From positions 1 to 58,989 of the forward strand of contig JAFVAI010000004.1 in NCBI GenBank assembly GCA_017480545.1: DNA of 58,989 nucleotides, read 5' to 3'. This document shows, piece after piece, positions 1-58,989 of the stretch. Below the pieces are notes generated by a model. It ran no database searches, was not told the DNA's origin, and saw only the letters and a list, made by a program, of their open reading frames with translations. The translations under genes were made by a program, and so were the position numbers. Each line of letters opens with the position of its first letter. Position 1 is the first letter of the stretch. The stretch comes from Schwartzia sp. (in: firmicutes) (GTDB lineage: Bacteria > Bacillota > Negativicutes > Selenomonadales > Selenomonadaceae).

Positions 1-923
1 AGCAGACAGCCGTTGCCGAGAAATTCCAGCACAATATCGCGGTTGTCCGCGCCGAGGGCTTTTTTCAACCCGATTTCCTTGCGCCGCTCCGTGACCACCG
101 CCATCATCGTCGTCGTCACGCAAATCAGCGTCAGCACCAAGACGACAATCGTGACGAGCAGGACGAGCGCCTGCAATTTTCCCAGCACCGTTTCTTCGGA
201 ATGGGCAATCTGCTTGACGAGCTGCGGCGTCACGTCCGCAGTCCCCGCCGCCACTTTCGCGACCGCCTCTTCCAATCGGTCGCCGTCCGCCACGACGCTG
301 ACCTGCGCGAGCGAAAGCGCGCCGTTCCGCTCCGTCATGCGCTGCAAATTGGGAAGCGACACATAGGCAAGCTGCTCTTCTTTTCCGCCCGTGCGCACAA
401 TTCCGGAAACGGTGTAGTTCAGCACCGCTTTCCCCTCGCCTGCGCTCATCGTGACCGTCGCGCCCTTCTTGACGCCGAGTTTTTGGGCAAACTCCGCGCC
501 GAGCAGCACTTCCTTCTCGCCGTCGGCCGGATAGTCGCCGTCCATTTGCCAGTATGGGCTGACTTTTTTGAGCTCCGCAAAGTCCGTGCCTCCCACAATG
601 ACCGGCTGCTTGTTCACCGCCATCGTATCGTAGAGAAAAGGCGCGACGCCGACAATCTCATAGTCCGAAAGCGCCTTTCGTATGTCGGCGAGACGCGCGT
701 CCGGCACCTCGGTGCGCTCCCCCGACGGCAAGACGAGGAGATTCGCGCCGTAAGCGCGGAACGCGCGCCCCATCTGCGCGGGGACTTCACGGTACACCGT
801 CACCATGCCGGAGATGATGGTTGCCCCTACCGCCACGGCGAGGAGCGTTACAAAAAGCCGCGTCTTTCGCCGGAGCATGGAATAGAAGACCATCGTCAGG
901 AACATCCTGTATTTTGTCCACAT
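1..923 (-). CDS. ABC transporter permease, FtsX/MacB type (C-terminus outside window)
   Basis: Second of two FtsX-like permeases ending the iron operon. The reading frame opens at ATG 923, 6 bases after the stop of the preceding permease, with GGCAGG-type ribosome site in that stop region, and runs off the window edge without a stop. Seen: a first membrane segment at about residues 22-42, a long extracytoplasmic MacB-like domain, then a second segment followed by TERRKEIGLKKALGA, the cytoplasmic loop typical of FtsX permeases. In Campylobacter-type P19 loci, paired permeases of this kind are followed by an ATPase gene; that gene would lie just left of the window. The transported substrate is unproven; iron-linked export or maturation is inferred from context. 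Confidence 0.88.
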   Translation of the reverse strand, partial: MWTKYRMFLTMVFYSMLRRKTRLFVTLLAVAVGATIISGMVTVYREVPAQMGRAFRAYGANLLVLPSGERTEVPDARLADIRKALSDYEIVGVAPFLYDTMAVNKQPVIVGGTDFAELKKVSPYWQMDGDYPADGEKEVLLGAEFAQKLGVKKGATVTMSAGEGKAVLNYTVSGIVRTGGKEEQLAYVSLPNLQRMTERNGALSLAQVSVVADGDRLEEAVAKVAAGTADVTPQLVKQIAHSEETVLGKLQALVLLVTIVVLVLTLICVTTTMMAVVTERRKEIGLKKALGADNRDIVLEFLGNGCL

Positions 924-929
924 CGTCAA

Positions 930-2210
930 TCACCTGCCATGAAGGACTTCCGCCGGCTGAAGCGACAAAAGCAGCCGCACCGCCGGAACGCTGCCCACGA
1001 GCAACACCGCCGTCATCAGCACCGCCACAATCGGAATCACATAGGCGTTGACGGCAATGCCCGAGCCGAAAACCGTTTCCCCGATAATCTGCGCGAATCC
1101 GATGCCGACGAAATAGCCGAGAATGCCGCCCAAGATCCCCGCCGCGAAAATCTCCGCCAGCACCGAGAGCACGACCGAGAGATTCGACGCGCCGAGCGCT
1201 TTCAAAAGCCCCAGCTCGCGGCTCCGTTCCATCACGTTCGCGCTGACGAGATTCGACACGCCGAGCGCGGAGGAAAGGAGGCTCAAAACGGTAATCAAGA
1301 GCATCAAAAGCTCCGTCTTGTCGAGAATCTTGCCCTCGGACTCGGCAATCTGCCGCACGGGATGCGCGACAGAGCCGGAAATAACTTCCTCGATTTGGTA
1401 CGCGATCGATCCGACGTAAGCGGTGCAGTACCAAATATCATACTCGCGCTGGGAAAGCGCCTTCGGGTTTGCGGCGGCCTTGCGCGCCAACTCGTTTTCC
1501 GGCGTCGTGACCGCACTGACCTCCACGCTCTCCACTTTGCCCGCGAGATTTTCCAATCGCTGCACGAGCGCAAGCGGCGCGATGATCCGCTCCTCCTCCG
1601 CGCCGCCGCCCGAAACGATGCCGGAAACGAGAAGCGTTTCCTCCGTGCCGCTCGCCGAACGCACGGCGAGACTGTCCCCCGCTTGAACGCCTATCGACGC
1701 GGCGAGTTTCGTGCCGACCAGCACATTGTTTTCGTTCCCATCGTCCGGCCAGTCTCCTTCGACGTGCCACCACGAGCGCATTTCTTTCGCGCCCGTCGTG
1801 ATGATTTCATCGGTGGGGAGTTTCAGATTTTTATGGAACCAAGTCCCCGTCACGGGAATCTTTTCGCCCTTTGCCCCCGTCCACTCGCTTTCAAGGAACG
1901 GCGCGAACGCCACAATATTGTTTGTCCAGAAAATTGTCTTGATATTGCCGAGTTCGTTTTCTTTCAGATATTCCTTGTGCCCGATGGCGCTCTCCACGCC
2001 GTAGACATCCTTCAGCACCTTCTGCCCGCGCGGCGTCACCGTGATATTCGCGCCATAGGCTTTCAGTTCTTGGTTGACCTTCGAGCCGACGTCGAAAGCG
2101 ACGTCCAGCATGGCCGTCGCCAGCGACACGCCGAGGGCCACCGTCAGCGCGATCAGGAGGAAGCGCCCTTTTTGCCGAATCAGCGCGCCTTTCACCATTT
2201 GCCAAAACAT
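930..2210 (-). CDS. ABC transporter permease, FtsX/MacB type
   Basis: Permease of 426 residues. It has a first membrane segment near residues 17-40, a large extracytoplasmic domain, then three C-terminal segments including MERSRELGLLKALGAS, the FtsX-family coupling loop. The start is ATG 2210, with AGGAGCG upstream; a longer open frame upstream lacks a ribosome site and is not membrane-like. It follows the DUF2318 gene by 11 bases and precedes the second permease by 6, so it is co-transcribed. Known: homologous pairs (Cj1661/Cj1662 in Campylobacter) accompany P19 and FTR1-like proteins in iron acquisition. Inference: the two permeases form a heterodimeric complex with an ATPase encoded beyond the window. 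Confidence 0.9.
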   Translation of the reverse strand: MFWQMVKGALIRQKGRFLLIALTVALGVSLATAMLDVAFDVGSKVNQELKAYGANITVTPRGQKVLKDVYGVESAIGHKEYLKENELGNIKTIFWTNNIVAFAPFLESEWTGAKGEKIPVTGTWFHKNLKLPTDEIITTGAKEMRSWWHVEGDWPDDGNENNVLVGTKLAASIGVQAGDSLAVRSASGTEETLLVSGIVSGGGAEEERIIAPLALVQRLENLAGKVESVEVSAVTTPENELARKAAANPKALSQREYDIWYCTAYVGSIAYQIEEVISGSVAHPVRQIAESEGKILDKTELLMLLITVLSLLSSALGVSNLVSANVMERSRELGLLKALGASNLSVVLSVLAEIFAAGILGGILGYFVGIGFAQIIGETVFGSGIAVNAYVIPIVAVLMTAVLLVGSVPAVRLLLSLQPAEVLHGR

Positions 2211-2221
2211 CGTTTTCGCTC

Positions 2222-3478
2222 CTATCTGAAATGCTTCTTCGCCTGCTCCAGTTTTTTCTCGGAAATGCGGACGCCGCCGCTCTCCACTTTGTACTCCAGC
2301 GGGATCGGGTTGCACCCGCCGGGCATCCCGATGGTCTGCTTGTTCATGATGACGTCGCAGAGCTTGCAAATCACCTGCTCGTCCCGCTCAATGTAACCCG
2401 TCGGCCCACAAATCTCGCAGGCGTCCAAACCGACGCCGTATGCGTTGCCGCCTTTCCGAATCATAATGAAGCGTACCGTCGTGCCGTTTTTCGTGCGGTA
2501 CGAATAGCGGTGCAAATGGCCGTCCTGCACATCGGCGATAGGCACGGTGACAAAGCCGCCCTCCGCCGCCACGGGCACCGCGGGGACAAGCTCCGCCTCT
2601 TTCGTCGCGAAGCTGTGCCCGACGCTCGACATCAGCACCATCACGAAAAGCGACGCCACCACGCCCGCACCCCAGCGGAGCTTATGCTTGGCCGCCGCGA
2701 GAATCTTCCGGTACTCGGCAGGATTCGCTCCCTCCGGCTTCTCCGGCTTCGGCTGGGAATAAAGCGTAATCGGCACGAGCAACGTTACAAAAAAGACTAC
2801 GAAAATAACGAGCCGTTGGTTGTCGATGAGCGGCCCCATAAATTTCATCAACGCCGCGCCGCCCACGATGCGGCGAATCATCAAGACCTGCACGAGATAA
2901 ATGCCCTGCTGGATGATGCAGGCCACCGCCTGCACCGCGTAAACGAACATCAGGCGTTTATAATTGAGCGCCGTCGAAGCCTTATAGACGAGATAGCCGG
3001 AAAGCAGGCCGATGAAAATGCCGCCACCGAAACCGAGAGACTTCACGAGGACTTCCAACGTGAAAAACTCCCCCGTCGCGGCCACCGCGATACCCACAGG
3101 CATCAACCAAATTTCCATGCCGTGATAGCAGAAGAAGCCTACCACCAACACAGCCGACGCAACGCGGATCACCTTCGCCCGCTTTTCGTCTCCGGCATAG
3201 GACGGCAACACGCCCAACAAAATCACCGCACAGACCAAGGAAACAAAAATCGCGAAGGCTTCAAAACCTTCACGGCTCACCGCCTGCCGTGTGCCCGTCT
3301 TCACCGCCGCAAAGAACAGCGAGATGAACACGCCCCATTTCAGCGCGTGCCAGAACGTCCCGCGAAACTTCCGCTCCGGGAAGCAATCGAGAATCGCCAA
3401 CAAGATGCCGAGAGGAACGGTCAGCATGACGCCCTCTTCCATCGCGGGAATAAAGGACAATAAAAACGTTTGGAGCAT
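2222..3478 (-). CDS. DUF2318 Fe-S-containing membrane protein of P19/FTR1 iron system
   Basis: About 418 residues with an N-terminal block of seven or eight hydrophobic segments (one begins FIPAMEEGVMLTVPLG, reminiscent of FTR1 REGxE helices), then a soluble C-terminal domain with two CxxC-type pairs, CEICGPTGY and ICKLCD, plus a later Cys. These match the DUF2318 family (Cj1660-like). ATG 3478 is chosen because GGGAGGGG lies 7 bases upstream; TTG 3481 is the only close alternative. It sits between P19 and the permeases, the order known from Campylobacter. Role in electron transfer or metal reduction at the membrane is inferred from the Cys pairs, not shown. Confidence 0.88.
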   Translation of the reverse strand: MLQTFLLSFIPAMEEGVMLTVPLGILLAILDCFPERKFRGTFWHALKWGVFISLFFAAVKTGTRQAVSREGFEAFAIFVSLVCAVILLGVLPSYAGDEKRAKVIRVASAVLVVGFFCYHGMEIWLMPVGIAVAATGEFFTLEVLVKSLGFGGGIFIGLLSGYLVYKASTALNYKRLMFVYAVQAVACIIQQGIYLVQVLMIRRIVGGAALMKFMGPLIDNQRLVIFVVFFVTLLVPITLYSQPKPEKPEGANPAEYRKILAAAKHKLRWGAGVVASLFVMVLMSSVGHSFATKEAELVPAVPVAAEGGFVTVPIADVQDGHLHRYSYRTKNGTTVRFIMIRKGGNAYGVGLDACEICGPTGYIERDEQVICKLCDVIMNKQTIGMPGGCNPIPLEYKVESGGVRISEKKLEQAKKHFR

Positions 3479-3538
3479 CAAAGCCCCTCCCTTTCAACGA
3501 TGAAAAAAGAGCGCGAAGAGCCAAGAGGTTTTCCCGTC

Positions 3539-3567
3539 TCCACTCTCCACACTCCGCTCTTCACACT
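3539..3567. repeat. Degenerate CACTCT/CTTCAC tract, copy 1
   Basis: Intergenic pyrimidine-rich run on the plus strand built from CACTC, CTTCAC and CACACTC units. A very similar run lies at 5378-5406 across the start of the FTR1 gene. The rest of this roughly 100-base gap (3479-3577) shows nothing else recognisable. Confidence 0.5.
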
Positions 3568-3577
3568 ACTTTATAAA

Positions 3578-4135
3578 TTACCATTTGCGCGGGACGTACT
3601 CAAACACCCAGTGCATATGAACCGGCTCTTCCCAGAAGCGTCCCGGGACGCCCGTCTCCTTGTCCACGTGCAGGCCGTAGTTCTGCCGCGTCGGGCTGTC
3701 AATGTAGAAATCGCAGTCATAGGTGCCCGCGCCGAGCATCTTGACATTCGCGCCGTAGTGCGGGCCGTCGTCGGCGTTCATCGGCATGAAGACGCCCTCG
3801 ATTTTCTCGCCCGTCTCGCGCTTTGTGAAGGTGTAATGCACCGTCAGGTACGGAATCCACTCGCCGACGCCGAAGCCCGTGTCGTTGCCCTCGGTGGCGT
3901 GGATGTCCGTCTCGATGTGGATGTCCGCCTTGTCCGGCGCGAGCATCATGCCCGCAGGCAGCATCTCGATCGGTTGGAAATAGACCAGCGCGCATTCAAA
4001 ATGATTTTTCTTGTCCAGAATCGTATCGCCAATCGGGAACTCCTGGAACTCCGCCGACGCCGTGCCGCCGAAGCCCATCAGGGATGCCGCGCAAACGCCG
4101 ACGGCCAATGCCTTTTTCAAACCGGAAAACTTCAT
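3578..4135 (-). CDS. P19/Tp34-family periplasmic iron-binding protein
   Basis: 185 residues with a clear signal peptide (KK, hydrophobic stretch, cleavage after GTASA at about residue 27). The mature part fits the P19/Tp34/FetP family: a Met/His-rich beta-sandwich with YFQPIEMLPAGM, DIHIETDIHA, MNADDGPHYG and the terminal HMHWVFEY, which supply candidate Met, His and Glu metal ligands. ATG 4135 has AGGAGGG 9 bases upstream; a longer frame has no ribosome site and would bury the signal peptide. Known members bind Cu and Fe and work with an FTR1-like permease. Here the FTR1 gene ends 37 bases upstream, so the two are co-transcribed. Confidence 0.93.
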   Translation of the reverse strand: MKFSGLKKALAVGVCAASLMGFGGTASAEFQEFPIGDTILDKKNHFECALVYFQPIEMLPAGMMLAPDKADIHIETDIHATEGNDTGFGVGEWIPYLTVHYTFTKRETGEKIEGVFMPMNADDGPHYGANVKMLGAGTYDCDFYIDSPTRQNYGLHVDKETGVPGRFWEEPVHMHWVFEYVPRKW

Positions 4136-4172
4136 AAACAATACCCTCCTAAAATAATGATGAATAAATTTT

Positions 4173-5393
4173 TTAGGCAGCCATCCCCCCGGTTGACTGT
4201 CTTTTTTTATACAAAACCATGACAACCGCAATCGCAATCAAAATCACTTGCGGAATCAAGGTCTCATACGTGGGATAAATGCCGAGGACGTCGATGGTCG
4301 GGAACCCCTCGATGCGCGTCATCGAAACGACCTCGCCCTCCTGGAGCTCCTCGATGCCGCTTCCGGTAAACGTCACGGCGAGCAGGAACATCAGCGCGCT
4401 CGTCACGAGGAAAAACGGGCGGAGCGGGATCCGGAGCGCCCCGTGCTGAATCAGGAAGAACAAAATCGCCAGCACCGCGCAACCCGTCGCAAAGCCAAGC
4501 CAAATCATATCGACGTCGCCGAACGCGTTGTTGAACAAGGCTTGATAAAACAAGATGACCTCCGCGCCCTCGCGATAGACCGCGAGAAACGCCGCCAAGC
4601 CCAACGCGCGCATCTTGCCCGTGGAAATCGTGGTGTTCACCATGCCTTCGATGTATTTTTTCCACTCGGCGGCGTCCGCCTTGCCGCCCATCCATGCGCT
4701 CGTCGCCAAGAGCACGACCACCGCGAACAGTGCCGTCGCGCCCTCGATGATCTCGCGGCTCGCCCCCGACGCCGCGCTGTCGAGGGCCGTGCTGAACAGA
4801 TACGCGGACGCGAAGCTTGCCACTACCGCCGCAATCGCCCAGTTATAGACCGTGTTCAGATACTCGGGACGCCCCGCCCGCGCCAGATACGCGATAATCG
4901 CCACCAACACGAGAATCGCCTCGACGCCCTCGCGAAGCAAAATCAAAAACGCCGCCCAAAACGACGCCCAGCCGCCCTGCTCCGTGCCCTTGTGCATCAG
5001 GAGCGCGACATCTTTGTCCACAATCTCCATGACCTTGTCCGCCTCGGCTTGCGCCGCCTCCGGCGTACCGCCGTCAATCATCACGCGCTTCATTTGGTTG
5101 AAATAATACTCGGTCAGCCCCACGTCCTTCGCCGAAATCGTGCGGCGAATCGTCATTTCGAGGCCATCCTTCTCATAGATCGCGTAGTAGGCGTCGTTGA
5201 CCTTCTTTTTCGCTCCATCCACATCGCCCGCGCGGTACGTTTCCACCGCCTCGGAGAGCGTCATGCGGATATGCTCGCCAATCTGCTCCCACGTCTGCGC
5301 CGCGTCCGCCCGCGGCGAAAACAGGAACACCGTGCAAATGAGCAAAATCGCCGCCACACGCCTAGCTATCCGCGAAAACTCTTCACTCTTCAC
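4173..5393 (-). CDS. FTR1-family iron permease
   Basis: 406 residues. An N-terminal export segment (about residues 13-32) is followed by a periplasmic helical domain, then seven membrane segments. Two iron-site motifs are present: REGVEAILVLVA near residue 160 and REGAEVILFYQAL near 270, the REGxE pair of the FTR1/EfeU family. Start is GTG 5393; the ribosome site is weak and lies in a GAGTG-type repetitive run, so the start could shift a few codons. Imports iron across the inner membrane, probably from P19. It follows tonB by 9 bases. Confidence 0.92.
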   Translation of the reverse strand: MKSEEFSRIARRVAAILLICTVFLFSPRADAAQTWEQIGEHIRMTLSEAVETYRAGDVDGAKKKVNDAYYAIYEKDGLEMTIRRTISAKDVGLTEYYFNQMKRVMIDGGTPEAAQAEADKVMEIVDKDVALLMHKGTEQGGWASFWAAFLILLREGVEAILVLVAIIAYLARAGRPEYLNTVYNWAIAAVVASFASAYLFSTALDSAASGASREIIEGATALFAVVVLLATSAWMGGKADAAEWKKYIEGMVNTTISTGKMRALGLAAFLAVYREGAEVILFYQALFNNAFGDVDMIWLGFATGCAVLAILFFLIQHGALRIPLRPFFLVTSALMFLLAVTFTGSGIEELQEGEVVSMTRIEGFPTIDVLGIYPTYETLIPQVILIAIAVVMVLYKKRQSTGGMAA

Positions 5394-5406
5394 ACTCCAC
5401 TCTCAT
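5378..5406. repeat. Degenerate CACTCT/CTTCAC tract, copy 2
   Basis: Plus-strand run of CTTCACTCTTCACACTCCAC type, similar to 3539-3567. It covers the junction between the tonB 3' half and the FTR1 start and supplies the first FTR1 codons. Confidence 0.45.
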
Positions 5407-5879
5407 TCCGAAAGCCTTTGGAACGGAATAATAATAATCGCGTTGCACTCCATCGGCTTGCCGTGGCTGTCCGTCGCGGGCTTGTAGACCCAACGCTTCG
5501 CCGCGTTCATCGCCACCGCGTCCACCAACGGGCGCCCCGAAGTCACCATGATTTTCGTTTCCTTGATTTTCCCGTCGACGCCGATGCGCGCCGAAACACT
5601 GACGCGCCCGCCGAAGGACACCGTCCCCGCCGCGGGGTAAAAGGGCTTCAAAAGCCGTGCGTTCTCGGCGATTTGCCGACCGCCGCCCCCGCCGTTTCCG
5701 CCGCCGCTCAAAATGACCGTCTGCGGGCCTTTGCCCTTGCCGTCCTTTTCCATTTGCCGCAGCTTTTCCAGCGCTTCCTTTTCGTTCGCCGCGACCATCG
5801 GCTTCGCGCTTTCCTCGGAAAGCGGGGCTTCGTCCGTCACGAGCTCCGGCGCCTCTTCCGGCGTGATGACCTGCTCCAC
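5403..5879 (-). CDS. tonB: TonB C-terminal half (same frame as N-terminal half, after an amber codon)
   Basis: Carries a charged linker rich in Glu and Lys, a GGGNGGGGG stretch and a TonB_C domain (about the last 90 residues: VSVSARIGVDGKIKE, then AAKRWVYKPA). GTG 5879 is only the first usable start after the stop; no ribosome site precedes it. The upstream open frame 5889-6176 is in the same frame and encodes the TonB membrane anchor, separated only by TAG at 5889-5891 and three sense codons. The sequence therefore looks like one tonB gene split by a nonsense codon. The half as translated alone would lack the anchor needed to contact ExbB/ExbD. Confidence 0.85.
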   Translation of the reverse strand: MEQVITPEEAPELVTDEAPLSEESAKPMVAANEKEALEKLRQMEKDGKGKGPQTVILSGGGNGGGGGRQIAENARLLKPFYPAAGTVSFGGRVSVSARIGVDGKIKETKIMVTSGRPLVDAVAMNAAKRWVYKPATDSHGKPMECNAIIIIPFQRLSE

Positions 5880-5888
5880 GAAAGGCCG

Positions 5889-6176
5889 CTAATCAAAAGC
5901 CGCCTCTGCCGTTGCCTCCGCATCCGCCGCGACAGCTTCCGCCGCCGCTTCCCCCGGTGTCCCCGGCTCTCCCGGCGGCGCATCGATATTCTGCGCCCCC
6001 GCGGGAAGCTCGCCCGGCAGTTCCGCCGCGTCCACCCACTCGATTTCCTGCGTCCCGCTTACATCCGGCAACGCATGGAAAAGGTGCGGCGCGGCGAGAC
6101 TCACGAAAAGCCACGCGAAAAGGTGCGCGAAAAACGCCGCGAGATACGCCATGCGCCAATGGCTGGGATAGTCCAT
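5889..6176 (-). CDS. tonB: TonB N-terminal half, ends at in-frame amber codon
   Basis: 95 residues: a short cytoplasmic start, one membrane anchor (MAYLAAFFAHLFAWLFVS) and an acidic, Ala/Pro/Glu-rich spacer. ATG 6176 is 2 bases after the exbD stop, as expected for exbB-exbD-tonB. The frame ends at TAG 5889-5891; the same frame continues directly into the TonB C-terminal domain at 5403-5888. One base change (for example TAG from GAG or CAG) would restore a full-length protein of roughly 257 residues. Alternatives are nonsense suppression or a sequencing error. Confidence 0.82.
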   Translation of the reverse strand: MDYPSHWRMAYLAAFFAHLFAWLFVSLAAPHLFHALPDVSGTQEIEWVDAAELPGELPAGAQNIDAPPGEPGTPGEAAAEAVAADAEATAEAAFD

Positions 6177-6178
6177 CG

Positions 6179-6589
6179 CTATTCGCCCCGCTTCTCCGTC
6201 GCAATCGAGACGTGCCGTGTGCCGCTCCGCTTCAAAACGTCCAGCACCGACACCACATTCTCATAGGGCGTCTTCTTATCGCCGCGCAGCACGAAGACCG
6301 TCTCCGCGTCGGCAAGCAGCGACTCCTTGACCTTCGCGGGAAGCTCGCGGAGCGTGATCGTTTCCTGCTTATACTGGAGCGTACCGTCCGCCGCCACCGC
6401 CACGGGCACGATGTTCGGCCTCGTGTCGCGCTTCGCCGCGCTTGCCGCCGGAAGATTCACCGGAATCGTGTTCGATTGCACCATGAAAATCGAGCTGACC
6501 ATGAAAAACACCAACAAAAACAGCATGATGTCAATCATCGGGATAATCATCACCGCCGGCTCTTTCACCTCGTGGAAATTACGCCGCAT
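6179..6589 (-). CDS. exbD: ExbD/TolR biopolymer transport protein
   Basis: 136 residues with one N-terminal membrane helix containing the conserved proton-site Asp (MIIPMIDIMLFLLVFFM, Asp about residue 20) and a periplasmic ExbD domain ending VLDVLKRSGTRHVSIAT. Length is usual for ExbD. It overlaps the 3' end of exbB by 11 bases and is followed 2 bases later by tonB. With ExbB it forms the proton-driven motor that energises TonB; here it is dedicated by position to the P19/FTR1 iron operon. Confidence 0.95.
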   Translation of the reverse strand: MRRNFHEVKEPAVMIIPMIDIMLFLLVFFMVSSIFMVQSNTIPVNLPAASAAKRDTRPNIVPVAVAADGTLQYKQETITLRELPAKVKESLLADAETVFVLRGDKKTPYENVVSVLDVLKRSGTRHVSIATEKRGE

Positions 6590-7187
6590 GAGCCGCGCCC
6601 CCGTTCCGCGCCGCCGAGAACACCGCCGCCTCCGCGCGATCCGCCATCGTCAAGATTGCGTCCATCCGCGACGCCAGCACCGTATGCACGACGAGCGCGA
6701 AAATCGCCACGCAAAGACCCGTCGCCGTCGCAATCAGAGCCTCGCCGATGCCCGCCGTGATGGCGAGCGGCTGGTCTGCGGCAATGCTGAAAATATTGAA
6801 GGAATCAATCATGCCCGAAATCGTGCCCAAGAGCCCCAAAAGCGGCGCCAAGGTGACAATCATGGAGAGATAATTGAGCCGCGCCCGGAGCTTCATCGCC
6901 GCCTCGCCGTAAGCGGACTCCACCGCGAGCCGCACGTCCGCGCCGCTTTCCTGCGCCCGCGCCCCCGCACCCAAGAGAAACGCTGCCACATTGTCCCCCT
7001 CCACGTCCAAGGAGGAAAGCCCCGTACGCGCCGCCTCGACGATTTTCCGTATCAAATCTTCCGCGCCCGCCGCCGCGCGCCGATAAAACAGCCAACGGTC
7101 GATCGCAATCGCCGCCACCGAAAGCGAGCAGAGCAGCAGCAGGTACATCACCGGCCCCCCCTTTTGGAAAAGCTCCATGCTGTTCAA
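6579..7187 (-). CDS. exbB: ExbB/TolQ/MotA proton channel protein
   Basis: 202 residues, three membrane segments: the first near residues 12-30, then two in the MotA/TolQ/ExbB domain (LSMIVTLAPLLGLLGTISGM and AIFALVVHTVLASRMD). TTG 7187 is chosen because AAAGGGG lies 8 bases upstream; ATG 7178 is the alternative. First gene of the iron operon; promoter and operator lie 50-110 bases upstream. Partner of ExbD and TonB for active transport across an outer membrane, one of the reasons for assigning the window to a diderm organism. Confidence 0.94.
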   Translation of the reverse strand: MNSMELFQKGGPVMYLLLLCSLSVAAIAIDRWLFYRRAAAGAEDLIRKIVEAARTGLSSLDVEGDNVAAFLLGAGARAQESGADVRLAVESAYGEAAMKLRARLNYLSMIVTLAPLLGLLGTISGMIDSFNIFSIAADQPLAITAGIGEALIATATGLCVAIFALVVHTVLASRMDAILTMADRAEAAVFSAARNGGAAHAA

Positions 7188-7238
7188 AGAAAAATCCCCT
7201 TTCTATCCGCAAAAAGCAATAAGTATCAAACTCATAAA

Positions 7239-7255
7239 GAAATGAAACTCATTTC
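7239..7255. promoter_or_regulatory. Palindromic operator downstream of iron-operon promoter (Fur-like candidate)
   Basis: Perfect inverted repeat GAAATGA-AAC-TCATTTC. It starts about 13 bases downstream of the -10 box at 7268-7273, overlapping the predicted first transcribed bases of exbB. The position suits repression by a metal regulator such as Fur or a relative. The sequence is not a textbook Fur box, so the regulator is an inference from the iron genes it precedes. Confidence 0.55.
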
Positions 7256-7267
7256 AAATTATTGCTA

Positions 7268-7296
7268 AGTATAACGCAAAAGAAAATTACTGTCAA
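7268..7296 (-). promoter_or_regulatory. Promoter of the exbB iron operon
   Basis: Minus-strand TTGACA (7296-7291), 17-base spacer, TATACT (7273-7268). Perfect -35 and near-perfect -10. Predicted start near 7261. It drives exbB and, with no internal terminator seen, the seven genes after it. Confidence 0.82.
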
Positions 7297-7369
7297 TTAA
7301 CCCACGCAAAATTTTCTGTGGTGAAATTCGCGAACAATCTTTTCAGTTAATTTCCAGGTTATGTTCGTT

Positions 7370-7385
7370 TGTTTCACGTGAAACA
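7370..7385. other. parS site (ParB binding)
   Basis: Exact 16-base palindrome TGTTTCACGTGAAACA, identical to the Bacillus-type parS consensus bound by ParB/Spo0J. It lies in the 279-base gap between exbB and apbE, outside any gene. Known: parS sites cluster around the chromosome origin, so the window is probably origin-proximal. Only this one exact copy was noticed here. Confidence 0.88.
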
Positions 7386-7466
7386 TTTTTTCGTTTTCCA
7401 TTTCTTTCCACCCAGTTTTGAAAAACATGCGCTAAGATAGCGGCCATGCAAAAGGGGGAACCGATA

Positions 7467-8498
7467 TTGCCGACTTTGAAATTTTTGCCGCGCTTTTTTT
7501 TGCCCGTCGCCATCATGCTCGCGCTTTGTTTCGTGACGGGCTGTCTCGGAGAGCACAGTATGCCGAAACATTGCGAGCGCTCGGCAATCGTGCTTGGCAC
7601 GGCGGCGCGGCTTTCCGCAGAAGGCGACGAAGCGGAGGCCGCCGTGGCGGAGTGCCTCGAAGTTCTTTCCGCCCTGTCGTCGGAGTTTGACGCGGGAAGT
7701 CCCAAAAGCTCCGTGGCGAAACTGAACGCCGCTGCCGGAACGGGCGAATGGATTCCGCTCTCCCCGAGGGTTTGGCATGTCCTCGTCCTTTCGCGCGTCT
7801 GTTCCGAAGCCACGGACGGCGCATGGGACGCCACCATCGGGCCGCTGTCCGCCCTTTGGAGAAAAGCCCTTGCCGCCGGCATTCCACCCTCGGCGGCAGA
7901 AGTCGCGGAAGCACTGGAACACATCGGGTGGAAAAAATTGGAGCTTCGGAATGAGGACAAAAGTGCTCGCCTGACGGATCCCTGTATGACCCTCGACCTC
8001 GGCGGCGTCCTCAAGGGCTGCGCTCTCGACGAATGCCGCAAAATCTACGCAAAGCACCACGCAACGGGACTGATCAATCTCGGCGAAAGCTCCATCGCTG
8101 CCGTCGGCGGAAAAAAAGACGGCAAGCCGTTCCGTATTGCTTTGCGCCATCCTCGCGAAGCCGCCCCCGCCCGCCTCGGCGTATTGGGATTGAAAAACGC
8201 AGTGCTTTCCACCTCCGGCGACTACGAGCATTTTTTCATCTCTGACGGCGCGCGCTATCATCATATTCTTGACACGCGGACAGGCTTCCCCGCGAAAAAC
8301 GGCGTCTCTTCTGTCTCCGTCCGCATCGGTGCGGAGGAGCCGGACGCGGGGCTGATTTCCGATATGCTTTCCACGGCGTTCTTTGTCATGGGCACGGAAA
8401 AAAGCCTCGCCCTGCTGCCGTCGCTCCCCGTTCGCGCGGAAGCCGTTTTTGCCGACGAAACGGACGTTGTTGCGGGAGAAAATTTTTTGCGGGAATAG
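7467..8498 (+). CDS. apbE: FAD:protein FMN transferase (ApbE), lipoprotein
   Basis: Attaches FMN covalently to Thr/Ser of target proteins outside the cytoplasm. About 343 residues with a lipoprotein signal ending in the lipobox FVTGC, then an ApbE fold: LDLGGVLKGCALDECRK, INLGESSIAAVGG, LSTSGDYEHFF and HHILDTRTGFPA, the last two being flavin/metal-site hallmarks. TTG 7467 has AAGGGGG 8 bases upstream; ATG 7446 is in frame but has no ribosome site. It sits between two iron systems and 12 bases before the feoA promoter. Its target flavoprotein is not in the window. Confidence 0.9.
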   Translation: MPTLKFLPRFFLPVAIMLALCFVTGCLGEHSMPKHCERSAIVLGTAARLSAEGDEAEAAVAECLEVLSALSSEFDAGSPKSSVAKLNAAAGTGEWIPLSPRVWHVLVLSRVCSEATDGAWDATIGPLSALWRKALAAGIPPSAAEVAEALEHIGWKKLELRNEDKSARLTDPCMTLDLGGVLKGCALDECRKIYAKHHATGLINLGESSIAAVGGKKDGKPFRIALRHPREAAPARLGVLGLKNAVLSTSGDYEHFFISDGARYHHILDTRTGFPAKNGVSSVSVRIGAEEPDAGLISDMLSTAFFVMGTEKSLALLPSLPVRAEAVFADETDVVAGENFLRE

Positions 8499-8509
8499 AA
8501 CGGGAACTA

Positions 8510-8538
8510 TTGTCGTTTTCAATCATCCGTGGTATTAT
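8510..8538 (+). promoter_or_regulatory. Promoter of feoA-feoB
   Basis: TTGTCG (8510-8515), 17-base spacer, TATTAT (8533-8538), beginning 12 bases after the apbE stop. The leader to feoA contains GAGAAT near 8550 and its complement ATTCTC near 8570, a possible weak hairpin or operator. Confidence 0.6.
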
Positions 8539-8594
8539 TGAATATGAGAATTTTTGTAAAGGAAAATTTATTCTCAATTTGGAGGAAATGCACT

Positions 8595-8822
8595 ATGACT
8601 TTGAAAGAAGGAACATCCGGACAGCGGTTTGTCATCCGCGCCGTCACGGATTCGCCCTTGAAAAACCGATTGATGACCATGGGACTTGTCCCCGGCACGG
8701 CGGTGACGGTGCTACGATCCGCGCCCCTCGGCGACCCGATGGCGCTTCGTGTGCGCTCGTACCATCTGGCACTTCGCCGGGACGACGCCGCTTCGATTCA
8801 AGTCGAATCCATGGCAAATTAA
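8595..8822 (+). CDS. feoA: FeoA ferrous iron transport protein A
   Basis: 75 residues, a single SH3-like FeoA domain: LKEGTSGQRFVIRAV, then LKNRLMTMGLVPGT, then GDPMALRVRSYHLALRRDDA. ATG 8595 follows GGAGG by 9 bases; the upstream in-frame extension is AT-rich leader. Small cytosolic partner thought to modulate FeoB. feoB starts 78 bases downstream, on the same strand, with no terminator between them. Confidence 0.95.
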   Translation: MTLKEGTSGQRFVIRAVTDSPLKNRLMTMGLVPGTAVTVLRSAPLGDPMALRVRSYHLALRRDDAASIQVESMAN

Positions 8823-8900
8823 AAGATTGAAGCAAGAATGTCTTACCTCAATTTTCTTATCTGCTTTTGTATCAATATCAATAAAGAAGGGAAATGAACT

Positions 8901-10799
8901 ATGTCTTCATTGGCAGTTGCCCTGACGGGCAACCCGAACACGGGCAAATCGACCATCTTCAATGAACTGACCGGCGCACGGCAAAAAATCGGCAACTGGC
9001 CGGGCGTGACCGTGGACAAGAAAATCGGCTATCTCTCCCATCAGGGACGAAACATCTCGGTCGTCGACCTGCCGGGTACTTACAGCGTCAACGCGCGCTC
9101 CCCGGAGGAAAAAATCGTCATCGACTATTTGTTGAACGAGAAGCCCGACCTCGTCGTGGACGTGCTCGACTCTTCGAATCTGGAGCGCAATCTTTATTTG
9201 ACCATCCAGCTTTTGGAGCAGGGCATCCCGCTTTTGCTTGACCTCAATATGCAGGACGAGGCGAGGCGGCACGGCATTCGCGTGAATACGGAAAAACTCG
9301 GCGCGGCGCTCGGGATGCCCGTGGTGGAAACGACAGCGCGAAGCCGCGACAGCATTCACACGCTGCTTGATGTCTTCACCTCCACCGTGATGGAGAAATA
9401 CCAACCGAGCGAAAAAGTGCGCGCCCATATCGCGAATATCGAAAAACTGCGCGGAAGTGGGCTTGCCGCCGACGCGCTGGAAGAAAAAATCATCGAGGAA
9501 CGGTATGCGTTCATCGACGCTGTCGTAGATGAATGCGTTTCCGTGGCGGGCGTTGACGCGGCGACCTCGGAAAAGATTGACGCGGTATTGGCGAACGGCT
9601 GGACGGCGCTCCCGATTTTCCTCGTCATGCTCTATGCCGTGTTCCAGATTACCTTTGAATGGATTGGGCAACCGATTGCCGACGCGCTGGAGGAATTCAT
9701 CAGCGGCCCCCTGACCGAGACCGTGGCTGAAAGCCTTGAGGCTTGGGAAGTCGCCGACTGGATGCAGTCGCTGATTGTGGACGGCGTCATTGGCGGCGTC
9801 GGCGGCGTACTGACCTTCGTGCCGCTGATTTTCATCCTGTTCTTCTGCCTGAGCTTCCTCGACGGCACCGGCTACATGGCGCGGGTCGCGTTCATCACCG
9901 ACCCGATCATGCGCCGCGTCGGCCTGACGGGCAAAGGCATCATGCCCCTCATCATGGGCTTCGGCTGCGCCGTCCCCGCCATTATGGGCGCGCGGGCGTT
10001 GGACTCGGAAAAGGACCGCATGACCTCGATTCTCGTCACGCCGTTTTTGACCTGCGGCGCGAAACTGCCGATCATGGCGCTGTTCGCCGCGATGTTCTTC
10101 CCGGACAACGCCGCGAACGTCGTCTTCGCCATGTATATTCTCGGCATCGTCATGGCGATTGTCGCCGCGAAGCTCTTGGGAAGCACGGTCTTCCAGTCGC
10201 AAGGCTCGACCTTCCTTTTGGAACTTCCCCCCTATCGCATGCCGGATATGAAAACGGTTCTGCTCGAAACGTGGGATAAGGGCAAAGGCTATCTGATCAA
10301 AGCCGGAACCATCATCTTCGCGATGTCCGTCCTGATTTGGTTCCTCGGCCACTTCAATTCCGGCGGCATGACCGAGGAAATGAGCGAAAGCTTCCTCGCC
10401 GCCCTCGGCACGGGCATGTCCAAGCTGTTCATCTTCCACGGCTTCGACACGTGGGAAGCGGGCGCCGCTGTCATCACGGGCATCCTCGCGAAGGAGTCGG
10501 TGGTCTCGACGATGGGCATCCTCTACGGCGTCGGCGAAATTTCCGCCGAGGCGGAGGACGCGGTGGAGACCGCTGCGACAATGATGCAGACCGGCATGGG
10601 AACGGCGTTCACCACGCTGTCCGCCGTGGCCTTCATGGTCTTCTCCCAGCTCTACACGCCCTGCGTCACCGCTCTCGGCACCATCAAGAAGGAAACCGGC
10701 TCGTGGAAGTGGATGGGCTTCTCCGCCGTCTATATGTTCGCGCTCGCGTGGCTCGTCTCGCTCCTCGTCTATCAGGGCGGCAGGCTGATGGGATTTTGA
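8901..10799 (+). CDS. feoB: FeoB ferrous iron transporter
   Basis: 632 residues: N-terminal G domain with GNPNTGKST (residues 10-18), DLPGTYS (56-62) and NMQD (116-119), a helical spacer, then the membrane core with two Gate domains; GKGIMPLIMGFGCAVPAIMG and LYTPCVTALGTIKKETGS carry the conserved Cys and Pro-Cys signatures. ATG 8901 has AAGGG upstream. Moves Fe(II) across the inner membrane. It is short relative to the 770-residue E. coli form but within the range of Firmicute FeoBs. A Cys-rich partner peptide follows after 16 bases. Confidence 0.97.
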   Translation: MSSLAVALTGNPNTGKSTIFNELTGARQKIGNWPGVTVDKKIGYLSHQGRNISVVDLPGTYSVNARSPEEKIVIDYLLNEKPDLVVDVLDSSNLERNLYLTIQLLEQGIPLLLDLNMQDEARRHGIRVNTEKLGAALGMPVVETTARSRDSIHTLLDVFTSTVMEKYQPSEKVRAHIANIEKLRGSGLAADALEEKIIEERYAFIDAVVDECVSVAGVDAATSEKIDAVLANGWTALPIFLVMLYAVFQITFEWIGQPIADALEEFISGPLTETVAESLEAWEVADWMQSLIVDGVIGGVGGVLTFVPLIFILFFCLSFLDGTGYMARVAFITDPIMRRVGLTGKGIMPLIMGFGCAVPAIMGARALDSEKDRMTSILVTPFLTCGAKLPIMALFAAMFFPDNAANVVFAMYILGIVMAIVAAKLLGSTVFQSQGSTFLLELPPYRMPDMKTVLLETWDKGKGYLIKAGTIIFAMSVLIWFLGHFNSGGMTEEMSESFLAALGTGMSKLFIFHGFDTWEAGAAVITGILAKESVVSTMGILYGVGEISAEAEDAVETAATMMQTGMGTAFTTLSAVAFMVFSQLYTPCVTALGTIKKETGSWKWMGFSAVYMFALAWLVSLLVYQGGRLMGF

Positions 10800-10815
10800 A
10801 AGGACGATATAAAAA

Positions 10816-10968
10816 ATGGCAACTTGCATTTTAGGTGTGCTCCTCGGAGTGGCCCTGCTCCTCGCCGTACGCCATATTTACCGCAATTTCGCCGACGACA
10901 AGCACGATTGCTGCGGCACGGATTCCGGCTGCACGAGCTGTCCAAGCTGCCCGCATTGCGGAAAATAG
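10816..10968 (+). CDS. FeoB-associated Cys-rich membrane peptide
   Basis: 50 residues: one N-terminal membrane helix (ILGVLLGVALLLAVRHIY), then a soluble tail with six Cys in CC, C, CxxC and CxxC spacing (DCCGTDSGCTSCPSCPHC). This is the pattern of the small FeoB-associated Cys-rich proteins common after feoB in Firmicutes. It starts 16 bases after feoB and is followed by a terminator, so it is the last gene of the feo unit. Metal relay or redox role is plausible but unproven. Confidence 0.85.
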   Translation: MATCILGVLLGVALLLAVRHIYRNFADDKHDCCGTDSGCTSCPSCPHCGK

Positions 10969-10983
10969 GAAACACAAACCTGC

Positions 10984-11022
10984 AAAGACTGATACGCCAA
11001 CCCGAGCGTATCAGTCTTTTTT
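10984..11022 (+). terminator. Terminator of the feo operon
   Basis: Stem AAGACTGATACGC pairs with GCGTATCAGTCTT around an 8-base loop, followed by a T run. It lies 16 bases after the Cys-rich peptide gene. On the minus strand it can also serve truA. Confidence 0.9.
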
Positions 11023-11074
11023 CGTGACGCAAAAAAGGAGAGGCCGAAGCCTCTCCACGAAATTCGCTGTTTTG

Positions 11075-11905
11075 TCAGGACGTACGCAAGCCTTGGGGCT
11101 CGAAATCCTCCGGCGGTTCGTACCAGTCCGCGTCGTATTCTACCCGTGTCAGGCAAAGCCCGCAGGCCGGCGCGGTGGCGCCGGCGCGCTGACGGTCTTT
11201 CGCTTCCAAGATCGCCGCGAACTCCGCCGGCAAAAGAACGCCCCTGCCGACATCCACAAGTGTGCCGATGATATTCCGCACCATGTGGTATAAAAAGCCG
11301 TCCGCCGCGAAAACAAACGACAGCTCCCGCCCGCCGCGCACACATTCCGCCCGCTTCATGGTGCGGACAGGCGACATCGGCGCGCCGCCCGCCGCTCGGA
11401 ACGACGAAAAATCGTGCTCGCCCAAAAGCGACACCAGCGCGGTTTCTATCGCCGCCGTGTCCAGAGGTTGCCGAATGTGCCACGCGTAGCGGCACAAAAA
11501 AGGGCTCGGTGTCTCGCCCGTCAAAATCCGATACCGATATGTTTTTTCTTTCGCCGAATGAAGCGCGCTGAAATTCCAGTCGGCCTCGAACGCGCGGCAG
11601 ACGACGATATCCGGCGGCAAGAGACTGTTCACCGCGCGCGGCACACGCTCGACGGGAATCGTCCCGTCCGTGAAAAAATTCACGACCTGGCCCGCCGCGT
11701 GGACGCCCGCATCCGTCCGCCCCGCCGCCGCCAATTCCACCGCGTCCCCGAAAACGCGCGAAAGCGAATTTTCCAAAACATTCTGTACCGCGACAACCGG
11801 CGGTGTTTGCCGTTGGAAACCATGATACGCGGTCCCGTCGTAGGCAACGAGCAGGCAGATGTTCCGCGCCCGGCGCTTCATCTCTTCTTTATGCTCGCGC
11901 TTCAT
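11075..11905 (-). CDS. truA: tRNA pseudouridine synthase A
   Basis: 276 residues. The catalytic motif AGRTDAGVHAAGQV (nucleophile Asp) and the N-terminal VAYDGTAYHGFQRQ are diagnostic of TruA, which makes pseudouridine 38-40 in tRNA anticodon arms. C-terminal FLYHMVRNIIGTLVDVGRG is also typical. ATG 11905 overlaps the ecfT stop (ATGA) with GGGGATC upstream; a second ATG eight codons in is possible. The order ecfA1-ecfA2-ecfT-truA is the conserved Firmicute arrangement. Confidence 0.96.
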   Translation of the reverse strand: MKREHKEEMKRRARNICLLVAYDGTAYHGFQRQTPPVVAVQNVLENSLSRVFGDAVELAAAGRTDAGVHAAGQVVNFFTDGTIPVERVPRAVNSLLPPDIVVCRAFEADWNFSALHSAKEKTYRYRILTGETPSPFLCRYAWHIRQPLDTAAIETALVSLLGEHDFSSFRAAGGAPMSPVRTMKRAECVRGGRELSFVFAADGFLYHMVRNIIGTLVDVGRGVLLPAEFAAILEAKDRQRAGATAPACGLCLTRVEYDADWYEPPEDFEPQGLRTS

Positions 11906-12708
11906 CAGATCCCCGCCATTTTCATCGCGCCCATCGCCGCAAGCAGGAGCGCCGTCACGCCCGCCGCCGCGTAATCCACGCCGCCGACGCGGAGCTCCTT
12001 CATGCGTGTGCGGCCCTCGCCGCCCCGATAACAGCGCGCCTCCATCGCTATGGCCAACTCGTCCGCCCTGCGGAACGAGGAAATGAACAGCGGCACCAAA
12101 ATGGGAATCAAATGCTTCATTCGCTTGACGATATTGCCGGTGGCGAAATCCGCGCCGCGCGACTGCTGCGCCTTCATGATTTTGTCCGTTTCCTCGATCA
12201 GCGTCGGCACAAAGCGGAGCGCAATCGTCATCATCATCGCCAGTTCATGCGCCGGAACGCCGACAACGCGCAGCGGGCGCAACAACCGTTCCATGCCGTC
12301 GGTCAGCGAGAGCGGCGACGTGGTAAACGTCAGCAGCGACGAAAAGAGAATCAAGAGCGCCAGCCGCAGGCAGAGGAAAAAGCCCTTTTCCAAGCCCTCC
12401 CACGTCAGGCTGAACATCCAAATCTTGCCAAGCACTGTCCCCGGCGTACTGCAAAGGTGGATCAGGAACGTGAACGCCAAAATCCACCAGAGCGGACGGA
12501 GCGAGCGCCAATACATGCCCACCGGAACGCCGGACGAAACCGCCAGAACGGCACCCAGAGCGGTCAGCGCGGCATAGCCGCCCTTCGTGTCAAAAACGAA
12601 AATCGCCGCCATCAGAACCAGCAACAGCAACAGCTTTGCTCTTGGGTCCATCCGATGCAGCACGGATGTCCCCGGGAAAAATTGTCCGATTGTAATATCC
12701 GTCAGCAT
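11905..12708 (-). CDS. ecfT: Energy-coupling factor transporter transmembrane protein EcfT
   Basis: 267 residues with about five or six hydrophobic segments and the two short coupling motifs of EcfT: AQQSRGADF and AIAMEARCYRGG (ARG/ARC-type motifs that contact the ATPases). N-terminal GQFFPGTSVLHRMDPRAKL is characteristic. Overlaps ecfA2 by 7 bases and truA by 1 codon frame. Serves as the shared scaffold for vitamin- or metal-specific S components; none is encoded in this window. Confidence 0.96.
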   Translation of the reverse strand: MLTDITIGQFFPGTSVLHRMDPRAKLLLLLVLMAAIFVFDTKGGYAALTALGAVLAVSSGVPVGMYWRSLRPLWWILAFTFLIHLCSTPGTVLGKIWMFSLTWEGLEKGFFLCLRLALLILFSSLLTFTTSPLSLTDGMERLLRPLRVVGVPAHELAMMMTIALRFVPTLIEETDKIMKAQQSRGADFATGNIVKRMKHLIPILVPLFISSFRRADELAIAMEARCYRGGEGRTRMKELRVGGVDYAAAGVTALLLAAMGAMKMAGI

Positions 12709-13571
12709 GATGTCCCCTTCTTTTTCCGAACCGCTTTCGCGATCCTCTTGGCCGCTTCGTCCGCCGTGAACGCGTCGGCTTCCACCTCCAGCCCGTTTTC
12801 GCGCAGGCGCGAAAGCAACGTTGCCGCAGAAGGCTCCCGAAGCCCCGCTTCCCGCATCGCTTCCTTGGCAAAAAACGCCTCCGCGGGCGGCGCGTCAAGC
12901 AGCACACGGCCTTCATGCATAAAGACCACGCGCTCCGCCATGCGGGCGATGTCATCCATATTGTGCGAAACAAACAGAATCGTGATTTTTTTCTTCCGAT
13001 GCAGCTCCGCCACGCGCCGCAAGAGTTCCTCCCGGGCGCGTGGATCCAATCCCGCCGTCGGCTCATCCAAAACGAGATACTGCGGCTCCAGCGCCAACAC
13101 ACCCGCGATAGCCACCCGGCGCATCTGTCCGCCGCTCAGCTGGAACGGCGAAACGTCCTTGTACGTCTCATAGTCGAGTTCCACAAACTCCATCGCCGAA
13201 CGCACACGCCGATTGACCTCGTCCTCGGAAAGCTCCAGATTTTTGGGGCCAAAGGCGATATCCGCCGCCACAGTCTCCTCAAACAACTGCTGCTCCGGAT
13301 ACTGGAACACCATACCGACCTTGCGCCGCGCCAGACGGGTCTCCTGCCCTTTGCCCGCGAGATTTACGCCGTCCACCAGCACTTCGCCCCGCGTCGGATG
13401 CAAAAGGCCGTTCAAATGCTGCACCAACGTCGATTTTCCCGACCCGGTATGCCCGGCGAGCGCCGTCAGCGAGCCGTCGGCAATCGTCAGCGAAACATCC
13501 CGGAGCGCCGTGCGCTCAAAGGCCGTGCCGCGCATATACGTATAAGATACATTTTTCAATTCTATCGGCAT
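12702..13571 (-). CDS. ecfA2: Energy-coupling factor transporter ATPase EcfA2
   Basis: 289 residues: Walker A GHTGSGKST (residues 40-48), Q-loop FQYPEQQLF, signature LSGGQMRRVAIAG and Walker B YLVLDEPTAGLDP, then the C-terminal domain of EcfA proteins. N-terminal IELKNVSYTYMRGTAFE is typical of EcfA2. The gene overlaps ecfA1 by 10 bases and ecfT by 7. Forms the heterodimeric ATPase of group II ECF importers. Confidence 0.95.
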   Translation of the reverse strand: MPIELKNVSYTYMRGTAFERTALRDVSLTIADGSLTALAGHTGSGKSTLVQHLNGLLHPTRGEVLVDGVNLAGKGQETRLARRKVGMVFQYPEQQLFEETVAADIAFGPKNLELSEDEVNRRVRSAMEFVELDYETYKDVSPFQLSGGQMRRVAIAGVLALEPQYLVLDEPTAGLDPRAREELLRRVAELHRKKKITILFVSHNMDDIARMAERVVFMHEGRVLLDAPPAEAFFAKEAMREAGLREPSAATLLSRLRENGLEVEADAFTADEAAKRIAKAVRKKKGTSC

Positions 13572-14398
13572 AAGGCCGTCACCAACTCCTCATCCGTCAC
13601 GATATCCTCCGGCAAACGGATTCCCTGCCTGCGGAGCCGCCAGGCGACCTCCGCCGCTGTCGGCACGTCGAGCCCGCGCTTTCGCATCGCTTCCACCCCG
13701 CTGAAAATCTCCTTCGGCGTCCCGTCCTCGACAATCCCGCCGCTCTCCATGACCACCACGCGATCGGCGGCAGCCGCCTCGTCCATGAAATGCGTGATGT
13801 AAACAACCGTGATGCCGGCCTCCCGATGCAGACGGCGCACCGTGTCCAGCACCTCCCGCCGCCCCACGGGGTCAAGCATCGCCGTCGGCTCATCCAGCAC
13901 AAGGCAACGCGTACGCATCGCGATAGTCCCGGCGATGGCGACCCGCTGTTTTTGCCCGCCCGACAAAAGATGCGGGGCGAACGCGCGAAATTCCGTCATA
14001 TTGACCGCCGCCAGCGCGTCATCGACACGGCGACGGATTTCCTCCGGGGGGACGCCGAGATTTTCCGGGCCGAACGCCACATCGTCCTCGACGATGGCCG
14101 CAATGATTTGATTGTCGGGATTCTGGAATACCATGCCCACCGTCTGCCGAATATCCCAAAGCCGCGCCGCGTCCCGCGTGTCGATTCCCGCCACGCGGCA
14201 AACGCCGGACGTCGGCAATAAAATCGCGTTCAGGTGCTTCGCCAGCGTCGATTTTCCCGAACCGTTCGTGCCAAGCACCGCGACAAACTCGCCCTCATCC
14301 ACGGAAAGATTTACATGGTCGAGCGCCATGCGCTTTTCTCCATGCACGGACGGATACGCGAAACATAAATCCTCGATTTCAATAAATGCCAAAACCAT
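13562..14398 (-). CDS. ecfA1: Energy-coupling factor transporter ATPase EcfA1
   Basis: 278 residues: Walker A GTNGSGKST (about 43-51), Q-loop FQNPDNQIIA, signature LSGGQKQRVAIAG, Walker B CLVLDEPTAMLDP and a His switch (VYITHFMDEA). ATG 14398 is close behind GGAGG (3 bases); TTG two codons later has better spacing, so the true start may be 14392. Upstream in-frame sequence is leader RNA. First gene of the ECF operon, about 110 bases after its predicted transcription start. Confidence 0.93.
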   Translation of the reverse strand: MVLAFIEIEDLCFAYPSVHGEKRMALDHVNLSVDEGEFVAVLGTNGSGKSTLAKHLNAILLPTSGVCRVAGIDTRDAARLWDIRQTVGMVFQNPDNQIIAAIVEDDVAFGPENLGVPPEEIRRRVDDALAAVNMTEFRAFAPHLLSGGQKQRVAIAGTIAMRTRCLVLDEPTAMLDPVGRREVLDTVRRLHREAGITVVYITHFMDEAAAADRVVVMESGGIVEDGTPKEIFSGVEAMRKRGLDVPTAAEVAWRLRRQGIRLPEDIVTDEELVTALCR

Positions 14399-14516
14399 CA
14401 ACCTCCGGGCAAAGCCCGCCCGCAAATTTTCCACAATAGCTGCATACGAGGTCCATCCTTCTGCAAAAGTATTCTTTTTGCGGAAGGGAAGACGCCAGAA
14501 GCCTGTGACCGTGAAA

Positions 14517-14545
14517 AATATAGGGCAGAAAGCGGATTTTGTCAA
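14517..14545 (-). promoter_or_regulatory. Promoter of the ECF operon
   Basis: Minus-strand TTGACA (14545-14540), 17-base spacer, TATATT (14522-14517). The leader from about 14510 to 14399 holds a small hairpin (CGGGC-TTT-GCCCG, 14418-14406) that touches the GGAGG of ecfA1. No known riboswitch was recognised in it. Confidence 0.8.
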
Positions 14546-14564
14546 GCGCGCCTTGTCCCCCATC

Positions 14565-14616
14565 AAAAAAAGAAAATCCTCTCGCAAACTATCGTCGATT
14601 TGCGGGGGATTTTCTT
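14565..14616 (-). terminator. Terminator downstream of the L,D-transpeptidase gene
   Basis: Minus-strand stem AGAAAATCC...CGCAAA pairs with TTTGCG...GGATTTTCT around a 10-base loop, followed by seven T. It separates the transpeptidase gene (stop 14674) from the ECF promoter. Confidence 0.82.
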
Positions 14617-14673
14617 TGTAATCGGTATAAAGATTTGCACTCGATATAGCTAAAAGTTTTCAAATTGCGAAAC

Positions 14674-15384
14674 TCAAAGCTTCCAAGTCTCGGCCGTTTC
14701 CGGCGACAAGGTTTTCAGCGCGTCGATAACCACCACGCAGTCCGGACGGACGTTTTGCATCACAAAGCGCATCTGCTCTACGGGGATGGCAACGCAACCG
14801 CCCGTATACGGCTTGGCAGGACCGAAGCAGTGCAGGAAAATGGCGGAGCCGAGACCCGGCGTGCCGTTTTCGTTGTAGCTGATGTTCATAGCATAGGTGT
14901 AATGCGGATTGTAGTCAATGATATGCTCGCTCTCGTCTGTATTGAGATCGGGAAGCTCACGGATATCGACCATCCGGTTGTACTTCATGCCGGGACGCCA
15001 GTCGCCCGACCAGTAAATATTTTCGTCCACCTTCGTATAGGGAATGGCGCAGCCGGGATCGTCCGCGATGCCGAAAGCATCGGTGAAACGGAACGTCCCC
15101 ACCGGCGTCATGGCGTCGCCCTCTCTCGTCTTGTAAAGACCGTTCTTGCCGAGAAATCCGGGCGTCGTCATCATCACATACCAGTTTCCGTCCCGGTCTT
15201 TTTCGTGCATGGAAATCCACGCGGTCGTCTTGCCGATACCGGCGACGACGAAAAGCTGCCGCGCATCCTTCGCCTGCGGCAGCTTCGCCACCCACTCCGG
15301 CGAAGCCTCCTGCGCCGCAGCGGCCGTCACGCTAAAAGCCGCCAAAACCAGCACTGCCCACAAAACCGAAAAAACCTTTTTCAT
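14674..15384 (-). CDS. L,D-transpeptidase (YkuD domain), exported
   Basis: 236 residues with a signal peptide (KK, hydrophobic core, cleavage after TAAAAQ-type site near residue 25). The YkuD catalytic motif is present as HCFGPAKPYTGGCVAIP, with His and the nucleophile Cys. Such enzymes form 3-3 cross-links in peptidoglycan or attach proteins to it. ATG 15384 has GGGGAG upstream; an in-frame ATG at 15420 preceded by GGGGAGGAGG is a possible longer start. It is a single-gene unit with its own promoter and terminator. Confidence 0.88.
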   Translation of the reverse strand: MKKVFSVLWAVLVLAAFSVTAAAAQEASPEWVAKLPQAKDARQLFVVAGIGKTTAWISMHEKDRDGNWYVMMTTPGFLGKNGLYKTREGDAMTPVGTFRFTDAFGIADDPGCAIPYTKVDENIYWSGDWRPGMKYNRMVDIRELPDLNTDESEHIIDYNPHYTYAMNISYNENGTPGLGSAIFLHCFGPAKPYTGGCVAIPVEQMRFVMQNVRPDCVVVIDALKTLSPETAETWKL

Positions 15385-15521
15385 CCAAACACTCCCCTCA
15401 AAATAAAGTCTGCTTTTCATTATATTATGTCCTCCTCCCCTTTCTTTTCCGTCCGCGCTAGCAGGAGAACGCGAACACGATATTTCATCGTTTGCCTTCA
15501 TGGAGCATCCTCTTTGCCTCC

Positions 15522-15549
15522 ATCTTATCATACAGAGCAAATTTTGCAA
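15522..15549 (-). promoter_or_regulatory. Probable promoter of the L,D-transpeptidase gene
   Basis: Minus-strand TTGCAA (15549-15544), 16-base spacer, TAAGAT (15527-15522). Moderate match. The 138-base leader to ATG 15384 contains a second strong ribosome site. Confidence 0.5.
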
Positions 15550-15560
15550 TCCGAAATTAT

Positions 15561-15617
15561 AGGAAACACCGAATAAGTCAAGTCGTGCCCTTGCCGGGTC
15601 TTTTTCGGTGTTTCCTT
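15561..15617. repeat. Inverted repeat with 13-base arms
   Basis: Arms AGGAAACACCGAA and TTCGGTGTTTCCT enclose about 30 bases. Stem without a clean T run on either side, so a plain terminator is not certain. It lies in the 438-base gap 15385-15822, which also holds a promoter and a terminator; 15690-15822 shows nothing recognisable. Confidence 0.6.
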
Positions 15618-15634
15618 ATAGGTTCCCTTGATTC

Positions 15635-15682
15635 AAAAAAATCGACATAGCCGTGCATCTCAAAATGCCAGCTATGCCGATT
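15635..15682 (-). terminator. Terminator of the LPP20/TPR gene cluster
   Basis: Minus-strand stem AATCGGCATAGC pairs with GCTATGTCGATT around a 19-base loop, then a run of T. It is 140 bases beyond the stop of the last cluster gene at 15823. Confidence 0.8.
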
Positions 15683-15822
15683 CTTCTTTTCCACGGTCTC
15701 TTGTCATCGGAAGTTTCCTGATGCCTACGAACACCATCAGACATAAATCCAACTGCGTTTCATGGACATCTTCCTATAGAAAAACAGAAGAGTTCTGCGG
15801 TAGTTGCCTGTTCAGTTGTTAT

Positions 15823-16734
15823 TTATCTGACAAAAAGGACGGCGCCCTTCTGCAGATACCCGCCATCCTGATTCGAGAGCAGGATGCGGTCTGCGTCCTC
15901 AGGCGATATTACCACGTTGACAGGATTTGTGCTGTTGCTGCCTCCCTTGACAGAAACCGCTTTTACGACGAGCGCGTTTGTCCCGATACGGCTGTTGCTA
16001 TTCGCATCGGACACGGATTTGGAATATCCGACCATACCGTGGCCGATGGCGAAATTGACGTCGATGTTGCTGGCCCCGTAAACCGCACGGCCATTTGTAT
16101 CGTAAATTACAGGACTCATAGCGGGCATCAGGCCAAGCCCTCCGGCATCAACAATTACGCCCGTGTACCTGACACTTTTGACCTCTTGTATCTCCACCTG
16201 GGTAATGACCGGGGCAGTGACGGCCGGCGGCGGGACAGGCTGCTTCGGCATGACCTCGGGCAGTGCGGCGGCCGCGACCGAATTCACGCCATAGAGAGGG
16301 GCGACCATCTTCACATAGTACGAACCGTTCGGCAATTTTCCTTCATCTACGATGGACGCGCCGCGCACTACGCCAGCAATTTTGTTGCGGACGGTATCCT
16401 GCTTCAGCATCAGCATCTCCATAACGCTCTCGGCATCCACTTGGACACCTTGGACCGCTCCGACGAGGTGACGGTATGCGTCCATGATGGCTGCCTGACG
16501 CGCCAAATCATCAGCCCCCTGCTCGTTGATGTTCGGCTGCCGTCCGTGTCCCACCGCATACACTACCTCATTTTCCCAAAGCACGCCGCCCGCATTCGTA
16601 GATACGTCAACTGAAACATTCGTGGTGACGCCGGCCTGTGGCGTTGTCATGGCGCCGGTGTATCCGACAGGCGTTCCGGCCACGGCTATACCGACGGATA
16701 ATACGGCAATGAGTTTTTTTGATAATCTTTTCAT
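15823..16734 (-). CDS. Exported LPP20-like protein (type C), last gene of cluster
   Basis: 303 residues with a signal peptide. It has an LPP20-like region (GADDLARQAAIMDAYRHLVG, then VRNKIAGVVRGASIV), a Pro-rich spacer near residues 158-175, and a C-terminal domain starting VRYTGVIVDAGGLGLMPAMS and ending DADRILLSNQDGGYLQ...VLFVR. That C-terminal domain is shared with the gene at 18972-19751. ATG 16734 has AAAGGG upstream. Function unknown; LPP20/FlgP-like proteins are envelope-associated. It is the distal gene of the six-gene cluster. Confidence 0.78.
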   Translation of the reverse strand: MKRLSKKLIAVLSVGIAVAGTPVGYTGAMTTPQAGVTTNVSVDVSTNAGGVLWENEVVYAVGHGRQPNINEQGADDLARQAAIMDAYRHLVGAVQGVQVDAESVMEMLMLKQDTVRNKIAGVVRGASIVDEGKLPNGSYYVKMVAPLYGVNSVAAAALPEVMPKQPVPPPAVTAPVITQVEIQEVKSVRYTGVIVDAGGLGLMPAMSPVIYDTNGRAVYGASNIDVNFAIGHGMVGYSKSVSDANSNSRIGTNALVVKAVSVKGGSNSTNPVNVVISPEDADRILLSNQDGGYLQKGAVLFVR

Positions 16735-16784
16735 TAAAATACACCCTTTCCTAGTTAGAGTAATGCCAACCACGAAAAAACTTC

Positions 16785-18011
16785 TCACCTCATCTTCTGC
16801 TGAATCATTTGACGAAGGTTGTGTGCTGCCTCATCATCGGGACGAAGTTCCAACGAGCGGTTTATGTCCGACAACGCTTCACCATATCTTCCCAACCTCG
16901 CGTAAACGGAGGCCCGGTTGTAATAGCACTCCGAATACTCCTGATTGGCCTGCACGGCTTTCGTGTATTCCTGAACCGCCTCGGGATAACGCTCCAACGC
17001 CGCATATACGTTGCCGAGATTATTGTGTGCGTCCGCATATCCGGCATCAATCGAGAGCGCCTGACGAAAATCTTTTATCGCGCTGTCATATTGCCCGACC
17101 GCGGCATAGGAATTGCCTCGGTTATTATACGCAAACTGGTACTGCGGCATGAGCCGGATTGCTCTCGTGTAATCCTCAATGGCTGCCGCAACGCGCCCGA
17201 AATCGTAATGCACAATGCCGCGATTGTTGTATGCGTATGCGAACTCTTGGTTAAGTTCCGTCGCCCTGTTGAAGTCTTCCATCGCCCGGTCAGGCTGACG
17301 GAGATGGTAATACGTCAGTCCGCGGTTATTATATGCCTCCGAGGATGACGGATTCAGCTTCACTGCCTCGTCGTACTCGGCAAGAGCTTCCCTGTATCTT
17401 TTCTGTGCATACAGGGCATTTCCACGCTCTATGGACTGATTGGCCGAAAATTTAATGTCATTATTTTCAATCGCCTTTTGCAGTCCCGCCTTTTCCTCGG
17501 CATTGGTTGCTGTGCCATAAGCTTTCTTAAGTGAATCCATCTGCGCCTTGAGCTCGTCATATTCCTTCTGGAGCTCGTTATAGCGCCGAACACTCTCCTC
17601 CAGTCCCTGCTTGTCCTTCATTATGGACTGCAACGCCAAACCGTCGGTATCGCTCACCACGGCCTTGATAGTAACGGTAAACTTCAGCAAGTTCTCCTGC
17701 ACAACGCTGACATTGCTGGTTTCTTCCTCACTTTTAAGGAGCTGTGCCGCGACCATGTGGATTTCATCTGTCTCCAGCTGCAGATTGACGGCCTTGGAAT
17801 AGCTTTCGATATATACCCCGGCCTTTTCAACCGCCGCGCGTTTTGCCTGTTCCTTCGCACGGTTCTTCGCCACATCCGGCGTCTCGTTCAGGCTGATATC
17901 CATGACATAGCTCCCCGATGCCTCAATCAACCGGGAATCCGCGAAGGCTGTAGTAAGATGCATGAAACAGAGCAGCATGGCTCCCAAAGCAAAAGAAATT
18001 ATATTTTTCAT
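16785..18011 (-). CDS. Exported LPP20-like/coiled-coil/TPR protein (type A)
   Basis: 408 residues: signal peptide to about 25; LPP20-like domain with LIEASGSYVMDISLNETPDV, RAKEQAKRAAVEKAGVYIES and DEIHMVAAQLLK; a coiled coil at roughly 135-185; then six or more TPR units (repeated AYNNRG, YNNRGNSY, AHNNLGNVY patterns) to the end. ATG 18011 overlaps the stop of the preceding gene (ATGA), so translation is coupled. Paralogous to 18008-18910 and 20815-22038. A periplasmic or outer-membrane scaffold role is inferred from the architecture only. Confidence 0.8.
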   Translation of the reverse strand: MKNIISFALGAMLLCFMHLTTAFADSRLIEASGSYVMDISLNETPDVAKNRAKEQAKRAAVEKAGVYIESYSKAVNLQLETDEIHMVAAQLLKSEEETSNVSVVQENLLKFTVTIKAVVSDTDGLALQSIMKDKQGLEESVRRYNELQKEYDELKAQMDSLKKAYGTATNAEEKAGLQKAIENNDIKFSANQSIERGNALYAQKRYREALAEYDEAVKLNPSSSEAYNNRGLTYYHLRQPDRAMEDFNRATELNQEFAYAYNNRGIVHYDFGRVAAAIEDYTRAIRLMPQYQFAYNNRGNSYAAVGQYDSAIKDFRQALSIDAGYADAHNNLGNVYAALERYPEAVQEYTKAVQANQEYSECYYNRASVYARLGRYGEALSDINRSLELRPDDEAAHNLRQMIQQKMR

Positions 18012-18910
18012 GTGCCGGTCCTCCCAAGCGATTTCAAAAGCCGTTCACGAGCGCGCTTGGCACGCTTGTCCTGCGGCGCTCTGGCAAGAGAACGTCCGTA
18101 GTCTTCAAGCGCGGCGTCGTAATTTCCCATTTTCTCATATACCGCGCCGCGAAGGAAATACGCATCCGCCGACTCGTTTGTAAGGGCAATCAGGCTCGTA
18201 TAGTCCGACAGGGCATTTTCATAATCCCCCATCCCCTCGCAGGCTTTCGCGCGACCGTAGTACGCATCGGCGTATTGGGGGAATTCCTCTATAGCGTGGC
18301 TGTATTCCCTTGCGGCAGCTGCGTATTTGTTTTCTGAAAGCAGCTCGTTGCCCTTTGATAAATATTCCTGCGCTTTTTTTGCATCGAAGTTGGTTTGTGG
18401 ATCCGATTTCTCTTTTTGGAGGCGTTCATATTCTCGTGCCAGTCTTTCGTTTTCAAGGCGCATCGCATCATATTCCTCGGATAATGCCTTGTTGGAGCTT
18501 TCCATATCCTGAAGTTTTTTCGCGATTACGTCGGAATCGACCACTGCCACGATAATGGCGGTATATTGGAGCACATCCTGGTTCAATGCCTTGATCTGGT
18601 AGGTCTCGTTTTCGACATTTACGACCTCCCCGGCAATGGAGATGATTTCATCCTTGGTCACGCGATAATTTTTCATCTCGCTGTAGCTTTCAACGTATAC
18701 CCCCGCCTTTTCCACAGCGATTCTCATCGCTTCCCGCTTCGCCCTCTCCTTTGCCATTTTCGGGGACTCATCCGCACCGCCGCCGACGGTGTATATCCCC
18801 GTAGCCTCGATTTTTTGCAATTCGGCGTTGGCTGTTTGGGGTACAAACAATGAATTCAAGGCGGCGAGAACCATGAGAGCCGCCGTATATTTTTTCAGCT
18901 TCGTATCCAT
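18008..18910 (-). CDS. Exported LPP20-like/coiled-coil/TPR protein (type A)
   Basis: 300 residues with the same plan as its neighbour: signal peptide, LPP20-like domain (KIEATGIYTVGGGADESPKM, RAKREAMRIAVEKAGVYVES, DEIISIAGEVV), a coiled coil around 130-165, and three TPR units (NELLSENKYAAAAREYSHAI onward). The C-terminus is basic (RAKRARERLLKSLGRTGT). Its stop overlaps the next start. The fewer TPRs suggest expansion and contraction of repeats among paralogues. Function not recognised. Confidence 0.78.
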   Translation of the reverse strand: MDTKLKKYTAALMVLAALNSLFVPQTANAELQKIEATGIYTVGGGADESPKMAKERAKREAMRIAVEKAGVYVESYSEMKNYRVTKDEIISIAGEVVNVENETYQIKALNQDVLQYTAIIVAVVDSDVIAKKLQDMESSNKALSEEYDAMRLENERLAREYERLQKEKSDPQTNFDAKKAQEYLSKGNELLSENKYAAAAREYSHAIEEFPQYADAYYGRAKACEGMGDYENALSDYTSLIALTNESADAYFLRGAVYEKMGNYDAALEDYGRSLARAPQDKRAKRARERLLKSLGRTGT

Positions 18911-18971
18911 CCCCCCTTATGCGCCGTTTATATCCGCTTGGAGCGCCACGATGCGGCGTTTCCTGAACGTC

Positions 18972-19751
18972 CTAGCGGACAAACACAACGCTGCACTGTT
19001 TCAGAAAACCTCCGGCCTGATTGGAAACCAGTATTTTGTCCGCATCTTCCTGGCTGATGACCGGGTCGCATGAGGCGTGTACACTCACGGCCTTCACCAC
19101 AAGCGGCTGGATGCCCGCGCGTTCCACCCCGGAGTCCATCTTGTGCGAATAGGCTACCATCCCATGATCGAGGACATTCTGATAGTCGAGATTCGCATAG
19201 TCATATATCTTCTCCCCGCCGGAAGTCATAATAGCGGGAGAAACCGCGGTCTCCAACCCGAGCCCGCGGCAGTCGATGATGACGCCAGTATATCGTACAC
19301 CGGAAGACGCGCTGCTCTCCGTATTCGTATATTTGGGCTTCGGGAAGTCCACCGTTTCCTTGTTCTTCGGCAACACCGCCGCCACAAGAGATTCAGGGCT
19401 CCCGTAAGCGGAGAGGCGCACCAACGCACGAAAGGAGCCGTCTTTTTCCTTGCTGACGGAGATGACCTTCGCGCCGTGAATGATGGACTCGATATTGGAG
19501 TTGATTTCGTCGTTCACGGTTCTGGACTGGCGAACCGTAGTTGATGAAGATATATGAAGGTCATCCACTTGCTCTGCCAGATATCTGTATGCATCCATCA
19601 CCGCCGAGCGGCGTCCCGGCCCGTCAGGCTGTCCGGCCTCCCCGAAGCCCTCGGCCTCCACATATCCCTCATCCGTCAGGTCTGCGGCGAAAGATATGCC
19701 GGAAAACAGAATCATCCCCGACGCCAACAGCGCCGCCAACTTCTTTTTCAT
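18972..19751 (-). CDS. Exported LPP20-like protein (type C)
   Basis: 259 residues, signal peptide to about 22. An LPP20-like half (GYVEAEGFGEAGQPDGPGRR, SAVMDAYRYLAEQVDDLHIS) is joined to the C-terminal domain VRYTGVIIDCRGLGLETAVS ... EDADKILVSNQAGGFLKQ ... VVFVR, matching the gene at 15823-16734. ATG 19751 is 5 bases after GGGGGG. Same strand and cluster, 19 bases after the preceding stop. Not a TPR protein; the two type C proteins alternate with type A proteins along the cluster. Confidence 0.78.
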   Translation of the reverse strand: MKKKLAALLASGMILFSGISFAADLTDEGYVEAEGFGEAGQPDGPGRRSAVMDAYRYLAEQVDDLHISSSTTVRQSRTVNDEINSNIESIIHGAKVISVSKEKDGSFRALVRLSAYGSPESLVAAVLPKNKETVDFPKPKYTNTESSASSGVRYTGVIIDCRGLGLETAVSPAIMTSGGEKIYDYANLDYQNVLDHGMVAYSHKMDSGVERAGIQPLVVKAVSVHASCDPVISQEDADKILVSNQAGGFLKQCSVVFVR

Positions 19752-19770
19752 CTTATCCCCCCACATAGTA

Positions 19771-20760
19771 TCAGCCGTTTTGCGATTTCGCCTTCCTGAT
19801 GGCGGCTATCCTTTTGCGCAATTCATCGGAATACGACGGTTCCCACGACAAGGCTTTTTCATAATCCGCAAGGGCCTCATCATACAATTTTAAGCTCTGA
19901 TACGCTGTCCCCCGGTTTATGTACGCATCCGGGCCCGGCTGGATGGAAATGAACTCCGTGAAATCCTCCACGGCCTTGCGGTACTTCTCCATCTCCAAAT
20001 ACGCGCAGCCCCTTTCAAACAGCGCGTCCTTGTAATAGCTGAAACTCGTGGAGGCGGGGTTGTTCGAGGACATCCCCATCACGCTTGCAAAATCGTCGGC
20101 AGCCTTGTTCCACTCCTGCTTTCTGTAATATGCCCTGCCACGAATCCAGTAACAATTTGCGCGCGGCCAGAAACTGAAATCCTTTGCCGCGATTTTGAGC
20201 GCTTCGCTGCACGACCGAACGGCATTGTCGTTGTCCCTTTGGTTGAAGTAATACTCGCCTGCATTCACGAAAGCCTCCGCACGCCTGTTTTTGGCTTCAT
20301 CCGGCTCGATCGCGGCAGCTTTTTTGCAAGTTTCATCGTATATCTTGTCCTCGGCGGTTCCTTTCTGTGTCTTGTCCCAATGTTGGGTTTCTTCGTTCCA
20401 ATAATATCCGCCCCCGGTATCCCAGTCGGACAGAAAAGCATACGTCTTGCTTTCCAATTTTGCAGTATCGGGGGCTTGGATTTTTACGGAAACATAGTAT
20501 TGCATACATGCGTTGCTCCAAGTGCTCGTCGCCCTGACCGTACGCCCATATCCATCATCATTTACGTCCAGGCTGTCCAAATAATACGCATACCCCTTTT
20601 CGTCGGTGAAAACAGGCGTTTTCCCTTCCGTCGAAAACGCAGAGCATACGGAAGGAGCCAAGCACGGAACAAGCGCTTCGCCGGGAATCCCAAAATGCAG
20701 CGCAACCGCCGCGGAAAGTCCGAGCAATACTTTTTTGGTCAATTTTCTCATTTGCAACAT
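19771..20760 (-). CDS. Exported TPR-repeat protein
   Basis: About 329 residues, N-terminal signal (KKVLLGLSAAVALHFG). A unique region of about 110 residues with many aromatics (SDWDTGGGYYWNEETQHWDK) is followed by TPR units from about residue 165 (AEAFVNAGEYYFNQRDNDNA onward). ATG 20760 sits close to AAGGAG; TTG 20757 or ATG 20751 would have better spacing. It lacks the LPP20-like domain of its neighbours. The aromatic region resembles a surface or secreted domain but was not recognised. Confidence 0.75.
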   Translation of the reverse strand: MLQMRKLTKKVLLGLSAAVALHFGIPGEALVPCLAPSVCSAFSTEGKTPVFTDEKGYAYYLDSLDVNDDGYGRTVRATSTWSNACMQYYVSVKIQAPDTAKLESKTYAFLSDWDTGGGYYWNEETQHWDKTQKGTAEDKIYDETCKKAAAIEPDEAKNRRAEAFVNAGEYYFNQRDNDNAVRSCSEALKIAAKDFSFWPRANCYWIRGRAYYRKQEWNKAADDFASVMGMSSNNPASTSFSYYKDALFERGCAYLEMEKYRKAVEDFTEFISIQPGPDAYINRGTAYQSLKLYDEALADYEKALSWEPSYSDELRKRIAAIRKAKSQNG

Positions 20761-20814
20761 CCTCTCCTTGAAATAATAAGCATGGCAAAAACTTTCAAGG
20801 CGGCCATGCCGCCG

Positions 20815-22038
20815 TCAAAACTGAACCCGATGGCGATTCCGCTCCGCTTCCAATGCCTTGCGGCGCGCTTGCTGTTTCCTGAGCTGCTCCTGATTTTCCT
20901 GCGCCTGCTTAGCCATCTCCTGCTGGATTTTAATTCCGCCCAACAGGGATTTGGCGTGGCTGTTGTCCGGGGTAATTGACAGTACTTTGTTTAAGTCATC
21001 AGTGGCGGCCTGCAGGTTCTTTTCCCCATACAAGAGAATCATAGCGCGGCCTATATATGCGTCCACATATTTGGGATTGATGGATATGGCCTTTGTGAAA
21101 TCGGAAATGGCGCCGGGATAATTTTTCATTCTTTGGTACGCGACCCCACGGCTGTAGTATACATAAGCATCGTTGGGATTTAATTGCAACGCCCGGTTAT
21201 AATAATCTATGGCATCATCACTTTCGCCCACTCGGGAATACAGGTCGCCATATACTACATAAATCTTCGCTGCATCCGGTTTCAACCGCAGCGCCTTGTC
21301 AAGGTCTTTTTTCGCTTCCATATAGTTATTGAGTCGCAGGTATGCCGCCCCCCGATTGGCGTACAAATCAGGATTATCAGGGGTAAGCTCTATCGCCTTG
21401 TCATACTCCGTCACGGCGCTGAAGAAATGGTCGGTATTGTACAGCTCAACTCCCCTTTCAACGTATTGGTTGGCCTGAAACAGCCTGTCGCTCTGGATTG
21501 CGGCGGATTTCAGTTTTGCCCGTTCATTTTCGCTGACCGCCGCCGCATATTTTTGTTTCAGTTCCGCGTTTGCTTTTTTTATGCGCTCGTAGTCGCTTTG
21601 AAGCTGCTGGTTGAACAGCACCTTTTCGCTCCAGTCCTTTTTGTTTTCGATGAGCTTTTCCAAATCAATGGTGTCGGCATCGGCAAACGCTGTTATATGC
21701 ACGGTGAATTCGATGTTGTTCCCGTCCACCCGTTTCGTTACTTTTTCATCTTGTATTTTCAGTATCTGCGCCGCCAAGACTTGAAGCTCATCACTCGTGA
21801 GCCTGCCGTTCACGGAGTTTGACGCGCCTTTCAAATAGAAGCCGGATTGCTCCACGGCAGCCCGCTTTGCCTCGCGCCGCGCCCGATCTTCGGCGACGGC
21901 AAAAGGCTCATCCAAGTCTGTGTTCATCAGATATGTGCCCGTCGCCTCTATCATCTGCGGCGCAGCCAGTATCACGCCGAACGGGATTATGATGGCTGCC
22001 ATCAACAATACGTATATCGTCCTAATTTTTTCGGGCAT
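20815..22038 (-). CDS. Exported LPP20-like/coiled-coil/TPR protein (type A), first gene of cluster
   Basis: 407 residues: membrane/signal segment at 7-27, LPP20-like domain (MIEATGTYLMNTDLDEPFAV, RARREAKRAAVEQSGFYLKG, DELQVLAAQILKI), coiled coil around 140-190, at least five TPR units (VTEYDKAIELTPDNPDLYAN onward) and a Gln/Arg-rich tail. ATG 22038 has AAGGAG 8 bases upstream; the frame extends further upstream without a ribosome site, through the inverted site at 22136-22167. No promoter is visible between that site and the gene. It is the gene that would be switched on by inversion of the upstream cassette. Confidence 0.8.
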   Translation of the reverse strand: MPEKIRTIYVLLMAAIIIPFGVILAAPQMIEATGTYLMNTDLDEPFAVAEDRARREAKRAAVEQSGFYLKGASNSVNGRLTSDELQVLAAQILKIQDEKVTKRVDGNNIEFTVHITAFADADTIDLEKLIENKKDWSEKVLFNQQLQSDYERIKKANAELKQKYAAAVSENERAKLKSAAIQSDRLFQANQYVERGVELYNTDHFFSAVTEYDKAIELTPDNPDLYANRGAAYLRLNNYMEAKKDLDKALRLKPDAAKIYVVYGDLYSRVGESDDAIDYYNRALQLNPNDAYVYYSRGVAYQRMKNYPGAISDFTKAISINPKYVDAYIGRAMILLYGEKNLQAATDDLNKVLSITPDNSHAKSLLGGIKIQQEMAKQAQENQEQLRKQQARRKALEAERNRHRVQF

Positions 22039-22135
22039 TGACCTTCTCCTTCTTTTGCATGGCCAATGACGCGTTGTATTTTTCTGCCAACAGCGACATG
22101 GGCGCCTCTTCTCGCATCGAAATTGCCTGCTGTGA

Positions 22136-22167
22136 TTTTCGTGTAGTAAGCTACTCCACGAAAATAC
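22136..22167 (+). repeat. Left inverted recombination site (IRL)
   Basis: Arms TTTTCGTGTAG and CTCCACGAAAA flank a 7-base core TAAGCTA, followed by TAC. Matches the reverse complement of 23520-23551 at 30 of 32 positions. Arms-plus-asymmetric-core is the layout of tyrosine recombinase crossover sites. Because the core is asymmetric, pairing with the right site is only possible in the inverted sense. Confidence 0.7.
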
Positions 22168-22204
22168 TGCTCCAAGCCGCGCCATCTCTACGACCCCAAA
22201 TTTT

Positions 22205-22318
22205 TGACGGCTTATTTTGACGGCTTAAACCATACAAAAGAAAGACTCGTCTATGCGACAAATACCAATCGCATAGCCGAGTCTTTCTTTTTTCTGTTGA
22301 CGGCTTGCCTGACGGCTT
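22205..22318 (+). repeat. Four TGACGGCTT direct repeats (candidate recombinase arm sites)
   Basis: Copies start at 22205, 22218, 22298 and 22310: two pairs with 13- and 12-base spacing, one on each side of the recombinase terminator hairpin. Int proteins of the Tn916/lambda type bind such arm-type repeats with their N-terminal domain. Function inferred from position. Confidence 0.55.
22238..22294 (-). terminator. Bidirectional terminator after the recombinase gene
   Basis: Stem GAAAGACTCG...CTATGCGA with TCGCATAG...CGAGTCTTTC, 10-base loop, A/T runs on both sides. It closes the recombinase transcript before it can enter the LPP20/TPR cluster. Confidence 0.85.
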
Positions 22319-22322
22319 GTCT

Positions 22323-23426
22323 TTATGCCGCCGCCAACTTTGCCATATATTCCCGCTTTAGCGCCATCGTCGGATGCACATAGCGGTTCAACGTGATATT
22401 GACGCTGGCATGTCCTAAAATCTCGCTCAAACACTTTGCATCGAAGCCCGCTTCCACGCACTTCGTCGCGAACGTGTGCCGGAGAGCGTGAAAATTCGCG
22501 TCCGCAACACCGCAGGCGGCAAGCACCGCCTTGAAGCGATTCTGCATCGTCCTCGGTTCTATCGATTTCTCTGCGTCTCCCGTAAGCAGGAACGAGCCCG
22601 CTTGATATGCGTCACCGAGATATTTGCAAAGCCAATCAGACAGAGGGATTTCGCGCACCGCGCACTCGCTCTTTGGGGAGGTGGTGACAATTTTTGTTCC
22701 ATTCCCGACGCGAACACGTTGCATTGTCTTGGATATACGCAATTTCCGCTCATGCAAAGAAACATCGTCCCAACGCAACGCACAAAGCTCCCCGATGCGT
22801 ATGCCCGTGAACAGGCAAAGCAGGATGCCCAAATTATCCGGCGTCAGATGCTCAATCAAATAAGTGCTGAGACGTTTCTGCTCCTGAGGGCTGAATACGC
22901 GCATTGTCTTTTGCGACTGCTTGATGGTCAAGCAGTCGCCAGAGTACCCCACCGTATAATCACGGTTCAGCGCGTATTTGCGAAGATACTTGATGACGCG
23001 AAATATCTCCGCAACCGTCTTCGAGGAAAGCCCCTGCCGCTCCATGCCACCGTTCGACAAAAGACCGGAACAGAAAGCGGACACATCGGCACTTTTGATG
23101 TCGCCCATATTCTGATTGCCGAACTTCGGCAACAGGTACAAACGCAGATAGTCCCGATATTTGGCAATCGTAGAAGCCTTCAAGCAGGATTTGGATTCCT
23201 TGACCCACGACTCGCTGATGGCGCGAAATGTCGCCCTGTTTTGATTGGCCGCTTTGCTTCGAGTTTTCCATTCATACTGTGCAATAACCAATTTTTCCTT
23301 GACCTCGCGGTAAGTCGTGCCGAAGACGTAGCCAAATTGAGTACGCCCATCTGCGCGCCCCTTGACAAATCGCCCTTCCCAACGCTTATCTTTCCGATGA
23401 TAGATATTGTCCCCTCGTCTTGCCAC
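22323..23426 (-). CDS. Tyrosine recombinase/integrase
   Basis: 367 residues from GTG 23426, which has GGGAGGAG 7 bases upstream and gives the typical N-terminus MARRGDNIYHRKDKRWEGR of an arm-binding (AP2-like) domain. Core-binding SAM-like domain at about 65-160, catalytic domain from about 175. All catalytic residues are visible: Arg in GIRIGELCALRW (about 210), Lys in TTSPKS (252), HxxR in HALRHTFAT (313/316), His in LGHASVNITL (339) and Tyr in NRYVHPT (349). It lies inside the inverted-site cassette, reads toward the left site and stops before a strong terminator. No excisionase, other phage gene or tRNA target is nearby. Confidence 0.93.
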   Translation of the reverse strand: MARRGDNIYHRKDKRWEGRFVKGRADGRTQFGYVFGTTYREVKEKLVIAQYEWKTRSKAANQNRATFRAISESWVKESKSCLKASTIAKYRDYLRLYLLPKFGNQNMGDIKSADVSAFCSGLLSNGGMERQGLSSKTVAEIFRVIKYLRKYALNRDYTVGYSGDCLTIKQSQKTMRVFSPQEQKRLSTYLIEHLTPDNLGILLCLFTGIRIGELCALRWDDVSLHERKLRISKTMQRVRVGNGTKIVTTSPKSECAVREIPLSDWLCKYLGDAYQAGSFLLTGDAEKSIEPRTMQNRFKAVLAACGVADANFHALRHTFATKCVEAGFDAKCLSEILGHASVNITLNRYVHPTMALKREYMAKLAAA

Positions 23427-23470
23427 AAAGCATCTCCTCCCGACCATAACGCAAACTGCCCGAATAGTCA

Positions 23471-23499
23471 TTGACACAGAATATTGTGCGAAGTATAAT
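23471..23499 (+). promoter_or_regulatory. Consensus promoter inside the invertible cassette
   Basis: TTGACA (23471-23476), exactly 17 bases, TATAAT (23494-23499); predicted start near 23506. It points right, across the right-hand inverted site, into a terminator at 23664, with no gene between. It diverges from the recombinase gene. Inverting the cassette would aim it at the LPP20/TPR gene cluster with a leader of roughly 145 bases. Confidence 0.85.
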
Positions 23500-23519
23500 A
23501 ATTACAGAAATAGAGAAGT

Positions 23520-23551
23520 GTATTTTCGTGCAGTAGCTTACTCCACGAAAA
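23520..23551 (-). repeat. Right inverted recombination site (IRR)
   Basis: Read on the minus strand: TTTTCGTGGAG, core TAAGCTA, CTGCACGAAAA, then TAC. Differs from the left site at two arm positions. Lies 20 bases after the -10 box of the cassette promoter. Confidence 0.7.
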
Positions 23552-23663
23552 ATTTTCGATTGCATCCCCGCAACTCTGTCAAGGACAGCCAACAGCAATC
23601 CTTGTTCATTACTTGTTGCTTTTGCATCGATTTACAACATAGCGAAAGGTTCTTTTGCAAAAA

Positions 23664-23715
23664 ACTCTCCATGCGTCATCTTCTGCTCGATAACGCATGG
23701 AGAGTTTTTATTTCC
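23664..23715 (+). terminator. Strong bidirectional terminator facing the cassette promoter
   Basis: Perfect 12-base stem ACTCTCCATGCG / CGCATGGAGAGT, 18-base loop, T run on the plus side and A run upstream. In the present orientation it would end transcripts from the promoter at 23471-23499. Confidence 0.88.
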
Positions 23716-23764
23716 AATCAGAAAATTGCAGCTTTGTTCTGTTTGCACATATTTTGTTTTCATA

Positions 23765-23895
23765 CGCATCTCAGACCAAAATTTTAAACAAAATTTTGAC
23801 CTGAGATGCGCCTGCTTCGCAGGCTACAGCCGCGCTAAAGCGCGTCTGACGTCTCATGCAATCGCAGTAAGGATTTAAAAATCCTAACTGCGATT
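23765..23895. repeat. Run of four further hairpins in a gene-free stretch
   Basis: 23765-23810: arms CGCATCTCAG / CTGAGATGCG around an AAAATTTT-rich centre. 23811-23823: CCTGC-TTC-GCAGG. 23831-23844: CGCGC-TAAA-GCGCG. 23860-23895: AATCGCAGT / ACTGCGATT with inner AGGATT / AATCCT. No gene was seen between 23552 and 23996, only these hairpins and two terminators. Confidence 0.65.
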
Positions 23896-23904
23896 CGTAT
23901 CAAA

Positions 23905-23947
23905 CAAAAATCCTGCTTTGCAGGGAGTGTTCCCCGAAAGCAGGATT
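23905..23947 (-). terminator. Terminator of the cobalamin operon
   Basis: Minus-strand stem AATCCTGCTTT / AAAGCAGGATT followed by TTTTTG, 50 bases after the cobU stop. Confidence 0.85.
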
Positions 23948-23996
23948 ATTTATTCAGAACCGAAATTTCGATGGCAAGAGTTTGGCAAGACCTCTT

Positions 23997-24572
23997 TTAT
24001 TGTTCCGCCGCGTCGTCCATCGCTTCCGCCAGTTTCTTGACGTTCACCGCGAGGCCGCAGACGACCAGATACACCTCATCCGCCGCACGCGCCATCCATT
24101 GGTTTGCGATGCCCGCCACGTCCCGATACTCGCGGGACAGATGGTCGCCCGGCACGATGCCGCTTCCGACTTCGTTTGTCACGAAGACCGTCGTCCCCGG
24201 ATTTTCCTTCGCCTGCGCGATCAACGCGTCGAGTTTTTCCTTCGCCAGCGAATAATTTTGGTGGGAGTCGGCGATGGAATCGAGAGAGCAAAGCAGATTG
24301 CTCATGTAAAGCGTCAGGCAGTCGAACAGTACCGCGTCGCACTCCTGCCCCGCTTCCTTCAAGGCTCGATGCGCGTCAAACGGCGCTTCGTAGGTTTTCC
24401 ATTCCGACGGGCGGCGCTGGCGATGGAGCTTCACGCGGAACGCCATTTCCTCATCGTAGACCTCCGCCGTCGCGATATAGCCGATATGTTTTCCGGCGCG
24501 CGCCACATACTGCTCGGCGAAACGGCTCTTTCCGCTGCGCGCCCCGCCTGTCACAAGCACGATTTTCCCCAC
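23997..24572 (-). CDS. cobU: Adenosylcobinamide kinase/guanylyltransferase
   Basis: 191 residues. P-loop GGARSGKS (residues 9-16) and VFVTNEVGSGIVP, SREYRDVAGIANQW are CobU hallmarks; HRQRRPSEWKTYEAP contains the His that carries GMP in CobU. Phosphorylates adenosylcobinamide and converts it to GDP-cobinamide in nucleotide-loop assembly. Last gene of the cobalamin operon; starts 2 bases after cbiA stops and is followed by a terminator. Confidence 0.95.
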   Translation of the reverse strand: MGKIVLVTGGARSGKSRFAEQYVARAGKHIGYIATAEVYDEEMAFRVKLHRQRRPSEWKTYEAPFDAHRALKEAGQECDAVLFDCLTLYMSNLLCSLDSIADSHQNYSLAKEKLDALIAQAKENPGTTVFVTNEVGSGIVPGDHLSREYRDVAGIANQWMARAADEVYLVVCGLAVNVKKLAEAMDDAAEQ

Positions 24573-24574
24573 GC

Positions 24575-25960
24575 TTACGCCCCCTTTGCCGCGAATTTTT
24601 CACACGCCGCCACAAAAGACGCCGCCGCGTCCTCCGCGCCCGCAAAATGCAGATGCAGATACGAGCCGAGCACCTTCCCTTTTGCGTACCCCGCCGGGTA
24701 CGGCACCGGATTTCTCGTCTTTCGGAAGGTGAATGCGCGCGGATAATCCGCCCCCGCTTCCGGCTCGCACTCCGACGAGAAATGAAACTCATGGCCGCGA
24801 AGCACCGTCCCTTTCGTGCCAAGCACCGTGTCCCGCTCCATTTCCGCGCTGACATAGCCGACGGTCTGGAGCTTCTTGTTCATTTTCGCCTCACCGGGAA
24901 TCACGCCGAGCATCGGAAATGAATTGCCCTCAAAATCAGTCACGCGCCGCATCAGGTACATGAAACCGCCACATTCGGCGTAAATGGGCATTTCCTTTTC
25001 CGCCGCTGCCTTGATGGACGCGCGCATGGATTCGTTTTCGTAAAGCTCTTTCGCGAACATTTCTGGAAACCCGCCGCCAAGAATCAAGCCGTCCACATCC
25101 GGCAACGTCTTGTCATGGAGCGGGCTGAAAAAAACGAGCTTCGCTCCCTGTTGCTCCAACACGGCAAGACTTTCCGGATAATAGAACGAAAACGCCTCAT
25201 CCCGCGCCACCGCGATTCTTGCCTTGTTTTGCACCGGCGCAAGAAAGCTCTGCGCTTCCATCAGCGGTAACGCGCTTTTTGCCAGCGCGGCGATTTTTTC
25301 TATATCGACCGACGCGCCGACGACGCGCCCAATTTCCTCTACCGTTTCCCGTTCCCGCGCGTTTTCCTCGACGGGCACCAGCCCCAAATGACGCTCCGGC
25401 ATCGTCATCGCGTCGTTCCGCTTGATGGCGCCGAAGACGGGAACGCCCATTTTTTCCAAAGCTTCCTCAATCATCGCCCGATGCGTGTCCGAGCCGAGAC
25501 GGTTCAAAATCACGCCCGCAAGATTGACTGCCGGGTCGTATTGCTTGAAGCCCATGACAAGTGCCGCCGCCGACTCGCCCATGGATTTCGCGTTGACGAC
25601 GAGCAGCACGGGCGCATTCAGGAGCTTCGCGATTTCCGCCGTGGAGCTGATGCCGTTTTTCCCGCCGTCATAGAGCCCCATCACGCCCTCAATGACCGCA
25701 AGGTCCGCGTCCGCCATCGTGCGCATGAAAATATCGGCCAGCCGTTCCTTCGAGACCAGCCAAGTGTCGAGATTGTGCGCGGGACGCCTGCTTGCCAAAG
25801 TATGATAGCCCGGATCAATATAATCCGGGCCGATTTTATACGATTGTGCCTTGATGCCTCGCGCGCGCATCGCCGCCAAAAGCCCCGTAACCACGGTAGT
25901 CTTGCCGGAGCCGCTCATGGGCGCGGCAATGACGACGCGCGGGAATTGACGCGCGCTCAT
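24575..25960 (-). CDS. cbiA: Cobyrinate a,c-diamide synthase
   Basis: 461 residues: N-terminal P-loop amidoligase domain (APMSGSGKTTVVTGLLAAM, then GVMGLYDG) and C-terminal glutamine amidotransferase domain (LILGGGFPEMFAKEL, ECGGFMYLM with the nucleophile Cys, and a late GHEFHFS). ATP- and glutamine-dependent amidation of side chains a and c of cobyrinate. Overlaps the cbiC stop by 4 bases and is followed by cobU after 2. Size and domain order are normal. Confidence 0.95.
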   Translation of the reverse strand: MSARQFPRVVIAAPMSGSGKTTVVTGLLAAMRARGIKAQSYKIGPDYIDPGYHTLASRRPAHNLDTWLVSKERLADIFMRTMADADLAVIEGVMGLYDGGKNGISSTAEIAKLLNAPVLLVVNAKSMGESAAALVMGFKQYDPAVNLAGVILNRLGSDTHRAMIEEALEKMGVPVFGAIKRNDAMTMPERHLGLVPVEENARERETVEEIGRVVGASVDIEKIAALAKSALPLMEAQSFLAPVQNKARIAVARDEAFSFYYPESLAVLEQQGAKLVFFSPLHDKTLPDVDGLILGGGFPEMFAKELYENESMRASIKAAAEKEMPIYAECGGFMYLMRRVTDFEGNSFPMLGVIPGEAKMNKKLQTVGYVSAEMERDTVLGTKGTVLRGHEFHFSSECEPEAGADYPRAFTFRKTRNPVPYPAGYAKGKVLGSYLHLHFAGAEDAAASFVAACEKFAAKGA

Positions 25961-26589
25961 CTGCGGTTGTCCAAGAGGTACATGATGGCGTTGACAACGG
26001 AAGCCGCAATCGGGCTGCCGCCCTTCGTGCCCTCTACCGTCACATAGGGAACAAGCGTGTTCTCCGCAAGCAGCTTCTTCGAGTCAGCCGCGCCGACGAA
26101 ACCGACAGGAATCCCGATAATGACCGCCGGAAGAATATTCTCTTCCTCTGCCAGCCGCAACACCTCAAAAAGCGCGGTCGGCGCGTTGCCGATGGCGACA
26201 ATCGAGCCCGCCAGTTCCTTGCCGAAAGCGCGCATAGCCGCCATTGAGCGCGTAATGCCCTCACGCTTCGCAATCTCCGCAATCTCGGGATCGGCAACGC
26301 GGCATTCGATTTTCCCGCCGTATCGCCCGAACGCTTTTTTGTTGATGCCCGTGCGCACCATTTCCACATCCGTAAAGATATTCGCGCCGCGCTTCAACGC
26401 CTCCTGCGTCGCCTCGATCGCCCTCGGGTGCAGACGGATCACCTTCGCATAGTCCACATCCCCGGACGCGTGAATCATCCGCGAATAGACCTTCGTCTCG
26501 GCTTTATTGAGGTTCAGCCCCGCCAAATGCGGCGCGATGATTTCCATGCTCCTGTTTTCAATGTCCATCGGCTGTTTGATAAAATCCAT
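25957..26589 (-). CDS. cbiC: Precorrin-8X/cobalt-precorrin-8 methylmutase
   Basis: 210 residues. CbiC/CobH pattern: RMIHASGDVDYAKVI with the conserved catalytic His, FTDVEMVRTGI, VAIGNAPTALFEVLRL, and PVGFVGAADSKKLL near the C-terminus. Moves a methyl group from C11 to C12 to give (cobalt-)hydrogenobyrinate. Overlaps cbiA by 4 bases; preceded by cbiJ 2 bases away. Confidence 0.95.
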   Translation of the reverse strand: MDFIKQPMDIENRSMEIIAPHLAGLNLNKAETKVYSRMIHASGDVDYAKVIRLHPRAIEATQEALKRGANIFTDVEMVRTGINKKAFGRYGGKIECRVADPEIAEIAKREGITRSMAAMRAFGKELAGSIVAIGNAPTALFEVLRLAEEENILPAVIIGIPVGFVGAADSKKLLAENTLVPYVTVEGTKGGSPIAASVVNAIMYLLDNRR

Positions 26590-26591
26590 AA

Positions 26592-27368
26592 TTACTCCCC
26601 ATTTCCGTCGAGATTCTTCTTCGCAAAGCCCAAAACATCTTCAAATGTATAGGCTATCACATCATAATCCAACGTTGGCCTGTCAATCATCACCACGGGC
26701 AGGCCCAACTTTTTCGCCGCCGTCAGCTTCGTATCGGTACCGCCGATTTCGCCGCTGTTCTTCGTGACGACAACCTCCGCCCCGTATTGGCGGTACAGCG
26801 CGATATTCAGTTCCTCGCTGAACGGGCCTTGCAACGCGACGATATTTTTCGGCGTCAGCCCCAGTTCCTCGCACTCCGCCAAGACCGTTGCCGTCGGCAG
26901 GATGCGCGCGATCACCGTATGGCCTTTGAGTGCCTCGGAGGTCGTAAATGCTTTCAGGTTGCGGCTGCCCGTCGTCAAAAAGACAGTTTTCCCGAGCCGC
27001 GCCGCCTCTTTTGCCGCGTCTTCATACGTTTCGACACAATGCACGTTATCATAATCAATCGGTACGCTTTGCCGTTCGTAACGGATGTACGGAATCCCCG
27101 CCCCCCGGCAAGCCTGCATCGCGTTCTGCGAAACGTTCGCTGCGTAAGGATGGCTGGCATCCACGAACAGCCGGATGCCATGCGCACGGATGTACGCCGA
27201 AAGCCCGTCCGCATCCAGCGGCTTATCGTTGATGATGATTCCCGGATAGCGTTCCAACAGCTTTTCGCCGTAGCTCGACACCACCGACGCCGTGACCGGG
27301 TAGCCCGCCGCGAGCAGCGCGCCCGCCAGCTCACGCCCGTCCTGCGTTCCCGCCGCAACGAAAATCAT
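26592..27368 (-). CDS. cbiJ: Precorrin-6A/cobalt-precorrin-6A reductase
   Basis: 258 residues. Rossmann-like start MIFVAAGTQDGRELAGAL; later VDASHPYAANVSQNA and VVVTKNSGEIGGTDTKLTAA are characteristic of CbiJ/CobK. NAD(P)H-dependent reduction of the macrocycle. ATG 27368 overlaps the cbiH stop (ATGA); ten extra in-frame codons upstream lie inside cbiH and are not taken. Co-transcribed with its neighbours. Confidence 0.93.
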   Translation of the reverse strand: MIFVAAGTQDGRELAGALLAAGYPVTASVVSSYGEKLLERYPGIIINDKPLDADGLSAYIRAHGIRLFVDASHPYAANVSQNAMQACRGAGIPYIRYERQSVPIDYDNVHCVETYEDAAKEAARLGKTVFLTTGSRNLKAFTTSEALKGHTVIARILPTATVLAECEELGLTPKNIVALQGPFSEELNIALYRQYGAEVVVTKNSGEIGGTDTKLTAAKKLGLPVVMIDRPTLDYDVIAYTFEDVLGFAKKNLDGNGE

Positions 27369-28102
27369 ACCTTGTAGCCTCGCGGCGTGACCATCCAACC
27401 GTCCTGGATGAACGTCTTGCTGTTCCCGATGATGACCATCGAGAACATATCAATATCTTCCTTCGTAAAATCCCGCAGGTTCGACAAAATCTTCTGCTCC
27501 TCGGCGCGCGAAGCGTTCTTCACGATGCCGACAGGCGTGGACGGCGATTTGTACTGGAGCAGGATGTCATGGATCTCGTCGATGTTCTTGGCACGGGATT
27601 TGCTCTTGGGATTGTAGAGCGCAATGACAAAATCGCCCTGCGCCGCCAGTGCCGCGCGCTTTTTGATCAGTTCCCACGGCGTCAAGCGGTCGCTCAAGCT
27701 GATGACCGCGAAATCGTGCATCAGCGGCGCGCCGAGCACCGCCGCCGCCGCGTTGACCGCCGAAAGGCCGGCGACGATGTCCACCTCGGGGCGCTCCGCT
27801 TCATCGTATTGCAGCACGATTTCCAGTATGAGCCCCGCCATACCGTAAACGCCGGAGTCGCCGCTGGACACCATGACCGTATTTTTGCCCTCCGCCGCCG
27901 TTTTCACCGCCAGGCGGCAACGGTCAACTTCCTGCATCATGCCTGTGCCGATGATTTCTTTGCCCGCGAGCAGCTGCTCAATCAAGCGGATATACGTCGT
28001 ATACCCCGCGACAACCTCCGCTTCCTGAATCGCTTTCAGCGCTTTCGGCGTCATTTGTTCCTCGCCGCCGGGTCCGATTCCTACCACTGTTATTTTTCCC
28101 AT
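27365..28102 (-). CDS. cbiH: Precorrin-3B/cobalt-factor III C17-methyltransferase
   Basis: 245 residues. SAM-dependent tetrapyrrole methylase: VVGIGPGGEEQMTPKA at the N-terminus, VAGYTTYIRLIEQLL, VSSGDSGVYGMAGL and IALYNPKSKSR, the combination seen in CbiH/CobJ. Methylates C17 with ring contraction in the B12 pathway. ATG 28102 overlaps the cbiG stop by 13 bases; the longer upstream frame is internal to cbiG. Confidence 0.94.
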   Translation of the reverse strand: MGKITVVGIGPGGEEQMTPKALKAIQEAEVVAGYTTYIRLIEQLLAGKEIIGTGMMQEVDRCRLAVKTAAEGKNTVMVSSGDSGVYGMAGLILEIVLQYDEAERPEVDIVAGLSAVNAAAAVLGAPLMHDFAVISLSDRLTPWELIKKRAALAAQGDFVIALYNPKSKSRAKNIDEIHDILLQYKSPSTPVGIVKNASRAEEQKILSNLRDFTKEDIDMFSMVIIGNSKTFIQDGWMVTPRGYKV

Positions 28103-29151
28103 ACCAATGCCACCGTCGCTTTCTCCCATTTTGTTTTCGCCAACGCAATCCTGCCCTGCCGCACACAGCAAAGCGCCGCCGCCTCGCAGACGTTGCCGGC
28201 GCCGATCTGCCGCCGAACGAAAGGAGACTCTTCCAAACCGTAATCGTCAATCTTCTTTTGCAATTCGTCGCTTTCAAAAAAACGTGCCTCGATGCCAAGC
28301 TCCGCCGCCAACGCCAAAAGCCCCGCCTCGTCTTTCTTCACCGACGCGCTGGCAATCATGGACACCGCCGAAAGCTCCTGCCCGATGCGCGCACAGGCAT
28401 CCGAAAGCGCATTTTTCAGCGCACCCCGAGAAACGCCCCGGCGGCATCCCATGCCCGCAATCAATCGGCGCGGCACGAGACAAAGCAACCGTTCCGAGCG
28501 CAGGGAACCGTCGTCCGTGAGGAACACGGTCAATCCTTTTGCCGTCAACGCATCCGACGCGGACACGCAAGCGAAAGGAATCCCCTTCGCGGAAAGAGTC
28601 CGCGCAAAAATGTCACGCCGCGCCATTTTTTCATCTATCGCATAGGATAAAGTTTGTCCTTCCAAGAGCGCGCCGTTCATCACCTGAATCATCGGCTTCG
28701 GCACGGGCCGAAGGCCAAGCTCCGCCGCCAACGCGTCTGGCGCGAGGAGCGCATTGACATCGGTCGCCGTCGTGATAATCGGCTCCGCGCCGAGACAAGC
28801 CGCTACACGCTTTGTCAACGTGTTGCCTCCGCCGACATGCCCCGAGAGCAGGCTGATGACATGACGCCCTTGTTCGTCGGCGACCAATACCGCCGGGTCG
28901 GTCAGCTTGCTTTTCAGATGCGGCGCAATCATGCGAACGGCAATGCCCGTCGCCATAAAAAAAATCAGCGCGTCATATTGCCGAAACGCCTCCGCCACAG
29001 CGTCCGCGAGATGATCGAAACGCTTCGCCGAAAGCTCCAGTTCCCGTCCGTTTCTCAAAAAAATGTCAACAGCATCGGCGGAAAGCTCATTTTTGAGGCG
29101 CATCGCCGATTGAGTGCCGCGGGCCGTCGCGGCAAAAACGGCGCATCTCAT
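28090..29151 (-). CDS. cbiG: Cobalt-precorrin-5A hydrolase
   Basis: 353 residues: CbiG N-terminal domain (IFFMATGIAVRMIAPHLKSK, then VVLVADEQGRHVISLLSGHV-like region with ADEQGRHVISLLSGHVGGGN), mid region, and the C-terminal domain (GMGCRRGVSRGALKNAL). Opens the delta-lactone and releases acetaldehyde in the anaerobic pathway, so its presence marks the oxygen-independent route. Overlaps cbiH and cbiF starts and stops by a few bases. Confidence 0.93.
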   Translation of the reverse strand: MRCAVFAATARGTQSAMRLKNELSADAVDIFLRNGRELELSAKRFDHLADAVAEAFRQYDALIFFMATGIAVRMIAPHLKSKLTDPAVLVADEQGRHVISLLSGHVGGGNTLTKRVAACLGAEPIITTATDVNALLAPDALAAELGLRPVPKPMIQVMNGALLEGQTLSYAIDEKMARRDIFARTLSAKGIPFACVSASDALTAKGLTVFLTDDGSLRSERLLCLVPRRLIAGMGCRRGVSRGALKNALSDACARIGQELSAVSMIASASVKKDEAGLLALAAELGIEARFFESDELQKKIDDYGLEESPFVRRQIGAGNVCEAAALCCVRQGRIALAKTKWEKATVALVWEK

Positions 29152-29906
29152 TTGGAAGCGGCGCGGAACATATGGCTGAACTCCGGCGCGTAAAGCCGCG
29201 ACAGGGAATAATCGGCGTCAAGGCAACGGCTGACGACGATCATCGCCGTGCGCGTGATGTTCTCCGCCTTGACTTTCTCCGCAATCGTCTCCAGTGTCGC
29301 GCGAATCACCTTTTGATCCGGCCAAGTCGCCTTGTGCACAATGGCAATCGGCGTCGTCTTGTCGTAGCCGCCCGCAATCAAATCCTTGACCACGTCCTCG
29401 ATCATGTGGACGCTGAGGAAAATGCACATCGTCGCCTGATGCGCGGCGAGGCTTTTCAGGCTCTCTTCCTTCGGCACCGGCGTCCTGCCCTCGTCCCGCG
29501 TGATGATAATCGTCTGGGAAATATCGGGCAGCGTGTATTCCTGCTTCAGCGCCGCCGCCGTCGCAAGGAACGAGCTGACGCCGGGCACAACCTCAAACTC
29601 GATACCGCGCTTCTTGAGCTCGTCCATCTGCTCCTGGATCGCGCCGTAAATCGCAGGGTCGCCGGTATGCAGGAGAACAACCTTTTTGCCTTTTTCCACG
29701 GCCTCCGTGATTTTGTCGATGACTTCCGGGAGCGTCATCGTCGCCGAATTGAAAATCTCCGCGTCCGCCTTTGCCACCTTCAGCACATCGGGATTGACCA
29801 GCGAACCCGCGTAGATGATAACGTCCGCTTCCCGAAGAAGCCGTTGTCCCTTGACCGTAATAAGCTCGGGATCCCCCGGCCCCGCACCGACAATAAATAC
29901 CTGCAT
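29148..29906 (-). CDS. cbiF: Precorrin-4/cobalt-precorrin-4 C11-methyltransferase
   Basis: 252 residues, tetrapyrrole methylase fold: VFIVGAGPGDPELITVKGQR at the start, VIIYAGSLVNPDVL, LHTGDPAIYGAIQEQ and VVPGVSSFLATAAAL, which fit CbiF/CobM. SAM-dependent methylation at C11. Overlaps cbiG by 4 bases; 35 bases separate it from cbiT. cbiL, often found between cbiT and cbiF, is absent here. Confidence 0.95.
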   Translation of the reverse strand: MQVFIVGAGPGDPELITVKGQRLLREADVIIYAGSLVNPDVLKVAKADAEIFNSATMTLPEVIDKITEAVEKGKKVVLLHTGDPAIYGAIQEQMDELKKRGIEFEVVPGVSSFLATAAALKQEYTLPDISQTIIITRDEGRTPVPKEESLKSLAAHQATMCIFLSVHMIEDVVKDLIAGGYDKTTPIAIVHKATWPDQKVIRATLETIAEKVKAENITRTAMIVVSRCLDADYSLSRLYAPEFSHMFRAASK

Positions 29907-29941
29907 CCTGTCTGCCTCCTGTTGATTGCTTTCCTTATATA

Positions 29942-30520
29942 TTATTTCTTCTCTCCCGTGACAATGTAAATCGGGTTGATTGCCTTTGCCATATCGTAAG
30001 CGCCCACCGCCTGCAGGCGGTTGATTTGCACTTGGATGGCCTCATAGGAAAATTCCGTTTCGTGCGCGCGCAAATATTCGAGCGCTGCCGCCAACGTCTG
30101 GACGGTAATGCAGTTCATCACGACATGGCCGCCCGGTTTCAGACGCGCGGAAATCTCATCCAAAATCTTAGGCAAATGGCTGCCGCTGCCGCCGACAATG
30201 GCAACGTCGCAGTCCGGCAAATCCTTGAGCGCCTCCGGCGCTTCCCCTTCGACAACCGTCAAATTGCTGACGCCAAATTTTTCCCTGTTCCTCGCAATCA
30301 GCGAAACGCCCTCCGTGTTCCGCTCCACCGCGTACACATGGCCTTGCGGCGCGAGACGTGCCGCCTCCACCGACATCGAGCCGGTGCCCGCGCCGACGTC
30401 CCAAACGGTATCGGTCGGCGAAATCCGCGCCTTGACGAGCGTCAGTACACGAATCTCCTGCTTCGTCATCGGCACCTTGCCGCGAATAAACGCTTCATCC
30501 TCAATGCCCAGTCCGCCCAT
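29942..30520 (-). CDS. cbiT: Cobalt-precorrin-6B C15-methyltransferase (decarboxylating)
   Basis: 192 residues, Rossmann methyltransferase: VWDVGAGTGSMSVEAARLAP is SAM motif I, followed by VYAVERNTEGV and CDVAIVGGSGSHLPKI, typical of CbiT. ATG 30520 overlaps the cbiE stop (TGATG); an earlier in-frame ATG 30544 lies inside cbiE. Methylates C15 and decarboxylates the C12 acetate. Separate from cbiE, unlike the fused CobL. Confidence 0.94.
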   Translation of the reverse strand: MGGLGIEDEAFIRGKVPMTKQEIRVLTLVKARISPTDTVWDVGAGTGSMSVEAARLAPQGHVYAVERNTEGVSLIARNREKFGVSNLTVVEGEAPEALKDLPDCDVAIVGGSGSHLPKILDEISARLKPGGHVVMNCITVQTLAAALEYLRAHETEFSYEAIQVQINRLQAVGAYDMAKAINPIYIVTGEKK

Positions 30521-31146
30521 CAGCCCATCACCACCAATACGCACTGCGTCTCTTCTTTTTCCGAAACCGCCCCGGCAAGCGTCGTGCGCACCACGCGCTC
30601 ATCCTCATAGGAAAGCCGCGCGCAAATCGCCGCCTTTGTGTCCCCGGGCCAGCCCTTTTCCATCAAAAGCTTCGGAATCGTCCGCGAACTGTTCTGCCCG
30701 TCGGTCAGCATCCCCAACACACGCCCCGGCGCATAGGAAAGTTCCTCGTCCGAGGGACGCCTGCCGTGGAAACTCAAAAGGCTTGCGTCATGCCACGGCA
30801 GCGCGAGCCGCGCGAAAGCGAACTGCACGGAGCTGATGCCCGGTATCACAGCCAGAAGATTCTCGTCAAAGGTGCGCCGCAAAGCGTCGAGCAGCGAATA
30901 ATACCCGGGATCGCCCGAAACCATCACGACAACGTCGCTTTCCGAAAGCGCGTCCCCGATAAATGACAGTACCGACGGAATATCGCCGCGAATCGTCATG
31001 GTGCGCTGCCCCTCGACGGCAAAATCCGAAAGGGCGCGGCTGCCGCCGACCAACACCTTCGCCCCGCGAATCGCGCGGAGCGCGGCGGGCAAAACGTAAT
31101 CGGGATGCCCCGGCCCGATGCCCGCCACGATTATTTTATGATCCAA
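30520..31146 (-). CDS. cbiE: Cobalt-precorrin-7 C5-methyltransferase
   Basis: 208 residues, tetrapyrrole methylase fold: IIVAGIGPGHPDYVLPAA, VLVGGSRALSDF, VVMVSGDPGYYSLLDAL and VIPGISSVQFAFARL. Fits CbiE. Start is TTG 31146, inside the cbiD 3' end, with AAGGG upstream; no ATG is available. Translation is coupled to cbiD and cbiT by overlaps. Confidence 0.93.
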   Translation of the reverse strand: MDHKIIVAGIGPGHPDYVLPAALRAIRGAKVLVGGSRALSDFAVEGQRTMTIRGDIPSVLSFIGDALSESDVVVMVSGDPGYYSLLDALRRTFDENLLAVIPGISSVQFAFARLALPWHDASLLSFHGRRPSDEELSYAPGRVLGMLTDGQNSSRTIPKLLMEKGWPGDTKAAICARLSYEDERVVRTTLAGAVSEKEETQCVLVVMG

Positions 31147-32231
31147 TGAAAATCCCTTCCTATCTCCCGCGCACAGCTGTCCATGCCGAGAATTTCCCCT
31201 TTCAGCGTCACCATCACCGTGCCCACCGTAAGCTCGCCAAAAACGTGACGCTCCGAGCGAAGCGAAGCGCGCGCCGCCAAGACGTCATAGACCTTCTTCA
31301 AGCCGTATTCCTCAATCACCGGCATCGCGTCCTCCGTGGTCGTCGCCGCGAGAATGCGCCGCACCCCCTCGGCAGGCAACCCTTCCGCCGCCGCATAAGC
31401 CGCCATCGCTTCCAAGCGGCCGTCACCGACCCGGTTATGCGTATGGAAAACGCCCGCCGCCACCTTCGCCAGTTTCCCGAGATGGCCGAAAAGAAGCACC
31501 CGTTTCAGCTTCCGCTCTGCCGCCGCGTCCAGCATGAAGCCGATAAAATTGCTAGTCTGCACAATCGCCTCATGGGGCAAGCCGAACTTCACCGCGATAT
31601 TTTCGCCGATTTTTCCCGGCACAAAAATCTGCGTGTCATAGCCCGCCGCTTTCGCGACGTCAATTTGCGGCAGCAGGGAATTTTTGAAACCTTCCTCCGA
31701 CATCGGGCGCAAAACGCCCGTCGTGCCGATAACGGAAATGCCGCCCACCACACCCAGGATAGGATTCAAGGTCTTTTGCGCCAGTGCCGTGCCCGCCGGA
31801 ATGGAAACCGTAACCTCGACAGCCGCGTCATCGCCCAAAAGCGCATGGACGACCTGCTCCGTCAATTTTCGCGGGCCGGGATTGATGGCAGGGCTGCCCA
31901 CGGGAACGGAAAGCCCCGCTTTCGTCACCGTGCCGATGCCCTCGCCCGCGCGGAACACGATGCCGCTTCCGGGCGGCAAATCGCGCACCGTCGTAAACAC
32001 CGACGCGCCGTTTGTGATGTCGGGATCGTCGCCCGCGTCCTTCACGATTTCCACACGAATCCCGTCTGCCGTTTCTTGGATTTCCTTGACGGGAATCGAA
32101 AGCGGTGTGCCGTCCAACGCAATCAGTGTCAACCGCTCGCAGTATTCGCCCGCACGGTACAGAATCGCGGCCTTGACGCCCGCCGCCATGCAAGCCCCGG
32201 TGGTATATCCCCCGCGCAGTTCCTTCCCCAA
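31131..32231 (-). CDS. cbiD: Cobalt-precorrin-5B C1-methyltransferase
   Basis: 366 residues. N-terminal LRGGYTTGACMAAGVKAAI is the CbiD signature; DAGDDPDITNGASVFTTV and GEGIGTVTKAGL follow. Methylates C1 in the anaerobic B12 pathway. Start is TTG 32231 with GGAAGG 6 bases upstream. First gene of the operon; promoter 80 bases upstream. No cobalamin riboswitch was recognised in the short leader. Confidence 0.95.
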   Translation of the reverse strand: MGKELRGGYTTGACMAAGVKAAILYRAGEYCERLTLIALDGTPLSIPVKEIQETADGIRVEIVKDAGDDPDITNGASVFTTVRDLPPGSGIVFRAGEGIGTVTKAGLSVPVGSPAINPGPRKLTEQVVHALLGDDAAVEVTVSIPAGTALAQKTLNPILGVVGGISVIGTTGVLRPMSEEGFKNSLLPQIDVAKAAGYDTQIFVPGKIGENIAVKFGLPHEAIVQTSNFIGFMLDAAAERKLKRVLLFGHLGKLAKVAAGVFHTHNRVGDGRLEAMAAYAAAEGLPAEGVRRILAATTTEDAMPVIEEYGLKKVYDVLAARASLRSERHVFGELTVGTVMVTLKGEILGMDSCAREIGRDFHWIIK

Positions 32232-32310
32232 CGCAATCCTTCCTTAATAAAATGACACGGCAAAAATTGTATTATTTTTTGCCTGACAATTCATTTTTCA
32301 GCACTTTTAT

Positions 32311-32338
32311 ATTATAGCATAACTTTTTCAACTGGCAA
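32311..32338 (-). promoter_or_regulatory. Promoter of the cobalamin operon
   Basis: Minus-strand TTGCCA (32338-32333), 16-base spacer, TATAAT (32316-32311). The leader of about 75 bases to cbiD is AT-rich and shows no B12-box or terminator hairpin. Confidence 0.7.
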
Positions 32339-32401
32339 CCAACAACTTTTTGCAATCTGCGGTATGATATAATGAAGCAAACAGAAAAGGAAGTGGCATC
32401 C

Positions 32402-33190
32402 ATGAAATTTCGTCTTCCGCAAGTGTATTTCAGCAAAATCATGCGCGCCGTCGTCGAATTTGAAATGATCGAGCGCGGCGACCGGATTCTCGTCGGCCTC
32501 TCCGGCGGCAAGGACAGCCTGCTCTTGGCTTACGCCCTCGCGATGCTGCGCGAACGGACGAAACACAAGTTTTCCCTTCGGGCATTGACCATCGACCCGA
32601 TGTTTGACAACGCTTTCGATACGGAAAGCCTTGTCCGTTTTTGCGCGTCGCTGGAAATCCCGTATGAAGTCCATCGCGTTGATATCGCCGAGGTCATCCG
32701 AAGCGAGCCGAAACACGCGCCCTGCTTCACCTGCGCATTTTTCCGTCGCGGCGCCATCAACCGCTACGCCAACGAGCACGACTGCAACAAAGTCGCCTAC
32801 GCGCACCATAACGACGACGCGGTGGAAACGCTGCTCCTGAATCTCCTCTATTCCGGGCAGATTGGCACATTCCAACCGAAAACCTATCTCGACCGAAGCC
32901 AAATCACCGTCATCCGCCCGCTCATTTATCTAAGGGAACAGGAAATCGTCGAGGCGATTCCCTTCCACGGCGTAACGCCGGTAAAATCCCCCTGCCCGAT
33001 TGACGGCAACACAAAACGGGAGACAGTCAAACGCCTCATCGCCAACCTGACAGAAAAAAATCCGCTGGTCTACGACCATCTGGCCGCAGCCCTGCGGAAA
33101 AGCGGCGAAAGCGAAATGCAACGCCTATGGCCCGCCGCCAAAAGCCGACAGGAAATGAGGGAAAGCTACGAGCGGTTCATGCGGGAGTGA
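32402..33190 (+). CDS. TtcA-type tRNA thiolation ATPase
   Basis: 262 residues. PP-loop SGGKDS at 34-39 and CFTC (Cys 108 and 111) followed by FFRRGAINRYANE, the arrangement of the TtcA branch (PP-loop plus CxxC plus RRG) of tRNA sulfur-insertion enzymes; HHNDDAVETLLLNL is also typical. A further Cys lies in SPCPIDG (TtcA normally has a third iron-sulfur or catalytic Cys here). ATG 32402 has GGAAG upstream; an earlier ATG at 32372 falls inside the -10 region. Probably 2-thiocytidine 32 of tRNA; exact base uncertain. Single-gene unit. Confidence 0.85.
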   Translation: MKFRLPQVYFSKIMRAVVEFEMIERGDRILVGLSGGKDSLLLAYALAMLRERTKHKFSLRALTIDPMFDNAFDTESLVRFCASLEIPYEVHRVDIAEVIRSEPKHAPCFTCAFFRRGAINRYANEHDCNKVAYAHHNDDAVETLLLNLLYSGQIGTFQPKTYLDRSQITVIRPLIYLREQEIVEAIPFHGVTPVKSPCPIDGNTKRETVKRLIANLTEKNPLVYDHLAAALRKSGESEMQRLWPAAKSRQEMRESYERFMRE

Positions 33191-33199
33191 ACCCTATTA

Positions 33200-34891
33200 T
33201 CATTTCCCGCGAATTTGCGTATCATAGTTTTCCTCGCCGAAAAAGCGCGGCCTTGACGCGTCGAATTCCTCATTGATAACGCTTTTTTTCGGCTCCCATT
33301 CCACCGTCTTGATATCGGCAAGCTCCATGACCGTATGGATCATGTCGTCCGTCCGGTACGGGCGGTCGGCCGCCTCCTCGATGGCCTCCCATTTCTCGGG
33401 GTACTTGTCGCGGAACTGTTTCGACGCCCAGAAAATCACGGGAATCTCGATCATGTGGCGGTCGGGATTTTCCTCCAAATGCCCGGCGATGCTGCCGCCC
33501 TCGTCGTAGACCGCCTCGCCGTGGTCCGGCACATAAATCACAAGCGCCTCTTTGTCGCGGAAACGGTCGATGATCTCGCTGACAATGTAATCATTGTAAT
33601 AAAGCGCATTGTCGTACTGGGCGACGATTTCCCGGTACCGTTCGCCGATCTGGAGCCGAATGTCGTCGGCCTTGAACTTGTGGAACGCGTAAGGATAACG
33701 GTTATAATACAGCCCGTGCCCGCCCATCAAGTGCAATATATAGAAATTCCGGTTAGGCGACGCGTCCAAAAGCGCCTCGTCCAAAAGCGGCAACAGTTCC
33801 TCGTCGAGGATTCCCGAATCCTCCAGCGAGTCCCGAAGCCGCGTGAATTTGTGCATCGTGCTGTGGTTCGCGTACAGCTGGGCGACGTTGCCCCACATGC
33901 CGGAGCTTTCCTGGTTGGAAAGCCAATGCGTCCGATACCCGGCGGCATTCATCACGTCGATTAAATTGTGGTACTCGTACCACGGCTTGTCCGATTCGTA
34001 ATCGCAAAAGGTGAACAGCTCGCTCAGAACCTCCACCGTCGTCGAATGGGGGCTGATGACGTCACTATAGGCGACAATTTCCCCTTTCGCCTGCATCTCG
34101 TCGAGGTGCGGCGTATTGGGAAGGTAATAGCCGTACAGGTGCATGTGGTTCCGGTTCGTCGATTCGCCCAGAATGAACACGATATTCTTGATTTCGCTGT
34201 TGTTTTCCGTCAGTTCGATTTTCGTGTCGATGGCGTCCGCCAGCCGATGGTAGGCAATCGCGTTCTCTACGGCCAGCGAGGTCGCGCTGACGACGCGCAG
34301 CGCGGGCAAAAGCGGCGTCGCGAAAAACGAGGCGCAGGTCGAAACCATAATCACAAGAGATACAGCGCCCGCCGCCGCCATGCCCCGGCAAAGCACCCGT
34401 TTCCTGTGCTCCGGGATCTGCGCCTTGCGAAAGGCCCGCCACAGCAAAAACAAGACAGCGCAACCGACGGCCACCGCCGCGACCTCACGCCATGTAACAT
34501 ACATCTGCAAAAACTCGACAGCTTCCTTCCGGTTCGTTTCCAGCACGGAGTTCACAATGCCCGCGCCAATCAGCGCCTTGTACGTGTACATCACGAACAC
34601 TTCCGCCGGGAACGGCAGGAAGGACACGAAAAGCAAAAGCCGCTTCGCCCACGTCAGCCATCGGGGCCGCAAAAAGCGCCGAAGCAACGCCGTCAAAAGC
34701 AGGCCCGCGAGAAAAAGGACACAGCCGTACTCCAGCGCCAGCCACTCCTCCCGAATCAATAGAAGCGACCACGCCATGGTAAAATAATTGAGGAAAATAA
34801 ACAACAAAAGAAACCCCGTATGCTCCACGAAAGTCTGCTCTATCGCTTCCCATAAACGAAGGGCGGCTTTTTTTTCGCCGTTGTTCTCCAT
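33200..34891 (-). CDS. Phosphoethanolamine transferase (sulfatase-fold), inner membrane
   Basis: 563 residues: five N-terminal membrane segments (to about residue 200), then a periplasmic sulfatase-type domain. FILGESTNRNHMHLYGYYLP holds the nucleophile Thr and its surroundings; YVPDHGEAVYDEGG and GHLEENPDRHMIEIPVIFW hold the metal-binding Asp/His. The GES-T-x-x-HM-LYGY form resembles the LPS-core/lipid A PEtN transferases (EptA/CptA group). ATG 34891 has GGAG 8 bases upstream. Adds phosphoethanolamine to LPS, lowering its negative charge; the acceptor site is not predictable. Monocistronic, convergent with the TtcA-like gene. Confidence 0.88.
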   Translation of the reverse strand: MENNGEKKAALRLWEAIEQTFVEHTGFLLLFIFLNYFTMAWSLLLIREEWLALEYGCVLFLAGLLLTALLRRFLRPRWLTWAKRLLLFVSFLPFPAEVFVMYTYKALIGAGIVNSVLETNRKEAVEFLQMYVTWREVAAVAVGCAVLFLLWRAFRKAQIPEHRKRVLCRGMAAAGAVSLVIMVSTCASFFATPLLPALRVVSATSLAVENAIAYHRLADAIDTKIELTENNSEIKNIVFILGESTNRNHMHLYGYYLPNTPHLDEMQAKGEIVAYSDVISPHSTTVEVLSELFTFCDYESDKPWYEYHNLIDVMNAAGYRTHWLSNQESSGMWGNVAQLYANHSTMHKFTRLRDSLEDSGILDEELLPLLDEALLDASPNRNFYILHLMGGHGLYYNRYPYAFHKFKADDIRLQIGERYREIVAQYDNALYYNDYIVSEIIDRFRDKEALVIYVPDHGEAVYDEGGSIAGHLEENPDRHMIEIPVIFWASKQFRDKYPEKWEAIEEAADRPYRTDDMIHTVMELADIKTVEWEPKKSVINEEFDASRPRFFGEENYDTQIRGK

Positions 34892-34934
34892 TCTCGTTTC
34901 TCCATCCGTCAAGAATAATTAGGAACTGTGAAGA

Positions 34935-34963
34935 AGTTTACCACTTTCTCCGCCCTTTGCCAA
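34935..34963 (-). promoter_or_regulatory. Promoter of the phosphoethanolamine transferase gene
   Basis: Minus-strand TTGGCA (34963-34958), 17-base spacer, TAAACT (34940-34935). Leader about 40 bases. A short CCGCA-ACA-TGCGG hairpin lies just upstream at 34978-34990. Confidence 0.6.
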
Positions 34964-35006
34964 GCAAGCAAAAAGATCCGCAACATGCGGCCCAAATTTT
35001 TTTGAG

Positions 35007-35021
35007 GTAAGAAATTCTTAC
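35007..35021. promoter_or_regulatory. Palindromic operator candidate between divergent genes
   Basis: Perfect 7-1-7 inverted repeat GTAAGAA-A-TTCTTAC in the 262-base gap between the divergent phosphoethanolamine transferase and uracil permease genes. It sits 44 bases upstream of the former's -35 box. Flanked by T-rich tracts on both sides. Regulator unknown. Confidence 0.5.
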
Positions 35022-35153
35022 TTGAATTTTTTGGATCTGCCGCAAACGTCGCGGAGACAACGAGAAAATTTATGAAAAGGGGAAATTGTGGACAAAGGCC
35101 TCGCATTTGTGGTACAGTTTTACAGAAACCAAACTCGAAAGGAGCTTTTCCTT

Positions 35154-36410
35154 ATGCGCAACAAATCCATCCCGCCCGAGGCGCGGCTTCCGATTGGGCA
35201 GACGATCCCCCTGAGCCTTCAGCATCTTTTCGCGATGTTCGGCTCCACGGTGCTCGTCCCAATCCTGTTCAAAATCAATCCTGCGACGGTGCTGCTCTTC
35301 AACGGGATCGGCACACTGATCTATCTGGTGCTCTGCAAGGGGAAAATTCCCGCCTATCTCGGTTCCAGCTTCGCTTTCCTGTCCCCCGTTTTTCTCGTGC
35401 TGTCCAAGTACAGCTATGAGGCCGCGCTGGGCGGGTTTATCGTGGTCGGCGCGATTTTCTGCCTTGTGGCGCTCCTCGTCCGCATGGTCGGCACAAAATG
35501 GATTGACTGCATTTTCCCGCCCGCCGCCATGGGTGCCATCGTCGCAGTCATCGGACTGGAATTGATGCCCACCGCCGCGGGCATGGCGGGATTGACGGCG
35601 GAAACGCCCGATTCCGCCGCGATCACCGTCTCGATTTTGACACTCGTCATCACCGTCTTTTCGTCGGTAGCGTTCAGCGGGCTTTTGGCCATCTTGCCCA
35701 TCCTGATCGGTGTGGTCGGCGGCTATTTGATTGCCGCCTGCATGGGGCTGGTGGACTGGGCGCCGATTGCCGCCGCGCCGTGGTTCGCGTTGCCGACCTT
35801 CTACACCCCCGCGTTCAACCTCAACGCGATTCTGATTATCGTGCCCGCCGCGCTGGTGGTCATCGTCGAGCACGTCGGCCACCTGATTGTCACCGGCAAT
35901 ATCGTCGGCAGCGACCTGACGAAAGACCCAGGCCTTGACCGTTCATTGCTCGGCAACGGCCTCTCCACGATTCTCTCCGGCTGCTTCGGCTCTACGCCGA
36001 ACACGACCTACGGCGAAAATATCGGCGTACTGGCCATCACGAAGGTATTCAGCACATGGGTCATCGGCGGCGCGGCGATTTGCGCGATTCTGCTCTCCTG
36101 TTTCGGAAAGCTCGCCGCCGCCATCCAGAGCATCCCGACGCCGGTCATGGGCGGCGTGTCGCTCCTGCTCTTCGGCGTGATCGCCGCCTCCGGCGTCCGC
36201 ATTTTCGTCGAGCAGAAAGTGGACTACAACCAGCCGACGAATTTGATCCTGACCGCGATCGTGCTTGGCGTCGGCGTTTCCGGCGCGGGTGTCTCGGTGG
36301 CGGGCGTCGCGCTGCGCGGCATGGCGCTGGCGACGGTGCTGGCGATTCTTTTGAATCTCGCTTTCCGGCTGATTGCCCATGTCCGCGGCGACGGAGCCTT
36401 TAAGGAATGA
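35154..36410 (+). CDS. uraA: Uracil permease (NCS2 family)
   Basis: 418 residues, about 12-14 membrane segments. QHLFAMFGSTVLVPILF at the start and GSTPNTTYGENIGVLAITKV in the middle are signatures of UraA/PyrP uracil:proton symporters. ATG 35154 has AAAGGAG 9 bases upstream. Its stop overlaps the start of an RluA-type pseudouridine synthase (ATGA), so the two are translationally coupled. A weak promoter (TGGACA-18-TACAGT near 35090-35120) precedes it; no PyrR attenuator was seen. Confidence 0.93.
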   Translation: MRNKSIPPEARLPIGQTIPLSLQHLFAMFGSTVLVPILFKINPATVLLFNGIGTLIYLVLCKGKIPAYLGSSFAFLSPVFLVLSKYSYEAALGGFIVVGAIFCLVALLVRMVGTKWIDCIFPPAAMGAIVAVIGLELMPTAAGMAGLTAETPDSAAITVSILTLVITVFSSVAFSGLLAILPILIGVVGGYLIAACMGLVDWAPIAAAPWFALPTFYTPAFNLNAILIIVPAALVVIVEHVGHLIVTGNIVGSDLTKDPGLDRSLLGNGLSTILSGCFGSTPNTTYGENIGVLAITKVFSTWVIGGAAICAILLSCFGKLAAAIQSIPTPVMGGVSLLLFGVIAASGVRIFVEQKVDYNQPTNLILTAIVLGVGVSGAGVSVAGVALRGMALATVLAILLNLAFRLIAHVRGDGAFKE

Positions 36411-37306
36411 TTCTCGAATATCGCATGGACGAGTGCGCCGATGACATTTCGGTGCGCTCCTTTTTGAAACGGCAAGGGCTTTCGACGCATCTTTGGCGGC
36501 GGCTCAAGCATCAGGGGACGCTTTCCGTCAACGGGGAGCCGATTGCGCGCGCCACACTCGCCACACTCCATGCCGGCGACCGGCTGCGCTGCGAAATTCC
36601 CGAAAGCTCCGCCATCGAGCCGCAAGATATTCCACTGGATATCCGCTACGAGGACGAAAACCTGCTCGTGGTCAACAAGCCAGCGCAGATGCTCGTCCAC
36701 CCCATCGCGAAGGAACAGCGCGGAACACTGGCAAACGCTGTCGCCTACTATTATCGGACAAAAAAAGAGCCCTGCGTCTTTCATCCGGCGCATCGGCTCG
36801 ACCGCAACACCACGGGATTGGTCCTGATCGCGAAGCAGCCGCATATCCAGTCGCTTTTGACCGACGGGAACGGGCCGCGCTTCCATCGAACGTATCTGGC
36901 AATCGCGCATAAGCCATTCCATGACGAGGAAGGCATCATTGATGCCCCGCTCCGGCGAAAGCCCGGAAGCTTCATTGCGCAGGAAACGCATGACGAAGGA
37001 AAGCCCGCCGTCACCCGTTGGCGCGTTCTTTCCCAAACGGATGCCTTCTCTCTGCTCGCGCTCCGCCCGGCCACGGGCCGCACCCATCAGCTCCGCGTCC
37101 ACCTCGCGTCCATCGGCCACCCGATTCTCGGCGACGACCTCTATGGCGAACCATCGCCTGCAATCCGCCGGCAAGCCCTCCACGCCCGCCGCCTGGATTT
37201 TACCCACCCGGTCACGCGCAAGCCGTTGACCGTAACCGCGCCGCCACCCGAGGATTTTTTGCGCGCGCTGGAATCTCTCGGGCTGTCGCTGTCAACCGAA
37301 GCATGA
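36407..37306 (+). CDS. RluA-family pseudouridine synthase
   Basis: 299 residues: N-terminal S4 RNA-binding domain (SVRSFLKRQGLSTHLWRRLK), then the RluA catalytic domain with HRLDRNTTGLVLIAK (nucleophile Asp), RTYLAIAHKP and LRPATGRTHQLRVHLASIGH. Acts on uridines of 23S rRNA or tRNA; the exact site cannot be told. It overlaps uraA by 4 bases, pairing uracil uptake with RNA uridine modification, probably only by transcription. Followed by a terminator. Confidence 0.93.
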   Translation: MILEYRMDECADDISVRSFLKRQGLSTHLWRRLKHQGTLSVNGEPIARATLATLHAGDRLRCEIPESSAIEPQDIPLDIRYEDENLLVVNKPAQMLVHPIAKEQRGTLANAVAYYYRTKKEPCVFHPAHRLDRNTTGLVLIAKQPHIQSLLTDGNGPRFHRTYLAIAHKPFHDEEGIIDAPLRRKPGSFIAQETHDEGKPAVTRWRVLSQTDAFSLLALRPATGRTHQLRVHLASIGHPILGDDLYGEPSPAIRRQALHARRLDFTHPVTRKPLTVTAPPPEDFLRALESLGLSLSTEA

Positions 37307-37312
37307 TTGGAA

Positions 37313-37357
37313 AAAAGACTTCAAACGCAAGCAGCTCACTGCGTTTGAAGTCTTTTC
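37313..37357. terminator. Bidirectional terminator between rluA-type and acyltransferase genes
   Basis: Stem AAAGACTTCAAACGCA / TGCGTTTGAAGTCTTT with A run left and T run right. Serves the plus-strand uraA unit and the minus-strand gene ending at 37366. Confidence 0.92.
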
Positions 37358-37365
37358 GTCGTTCC

Positions 37366-38541
37366 TTATAGTTTTATGACAATGCCCCGCCGGTACAGCC
37401 ATTCGGCCAGCGGCCACCACAGCACACACCAAAGGACGGTATGGAGAGCCGCGCCGAAGGCCATGCCGCCGAGGCCCATGACGGTGCGTTGATACAGCCA
37501 AACATACATCGGCGTGCCCGCTTCGGGGGAAGGAAGCGCCCATAAGACGATGAGGCCGAAGTTCGTCGCGAGATAAAACAGCAAGGGATTTCTGCCGAAA
37601 GCGGAGAATGGACGGAACAACACGGAAAGAAACGGCAGCGAGAAAAGAATCCATCCCAACGCCGCCATGGCCAGCATATCCGCTCCGGCGTTGAAAAGCG
37701 CGAAGGGCGAAGTCCAAAGCGGCTTCCCCACGAGATCGTGGCGGCTCCAGTATTGTCCGGCGGCAAGCAGCGCCGCGCCCCCGAAAGCGAGAATCATCCC
37801 CTTTTCCCATTCGCCGTCGTGTTCCCGGAGCACATGCCCGGCCAGCAGACCGAGAAGCATAGACGCCGTGGAACTCAAGGTTCCGTAAAGGCCTTCGGGA
37901 TCAAACGGCAGGCCGTAGCCCTGGTACGCGTGAGCGGCTCCCGGCACCAGAAGGTCGACCGCCCGGCTGATATTGCCGATTTTGTCAAAGGGCGCGTCCG
38001 GCGCGTAGCAGTGATACCCGGCGGAGGAGCATAAAAGCAGCAGGGCCGCCGAAACGAAAACGCCGGATTCCGTTTTCACCGCTTTGGCTATAACCATGCC
38101 CAACGCATAGGCCAGTGCCAGCCGCTGCAAGACGCCGAAAACTCTTCCATGCGAAACGAACGCATCCCAAAACGGGCCGACGCCAAACTCCGAACGAACA
38201 ATCATCGGAACGGCATCGGAAACCGCGTTGAACAGAACCCCGAGAACAAACAGGCGACCGGACCGCAGAAACAGCATCCAAAGAAATTCCGGCCACGGCC
38301 CCCGGATACGTCCGCTCCATGAAAATACAGCCGACGCGCCCATCGCGAACACAAAGGCGGGAAACGCGGCGTCCGCGGCGTGGATTCCCTCCCACGGCGC
38401 GTGGGTCAGCGTCGGATACACGGCCTCAAAGTCCGGCACGGCATCCACAATCATCATCAGGACGACCGCCATCCCACGAAACACATCGAGAACCGGATTT
38501 CTTTTTGACATCCCGCTTCTAGGAAGGGAAACTGATTTCAT
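37366..38541 (-). CDS. HGSNAT-like membrane acyltransferase
   Basis: 391 residues, about ten membrane segments. The N-terminal pattern LDVFRGMAVVLMMIVDAVP, THAPWEGIHAADAAFPAFVF fits the heparan-alpha-glucosaminide N-acetyltransferase/NagX-like (DUF5009-type) family, whose loop His (AP-H-W-x-G region) carries the acetyl group; here THAPWEG. C-terminal RTVMGLGGMAFGAALHTVLW. ATG 38541 is 15 bases after the zinc-ribbon gene; ATG 38511 is an alternative. Likely acetylates a cell-wall or surface sugar; substrate unknown. Confidence 0.78.
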   Translation of the reverse strand: MKSVSLPRSGMSKRNPVLDVFRGMAVVLMMIVDAVPDFEAVYPTLTHAPWEGIHAADAAFPAFVFAMGASAVFSWSGRIRGPWPEFLWMLFLRSGRLFVLGVLFNAVSDAVPMIVRSEFGVGPFWDAFVSHGRVFGVLQRLALAYALGMVIAKAVKTESGVFVSAALLLLCSSAGYHCYAPDAPFDKIGNISRAVDLLVPGAAHAYQGYGLPFDPEGLYGTLSSTASMLLGLLAGHVLREHDGEWEKGMILAFGGAALLAAGQYWSRHDLVGKPLWTSPFALFNAGADMLAMAALGWILFSLPFLSVLFRPFSAFGRNPLLFYLATNFGLIVLWALPSPEAGTPMYVWLYQRTVMGLGGMAFGAALHTVLWCVLWWPLAEWLYRRGIVIKL

Positions 38542-38556
38542 GAAAAAATCTGCCTT

Positions 38557-38913
38557 TCAGTGCATGAATTGATACAAAATCCAGGAGATGACGCCGAAAA
38601 CCAGAGCCGCCAACGCCACGGGCAACGCGATAAAGAACACGAACAGCAGGATGGCCGCCGCCCCCAAGATCAGCGTCAGCTTTCCCTGCCACGAGCCGCC
38701 GGTCATATAAGAGAAACCGCCCCGGCCCCCGCCTCTGCGCTCGAAGCGGATATCCGGGCCGCTCTCCCTTTCCGGCGCCCCTTCCTCGATTGTGATGCCC
38801 GTGTAAGCGTTCCGCTCCGCCCGGGTCAGCACCGTCACGCGCGGATCCTCCGTCCCGCAGGCCGGGCAGACGTTGTTGTCTCCCAGCTCCGCCCCGCACT
38901 TTTCGCATCGCAT
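38557..38913 (-). CDS. Small zinc-ribbon membrane protein
   Basis: 118 residues: N-terminal zinc ribbon CEKCGAELGDNNVCPACG (two CxxC pairs), a basic Gly/Arg-rich middle (RRGGGRGGF), then two adjacent membrane segments (LTLILGAAAILLFVFFIALP and VALAALVFGVISWILYQF). Seen: the architecture only. Such zinc-ribbon/membrane proteins are common in Firmicutes without assigned function. Lies 12 bases after the large uncharacterised gene and 15 bases before the acyltransferase, so probably in one operon. Confidence 0.8.
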   Translation of the reverse strand: MRCEKCGAELGDNNVCPACGTEDPRVTVLTRAERNAYTGITIEEGAPERESGPDIRFERRGGGRGGFSYMTGGSWQGKLTLILGAAAILLFVFFIALPVALAALVFGVISWILYQFMH

Positions 38914-38925
38914 ACTCTGTCCCTC

Positions 38926-40434
38926 CTACACCAGATACAAAAGCTGCACATAGCCCTCTTCCGTCAAATACCGCGGGTCGAAAGCGACGCAGTCCACCGC
39001 CACCCCGATTTCGTTCACCGCCCGGAACACGGCATCCCGCTCCACGCCGAAGACGGAAAGCAAATCGCCCAACGGCGCGTATTCCACGCCGTTTATGCCC
39101 TCGACGAGAAGCAACGCCGCGGCCAATACCGTCGACGTGCCCCTCCGCTTTGCCGTCGACACATAGTCCTCGTAAAGCCGTTTCACGAACACGATGGAAT
39201 AAGCGCTGAACCGGAGGGAAAACGCCGCCTGCTCCAGGCGCGTCTCCTCCGGCTCAAAAAGCTCCGCGCTGACGGCGCCGCCCGAAGCCGGCTTTCCTTC
39301 GAGATCGGGAACGACACGGAGCTGCGCGAAGCCGGACAAGATCTGCACCGTATGGCGCACCGCCGCCGCGTGGCGCGTGAAAAAATCCGCCAGCGTGGCC
39401 TGCGGCATTTGGTAGGTCTTGAACCGCTCATACTGCTTGTTGATTTCGTCCCGTATCCGCTTTTGGAGCCGTTGGCTGGCCGAAAGGCCGGTGATGTAAT
39501 TCAGCAGCATGACGCCGCGCCTTTGCAGATGGCCGAAAAAAATCATATTCTTGTAATCGGCGAAGGTCACGTCCGGGCAGGGCAGCTCCAGTTCCTCGCC
39601 CGAAAACAGGTCGGTGCAGACCGCGAAATCCTCGTCCAGATAATTCACGGTAAACACCGTCAGCTTCGCGTGCGACAGGTCGCGCAACACATACCGCTCT
39701 TCGGCGGAGAGACGGCTCTTTTCCTTCTCCAGATACCGATGCACGGGCGTCGTATCGTCCTCTTTGCAGTGGTAGTCGAAGAAAAAATAATCCCAGAAGC
39801 CCATCCACCAGTTTTCGTCCGCTTTGTCCGCTTCGATGAAGGGACCGGCGTAAAGCGATACCGCGCGGGCAAAATCTGGGCGCATCTCGTCCCGCTGGAA
39901 ATATTCGATCATGCCGGCAACCAACCCGTCCAAGAGCGCGTTCAGATGATCCAGTTCTGCCTCGCCGATCTCCTCCGTGTGCTCCAGAAGGTCGCAAAAC
40001 TCGTCGTATTCCAACCGCTCGGGCATGGAGAAGATGCCGCCCTCGCAAAACAGGGCGCGCCCTTCTTCCAACGCGGCCATGACTTCGCTGTCCCCATCGG
40101 TCATCGCGCGAAGAAAGGCTTCCAGATAATCGAAAAACATGTTGACGTTCTGTTCGATCAGGCGAAGCTTCGGACGGACATCCGCATAGCAGTAAAAGAT
40201 TTCGAGAAAATCGTAACGGGTCAGGAGATAAAAAGACTCCAGACGATGCCGCGCCATGTAAGAAAGCATCGCCGAAACGACACCGAAAACGCGCTGCAGG
40301 AGCGCGTCCGACTTTCCCTTCCACGCCATCTCGCGGAAATAGCGTTCCATGCGAGCTTTGCGCACGAGCTTATTCAGTTGCTTCCGCCGCTGATAGAAAA
40401 CCTCTATCTTGCGATACACATTGTCTGTCGCCAC
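38926..40434 (-). CDS. Uncharacterised 502-residue cytosolic protein
   Basis: Not recognised. No signal peptide or membrane segment. Basic N-terminus (VYRKIEVFYQRRKQLNKLVR), long helical acidic middle (EEGRALFCEGGIFSMPE, EHTEEIGEAELDHLN), an aromatic-rich block (ENWWMGFWDYFFFDYHCKED) and a C-terminal stretch STVLAAALLLVEGINGVEYA followed by LGDLLSVFGVERDAVFRAVN that looks like a cyclin-fold or helix-turn-helix unit. GTG 40434 is chosen since GGAGG lies 6 bases upstream; ATG 40458 is eight codons earlier. First gene of an operon with the zinc-ribbon and acyltransferase genes; divergent from mrp. Confidence 0.78.
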   Translation of the reverse strand: MATDNVYRKIEVFYQRRKQLNKLVRKARMERYFREMAWKGKSDALLQRVFGVVSAMLSYMARHRLESFYLLTRYDFLEIFYCYADVRPKLRLIEQNVNMFFDYLEAFLRAMTDGDSEVMAALEEGRALFCEGGIFSMPERLEYDEFCDLLEHTEEIGEAELDHLNALLDGLVAGMIEYFQRDEMRPDFARAVSLYAGPFIEADKADENWWMGFWDYFFFDYHCKEDDTTPVHRYLEKEKSRLSAEERYVLRDLSHAKLTVFTVNYLDEDFAVCTDLFSGEELELPCPDVTFADYKNMIFFGHLQRRGVMLLNYITGLSASQRLQKRIRDEINKQYERFKTYQMPQATLADFFTRHAAAVRHTVQILSGFAQLRVVPDLEGKPASGGAVSAELFEPEETRLEQAAFSLRFSAYSIVFVKRLYEDYVSTAKRRGTSTVLAAALLLVEGINGVEYAPLGDLLSVFGVERDAVFRAVNEIGVAVDCVAFDPRYLTEEGYVQLLYLV

Positions 40435-40572
40435 AAGAAGCCTCCATGATGGATTCATTCATAATAAGATAGTAAAGCACATCGTCCCGTTTGTCAATTT
40501 GAGCCGCCGCGATTGTGTTTCCTCCACGTTTTGTGATATGATAGTTTTATGATGAAGGAGGAGGAACGAACC

Positions 40573-41418
40573 ATGAGCGAAACAAACTGCGACCAAAATT
40601 GCGACGCCTGCGGCGTCGACTGCGAAGACCGGCGGGAGCCGCAAAGTTTTCAGGTGAAGCCCCATGAGCTCAGCAACGTGAAGCACGTCATCGCCATCGT
40701 CAGCGGCAAAGGCGGCGTGGGAAAATCCCTTGTGACCGCGCTCTCCGCTGTCACCATGAGCCGCATGGGCCGCTCCGTCGGCATTCTCGACGCCGACATC
40801 ACCGGGCCGTCCATTCCGAAGCTCTTCGGCGTGAGCGGGGCGCTCCGCGGCTCGGAATCCGGCGCGTACCCGCTCGTCAGCGACGGGGGCATCCAGATCA
40901 TGTCCATGAACCTGCTCCTGCAAAACAGCACCGACCCGGTGATCTGGCGCGGACCGATCATCGCGGGCATCGTCAAGCAATTTTGGCAGGAAATCATCTG
41001 GGAGGACGTCGATTATCTTTTCGTCGATATGCCGCCGGGAACGGGCGACGTGCCACTGACCGTCTTCCAGTCGCTCCCGGTGGACGGCATTCTCGTCGTG
41101 ACCTCGCCGCAGGATCTCGCGCTGATGATCGTCGAAAAAGCCGTCAACATGGCAAAGATGATGAACATCCCGATCCTCGGGCTTTTGGAAAACATGGCCT
41201 CTTTCCGTTGCCCGGACTGCGGCAAGGAGCATCGGATTTTCGGGGAAAGCCATCTGCCCGCCGTGGCGGCGAAATACGATTTGCCCGTGCTCGGACACAT
41301 CCCCATCGATCCGAAGCTCGCCGTCGCCTGCGACACCGGGGCGATCGAAACTTACGAGGGGCATTGGCTCGACGATGCCGCGAAAGCGCTGACAGCGCTG
41401 GACCAAAAACAGGCGTAA
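40573..41418 (+). CDS. mrp: Mrp/NBP35-family ATPase (iron-sulfur carrier)
   Basis: 281 residues. A Cys-rich N-terminus (CDQNCDACGVDC), deviant Walker A SGKGGVGKS (about residues 43-51), LDADITGPSIPKLFGV, VDMPPGTGDVPLTV and a CxxC pair in SFRCPDCGKEH that binds the bridging cluster in dimers. Scaffold or carrier for Fe-S cluster assembly in the cytosol. ATG 40573 has GGAGGAGG upstream. Monocistronic, convergent with the AraC gene, whose stop is 3 bases away with no terminator visible between them. Confidence 0.93.
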   Translation: MSETNCDQNCDACGVDCEDRREPQSFQVKPHELSNVKHVIAIVSGKGGVGKSLVTALSAVTMSRMGRSVGILDADITGPSIPKLFGVSGALRGSESGAYPLVSDGGIQIMSMNLLLQNSTDPVIWRGPIIAGIVKQFWQEIIWEDVDYLFVDMPPGTGDVPLTVFQSLPVDGILVVTSPQDLALMIVEKAVNMAKMMNIPILGLLENMASFRCPDCGKEHRIFGESHLPAVAAKYDLPVLGHIPIDPKLAVACDTGAIETYEGHWLDDAAKALTALDQKQA

Positions 41419-41421
41419 CTT

Positions 41422-42279
41422 CTATTTGCTTTCCGTGTGCATTTTTCTCCACTCCTGCGGCGTGACGGAGAACTGCGCCTTGAACGCGCGGAAAAACGCC
41501 GTGTAATCGGAAAACCCCGAGTCCGCGCCGATTGCGGCAATCGGCCGCTCCGGCGACTCCTCCAGCAGCGCGCGCGCGTACAGCAGCCGTTTCATAGTAA
41601 CATAACGGTGCAGACTGTAGCCTGTCGCCGCCTTGAAACGGCGCATCAGGTAAAACTTGCTCAGATACGCCGCCTGGGCCAACGCGTCCGCCGAAAGATC
41701 GCCCGCGATATGGCTTTCGATGTAGCCGAGCAAAGGCTGGATTTTTTCGTCCGCCGCCGCCTCCTGCACCGTACCGAGCTCATGGGAGAACAACGCGCGG
41801 TGCAAGAGAATCATGAATTCGACAAAGAGCGCTTCCGTGTACAGCCCGTTCGCAAAGCCATCGCCCCTCGCCGTGCGTTCCAGCTTTTCCATCTGCGCCA
41901 GCAGCTCATGGGAGTGACCCGAAGCGGGCCGCATCACGCCCGCTTCGCCGGGCGCGCGGCGAAAACAGGAGGAAAGATTGGCGCCCGGGCGCGACACCCG
42001 CGCAAGAAAATTCGGCGCGACATAAATGACAATGCGCTCATAGGGGCTCTTCCCGTCAATGAGCGGCCGATGGATTTCCCCGGCGCGCACGAAGGCGATG
42101 TCCCCGGGGCCCAATGGATACGACGTGCCCTCGATAACATAGTCTCCCGCAACGTCGAGAAACAAGATGATTTTATGGAAATCGTGGCAGTGGAACGGCA
42201 TGGGGCGCGGCATCGGGCTGTCCAACCGGAACACCTTGAAATCCTGCACCAGATACCCTTTTTTCTCATACTCCGGCAT
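41422..42279 (-). CDS. AraC-family regulator with cupin sensor domain
   Basis: 285 residues: N-terminal cupin (FHCHDFHKIILFLDVAGDYV, YPLGPGDIAFVRAGEIHRP) for a small-molecule ligand and C-terminal AraC domain with two HTH units (LSADALAQAAYLSKFYLMRR and PIAAIGADSGFSDYTAFFRA, then F..TP.EWR). Divergent from the DapF-like gene; a 19-base palindrome lies between their promoters, so it likely controls itself and that gene. Ligand unknown. Confidence 0.92.
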   Translation of the reverse strand: MPEYEKKGYLVQDFKVFRLDSPMPRPMPFHCHDFHKIILFLDVAGDYVIEGTSYPLGPGDIAFVRAGEIHRPLIDGKSPYERIVIYVAPNFLARVSRPGANLSSCFRRAPGEAGVMRPASGHSHELLAQMEKLERTARGDGFANGLYTEALFVEFMILLHRALFSHELGTVQEAAADEKIQPLLGYIESHIAGDLSADALAQAAYLSKFYLMRRFKAATGYSLHRYVTMKRLLYARALLEESPERPIAAIGADSGFSDYTAFFRAFKAQFSVTPQEWRKMHTESK

Positions 42280-42296
42280 CAGTTCACCCCCGCCCT

Positions 42297-42365
42297 ATTA
42301 TAGCACGTTTTGCAATGCAAAACGCAAAAAATGCTATTTACCGTCCATATCCTGCCTGATATACT
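42297..42365. promoter_or_regulatory. Divergent promoters with 19-base palindromic operator
   Basis: Minus strand: TATAAT (42302-42297) for the AraC gene, -35 poor. Plus strand: TTTACC (42337-42342), 17 bases, TATACT (42360-42365) for the DapF-like gene. Between them CGTTTTGCA-A-TGCAAAACG (42306-42324), a perfect 9-1-9 palindrome covering the AraC -35 region. Arrangement suggests autoregulation plus control of the divergent gene. Confidence 0.65.
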
Positions 42366-42420
42366 ATGCACACAAGGATGAGATGACCCCGACGCAAGGG
42401 GATTAACGGAGGCGATTGAA

Positions 42421-42795
42421 ATGCGGGAATTGGAAAAAATTACGCTGAACGGCGTTCGCTATATCGTATGGGACGAGGCACGGGGCAGGGCTCCCCGAAG
42501 AAACGGCATCGCGCTTCTGCTTTCCGCACACGACGGCGTGGGCGCCGACGTGTTGCTCGTGCTTCCGAAAGGCAGGCCGCTCGCCCTTCGCGCATGCGCC
42601 GGGGACGGCTCCGAAATCGCCGTGGACGACGGCGCGCGCCGCGCCGCGTCCCTCGCCCTCAGAAATCTGGCGTTGCTTGCCGCCGGAAAGGAAATTGTTG
42701 CCGAGGAAACGGCGGACCGCGTGGAAGTTCGTCTGACGGACTGCTTCTGCACCCGCCTGTTTGCTGCGGACAAACGGGCCAGGATTGCGGGCTGA
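42421..42795 (+). CDS. DapF-like N-terminal domain protein lacking catalytic Cys
   Basis: 124 residues. The middle reads like the first half of diaminopimelate epimerase: YIVWDEARGRAP (for the NDFVVID region), DGVGADVLLVLP (for GIGADG) and ACAGDGSEIAVDDGARRAAS (for the NADGSEAEMCGNGxRC active-site segment). The catalytic CGNG is replaced by VDDG, and the second DapF domain is absent. ATG 42421 follows ACGGAGG by 8 bases and the gene ends before a terminator, so it looks intact and expressed rather than a fragment. Function unknown; a non-catalytic relative is my reading. It is controlled with, or by, the divergent AraC gene. Confidence 0.7.
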   Translation: MRELEKITLNGVRYIVWDEARGRAPRRNGIALLLSAHDGVGADVLLVLPKGRPLALRACAGDGSEIAVDDGARRAASLALRNLALLAAGKEIVAEETADRVEVRLTDCFCTRLFAADKRARIAG

Positions 42796-42813
42796 AAAAA
42801 CCGATATAACAAC

Positions 42814-42860
42814 AAAGGCTTCCGGTCGCGACGCTATGTCGCAAGCCGGAAGCCTTTTTC
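42814..42860 (+). terminator. Terminator after the DapF-like gene
   Basis: Stem AAAGGCTTCCGG / CCGGAAGCCTTT with an inner GCGAC / GTCGC hairpin and a T run. Also positioned to end sir2 transcription on the other strand. Confidence 0.9.
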
Positions 42861-42891
42861 GTATGCAAATTTTATGTTTCGTCGCCAAATT

Positions 42892-43632
42892 TTATAACGC
42901 GGCAACGGCGGCGGCCATTGTTTCCCCGATCGGCGTCCTTAGCACCAGCTCCGCCGAACGGTCGGCCCGCGTCTCCGTCTTGTTGATGACCACGAGATGC
43001 TTGCCGTGGAAATAACGAATAAAGCCCGCCGCCGGATAAACGACCAACGAAGTGCCGCCGATGATCAAAGTGTCGGCTTGGCCGATGGCGTCCGCCGCCT
43101 TTTGCATAATCCCGCCGTCCAGAGCCTCCTCATACAATACGACATCCGGCTTCACAATCCCGCCGCATTTTTCACATTTTGGCGGATCCGGCGCGGTCTT
43201 CGTCACATAGCCGGCGTCGTAAAACGCATGGCAATCCATGCAGTAATTGCGGAGCACGGAGCCGTGCAGCTCATAGACCGTCTTCGAACCCGCCGCTTGG
43301 TGCAGCCCGTCGATATTCTGCGTGACAACCGCAAGAAGCTTGCCCATCTCCTCCAATTTGGCGAGTGCCCTATGGCAGCCGTTCGGCTTCGCGTCGGGAT
43401 AGACAAGCTTTTCCCGGTAGAAATCAAAAAACTCCTTCGGGAACCGCTCGAAATAGGTGTGGGACACAAGCTGCTCCGGCGAAAGCTCGATTTGCAGCTT
43501 TTCGTTCCAAAGCCCGTTCGCGCTGCGAAAATCGGGAATCCCCGACTCCGTCGAAACGCCCGCGCCGCCGAAAAACACAATCTTTTCGCCGTCCCGCAAA
43601 ATGTCCACCAATTTTTGAAACTCGTCCGTCAT
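42892..43632 (-). CDS. NAD-dependent deacylase, Sir2 family
   Basis: 246 residues. GAGVSTESGIPDFRSANGLW, TQNIDGLHQAAGS, the catalytic His in ELHGSVLRNYCMDC, four zinc Cys (CMDC and CEKC) and GTSLVVYPAAGFI are all present. Removes acyl groups from Lys using NAD+. ATG 43632 has GGGGGC upstream; twelve earlier codons lack a ribosome site. It follows tsaD by 22 bases on the same strand and is probably co-transcribed with it. Confidence 0.94.
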   Translation of the reverse strand: MTDEFQKLVDILRDGEKIVFFGGAGVSTESGIPDFRSANGLWNEKLQIELSPEQLVSHTYFERFPKEFFDFYREKLVYPDAKPNGCHRALAKLEEMGKLLAVVTQNIDGLHQAAGSKTVYELHGSVLRNYCMDCHAFYDAGYVTKTAPDPPKCEKCGGIVKPDVVLYEEALDGGIMQKAADAIGQADTLIIGGTSLVVYPAAGFIRYFHGKHLVVINKTETRADRSAELVLRTPIGETMAAAVAAL

Positions 43633-43654
43633 ATCGTCGCCCCCATCCTTTTTG

Positions 43655-44689
43655 TCACGCTTCCACATCCGAAAGCGAAAGCCCCGGCACGGCGTTCAGG
43701 CGCAAGTCGGCAAACAGCCCCGCCTGCGACTGGTAATAGCCCCGGCAGGCAATCATCGCCGCATTGTCCGTGCAGAGAATCTTGCTCGGGAAATAAAACC
43801 GGATGCCGTGCGCCTCCGCCGCCTCGCGGAGCCGCCGCTCCAACGCGCTGTTCGCCGCAACGCCGCCCGCCAAGACCAGCGTATCGAGCTTTGCCTCTGC
43901 CAGTGCCTCCAAAGATTTTTGCACCAACACTTCGATGACCGCCTTCTGGAACGAAGCCGCCACGTCCGCCTTGTTGAGCTCGACGCGCTTCATCTTCATC
44001 TCGTTCAGGTAATTCAGCACCGCCGATTTCAAACCGCTGAAACTGAATTCGTAATTCCCCTTTTCCCGAAGCGCGCACGGAAAATCAATCGCGTCCTCGT
44101 CGCCCTCCGCCGCCAGCCGGTCAATCTCCGGCCCGCCCGGATAGGGCAGCCCCATAACCCGCGCCACCTTGTCGAACGCCTCGCCCGCCGCGTCGTCCCG
44201 CGTCTGCCCCATCAGCGAAAAATGGTTGTAATCGCGCATATGAATCAGCGCCGTATGACCGCCGGAAACCACCAACGCCATAAACGGCGGCACCAGTCCC
44301 TTGTGGCTCAAAAAATTCGCGAAGATATGCCCCTCCAGATGATTGACGCCAACGAGCGGCACATTCCGTGCAAACGCCAGCGCCTTCGCCGCCGAAACGC
44401 CGACCAAAAGCGCGCCCACGAGACCGGGGCCGTATGTCACCGCGACCTGGCCGATATCGGCCAACGCGACCCCCGCCGTCCGAAGCGCCTCGTCAATCAC
44501 CGGCATCACGTTCACAATATGGCGCCGCGACGCAATCTCCGGCACTACGCCGCCAAACTTCCGATGCACGGGAATCTGCGTCGAAATCACATTCGACAAA
44601 AGCTCCCGCCCCCCGCGAAGCACCGCCGCCGCCGTCTCGTCGCAGCTCGACTCGATGCCAAGCGTCAAAATTTTTTCCGCATCCGGCAA
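43655..44689 (-). CDS. tsaD: tRNA N6-adenosine threonylcarbamoyltransferase TsaD
   Basis: 344 residues, ASKHA ATPase fold: LGIESSCDETAAAVL, GVVPEIASRRHI, VNHLEGHIFANFLS (HxxxH metal site) and LVVSGGHTALIH, all TsaD signatures. Transfers the threonylcarbamoyl group to A37 of ANN-decoding tRNAs. TTG 44689 is preferred because AAGGGTGGG lies 7 bases upstream; GTG 44701 overlaps that ribosome site. First of a two-gene unit with the sirtuin. Essential in most bacteria. Confidence 0.95.
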   Translation of the reverse strand: MPDAEKILTLGIESSCDETAAAVLRGGRELLSNVISTQIPVHRKFGGVVPEIASRRHIVNVMPVIDEALRTAGVALADIGQVAVTYGPGLVGALLVGVSAAKALAFARNVPLVGVNHLEGHIFANFLSHKGLVPPFMALVVSGGHTALIHMRDYNHFSLMGQTRDDAAGEAFDKVARVMGLPYPGGPEIDRLAAEGDEDAIDFPCALREKGNYEFSFSGLKSAVLNYLNEMKMKRVELNKADVAASFQKAVIEVLVQKSLEALAEAKLDTLVLAGGVAANSALERRLREAAEAHGIRFYFPSKILCTDNAAMIACRGYYQSQAGLFADLRLNAVPGLSLSDVEA

Positions 44690-44784
44690 AATTGAACCCA
44701 CCCTTACATATCCGTATAAATTCTGCCTCTATCATAACAAAGGAAACGCCCGACGGCAACACCCTATTATATCGACGTTGCACG

Positions 44785-44832
44785 AAAAAAGCCCCAAGGA
44801 CCGTTGCACACGAAACGATCCCCAGAGCTTTT
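44785..44832 (-). terminator. Terminator of the amidase/GerMN operon
   Basis: Minus-strand 13-base stem AAAAGCTCTGGGG with CCTTGGGGCTTTT (some G-U pairs), then further T. It is 9 bases after the GerMN gene stop. Confidence 0.78.
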
Positions 44833-44840
44833 GCACATTT

Positions 44841-45419
44841 TTACTGCACCAGTCCCGTCGGCCTTGTGAATGGCTCGCTGGTGTCGAGGTGGCCTGAAAT
44901 GGTCTCGATGCGCTGGCCCTCCACCGTGAGCAGCACACGCTCAATCTCCGGGAATTCCGTCATCGTGTTGACGAGGGCGCTGACGAGCATTTGCTCGCCC
45001 GTGGAACCTCCGACGAATTTATGCGTCAGTTCCTTGCTGAAGTCCACCGTCGCCAAGTCGCCCTCTACCTTGACCCCGAGGACTTTCACGCCCTTCGGGA
45101 AAATAGACGCAAGCCCCGGCTCCTTCGTCCCCGCGACCAGTTCCTTCACCGCCGCCGTATATTTATCCTCGGAAGGAACGCTGACCTTCACAGATCCAAG
45201 ACCGTCGCCCGCGTCGTTCGGGAAATACAGCTTGACCTCCGTCTGCGTCGGCGCGGCGGGTGTCGCCGGCTTCGGCTCCGCCGGTTTTGCCGTCGACGGA
45301 TTCGCCGTCGCGGGCGGCGGCGTCTGTCCCGGTTTCCCCGTCCCGTCACAGCCCGCTGTCAGGAGCAGGACCGAAGCCATGATTGCGGCGGCCGCCGCTT
45401 TTCCTGTCATGTTCATCAT
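44841..45419 (-). CDS. GerMN-domain lipoprotein
   Basis: 192 residues: lipoprotein signal with lipobox LLTAGC, a Pro/Thr/Ala-rich spacer of about 35 residues, then one GerMN domain (VKLYFPNDAGDG, AVKELVAGTKEPGL, ATVDFSKEL, ALVNTMTEFPEIERVLLTVE). GerMN proteins in Firmicutes act on or near peptidoglycan. ATG 45419 is 22 bases after the amidase stop, so the pair is one unit acting at the wall. Followed by a terminator. Confidence 0.9.
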   Translation of the reverse strand: MMNMTGKAAAAAIMASVLLLTAGCDGTGKPGQTPPPATANPSTAKPAEPKPATPAAPTQTEVKLYFPNDAGDGLGSVKVSVPSEDKYTAAVKELVAGTKEPGLASIFPKGVKVLGVKVEGDLATVDFSKELTHKFVGGSTGEQMLVSALVNTMTEFPEIERVLLTVEGQRIETISGHLDTSEPFTRPTGLVQ

Positions 45420-45441
45420 TCATCGCCCTCTATTCTTGTAT

Positions 45442-46488
45442 TCAAGTTCCGCTTGCCGCGAAATAATTCGCGAGCCCTTCCGCAATCCCCTGCGCCATTT
45501 CATTTTGGAAGTCCTCGTCCGCCAAGAGATAGCCCTCCACATAATTCGTGATGAACGCAAGTTCCACAAGAGCGGCAGGCATCATGGAATTGCGGCAGAC
45601 ATAAAAACGGGCTTCATGAATCCCTCGGTCCCTCCGATCCCCGTGCTCCACCATGGCGTCCTGGAGATTCTGCGCCAAAAGCGCGTCGAGCCAAGTCTTC
45701 GGATAGTAATAGGTCGCTGTGCCGTTGGACGACGCGCTGGTAAACGCGTTGCAATGGATACTCACAAACACATCCACATTCGGCGTGAAGCTCCCGTAAT
45801 CGACCCGCGCCTGGAGCTCCTGCGCGTCCGTCGCCGTCGGCCCGTAAACGTCCCGATCGTCCTCGCGGGTCATCACGACCTTGACACCGGAATGCGCAAG
45901 AATCGCCTTGACCTTCCGGGAAACTTCCAGCGTAATATCCTTTTCCCGGAGTCCGCCGACGCCGACGGCTCCCGTGTCCGTCCCCCCGTGCCCGGGATCG
46001 ATGACGATCGTGCGGCCCTTCAGTCCCGCGACGCGTCCCCGTCGGCCGCCTTCGCCGTACAGCTCGATAATCAGCCGATGCGGATTGCGTCGATCCTTTT
46101 CCAACGTATAAACGCGGTAGTTCTGCTCATTCGCGGGGACCCGCATACCAACCATGATGCGAAGCTTTTTGCCCGCGTCCTGAAAGCGGAGCGTTTTCGC
46201 GAATTGCCTGTCGAGCGGTATCTCCGCCCGAACGTCGCCTTTCTCCGCGCGATCGACATCAATGGTCAGACGGTTCGGATGCAGGATGCCGTCCCCTTTG
46301 ACCTGATAATCCTTGATGGGACCGTTCATGCCAATCTCGATTCGGAGAAAGCTTTGACCGTTTTCGTTGACAACCTGCGACTGGAAGGAGGTCACCTTGC
46401 GCGCAGGCGCCGCCAGCACAAGCGCGGTCGCCGCCCAAAGGCACAACACGGCCAGTCCCAATAGCCGCGGCCAGTTGGTCCGCCTCAT
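45442..46488 (-). CDS. N-acetylmuramoyl-L-alanine amidase with AMIN domain
   Basis: 348 residues: signal/anchor segment (RLLGLAVLCLWAATALVLA), AMIN domain at about 30-130 (targets the enzyme to septal wall), then an Amidase_3 domain: IVIDPGHGGTDTGAVG (zinc His), TREDDRDVY, VSIHCNAFTS (zinc His) and VELAFITNYVEG (catalytic Glu). AmiC-like. ATG 46488 overlaps the DUF3006 stop with GGGGGCG upstream. Cleaves the stem peptide from muramic acid during cell separation. Confidence 0.93.
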   Translation of the reverse strand: MRRTNWPRLLGLAVLCLWAATALVLAAPARKVTSFQSQVVNENGQSFLRIEIGMNGPIKDYQVKGDGILHPNRLTIDVDRAEKGDVRAEIPLDRQFAKTLRFQDAGKKLRIMVGMRVPANEQNYRVYTLEKDRRNPHRLIIELYGEGGRRGRVAGLKGRTIVIDPGHGGTDTGAVGVGGLREKDITLEVSRKVKAILAHSGVKVVMTREDDRDVYGPTATDAQELQARVDYGSFTPNVDVFVSIHCNAFTSASSNGTATYYYPKTWLDALLAQNLQDAMVEHGDRRDRGIHEARFYVCRNSMMPAALVELAFITNYVEGYLLADEDFQNEMAQGIAEGLANYFAASGT

Positions 46489-46718
46489 GGCCGACGCCCC
46501 CGCAATGCGTCCAACAGGTACGCCGACTCTTCCATCGCGGTTTTTGTCGCTTTCGCGTCGCATGAAATCTCCATACGGATATAATCCCCCTCATTCAGAC
46601 CGTCCGGCAGCGCCGCCGCCGGGAAAATAACCTGACGCTCGTCCGCTCCGACGAGCAGCACCGCGTTTTCACCCTCGAAGCGGTCGACGACCGCCATCGT
46701 TTTGCTTCTCTTCTTCAT
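46485..46718 (-). CDS. DUF3006 protein
   Basis: 77 residues, single small beta-rich domain: VVDRFEGENAVLLVGADERQ and FPAAALPDGLNEGDYIRMEI match DUF3006. No signal or membrane segment. Overlaps both neighbours by 4 bases (the ComEC-like hydrolase upstream and the amidase downstream). DUF3006 proteins regularly accompany MBL-fold ComEC-like hydrolases in Firmicutes; function not known. Confidence 0.85.
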   Translation of the reverse strand: MKKRSKTMAVVDRFEGENAVLLVGADERQVIFPAAALPDGLNEGDYIRMEISCDAKATKTAMEESAYLLDALRGRRP

Positions 46719-47641
46719 GATTTCGTCCCGGCGGCGGCCTTTTTGCCCCGCTCCGTTGCAATGATATACGTCTTTCCGTCGGTCCTGACCGTAACCGTCC
46801 CATCACGGTCGGTGCGGTAAACGTCCATGTCCTCCGCTTCGTAGCGGGCAAGCACCGACGGATGCGGGCAATGGTATTCGTTGTCCTCCCCGCAGGAAAC
46901 CAACGCGGCGTCCGCGCCGAGCGCCCGCAAAAACGCCGTAACGGAAGAGGTCCTGCTGCCGTGGTGGCCGGCTTTCAAAAGATTGCAACGAAGCATTTCC
47001 GGCTCGTGCCGCTTCAATATGCCCATTTCCGTCAGGGCTTCCGCGTCCCCGGTCAGCATCATCGAAAAATCCCCGTATTCCAGGCGGGCGACCAACGAAT
47101 TCAAGTTCAGGTTCACTTTGCCGTTCTGCATCCCGCGCTCGTCCACCATTTCCTGCGTCGGGCTGAGCACACGGAGCACAGCGCCGCCGCCAAGGTCGAG
47201 CTCGTCCCCGTCCCGAAGCGTCCGGGACGGGATTCCCTGTTTCCGGATTGCCTTCAAATACTCCCGGTAAACGCTCGTCGTGGTCGGCTGCCCGTTGTCA
47301 AAGACCTCTTTGACGTCGCACAATCGGAAAACCGTCGCCGCGCCGCCGATATGGTCGCGATGCGGATGCGTGACAATCAATTTGTCGATGCGCCGCACAC
47401 TTTCCTTTCTGAGCGCCGATCGAAGGCGCCCCGTTTCACTCGTGTCGCCGGTATCGACGAGAACCGTCTGCTCCGGCGTGCGAATCAAGATAGCGTCGCC
47501 CTGCCCGACGGCAAGCACTTTGACGGTGACCCCCGTCTCGACGGGGGGCGGGGCGCCTCCGAGCCAACCCAACGGCAAATCGAAAGCGGCGGCAATCGCC
47601 GAAAGCACGGCGAGCAAAGCCGCCCATACCGCCTTCCCCAT
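46715..47641 (-). CDS. ComEC/Rec2-like metallo-beta-lactamase-fold hydrolase, exported
   Basis: 308 residues with an N-terminal export/anchor segment (VWAALLAVLSAIAAAFDLPL). MBL fold of the ComEC C-terminal type: VGQGDAILIRTPEQTVLVDT, THPHRDHIGGAATVF (metal site), LTGDAE, LKAGHHGSRTSS and YHCPHPSVLARY. Free-standing relatives are thought to be extracellular nucleases or phosphodiesterases. ATG 47641 follows the small membrane gene by 3 bases; overlaps DUF3006. Confidence 0.9.
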   Translation of the reverse strand: MGKAVWAALLAVLSAIAAAFDLPLGWLGGAPPPVETGVTVKVLAVGQGDAILIRTPEQTVLVDTGDTSETGRLRSALRKESVRRIDKLIVTHPHRDHIGGAATVFRLCDVKEVFDNGQPTTTSVYREYLKAIRKQGIPSRTLRDGDELDLGGGAVLRVLSPTQEMVDERGMQNGKVNLNLNSLVARLEYGDFSMMLTGDAEALTEMGILKRHEPEMLRCNLLKAGHHGSRTSSVTAFLRALGADAALVSCGEDNEYHCPHPSVLARYEAEDMDVYRTDRDGTVTVRTDGKTYIIATERGKKAAAGTKS

Positions 47642-47644
47642 GCG

Positions 47645-47947
47645 TCAATCCTTTCCTTGGAACGCCCGGTTCAAACGCGTGAAATAAATCCGCGCCAACA
47701 GGAACAGGAACCACATCAGGAACGTAGTCATGTAAATGACGTCCACCAATGTGACGTTCGAGAAATCCACCCGCGAAATCATAATGCCGCCGACAATCAT
47801 AATGACAAAATCCAACGGCTTGATCCAAACGAAAATCTTTTTCACGACGTCCAGCAACGATTTCTTCTTTTCCGTCTCTTCCGGGACCTCCGACGGCTCC
47901 GGCACGGGAATCGGCTGCGGACGATTCCCGCGCTTTCGATGACTCAT
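47645..47947 (-). CDS. Small two-helix membrane protein
   Basis: 100 residues: basic N-terminus (MSHRKRGNRP), Pro/Glu spacer, membrane segments LDFVIMIVGGIMISRV and VDVIYMTTFLMWFLFLLARI, basic tail. Not recognised. First gene of the operon that leads to the ComEC-like hydrolase and amidase; GGAGGCG ribosome site. Confidence 0.78.
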   Translation of the reverse strand: MSHRKRGNRPQPIPVPEPSEVPEETEKKKSLLDVVKKIFVWIKPLDFVIMIVGGIMISRVDFSNVTLVDVIYMTTFLMWFLFLLARIYFTRLNRAFQGKD

Positions 47948-47997
47948 GCCTCACGCCTCCATCGCGAAAACCAATATAGGAACCTTCACGGCTTTAT

Positions 47998-48026
47998 AGT
48001 ATACGGGAACGCCCCGCAAAAAGCAA
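47998..48026 (-). promoter_or_regulatory. Promoter of the small membrane protein-to-GerMN operon
   Basis: Minus-strand TTGCTT (48026-48021), 17-base spacer, TATACT (48003-47998). Leader about 45 bases. Confidence 0.65.
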
Positions 48027-48083
48027 ATCCATACAGGATTTTTTCATACTTTTCCATGGAATCTCCCGCAAAAAACGACGCAC

Positions 48084-48120
48084 AGAAAACAAGCGCCGGT
48101 TTTTTCGTAAGCCGGCGCTT
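48084..48120 (-). terminator. Terminator of greA-lysS
   Basis: Minus-strand stem AAGCGCCGGC / ACCGGCGCTT with an A-rich loop, then GTTTTC. 38 bases after the lysS stop. Confidence 0.85.
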
Positions 48121-48157
48121 TGGCATGAAACGTTCCTGTTCGTTTGTGCAAATTCCG

Positions 48158-49690
<1,533 letters not shown>

Positions 49691-50167
49691 TTACGCTATG
49701 ATCTTCATAATCTTGTACTTGATTGTTCCCACCGGGGCCTGCACCTCGACGACCTTGCCGACCTTCTGCCCGAGAATGGCCGCGCCCACCGGGGACTCGT
49801 TCGAAATGCGCATGGCCTCGGGATCCGCCTCCGCCGTGCCAACGAGAGTGTACTCCATGTCCTCCTCGAACTCCATATCGCGAACGACGACCTTGCAGCC
49901 CATCGTCACCACGTTTTTCGGTTTCTTCTCCTCGGAAATGACCTCGACGTTCCGAAGTTTCTGCTCCAGCTCCTGAATGCGGCCTTCGATGAACGCCTGC
50001 TCGTTCTTCGCGTCGTCATACTCCGAGTTCTCACTGATATCGCCGAAGGCGATGGCCTGCTTGATGCGCTCCGCCACCTCGATGCGGCGTACGCTTTTCA
50101 GGTTTTCCAGCTCGTCCTGAAGCTTTTTCAGGCCGTCTTTCGTCAAAATCATTTTCTGTTCCGCCAT
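49691..50167 (-). CDS. greA: Transcription elongation factor GreA
   Basis: 158 residues: N-terminal coiled coil ([40 protein letters not shown] with the acidic tip residues that enter the RNA polymerase channel) and C-terminal FKBP-like domain ending [11 protein letters not shown]. Rescues backtracked RNA polymerase. Transcribed with lysS from a perfect promoter inside the preceding GIY-YIG gene. Confidence 0.97.
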
Positions 50168-50198
50168 CGAACATTACTCCCTTGCATTGACATTGAAA

Positions 50199-50221
50199 GT
50201 GCCAAGGACGCGCCTTGGCAC
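50199..50221 (-). promoter_or_regulatory. 5'-leader hairpin of greA mRNA
   Basis: GTGCCAAGG and CCTTGGCAC form a 9-base stem with a 5-base loop, located within the first 35 bases of the predicted greA transcript. No T run follows, so a terminator is unlikely; a stabilising or regulatory 5' hairpin is possible. Confidence 0.6.
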
Positions 50222-50228
50222 AAACTTT

Positions 50229-50513
50229 TCATACATTATAGTTATTTTGTTTCCCGTTGTCAACGACTGCGCCGCTTTCAATCAGCGCGCGTTTCTCCGC
50301 GCGCGACAGTCGTTTCAGGGCGCTCTCTCGGCGCATGGCCCCGATCTTGTCCTCGAACGCCTCGTAGTACCGCAACGTGACGGGACGCCGCCCGCGGGTG
50401 TATTTCGCGCCCTGCCCCGCGTTGTGCGCGGCAACGCGCTTGCCGAGGTCGTTGGTCCAACCCGAGTAGAGCGTGCCGTCCGCGCATTCGAGGATATAGG
50501 CGTAAGCGGTCAC
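50229..50513 (-). CDS. GIY-YIG domain protein (UPF0213 type)
   Basis: 94 residues: [20 protein letters not shown] holds the Y-x-YIL...LYSGWT form of the GIY-YIG motif, then [20 protein letters not shown] with the conserved Arg and [20 protein letters not shown]. Stand-alone GIY-YIG proteins of this size (YhbQ-like) are putative DNA endonucleases. GTG 50513 overlaps the cyclophilin stop (GTGA), so it ends that operon. Confidence 0.92.
50235..50263 (-). promoter_or_regulatory. Promoter of greA-lysS
   Basis: Perfect TTGACA (50263-50258), 17-base spacer, TATAAT (50240-50235) on the minus strand, inside the last codons of the GIY-YIG gene. Predicted start near 50228. Confidence 0.85.
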
Positions 50514-51109
50514 TTTTTCCCCTTGGCCTCGTCAGCCGAAAGAATCGTGATTTTCTTGATGGTCACATCCTCATAGGGCCGGTCGCGGAACGGGTCCGTT
50601 TCCACCTTGCCGATGGCCTTGACCACCTCCATGCCCTTGACGACCTTGCCAAAGACCGCGTGATGACCGTCGAGCCATTCCGTCTTCGCCAACGTGATGA
50701 AAAACTGGGAACCGCCGGTGTTCGGGCCAGCGTTCGCCATCGACAGGATGCCCTCGCCGCTGTGCCGGAGATCCGGATGGAACTCGTCGGGAATCGTGTA
50801 GCCGGGGCCGCCGGTGCCGTCGCCTTTCGGGCAGCCGCCCTGAATCATAAAGCCGTCGATGACGCGATGGAAAATCAGGCCGTTGTAAAAGCCCTTTTCC
50901 ACGAGCGTGATGAAATTGCCCGTGGTCTTCGGCGCCTTGTCTTCAAAAAGCTCGATGTCGAACGTCCCCTTGCTCGTCTCAAATCGTGCGATACGGTTTT
51001 CCATTTTCTTCTCTCCTCCGTTGTTTTCCGCTCCGCCCGCCGCGCAGGCCGTGCTCAAGATCAGTAGCAGCAGCGACGCCGCAAGGCAAAAAATCTTTTT
51101 CATCCTCAT
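50510..51109 (-). CDS. Cyclophilin-type peptidyl-prolyl isomerase, lipoprotein
   Basis: 199 residues: lipoprotein signal with lipobox LSTAC (Cys about residue 21), short linker, then a cyclophilin domain: [39 protein letters not shown] and [14 protein letters not shown]. Helps fold exported proteins at the envelope. ATG 51109 overlaps the upstream MBL hydrolase stop; a second ATG two codons on is possible. It is followed by the GIY-YIG gene. Confidence 0.94.
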
Positions 51110-51846
51110 TCTGAAAATCCGCTTCCTTTCTTATATGTGCGTCGTTCTCCCGGCTCCGCGGGCGACCAGACGGGAATCTCCCGCCCCGGCTCGAAAAAAT
51201 CCCCCCCGGGCGCAAACCGAGGATAGCCGACGCTGTGCATCGTGACCAACGCGCCCGTGCCCGTGCGGCGGCAAAACTCCTTCGCGCCCCAGTCCCGCGC
51301 CTCTTCCAGCCGTCCGTCCGCCGGGAAAAACGCCAAGTCAAAGGTCCTGTCGGCAAGGCGCTTCATCTGCTTGAAGAAACCGTTCCGCGCGAAGCCGATG
51401 GCATCCGGCGGGTCGTTTTTCCAGTGCCACCAGTTGAAATCCCCGGCGTGGAAGATGCGCCAACCGTCCAATTCCACAAGGAACGAAGTGCCTTCGTCGG
51501 TGGAGTCGAAGCTTTCGACCCGAAGTCCCTCGCCCTCCCAGCCGTCGTATTTGCCGAGCCAGACGGTCTTGTCCGCCGGAAAACGTCCCGCCTCGGCCAG
51601 CGCCCGGATGTCCTCGCTCAAAAAGAACCCGGAAGCTTTCCCATAACGGGCGATGGCCGGGCTGAAATGGTCGAAATGCGCGTGGGACACGAAAAAATAC
51701 ACGCTCCGTGCCGATGCCAGCACACGCTCAACATCGCCCCGCACGTCGCGGTACGCGTCGAAAACCAAAGCCCAACGGTCCGTCCCGCCCTCGACGACGA
51801 ACCCGCTGTTCAAAAGGTACGTAATCCGCACCGATTCATTCGCCAA
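51106..51846 (-). CDS. MBL-fold metallohydrolase
   Basis: 246 residues. Metallo-beta-lactamase fold with a compact metal motif [10 protein letters not shown], then [16 protein letters not shown] and a late [17 protein letters not shown]. No signal peptide; cytosolic. TTG 51846 is preferred since AGGAGG lies 7 bases upstream; GTG 51873 would precede the ribosome site. It overlaps the YitT stop, so translation is coupled. Resembles the UlaG/YcbL-like hydrolases; substrate unknown. Confidence 0.87.
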
Positions 51847-52750
51847 TCTTTTCCCTCCTTCTGTCGCGCTCACGGAGCATCTTTTCCACTTTCACGCCGG
51901 GCAACGTGAAGCCGCGCCCCATGACCTCGTTGGCGTCCATCACGATCATGAAAGCCTGCGGGTCGTAATGGTCGGCTATACGCTTGACCCGCGCCACCTG
52001 CGTCAGCGTCACGACGACAAACAGCACCCGCTTTTCCTGATGGGTGAACGCGCCTTCGCCGTCGAGGAACGTGACGCCGCGCCCGACGCCGCGGATAATG
52101 GCCTCGGCGATCTTCTCGGTCTGGTCCGAAATCAGGATGACGACCTTCCGATGGTTGAACCCGGCGATCACCCGGTCCGTCACCGTCGCGCTCATGAACA
52201 TCGAAATCAGGGTGTACATGGCCGGCACCGCGCCGAACAGGAACGCCGAAATCGCCATGATCACGCAGTTGAACCCGAAAATCACGCCGCCCATGTGGAA
52301 CGAGTAATATTTTTTCACAATCGCCGCCACGATGTCAAGCCCGCCGGAACTGCCGTCGTTGCGGAAAATGACGCCGTAGCCGATGCCGTTGAACACGCCG
52401 CCGAAAATCGCCGCCAGCATGGGGTCCGGCACGGGCGCGTAGGCGTTCAGGAAATGCGTGGCGTCCAGACAGACGGAAAACATCACGGTGCCAAACAGCA
52501 CACCGACGAAATAGTCGCGCCCCAGGACGCGGAGCGCGGCAACCAGAAGCGGCACGTTGTAAACGAGCACCTGCGCGCCCACAGGCAGACCGCCCGTAAC
52601 AAAATAGACGATCATGCCGATGCCCGTGAGGCCGCCTGACAGCAGATGATTGGGAAGCAGGAACAGGTTGATGGAGCTGGAACTGATCAAGCACCCCAAT
52701 GTAATTCCGGCCACTTCCATCAGGCGGTGCGAAGATATCACTTTTTCCAC
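51836..52750 (-). CDS. YitT-family membrane protein (DUF161/DUF2179)
   Basis: 304 residues: five or six membrane segments (INLFLLPNHLLSGGLTGIGM; GVIFRNDGSSGGLDIVAAIV) and a C-terminal DUF2179 cytosolic domain (KVVILISDQTEKIAEAIIRG, DPQAFMIVMDANEVMGRGF). Typical Firmicute YitT/YvjA protein of unknown transport role. ATG 52750 overlaps the preceding gene's stop by 13 bases. Confidence 0.92.
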   Translation of the reverse strand: MEKVISSHRLMEVAGITLGCLISSSSINLFLLPNHLLSGGLTGIGMIVYFVTGGLPVGAQVLVYNVPLLVAALRVLGRDYFVGVLFGTVMFSVCLDATHFLNAYAPVPDPMLAAIFGGVFNGIGYGVIFRNDGSSGGLDIVAAIVKKYYSFHMGGVIFGFNCVIMAISAFLFGAVPAMYTLISMFMSATVTDRVIAGFNHRKVVILISDQTEKIAEAIIRGVGRGVTFLDGEGAFTHQEKRVLFVVVTLTQVARVKRIADHYDPQAFMIVMDANEVMGRGFTLPGVKVEKMLRERDRRREKIGE

Positions 52751-53382
52751 GGCGCCGTCGTTCCCTTCTCTTCTCCGTCGCGCCCCTTGAGTGCGCTCAT
52801 GTCAATGTCCTTGCTTTCGAGAAGATACGCATTGAAGTCGGCGTTCTGCCAATCCTCCTCCTCGCCGCCGCCCATGTCGGCCTCCTCCTCGGTCAGCGGC
52901 AGGCTCGTGAGCCGCCACGAGACAAGGATCCACGTCCCCGGCTCGATTTCCAACATCAGCTTTTGTCCCGTTTTTTCCGGGTTCCTGTAAATATTCCAGG
53001 TCAGGCCGCCGACCCGCTCCCGCTCCTTCCGGCCGTATACCGTCGCGATCCTGTGCGGCGTGGCGCCGTAGCGCACACCGTCCCGCGCCGCGTAGTCCCG
53101 GTCCTCGATGACGATATCGACGACCCTGCCCGTCGCGACGGAAATGCCCACGGAAAATTTCTTTTTGAACGTGTAATATTTGACGCGGATGCCGAACACA
53201 CTCTTCTCCGTGTCGAACAGCGGCGCGCCGAAAGCCTTGGCGATTTTGGCCTCATCCGCCGCCTCCCCCAGCGCCACGCCGCGCACGACAAAATCCTCCG
53301 GCAGCACACGCCCCTGTGCGCACACCGAGGCGGAAAAAAGAGAAAACCAAAGAACGACCGCCGAAAATAGAATATTCCGCAT
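52738..53382 (-). CDS. Exported protein of unknown function
   Basis: 214 residues with a signal peptide (NILFSAVVLWFSLFSASVCA). The mature part has two similar beta-rich portions (GIRVKYYTFKKKFSVGISVA; GRVVDIVIEDRDYAARDGVR) and an acidic stretch (TEEEADMGGGEEED). Not recognised; the repeated small-domain look is reminiscent of periplasmic lipoprotein-like folds. ATG 53382 has AAGG 8 bases upstream; ATG 53397 is five codons earlier. Starts an operon with YitT. Confidence 0.75.
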   Translation of the reverse strand: MRNILFSAVVLWFSLFSASVCAQGRVLPEDFVVRGVALGEAADEAKIAKAFGAPLFDTEKSVFGIRVKYYTFKKKFSVGISVATGRVVDIVIEDRDYAARDGVRYGATPHRIATVYGRKERERVGGLTWNIYRNPEKTGQKLMLEIEPGTWILVSWRLTSLPLTEEEADMGGGEEEDWQNADFNAYLLESKDIDMSALKGRDGEEKGTTAPWKK

Positions 53383-53393
53383 ACCTACAACCT

Positions 53394-53690
53394 TCATTCC
53401 TTGATTTTTTCTTGCCTTGTGCAGTCATCCAATCTGTTTTGGCACGGTTCCCGCAAATCCGGCACAGATGCAAGAGCAGTAAGCCACACCGTATGCAGGT
53501 TCATATGCCCGTAAGTGTGCGCAAAGCGGTTTCTCATTCCAATCACAGCGCGCCAAGGAATTTCCCGATGGGCATCGCGAAACTCGTTCGTCAAAGCGTT
53601 GGCAAGTTCACCGGTTTGCAATATGTCCATAGATACCGCATAACGGATAATATGCTGCAAAATCTGCCTGTCATAATCATATAGCTTCAT
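53394..53690 (-). CDS. hepT: HepT-like toxin (DUF86)
   Basis: 98 residues, all-helical HEPN fold. RNRFAHTY (Arg 53, His 58, Tyr 60) is the Rx4HxY motif of HepT toxins, whose Tyr is AMPylated by the cognate MntA antitoxin. YDYDRQILQHIIRYAV is the family's N-terminus. ATG 53690 has GAGG 9 bases upstream and overlaps the reading frame of the mntA 3' part. The toxin gene looks intact although its antitoxin partner is frameshifted. Confidence 0.87.
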   Translation of the reverse strand: MKLYDYDRQILQHIIRYAVSMDILQTGELANALTNEFRDAHREIPWRAVIGMRNRFAHTYGHMNLHTVWLTALASVPDLREPCQNRLDDCTRQEKIKE

Positions 53691-53984
53691 AAAGGACAAC
53701 CTCATCACGCAGAATTTGATTGCGCATAATCTCGTTGATGTCTCCTTCGGGCAAGACTGTCATTAAATCCACCTTTTTTTGAGAACTTGTTCCAAATCGT
53801 CCTGCAATTCAGCTTCATCCAGTAACGTGCGGAGGCTGGAACCTTCCCCTTCGACGCGGATATCCACATCGCTTTTTTCATTGGCGTTGCCCCGTGCGTA
53901 CGCTCCGAAAAGGTACGCCCTATGCACATTGTATTTTTTGCATAACGGAACTATTTTCTCTTTGATCTCCGCAATCGTCAACAT
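53677..53984 (-). pseudogene. mntA: MntA-like nucleotidyltransferase (antitoxin), frameshifted at A7
   Basis: From ATG 53984 (AGAGGAAG upstream) the frame encodes 73 residues: FGAYARGNANEKSDVDIRVE carries the Gx...SDxD minimal nucleotidyltransferase motif, with Ala where Ser is usual. It stops at 53763 just after a run of seven A (53774-53780). A shift of -1 in that run continues as KKKVDLMTVLPEGDINEIM and ends at 53677 with VVLYEAI, the normal MntA C-terminus, overlapping hepT. The third catalytic Asp lies in the shifted part. The result is a mutated antitoxin, a programmed or slippage-dependent frameshift, or a sequencing error. Confidence 0.78.
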
Positions 53985-54009
53985 AATGCTTCCTCTCGCA
54001 CTGCCCGCC

Positions 54010-55236
54010 TCAAAACTCCACGAAATTCCCGTCCCGGAACACAGGGATTTCCCTTCCGTCCTTCGTCCTGCCCGTAATCGACAGGTCGCGGGAGCCGACC
54101 ATGAAATCCTCGTGAAGCAAGGAATCGTTGACGCCGTGGGAAACGAGCGCCAGGCTGTCCATGTCCGCGCCGCCTTTGAGGCAGGTCGGGTACGCTTTGC
54201 CCAGCGCCAGATGGCACGAGGCGTTTTCGTCGAACAGCGTGTTGTAGAACAAAATCCCGCTCTTGGAAATCGGCGAATCGTAGGGAACGAGCGCGACTTC
54301 CCCGAGCCTCGCCGCCCCTTCGTCCGTGGCAAGCAGCGTTTTGAGATGCGCGCGCCCTTCCTTCGCCTCGAAGGAAACGACCTTGCCCGCCTCAAAGCGA
54401 AGCACAATGCCCGTAATCAGATTGCCCTGAAAAACGAGCGGCTTCGTCGCGGCCACCGTGCCGTCCACGCCTTCCCGATGCGGCAGGGTATAAATCTCCT
54501 CCGTCGGCAGGTTCGCGACAAAAACACGCCCGGCCTGTGTTTCCTCCGCGCCGCCCGCCCAGACATGGCCCTCCGGCAGACGAATCGTCAGGTCGGTGCC
54601 GAGGCTGTTCGTGTAATGAAGCGACGCGAAAGACCAGCCGTTCATAAAATCAGACGCGCGGCGCAAAAAGTCCGTGTGCGCTTTCCAGCGCGCCTCCGCG
54701 CCGCCGTCGCCCATGACCCGCACCGTGGAGAAAATGGCCTCCCAGAGTTTCGCTTCCGCGTCTTTTGCGTCGGGAAAAACTTTTTTTGCCCAAGCCTCCG
54801 TCGGAACGGAAATCACGCACCAAGCGTTTTTGTTCGCCATGATGCGCGCGCGGTAGTCGATCAGCGCCTCGCCCGCCGCCTGCTGGGCCGTCGCCAGCCG
54901 CTCCGGCGCGACACCGAGGAACGCTTCCGGATCTTCGGCGTGAATCGAGAGGATGGCCGCGTCGTCCTCCGCGTTGTCCATGTACAGACGACGGCGCCAA
55001 TCGGGATAGCATGACAGCGCTTCCTCGGAAGCCATCTCGAAACGGATGCGCGAAAAACGCTCATCGTTCCATACGATGGTCACGTCCTTCGCGCCCGCCC
55101 GATAGCCTTCCCGCGCCAATCGCCGCGCAAAATCCGCGCACGCAATCGGCGCGTTCACGACCAACGGCTGCCCTTCCCGCAAATTGACGCCCGTCTTCAC
55201 CGCGAGCCGCGCATACTCCGAAAGACGGGCTTCCAT
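54010..55236 (-). CDS. Aminopeptidase, M29 family
   Basis: 408 residues. Thermophilic-type M29 aminopeptidase: VANLPTEEIYTLPHREGVDG with the metal-binding Glu, GGADMDSLALVSHGVNDSLL region, HEDFMVGSRDLSITGRT with the C-terminal metal ligands, and LALGKAYP. ATG 55236 follows GGGGGACGCA; two earlier ATGs overlap the M48 protease stop. Cytosolic, broad-specificity. Probably co-transcribed with the M48 protease. Confidence 0.93.
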   Translation of the reverse strand: MEARLSEYARLAVKTGVNLREGQPLVVNAPIACADFARRLAREGYRAGAKDVTIVWNDERFSRIRFEMASEEALSCYPDWRRRLYMDNAEDDAAILSIHAEDPEAFLGVAPERLATAQQAAGEALIDYRARIMANKNAWCVISVPTEAWAKKVFPDAKDAEAKLWEAIFSTVRVMGDGGAEARWKAHTDFLRRASDFMNGWSFASLHYTNSLGTDLTIRLPEGHVWAGGAEETQAGRVFVANLPTEEIYTLPHREGVDGTVAATKPLVFQGNLITGIVLRFEAGKVVSFEAKEGRAHLKTLLATDEGAARLGEVALVPYDSPISKSGILFYNTLFDENASCHLALGKAYPTCLKGGADMDSLALVSHGVNDSLLHEDFMVGSRDLSITGRTKDGREIPVFRDGNFVEF

Positions 55237-55247
55237 TGCGTCCCCCA

Positions 55248-56297
55248 TCATTTGATCGCGTTCAGCCGGTTCGCCAGATCCGGCGCCGACGGGTCGCCCT
55301 CCACACATTCCATGATCGGCTGATTGCCGAGCATCAATACGGAGCCGTCCGCCCACGCGTTGCCCGAACTGTGGCCGTTGTGATACGCCGTAGCCAAATT
55401 GCCCATGACAAAGTAAGCGCGCTCATGGCTGCTCATGTCATCGGCGGGCGCGGGTGTCACAAAATCCTTGCCGTTCACTTTCACCAGTGCCGCGTCCGCG
55501 TCGATTTTCACCTTGCCGTCGCTGTACTCGGTCAACGATTTCGCGTACGTGTCACGGCGATCCTTGTGGTCCGGGTGGTCGGACAGGAAGCTGGAGCCGC
55601 CGCCCGGGCTCCGCTCCATCACGCGCTGCCAGATGGCCGCGCAGGCGCCGGGGTTGAAATCGGAATGGGTGAGATACTGGAAGGCCAGCTTGTCCGCCTC
55701 GCGCTCCTTTGCGCGCGGCATATGTACCTGTCCCACGAGGCCGGCAATCACGGAGCCGAGCGCCGAGCCGTTCGTCAATACCGCCGCGCCGACCTGCGCC
55801 AAGAGCGCGTCCTTCATGCCGTTCTGCACATGGTTTTTCTGCCCGTGGCCCATCTCGTGCCCGAGCACCACCGCGATTTCATCGTCGTTCGCCACCATGT
55901 CAAACATCCCCGTGTTCACGCTGATGTTGTGCCCCAAGGTGCAAAACGCGTTGAACGACGTATCGTTGTTGATGAAATATTGATACGGCTTTTCCTCAAT
56001 GGACGGGTCGACCCGCGCGATGGACGCGCTGAGGCTCGCCATGATATGGTCGAGGCGCTCGTTCAGATACGGGTCTTCGTTGACGCCATATTCCTGCTGC
56101 ATCTTCTGGAACAGCTCGTCACGCCCTTCGTTGTCATAGTAGGAAAGCTGCTTGTTCATCGCCGCGTATTGAATGCCCGCGCCAATCACCGTGCCCAGCA
56201 GGTCCGCGTGCGCCGTCGGCGCCGGAACGACAGAAAAAGCGATCGAGCCCGCCAAAAACGCCGCCGCCACTTTCTTGCGCAATTTTTTCCACTCCAT
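55248..56297 (-). CDS. M48-family metalloprotease, exported
   Basis: 349 residues: signal peptide (KKVAAAFLAGSIAFSVVPAP, cleavage near HADL), then an M48 peptidase domain with the zinc motif VVLGHEMGHGQKNHV (HExxH) and a downstream READKLAFQYL that supplies the third ligand Glu. YcaL/BepA/LoiP-like envelope quality-control protease. ATG 56297 has AAGGAG 9 bases upstream. Divergent from the AI-2E-family gene. Confidence 0.92.
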   Translation of the reverse strand: MEWKKLRKKVAAAFLAGSIAFSVVPAPTAHADLLGTVIGAGIQYAAMNKQLSYYDNEGRDELFQKMQQEYGVNEDPYLNERLDHIMASLSASIARVDPSIEEKPYQYFINNDTSFNAFCTLGHNISVNTGMFDMVANDDEIAVVLGHEMGHGQKNHVQNGMKDALLAQVGAAVLTNGSALGSVIAGLVGQVHMPRAKEREADKLAFQYLTHSDFNPGACAAIWQRVMERSPGGGSSFLSDHPDHKDRRDTYAKSLTEYSDGKVKIDADAALVKVNGKDFVTPAPADDMSSHERAYFVMGNLATAYHNGHSSGNAWADGSVLMLGNQPIMECVEGDPSAPDLANRLNAIK

Positions 56298-56382
56298 ACC
56301 AAACACTCCTTTGCATAAGATTTCATGAGCAAAATCTGATGATATAGCTATTCGCCGTCGGTCTTAAAAATCCTGCTTCCTC

Positions 56383-56412
56383 TGGACAAATCCCGAATCC
56401 CGCGTCTATAAT
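56383..56412 (+). promoter_or_regulatory. Promoter of the AI-2E-family transporter gene
   Basis: TGGACA (56383-56388), 18-base spacer, TATAAT (56407-56412), 35 bases before the start codon. Confidence 0.6.
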
Positions 56413-56447
56413 AAGGAACGGAATACGAAACGAGGTGTTTTTCCGAT

Positions 56448-57470
56448 ATGTGGGCAACCCGCAAAACTTCTATCCTGCTCGGCCTGAGCTTCGTCGTGCT
56501 GCTTGGCTCCTTCTGGCTTTTGCCGCAGCTCGCTTTCGTTGTTTTCATCGCGCTGCTCCTTCATCTCCTGCTCTGCCCGATGGTCGACTATTTGCATCGG
56601 GCCCGCAAATTTCCGCGCGGCATTGCCGCCGCGATCACGCTGATTCTTTTTCTCGTCGCCGTCACGGTTCTGTTTGCCGTGCTGTCGACGCCGCTGGCGC
56701 GTTCCGCGCAGAAATTCTCGCAGGATCTCCCGACGCTGAACGAAAGCATGCGCGACCTGTTCGCCTCCTATCCGGCCATCGCGCGGGAAGTCGACCAGTT
56801 CTGGAGGGAGCTTGCTTCCGTCGGCGTCGACGCCCTTCGTTCCTCGCTGGAAATGCTGTTCTCGTTTTTCTCGAAAATCTTCGACATCGTCATCATCCTT
56901 TTTTCCGCGTTTTACCTGCTCAAGGACGGCCGCGAAATCGAGGAATGGATTACGCGCCTGTTCCCGAAAAAAGACCACATGCGCATTTTCCGGCTCTTTG
57001 ACCGGATCTTGCTCTCCCTCCATACCTATATTTGTAGCCAAATCGCCATCTGCTTTCTGATGGGCGGCTTGGTATTCCTCTATTTCACCGCCCGCGACAT
57101 TCCCTACGCGGCGGTTTTCGCCGTGCTTTCCGGCATCAGCGAATTCGTTCCCGTCATCGGTCCTACCATCGCCTCGCTGTTCGGCGTGTCCGTCGCCGCC
57201 ACCATCTCGCCGTGGATCGCTGTGCAGACACTGCTCTTCTACCTGCTGATCACGCAGGCCAACCACAATTTCATTTACCCCACCCTTGTCGGGAAAACGC
57301 TGCACCTGCACCCCATCGCCATCCTGCTGGGCCTGGTCCTCGGCGGATCCCTGCTCGACGCGCCGGGCATGTTCCTCGCCGTGCCGCTGATGGTCATCAT
57401 CCGGCTCGTCATCGAGGATATCTACCATGACGCCAAGGAAAAAGAACCCCCTCTTCCGGACCGGCAATGA
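56448..57470 (+). CDS. AI-2E family transporter (PerM/YdiK type)
   Basis: 340 residues with about eight membrane segments in the family pattern: a pair near the N-terminus, a soluble amphipathic stretch (FSQDLPTLNESMRDLFASYP), then a C-terminal block (YAAVFAVLSGISEFVPVIGP, LGLVLGGSLLDAPGMFLAVP) with the conserved FIPxxGP-type motif here FVPVIGP. Substrate of this widespread family is uncertain. ATG 56448 has GAGG upstream. Followed by a terminator. Confidence 0.92.
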   Translation: MWATRKTSILLGLSFVVLLGSFWLLPQLAFVVFIALLLHLLLCPMVDYLHRARKFPRGIAAAITLILFLVAVTVLFAVLSTPLARSAQKFSQDLPTLNESMRDLFASYPAIAREVDQFWRELASVGVDALRSSLEMLFSFFSKIFDIVIILFSAFYLLKDGREIEEWITRLFPKKDHMRIFRLFDRILLSLHTYICSQIAICFLMGGLVFLYFTARDIPYAAVFAVLSGISEFVPVIGPTIASLFGVSVAATISPWIAVQTLLFYLLITQANHNFIYPTLVGKTLHLHPIAILLGLVLGGSLLDAPGMFLAVPLMVIIRLVIEDIYHDAKEKEPPLPDRQ

Positions 57471-57480
57471 ACAAAGACAA

Positions 57481-57525
57481 AGAGCCCCTCGAAACGCAAC
57501 GGGTTTCGAGGGGCTCTTCCTTTGC
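57481..57525 (+). terminator. Terminator of the AI-2E-family gene
   Basis: Perfect 15-base stem AGAGCCCCTCGAAAC / GTTTCGAGGGGCTCT, 7-base loop, then TTCCTTT. 10 bases after the stop codon. Confidence 0.9.
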
Positions 57526-57548
57526 AATACTGCTCACTATTAAAATTT

Positions 57549-57704
57549 AGGGAACCTCTAAAATCTCCAATTTCGTCTGAACCCCTCCGCCCTGCGGGCA
57601 CCTCCCCTTTCAGGGGAGGCAGGAATCCAAAGCCTCCCCTGAAAGGGGAGGTGGCGCGAAGCGCCGGAGGGGTGCCATTGGGAAGGAGATTTTAGAGGTT
57701 CCCT
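57549..57704. repeat. 156-base interrupted palindrome, MITE-like
   Basis: Outer 20-base arms begin AGGGAACCTCTAAAATCTCC and are perfectly complementary at 57685-57704. Inner arms ACCCCTCCG / CGGAGGGGT and a 21-base pair (57599-57620 with 57631-57651) built on CCTCCCCTTTCAGGGGAGG-type sequence, which is itself palindromic. No open frame. It fills the gap between the terminator and the tyrS stop. Looks like a dispersed non-coding repeat; copy number elsewhere cannot be seen. Confidence 0.82.
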
Positions 57705-57709
57705 TAAGA

Positions 57710-58933
57710 TTACACCAAGGTCAGCCGCACATAAGTCTTCTTTCCTTTTCGCACGATGGCGGAGCCGTCCTTGAAATCGCTTTCGCCAAGCGCGCGCTCG
57801 ATATCGGCTACCCGCGCGTCATTCAGCGAAAGGCCGTTTTGCTGGACGAGGCGCTTGCCCTCGCCCTTCGAGGCGACGACGCCTTTCTTCGCCAGCACAT
57901 CGAGCAGCCGCGCTCCCAGCTCCGAACGGGCGACTTCCTCCGTCGGCATCGCGTCGGCATCGCCCGCGCCGCCGAAAAGCGCTTCCGCCGCCGTTTTCGC
58001 CTTTTCCGCCTCGGCCTCGCCGTGCACGAGGCGCGTAACCTCATAGGCAAGCACTTTCTTCGCGTCGTTCATGCGCTCGTCCCGGTGCTCGGTGAGCCGC
58101 CGCACCTCGTCCATCGGCAGGAACGTCAGGCGCGCGAGGCACTTCGCCACGTCGCCGTCGTCGATATTCCGCCAGTACTGGTAAAAATCATAGGGCGAAG
58201 TTTTTTCCGCGTCCAGCCACAGCGCGCCCGAAGCGGTCTTTCCCATTTTCTTGCCGTCGCTCTTCGTCAGGAGCGAAAGCGTCAGGCCGTAAGCGGCGCG
58301 CCCTTCCCGCCGGCGGATCAGTTCCACGCCCGCGATGATGTTCGACCACTGGTCGTCGCCGCCCATCTGGAGCGCGCAGCCGTAGCGCCGGTTCAGCTCC
58401 ATGAAATCATAGGCCTGCATCGTCATATAGTTGAACTCAAGGAACGTAAGCCCCTGTTCCATGCGGTTCTTGTAGCATTCCGCCGCCAGCATCCGATTGA
58501 CGGAGAAGCAGGCGCCCACGTCCCGCAAAAACTCGATGTGGTTGAGCTTCCGCAGCCATTCGCCGTTGTTGACCATCAGCGCCTTGCCGTCCCCAAAATC
58601 GAGGAAGCGCGCCATCTGCTTCTTGAACCGCTCGCAGTTCGCCTCGATCTCGTCGTCGGTCATCACGCGGCGCATATCGGTACGGCCCGAAGGGTCGCCG
58701 ACCGTGCCCGTGCCGCCGCCGACAAGGCAAATCGGGCGGTGCCCGGCGCGCTGGAGCCGCGCCATCGCCATCAGCGCGAGAAAGTGGCCGACATGCAGAC
58801 TGTCCGCCGTCGGGTCAAAACCGATGTAAAACGTAACTTTCTCCTCGGAAAGGAGCTTTTTGACCTCCTCCTCGTTCGTGCATTGCGCGATATACCCGCG
58901 CTCTTCCAGCTCATCCCAAACATTCCCCGGCAT
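57710..58933 (-). CDS. tyrS: Tyrosyl-tRNA synthetase
   Basis: 407 residues, class [21 protein letters not shown] holds the HxGH motif, [16 protein letters not shown] the middle region, and [15 protein letters not shown] a KMSKS variant (KMGKT). A C-terminal S4 RNA-binding domain follows ([20 protein letters not shown]). ATG 58933 has AAGGAG 9 bases upstream. Charges tRNA-Tyr. Only 56 bases of upstream sequence are in the window, so a T-box leader cannot be judged. Confidence 0.97.
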
Positions 58934-58989
58934 CCAACCGTCTCCTTCGCACAACTATTGTCAAACTTCATTCTTCATTCCTTAGCGCC

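Follow-up and report, generated by a model that had tools for sequence, protein, structure and literature searches.

An invertible-promoter cassette carrying its own tyrosine recombinase is predicted beside a TPR/LPP20 operon in Schwartzia sp.

The DNA analyzed here, which we call the window, is a 58,989-nt stretch of a Schwartzia sp. draft genome (GCA_017480545.1, contig JAFVAI010000004.1). At 22136-23551, two inverted repeats enclose a tyrosine recombinase gene and a consensus promoter. The features of this cassette, from left to right in window positions, are as follows:

22136..22167, plus strand: left inverted crossover site, with 11-bp arms and the core TAAGCTA at 22147-22153
22205..22226, plus strand: first arm-type repeat pair TGACGGCTT, copies at 22205-22213 and 22218-22226
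22231..22296, minus strand: hairpin separating the two repeat pairs, with a T-rich tail (-37.6 kcal/mol and z -8.8 for 22225-22305)
22298..22318, plus strand: second arm-type repeat pair TGACGGCTT, copies at 22298-22306 and 22310-22318
22323..23426, minus strand: tyrosine recombinase, 367 aa, inside the predicted invertible segment (ATG 23426, stop 22323)
23471..23499, plus strand: outward promoter TTGACA-17-TATAAT, 12/12 consensus match with a 17-nt spacer
23520..23551, minus strand: right inverted crossover site, core at 23534-23540, reading TAGCTTA on the plus strand, i.e., inverted
23660..23709, plus strand: terminator-like hairpin right of the cassette (-29.4 kcal/mol, z -8.3)

An initial annotation of this DNA had described two 32-base inverted sites, identical at 30 of 32 positions, with 11-base arms around TAAGCTA, and we found exactly this arrangement: the two 32-nt sites are 94% complementary (30/32) with a spacing of 1352 nt, both mismatches fall in the arms, and the cores are identical. 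All other elements named there were likewise recovered. The cores match in the inverted alignment only, which bears out the earlier expectation that recombination between them would invert rather than delete the segment; the sites are inverted rather than the direct repeats of attL/attR ends, which the annotation had raised as an alternative. A scan of the whole window allowing up to 9 mismatches recovered no third copy of the site, and no further copy was found elsewhere in the 2.25-Mb draft genome. We accordingly discarded a chance repeat, given the lack of a third copy in the window and an anatomy conserved across classes of bacteria; a smaller inverton nested within the cassette was likewise ruled out, there being no third site for it.

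The recombinase was described as complete, and it is intact. It matches the Pfam-type profiles Phage_integrase (E 1e-26) and a SAM-like domain (E 9e-10) and carries the R-K-H-R-H-Y catalytic set of tyrosine recombinases, with R210, K252, H313, R316, H339 and Y349 all invariant in an alignment of 36 family sequences. Its reading frame is extendable upstream to a GTG at 23477, and the family alignment begins at the ATG at 23426. An AlphaFold2 model (mean pLDDT 88) comprises an N-terminal beta-beta-beta-helix domain (residues 8-62), a core-binding domain and a catalytic domain; the closest PDB fold was Tn1549 Int (6en2; TM 0.65-0.75, 21% identity), followed by XerA and lambda Int. This domain order fits an arm-binding integrase. 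The modelled N-terminal fold, the Tn1549 Int match and the conserved arm-type repeats support the putative arm-binding domain proposed earlier.

The four TGACGGCTT repeats and the strong hairpin, which lie between the recombinase stop codon and the left site, were absent from the initial annotation. With them, the cassette reads from left to right as site, two repeats, hairpin, two repeats, recombinase (leftward), promoter and site. Selenomonad cassettes have in common four arm-type repeats, TAAGCCGTCA, that surround a terminator hairpin, and these repeats would be bound by the N-terminal domain of the recombinase, as the modelled fold suggests. The hairpin at 22231-22296 is the probable terminator of the recombinase transcript.

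Between the recombinase start and the right site lies the perfect TTGACA-17-TATAAT that had been reported there, facing away from the neighboring gene cluster; it is the only 12/12 sigma-70 match within 15 kb, the term promoter denoting a consensus match both here and in the relatives. The window thereby contains inverted crossover sites flanking a promoter, which makes the cassette an inverton in its anatomy. In the present orientation, the promoter is directed away from the cluster and into the hairpin at 23660-23709, which would stop an outward transcript in this assembled (OFF) state. On the other side of the cassette lies the predicted target operon, with open reading frames called mechanically:

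20815..22038, minus strand: first operon gene, exported TPR protein, 407 aa (ATG 22038, AAGGAG ribosome-binding site)
19771-20760, minus strand: TPR gene
18972-19766, minus strand: LPP20 gene
18008-18910, minus strand: TPR gene
16785-18011, minus strand: TPR gene
15823-16788, minus strand: LPP20-like gene, last of the operon, below the Pfam cut-off

These six tightly packed genes run from 22038 to 15823 with intact reading frames; their products contain TPR repeats or LPP20-type domains, and most have signal-peptide-like N-termini. The cluster adjoins the left site as described, its first gene (ATG 22038) being preceded by AAGGAG and starting 97 bases from the site. That this gene has no visible promoter of its own also held: the interval from 22038 to the recombinase gene contains no sigma-70-like site on the minus strand scoring 9/12 or better. 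When the segment was inverted in silico, the -10 end of the promoter landed 149 bp upstream of ATG 22038.

We then compared the setting with that of same-genus genomes. In G007, the transporter genes found at ~12.6-14.4 kb of the window directly adjoin the cob genes that begin at 23995, and the TPR/LPP20 operon plus cassette, a ~9.6-kb block (~14406-23994), is absent. In G005, a Schwartzia sp. rumen MAG, a cassette of the same anatomy and 85% identity, a figure given for the protein, lies past the same transporter genes and adjoins exported-protein genes different from those of the window. Because the G005 cassette adjoins different genes and G007 is without the block, cassette and target appear to be exchangeable independently of each other. 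The block sits between ECF-type transporter genes and cobU, a position occupied by other genes in other genomes. Just right of the cassette, at 23752-23900, is a ~150-nt intergenic repeat with many copies in the same genome and genus (74-98% identity).

The recombinase family yielded at least 567 matches among relatives and public genomes; we dissected the 80 top-ranking genome loci together with the top viral ones. Members include Selenomonadaceae, Lachnospiraceae and Oscillospiraceae, as well as, at ~31% identity, Enterococcus megaplasmids in which the locus neighbors WxL/DUF916-type surface operons; the 64 loci examined as relatives are mostly from Negativicutes and Clostridia. Inverted sites flank the recombinase in about three quarters of the dissected best relatives. 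In about one quarter a second site was not evident, so some of these are decayed or have other layouts. One locus, L110, has a small inverton that excludes the recombinase gene. The anatomy of the window cassette recurs in the 64-65 relatives analyzed, with a site consensus close to TTCGNNGAG-N7-CTCNNCGAA. Across 65 loci, an outward promoter of at least 11/12 was present in 55%, an inward one in 0%, and shuffled sequences gave 0.2%; its -10 end lies mostly 20-46 bp inside the site.

At 48/67 loci, a candidate target gene encoding at least 150 aa begins no more than ~350 bp from the cassette and is oriented outward from it. This neighbor lies away from the promoter at 35 loci, at the promoter at 6 and on both sides at 7, so OFF is the commoner state in assemblies; given the 35 against 6, the ON state may be infrequent, or a subset of the elements may be locked. 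The neighbors encode BspA-type leucine-rich and other large surface proteins, clusters that by appearance resemble TasA/SipW, NusG paralogues, a Wzz-type protein, a polysaccharide deacetylase, ErmB, TnpB-like proteins and regulators (TetR, BTAD). In one respect, the uniqueness implied for the combination of recombinase, layout and LPP20/TPR genes was not upheld: cassettes of this design occur widely, in many gut bacteria, with LPP20/TPR genes as just one target among many.

Several members have further peculiarities. Cultured Schaedlerella arabinosiphila carries a ~3.95-kb cassette (L083:3244-7199) with perfect inverted sites around the recombinase and extra cargo. An identical cassette adjoins an ErmB-type gene in Butyricicoccus, Blautia and Agathobaculum genomes and in a phage-labelled human-faecal contig (L096/L097/L098:5803-7213 and L195). 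In Enterococcus raffinosus megaplasmids (L187-L189), the recombinase of a distant relative is enclosed by perfect 26-bp inverted sites and precedes an operon resembling those for surface proteins, and in E. gilvus (L191) a similar recombinase precedes WxL/DUF916 genes.

Between the paired sites of the 64 loci, core mismatches numbered 7 in 445 positions, all from four poorly aligned loci, as against 161 in 1152 arm positions, while 57 distinct 7-bp cores occurred among the loci. That cores are kept within a locus despite 57 variants is expected if strand exchange needs core identity, and this combination of identity within loci and drift between them reads as the signature expected of a tyrosine recombinase.

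Opposite orientations, for which a comparison of related genomes had been suggested, were found between homologous loci of different species rather than within one population. The cassettes of L128 and L133 (1478 bp) are 93% identical, yet the same TetR gene adjoins the promoter end at one locus and the opposite end at the other, and the flank alignment continues through the site. Likewise, ~4.5 kb of shared flank lies on opposite sides of the cassette in L094 and L104. L096 and L158 also suggest an inversion, although L158 has no clear left site, and we do not count this pair as main evidence. The window cassette itself was seen in a single orientation, in one assembly of its source species. 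Its own assembly and the same-genus genomes gave no inverted arrangement, there being only one copy, with the other carriers in the genus in other contexts. Nor were flips seen among three E. raffinosus records with shared flanks (one orientation; the other records are different loci), among four ErmB-linked records (all in the same orientation) or as near-identical copies in viral contigs.

Together, the core identity, the conserved outward promoter and the opposite orientations in relatives support the self-inverting tyrosine-recombinase switch proposed initially, and we consider it probable, at roughly 0.86, that the locus is an autonomous invertible-promoter (phase-variation) cassette. The recombinase would recognize both near-palindromic core sites and use its N-terminal domain to contact the arm repeats, and strand exchange in the 7-bp core would invert the 1.4-kb segment, including the recombinase's own gene, within the Schwartzia population as well. 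In the OFF (assembled) orientation the strong promoter would fire rightward into the terminator; in the ON orientation it would stand 149 bp upstream of the first ATG and drive the operon of six genes for exported TPR/LPP20 proteins. In either state, the hairpin at the 3' end of the recombinase gene would shield expression of that gene from the flanking DNA.

Two other readings were weighed against this one. The sites could delimit a small mobile element, integrative or transposable, that consists of the recombinase alone and whose outward promoter affects neighbors only incidentally, inversion not being its function. Related recombinases do occur at many loci with unrelated neighbors, a degenerate relative occupies different positions in the conserved gene order of G006 and G007, the distribution is patchy (12/189 genomes of the family), and the nearest fold is that of a transposon integrase. 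However, integration would leave attL and attR as direct repeats, whereas the sites and their matching cores are inverted, which predicts inversion and not excision; the strong promoter keeps its outward direction and its place across loci, the homologous loci show inversion with flank and site still joined, and the neighboring target gene points away from the cassette at 48/67 loci. We therefore rejected this account as the main function and consider it improbable.

Slightly less probable still is that the switch once inverted and is now decayed or fixed OFF in the lineage of the window. The single orientation seen, the two arm mismatches between the sites and the predominance of OFF among assembled relatives would agree with such a loss. 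Against it stand a recombinase with all catalytic residues, identical cores, a 12/12 promoter, intact operon reading frames and the same anatomy in the same-genus relative with 85% protein identity.

Among known systems, an invertible-promoter cassette of this kind recalls Salmonella Hin, in which the recombinase gene and an outward promoter lie inside an invertible segment whose flip joins a surface-gene operon to the promoter or cuts it off. The enzyme there is a serine invertase acting at hix sites with a Fis-bound enhancer. In the window, the recombinase gene likewise lies between the sites (22323-23426), as Hin is cited to lie within its own segment (PMC5903667), but the protein has a Phage_integrase rather than a serine recombinase catalytic domain, an arm-binding-like N-terminal domain and arm-type repeats. 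The Hin-like layout with a tyrosine recombinase noted earlier is thus confirmed, and the cassette would work like Hin without being a member of its family, the catalytic family being different. The fim switch (FimB/FimE) and the RecV switches of Clostridioides difficile resemble it in that a tyrosine recombinase inverts a short segment ahead of surface genes; in both, the recombinase lies outside the inverted segment, whereas that of the window lies inside and would move with the promoter. RecV serves several switches (PMC5903667). Tn916 also has arm repeats close to its recombinase gene, and Tn1549/Tn916-type integrases give the best fold match; unlike those elements, the cassette has inverted sites and an insulated outward promoter but no conjugative genes or direct-repeat ends.

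The nearest description that we found (PMC11892184) is inverton group 139 with invertase group 35, mostly from Clostridia, with a tyrosine recombinase near nearly every inverton and inversion measured by reads. Because the examples quoted there are ~255 bp, the recombinase must lie outside them, in contrast to the window, and the text consulted reports no recombinase-containing cassettes; L110 shows that the family of the window can have such a layout too. Promoter inversion is a known mechanism, but we could not find a description of an autonomous tyrosine-recombinase cassette family, nor of recombinase-inside tyrosine switches in Negativicutes or Clostridia, in the literature covered by our search. 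PhaseFinder searched invertible intergenic regions, according to a review (PMC11868660), and intergenic-only screens could explain why cassettes with a recombinase gene inside the segment were overlooked.

We lean, by a modest margin over even odds, towards a broader view in which the window is one of a large, largely unrecognized family of portable, target-agnostic phase-variation modules in Bacillota that relocate between genomes, capture operons and have non-autonomous derivatives served in trans. Such modules would span Negativicutes, Clostridia and Enterococcus, each an insulated recombinase with arm sites and an outward promoter, with captured targets including envelope proteins, NusG paralogues, transcription regulators, dead TnpB-like proteins and a resistance gene. 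DNA-inversion switches are far less catalogued in Firmicutes-type gut bacteria than in Bacteroides, and one compact module would then account for phase variation at many unrelated loci in the former. Switches and their targets would be predictable from TTCGNNGAG-N7-CTCNNCGAA sites, an outward TTGACA-17-TATAAT and an enclosed recombinase, the cassette would amount to a self-contained, portable genetic toggle, and the dead TnpB-like proteins would become candidate phase-variable regulators.

TnpB-like neighbors, assigned by guided_TnpB / Cas12f1-like TNB matches, adjoin the promoter end of the cassette in L037 and L040, whereas those of L043/L132, L082 and L086 are found at the opposite end (L037:7761-9101, L040:10244-11641, L043:1807-3135, L082:7258-8586, L086:7207-8592; also L257:1340-2749). 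All three RuvC catalytic positions appear substituted in an alignment read by eye, which suggests nuclease-dead, TldR-like proteins under putative phase-variable promoters. A conserved second gene often follows (MEKLxxxQILDLL..., 858 aa in L037). In G012, a 328-bp derivative without a recombinase (L257:2789-3116) keeps both sites, with inverted cores TATGATA/TATCATA, four arm repeats with the hairpin, and a promoter facing the adjacent TnpB-like gene. A recombinase of the family is encoded on another contig of the same genome and presumably serves the derivative in trans, and the retained parts support a role for the arm repeats and the promoter in the switch itself.
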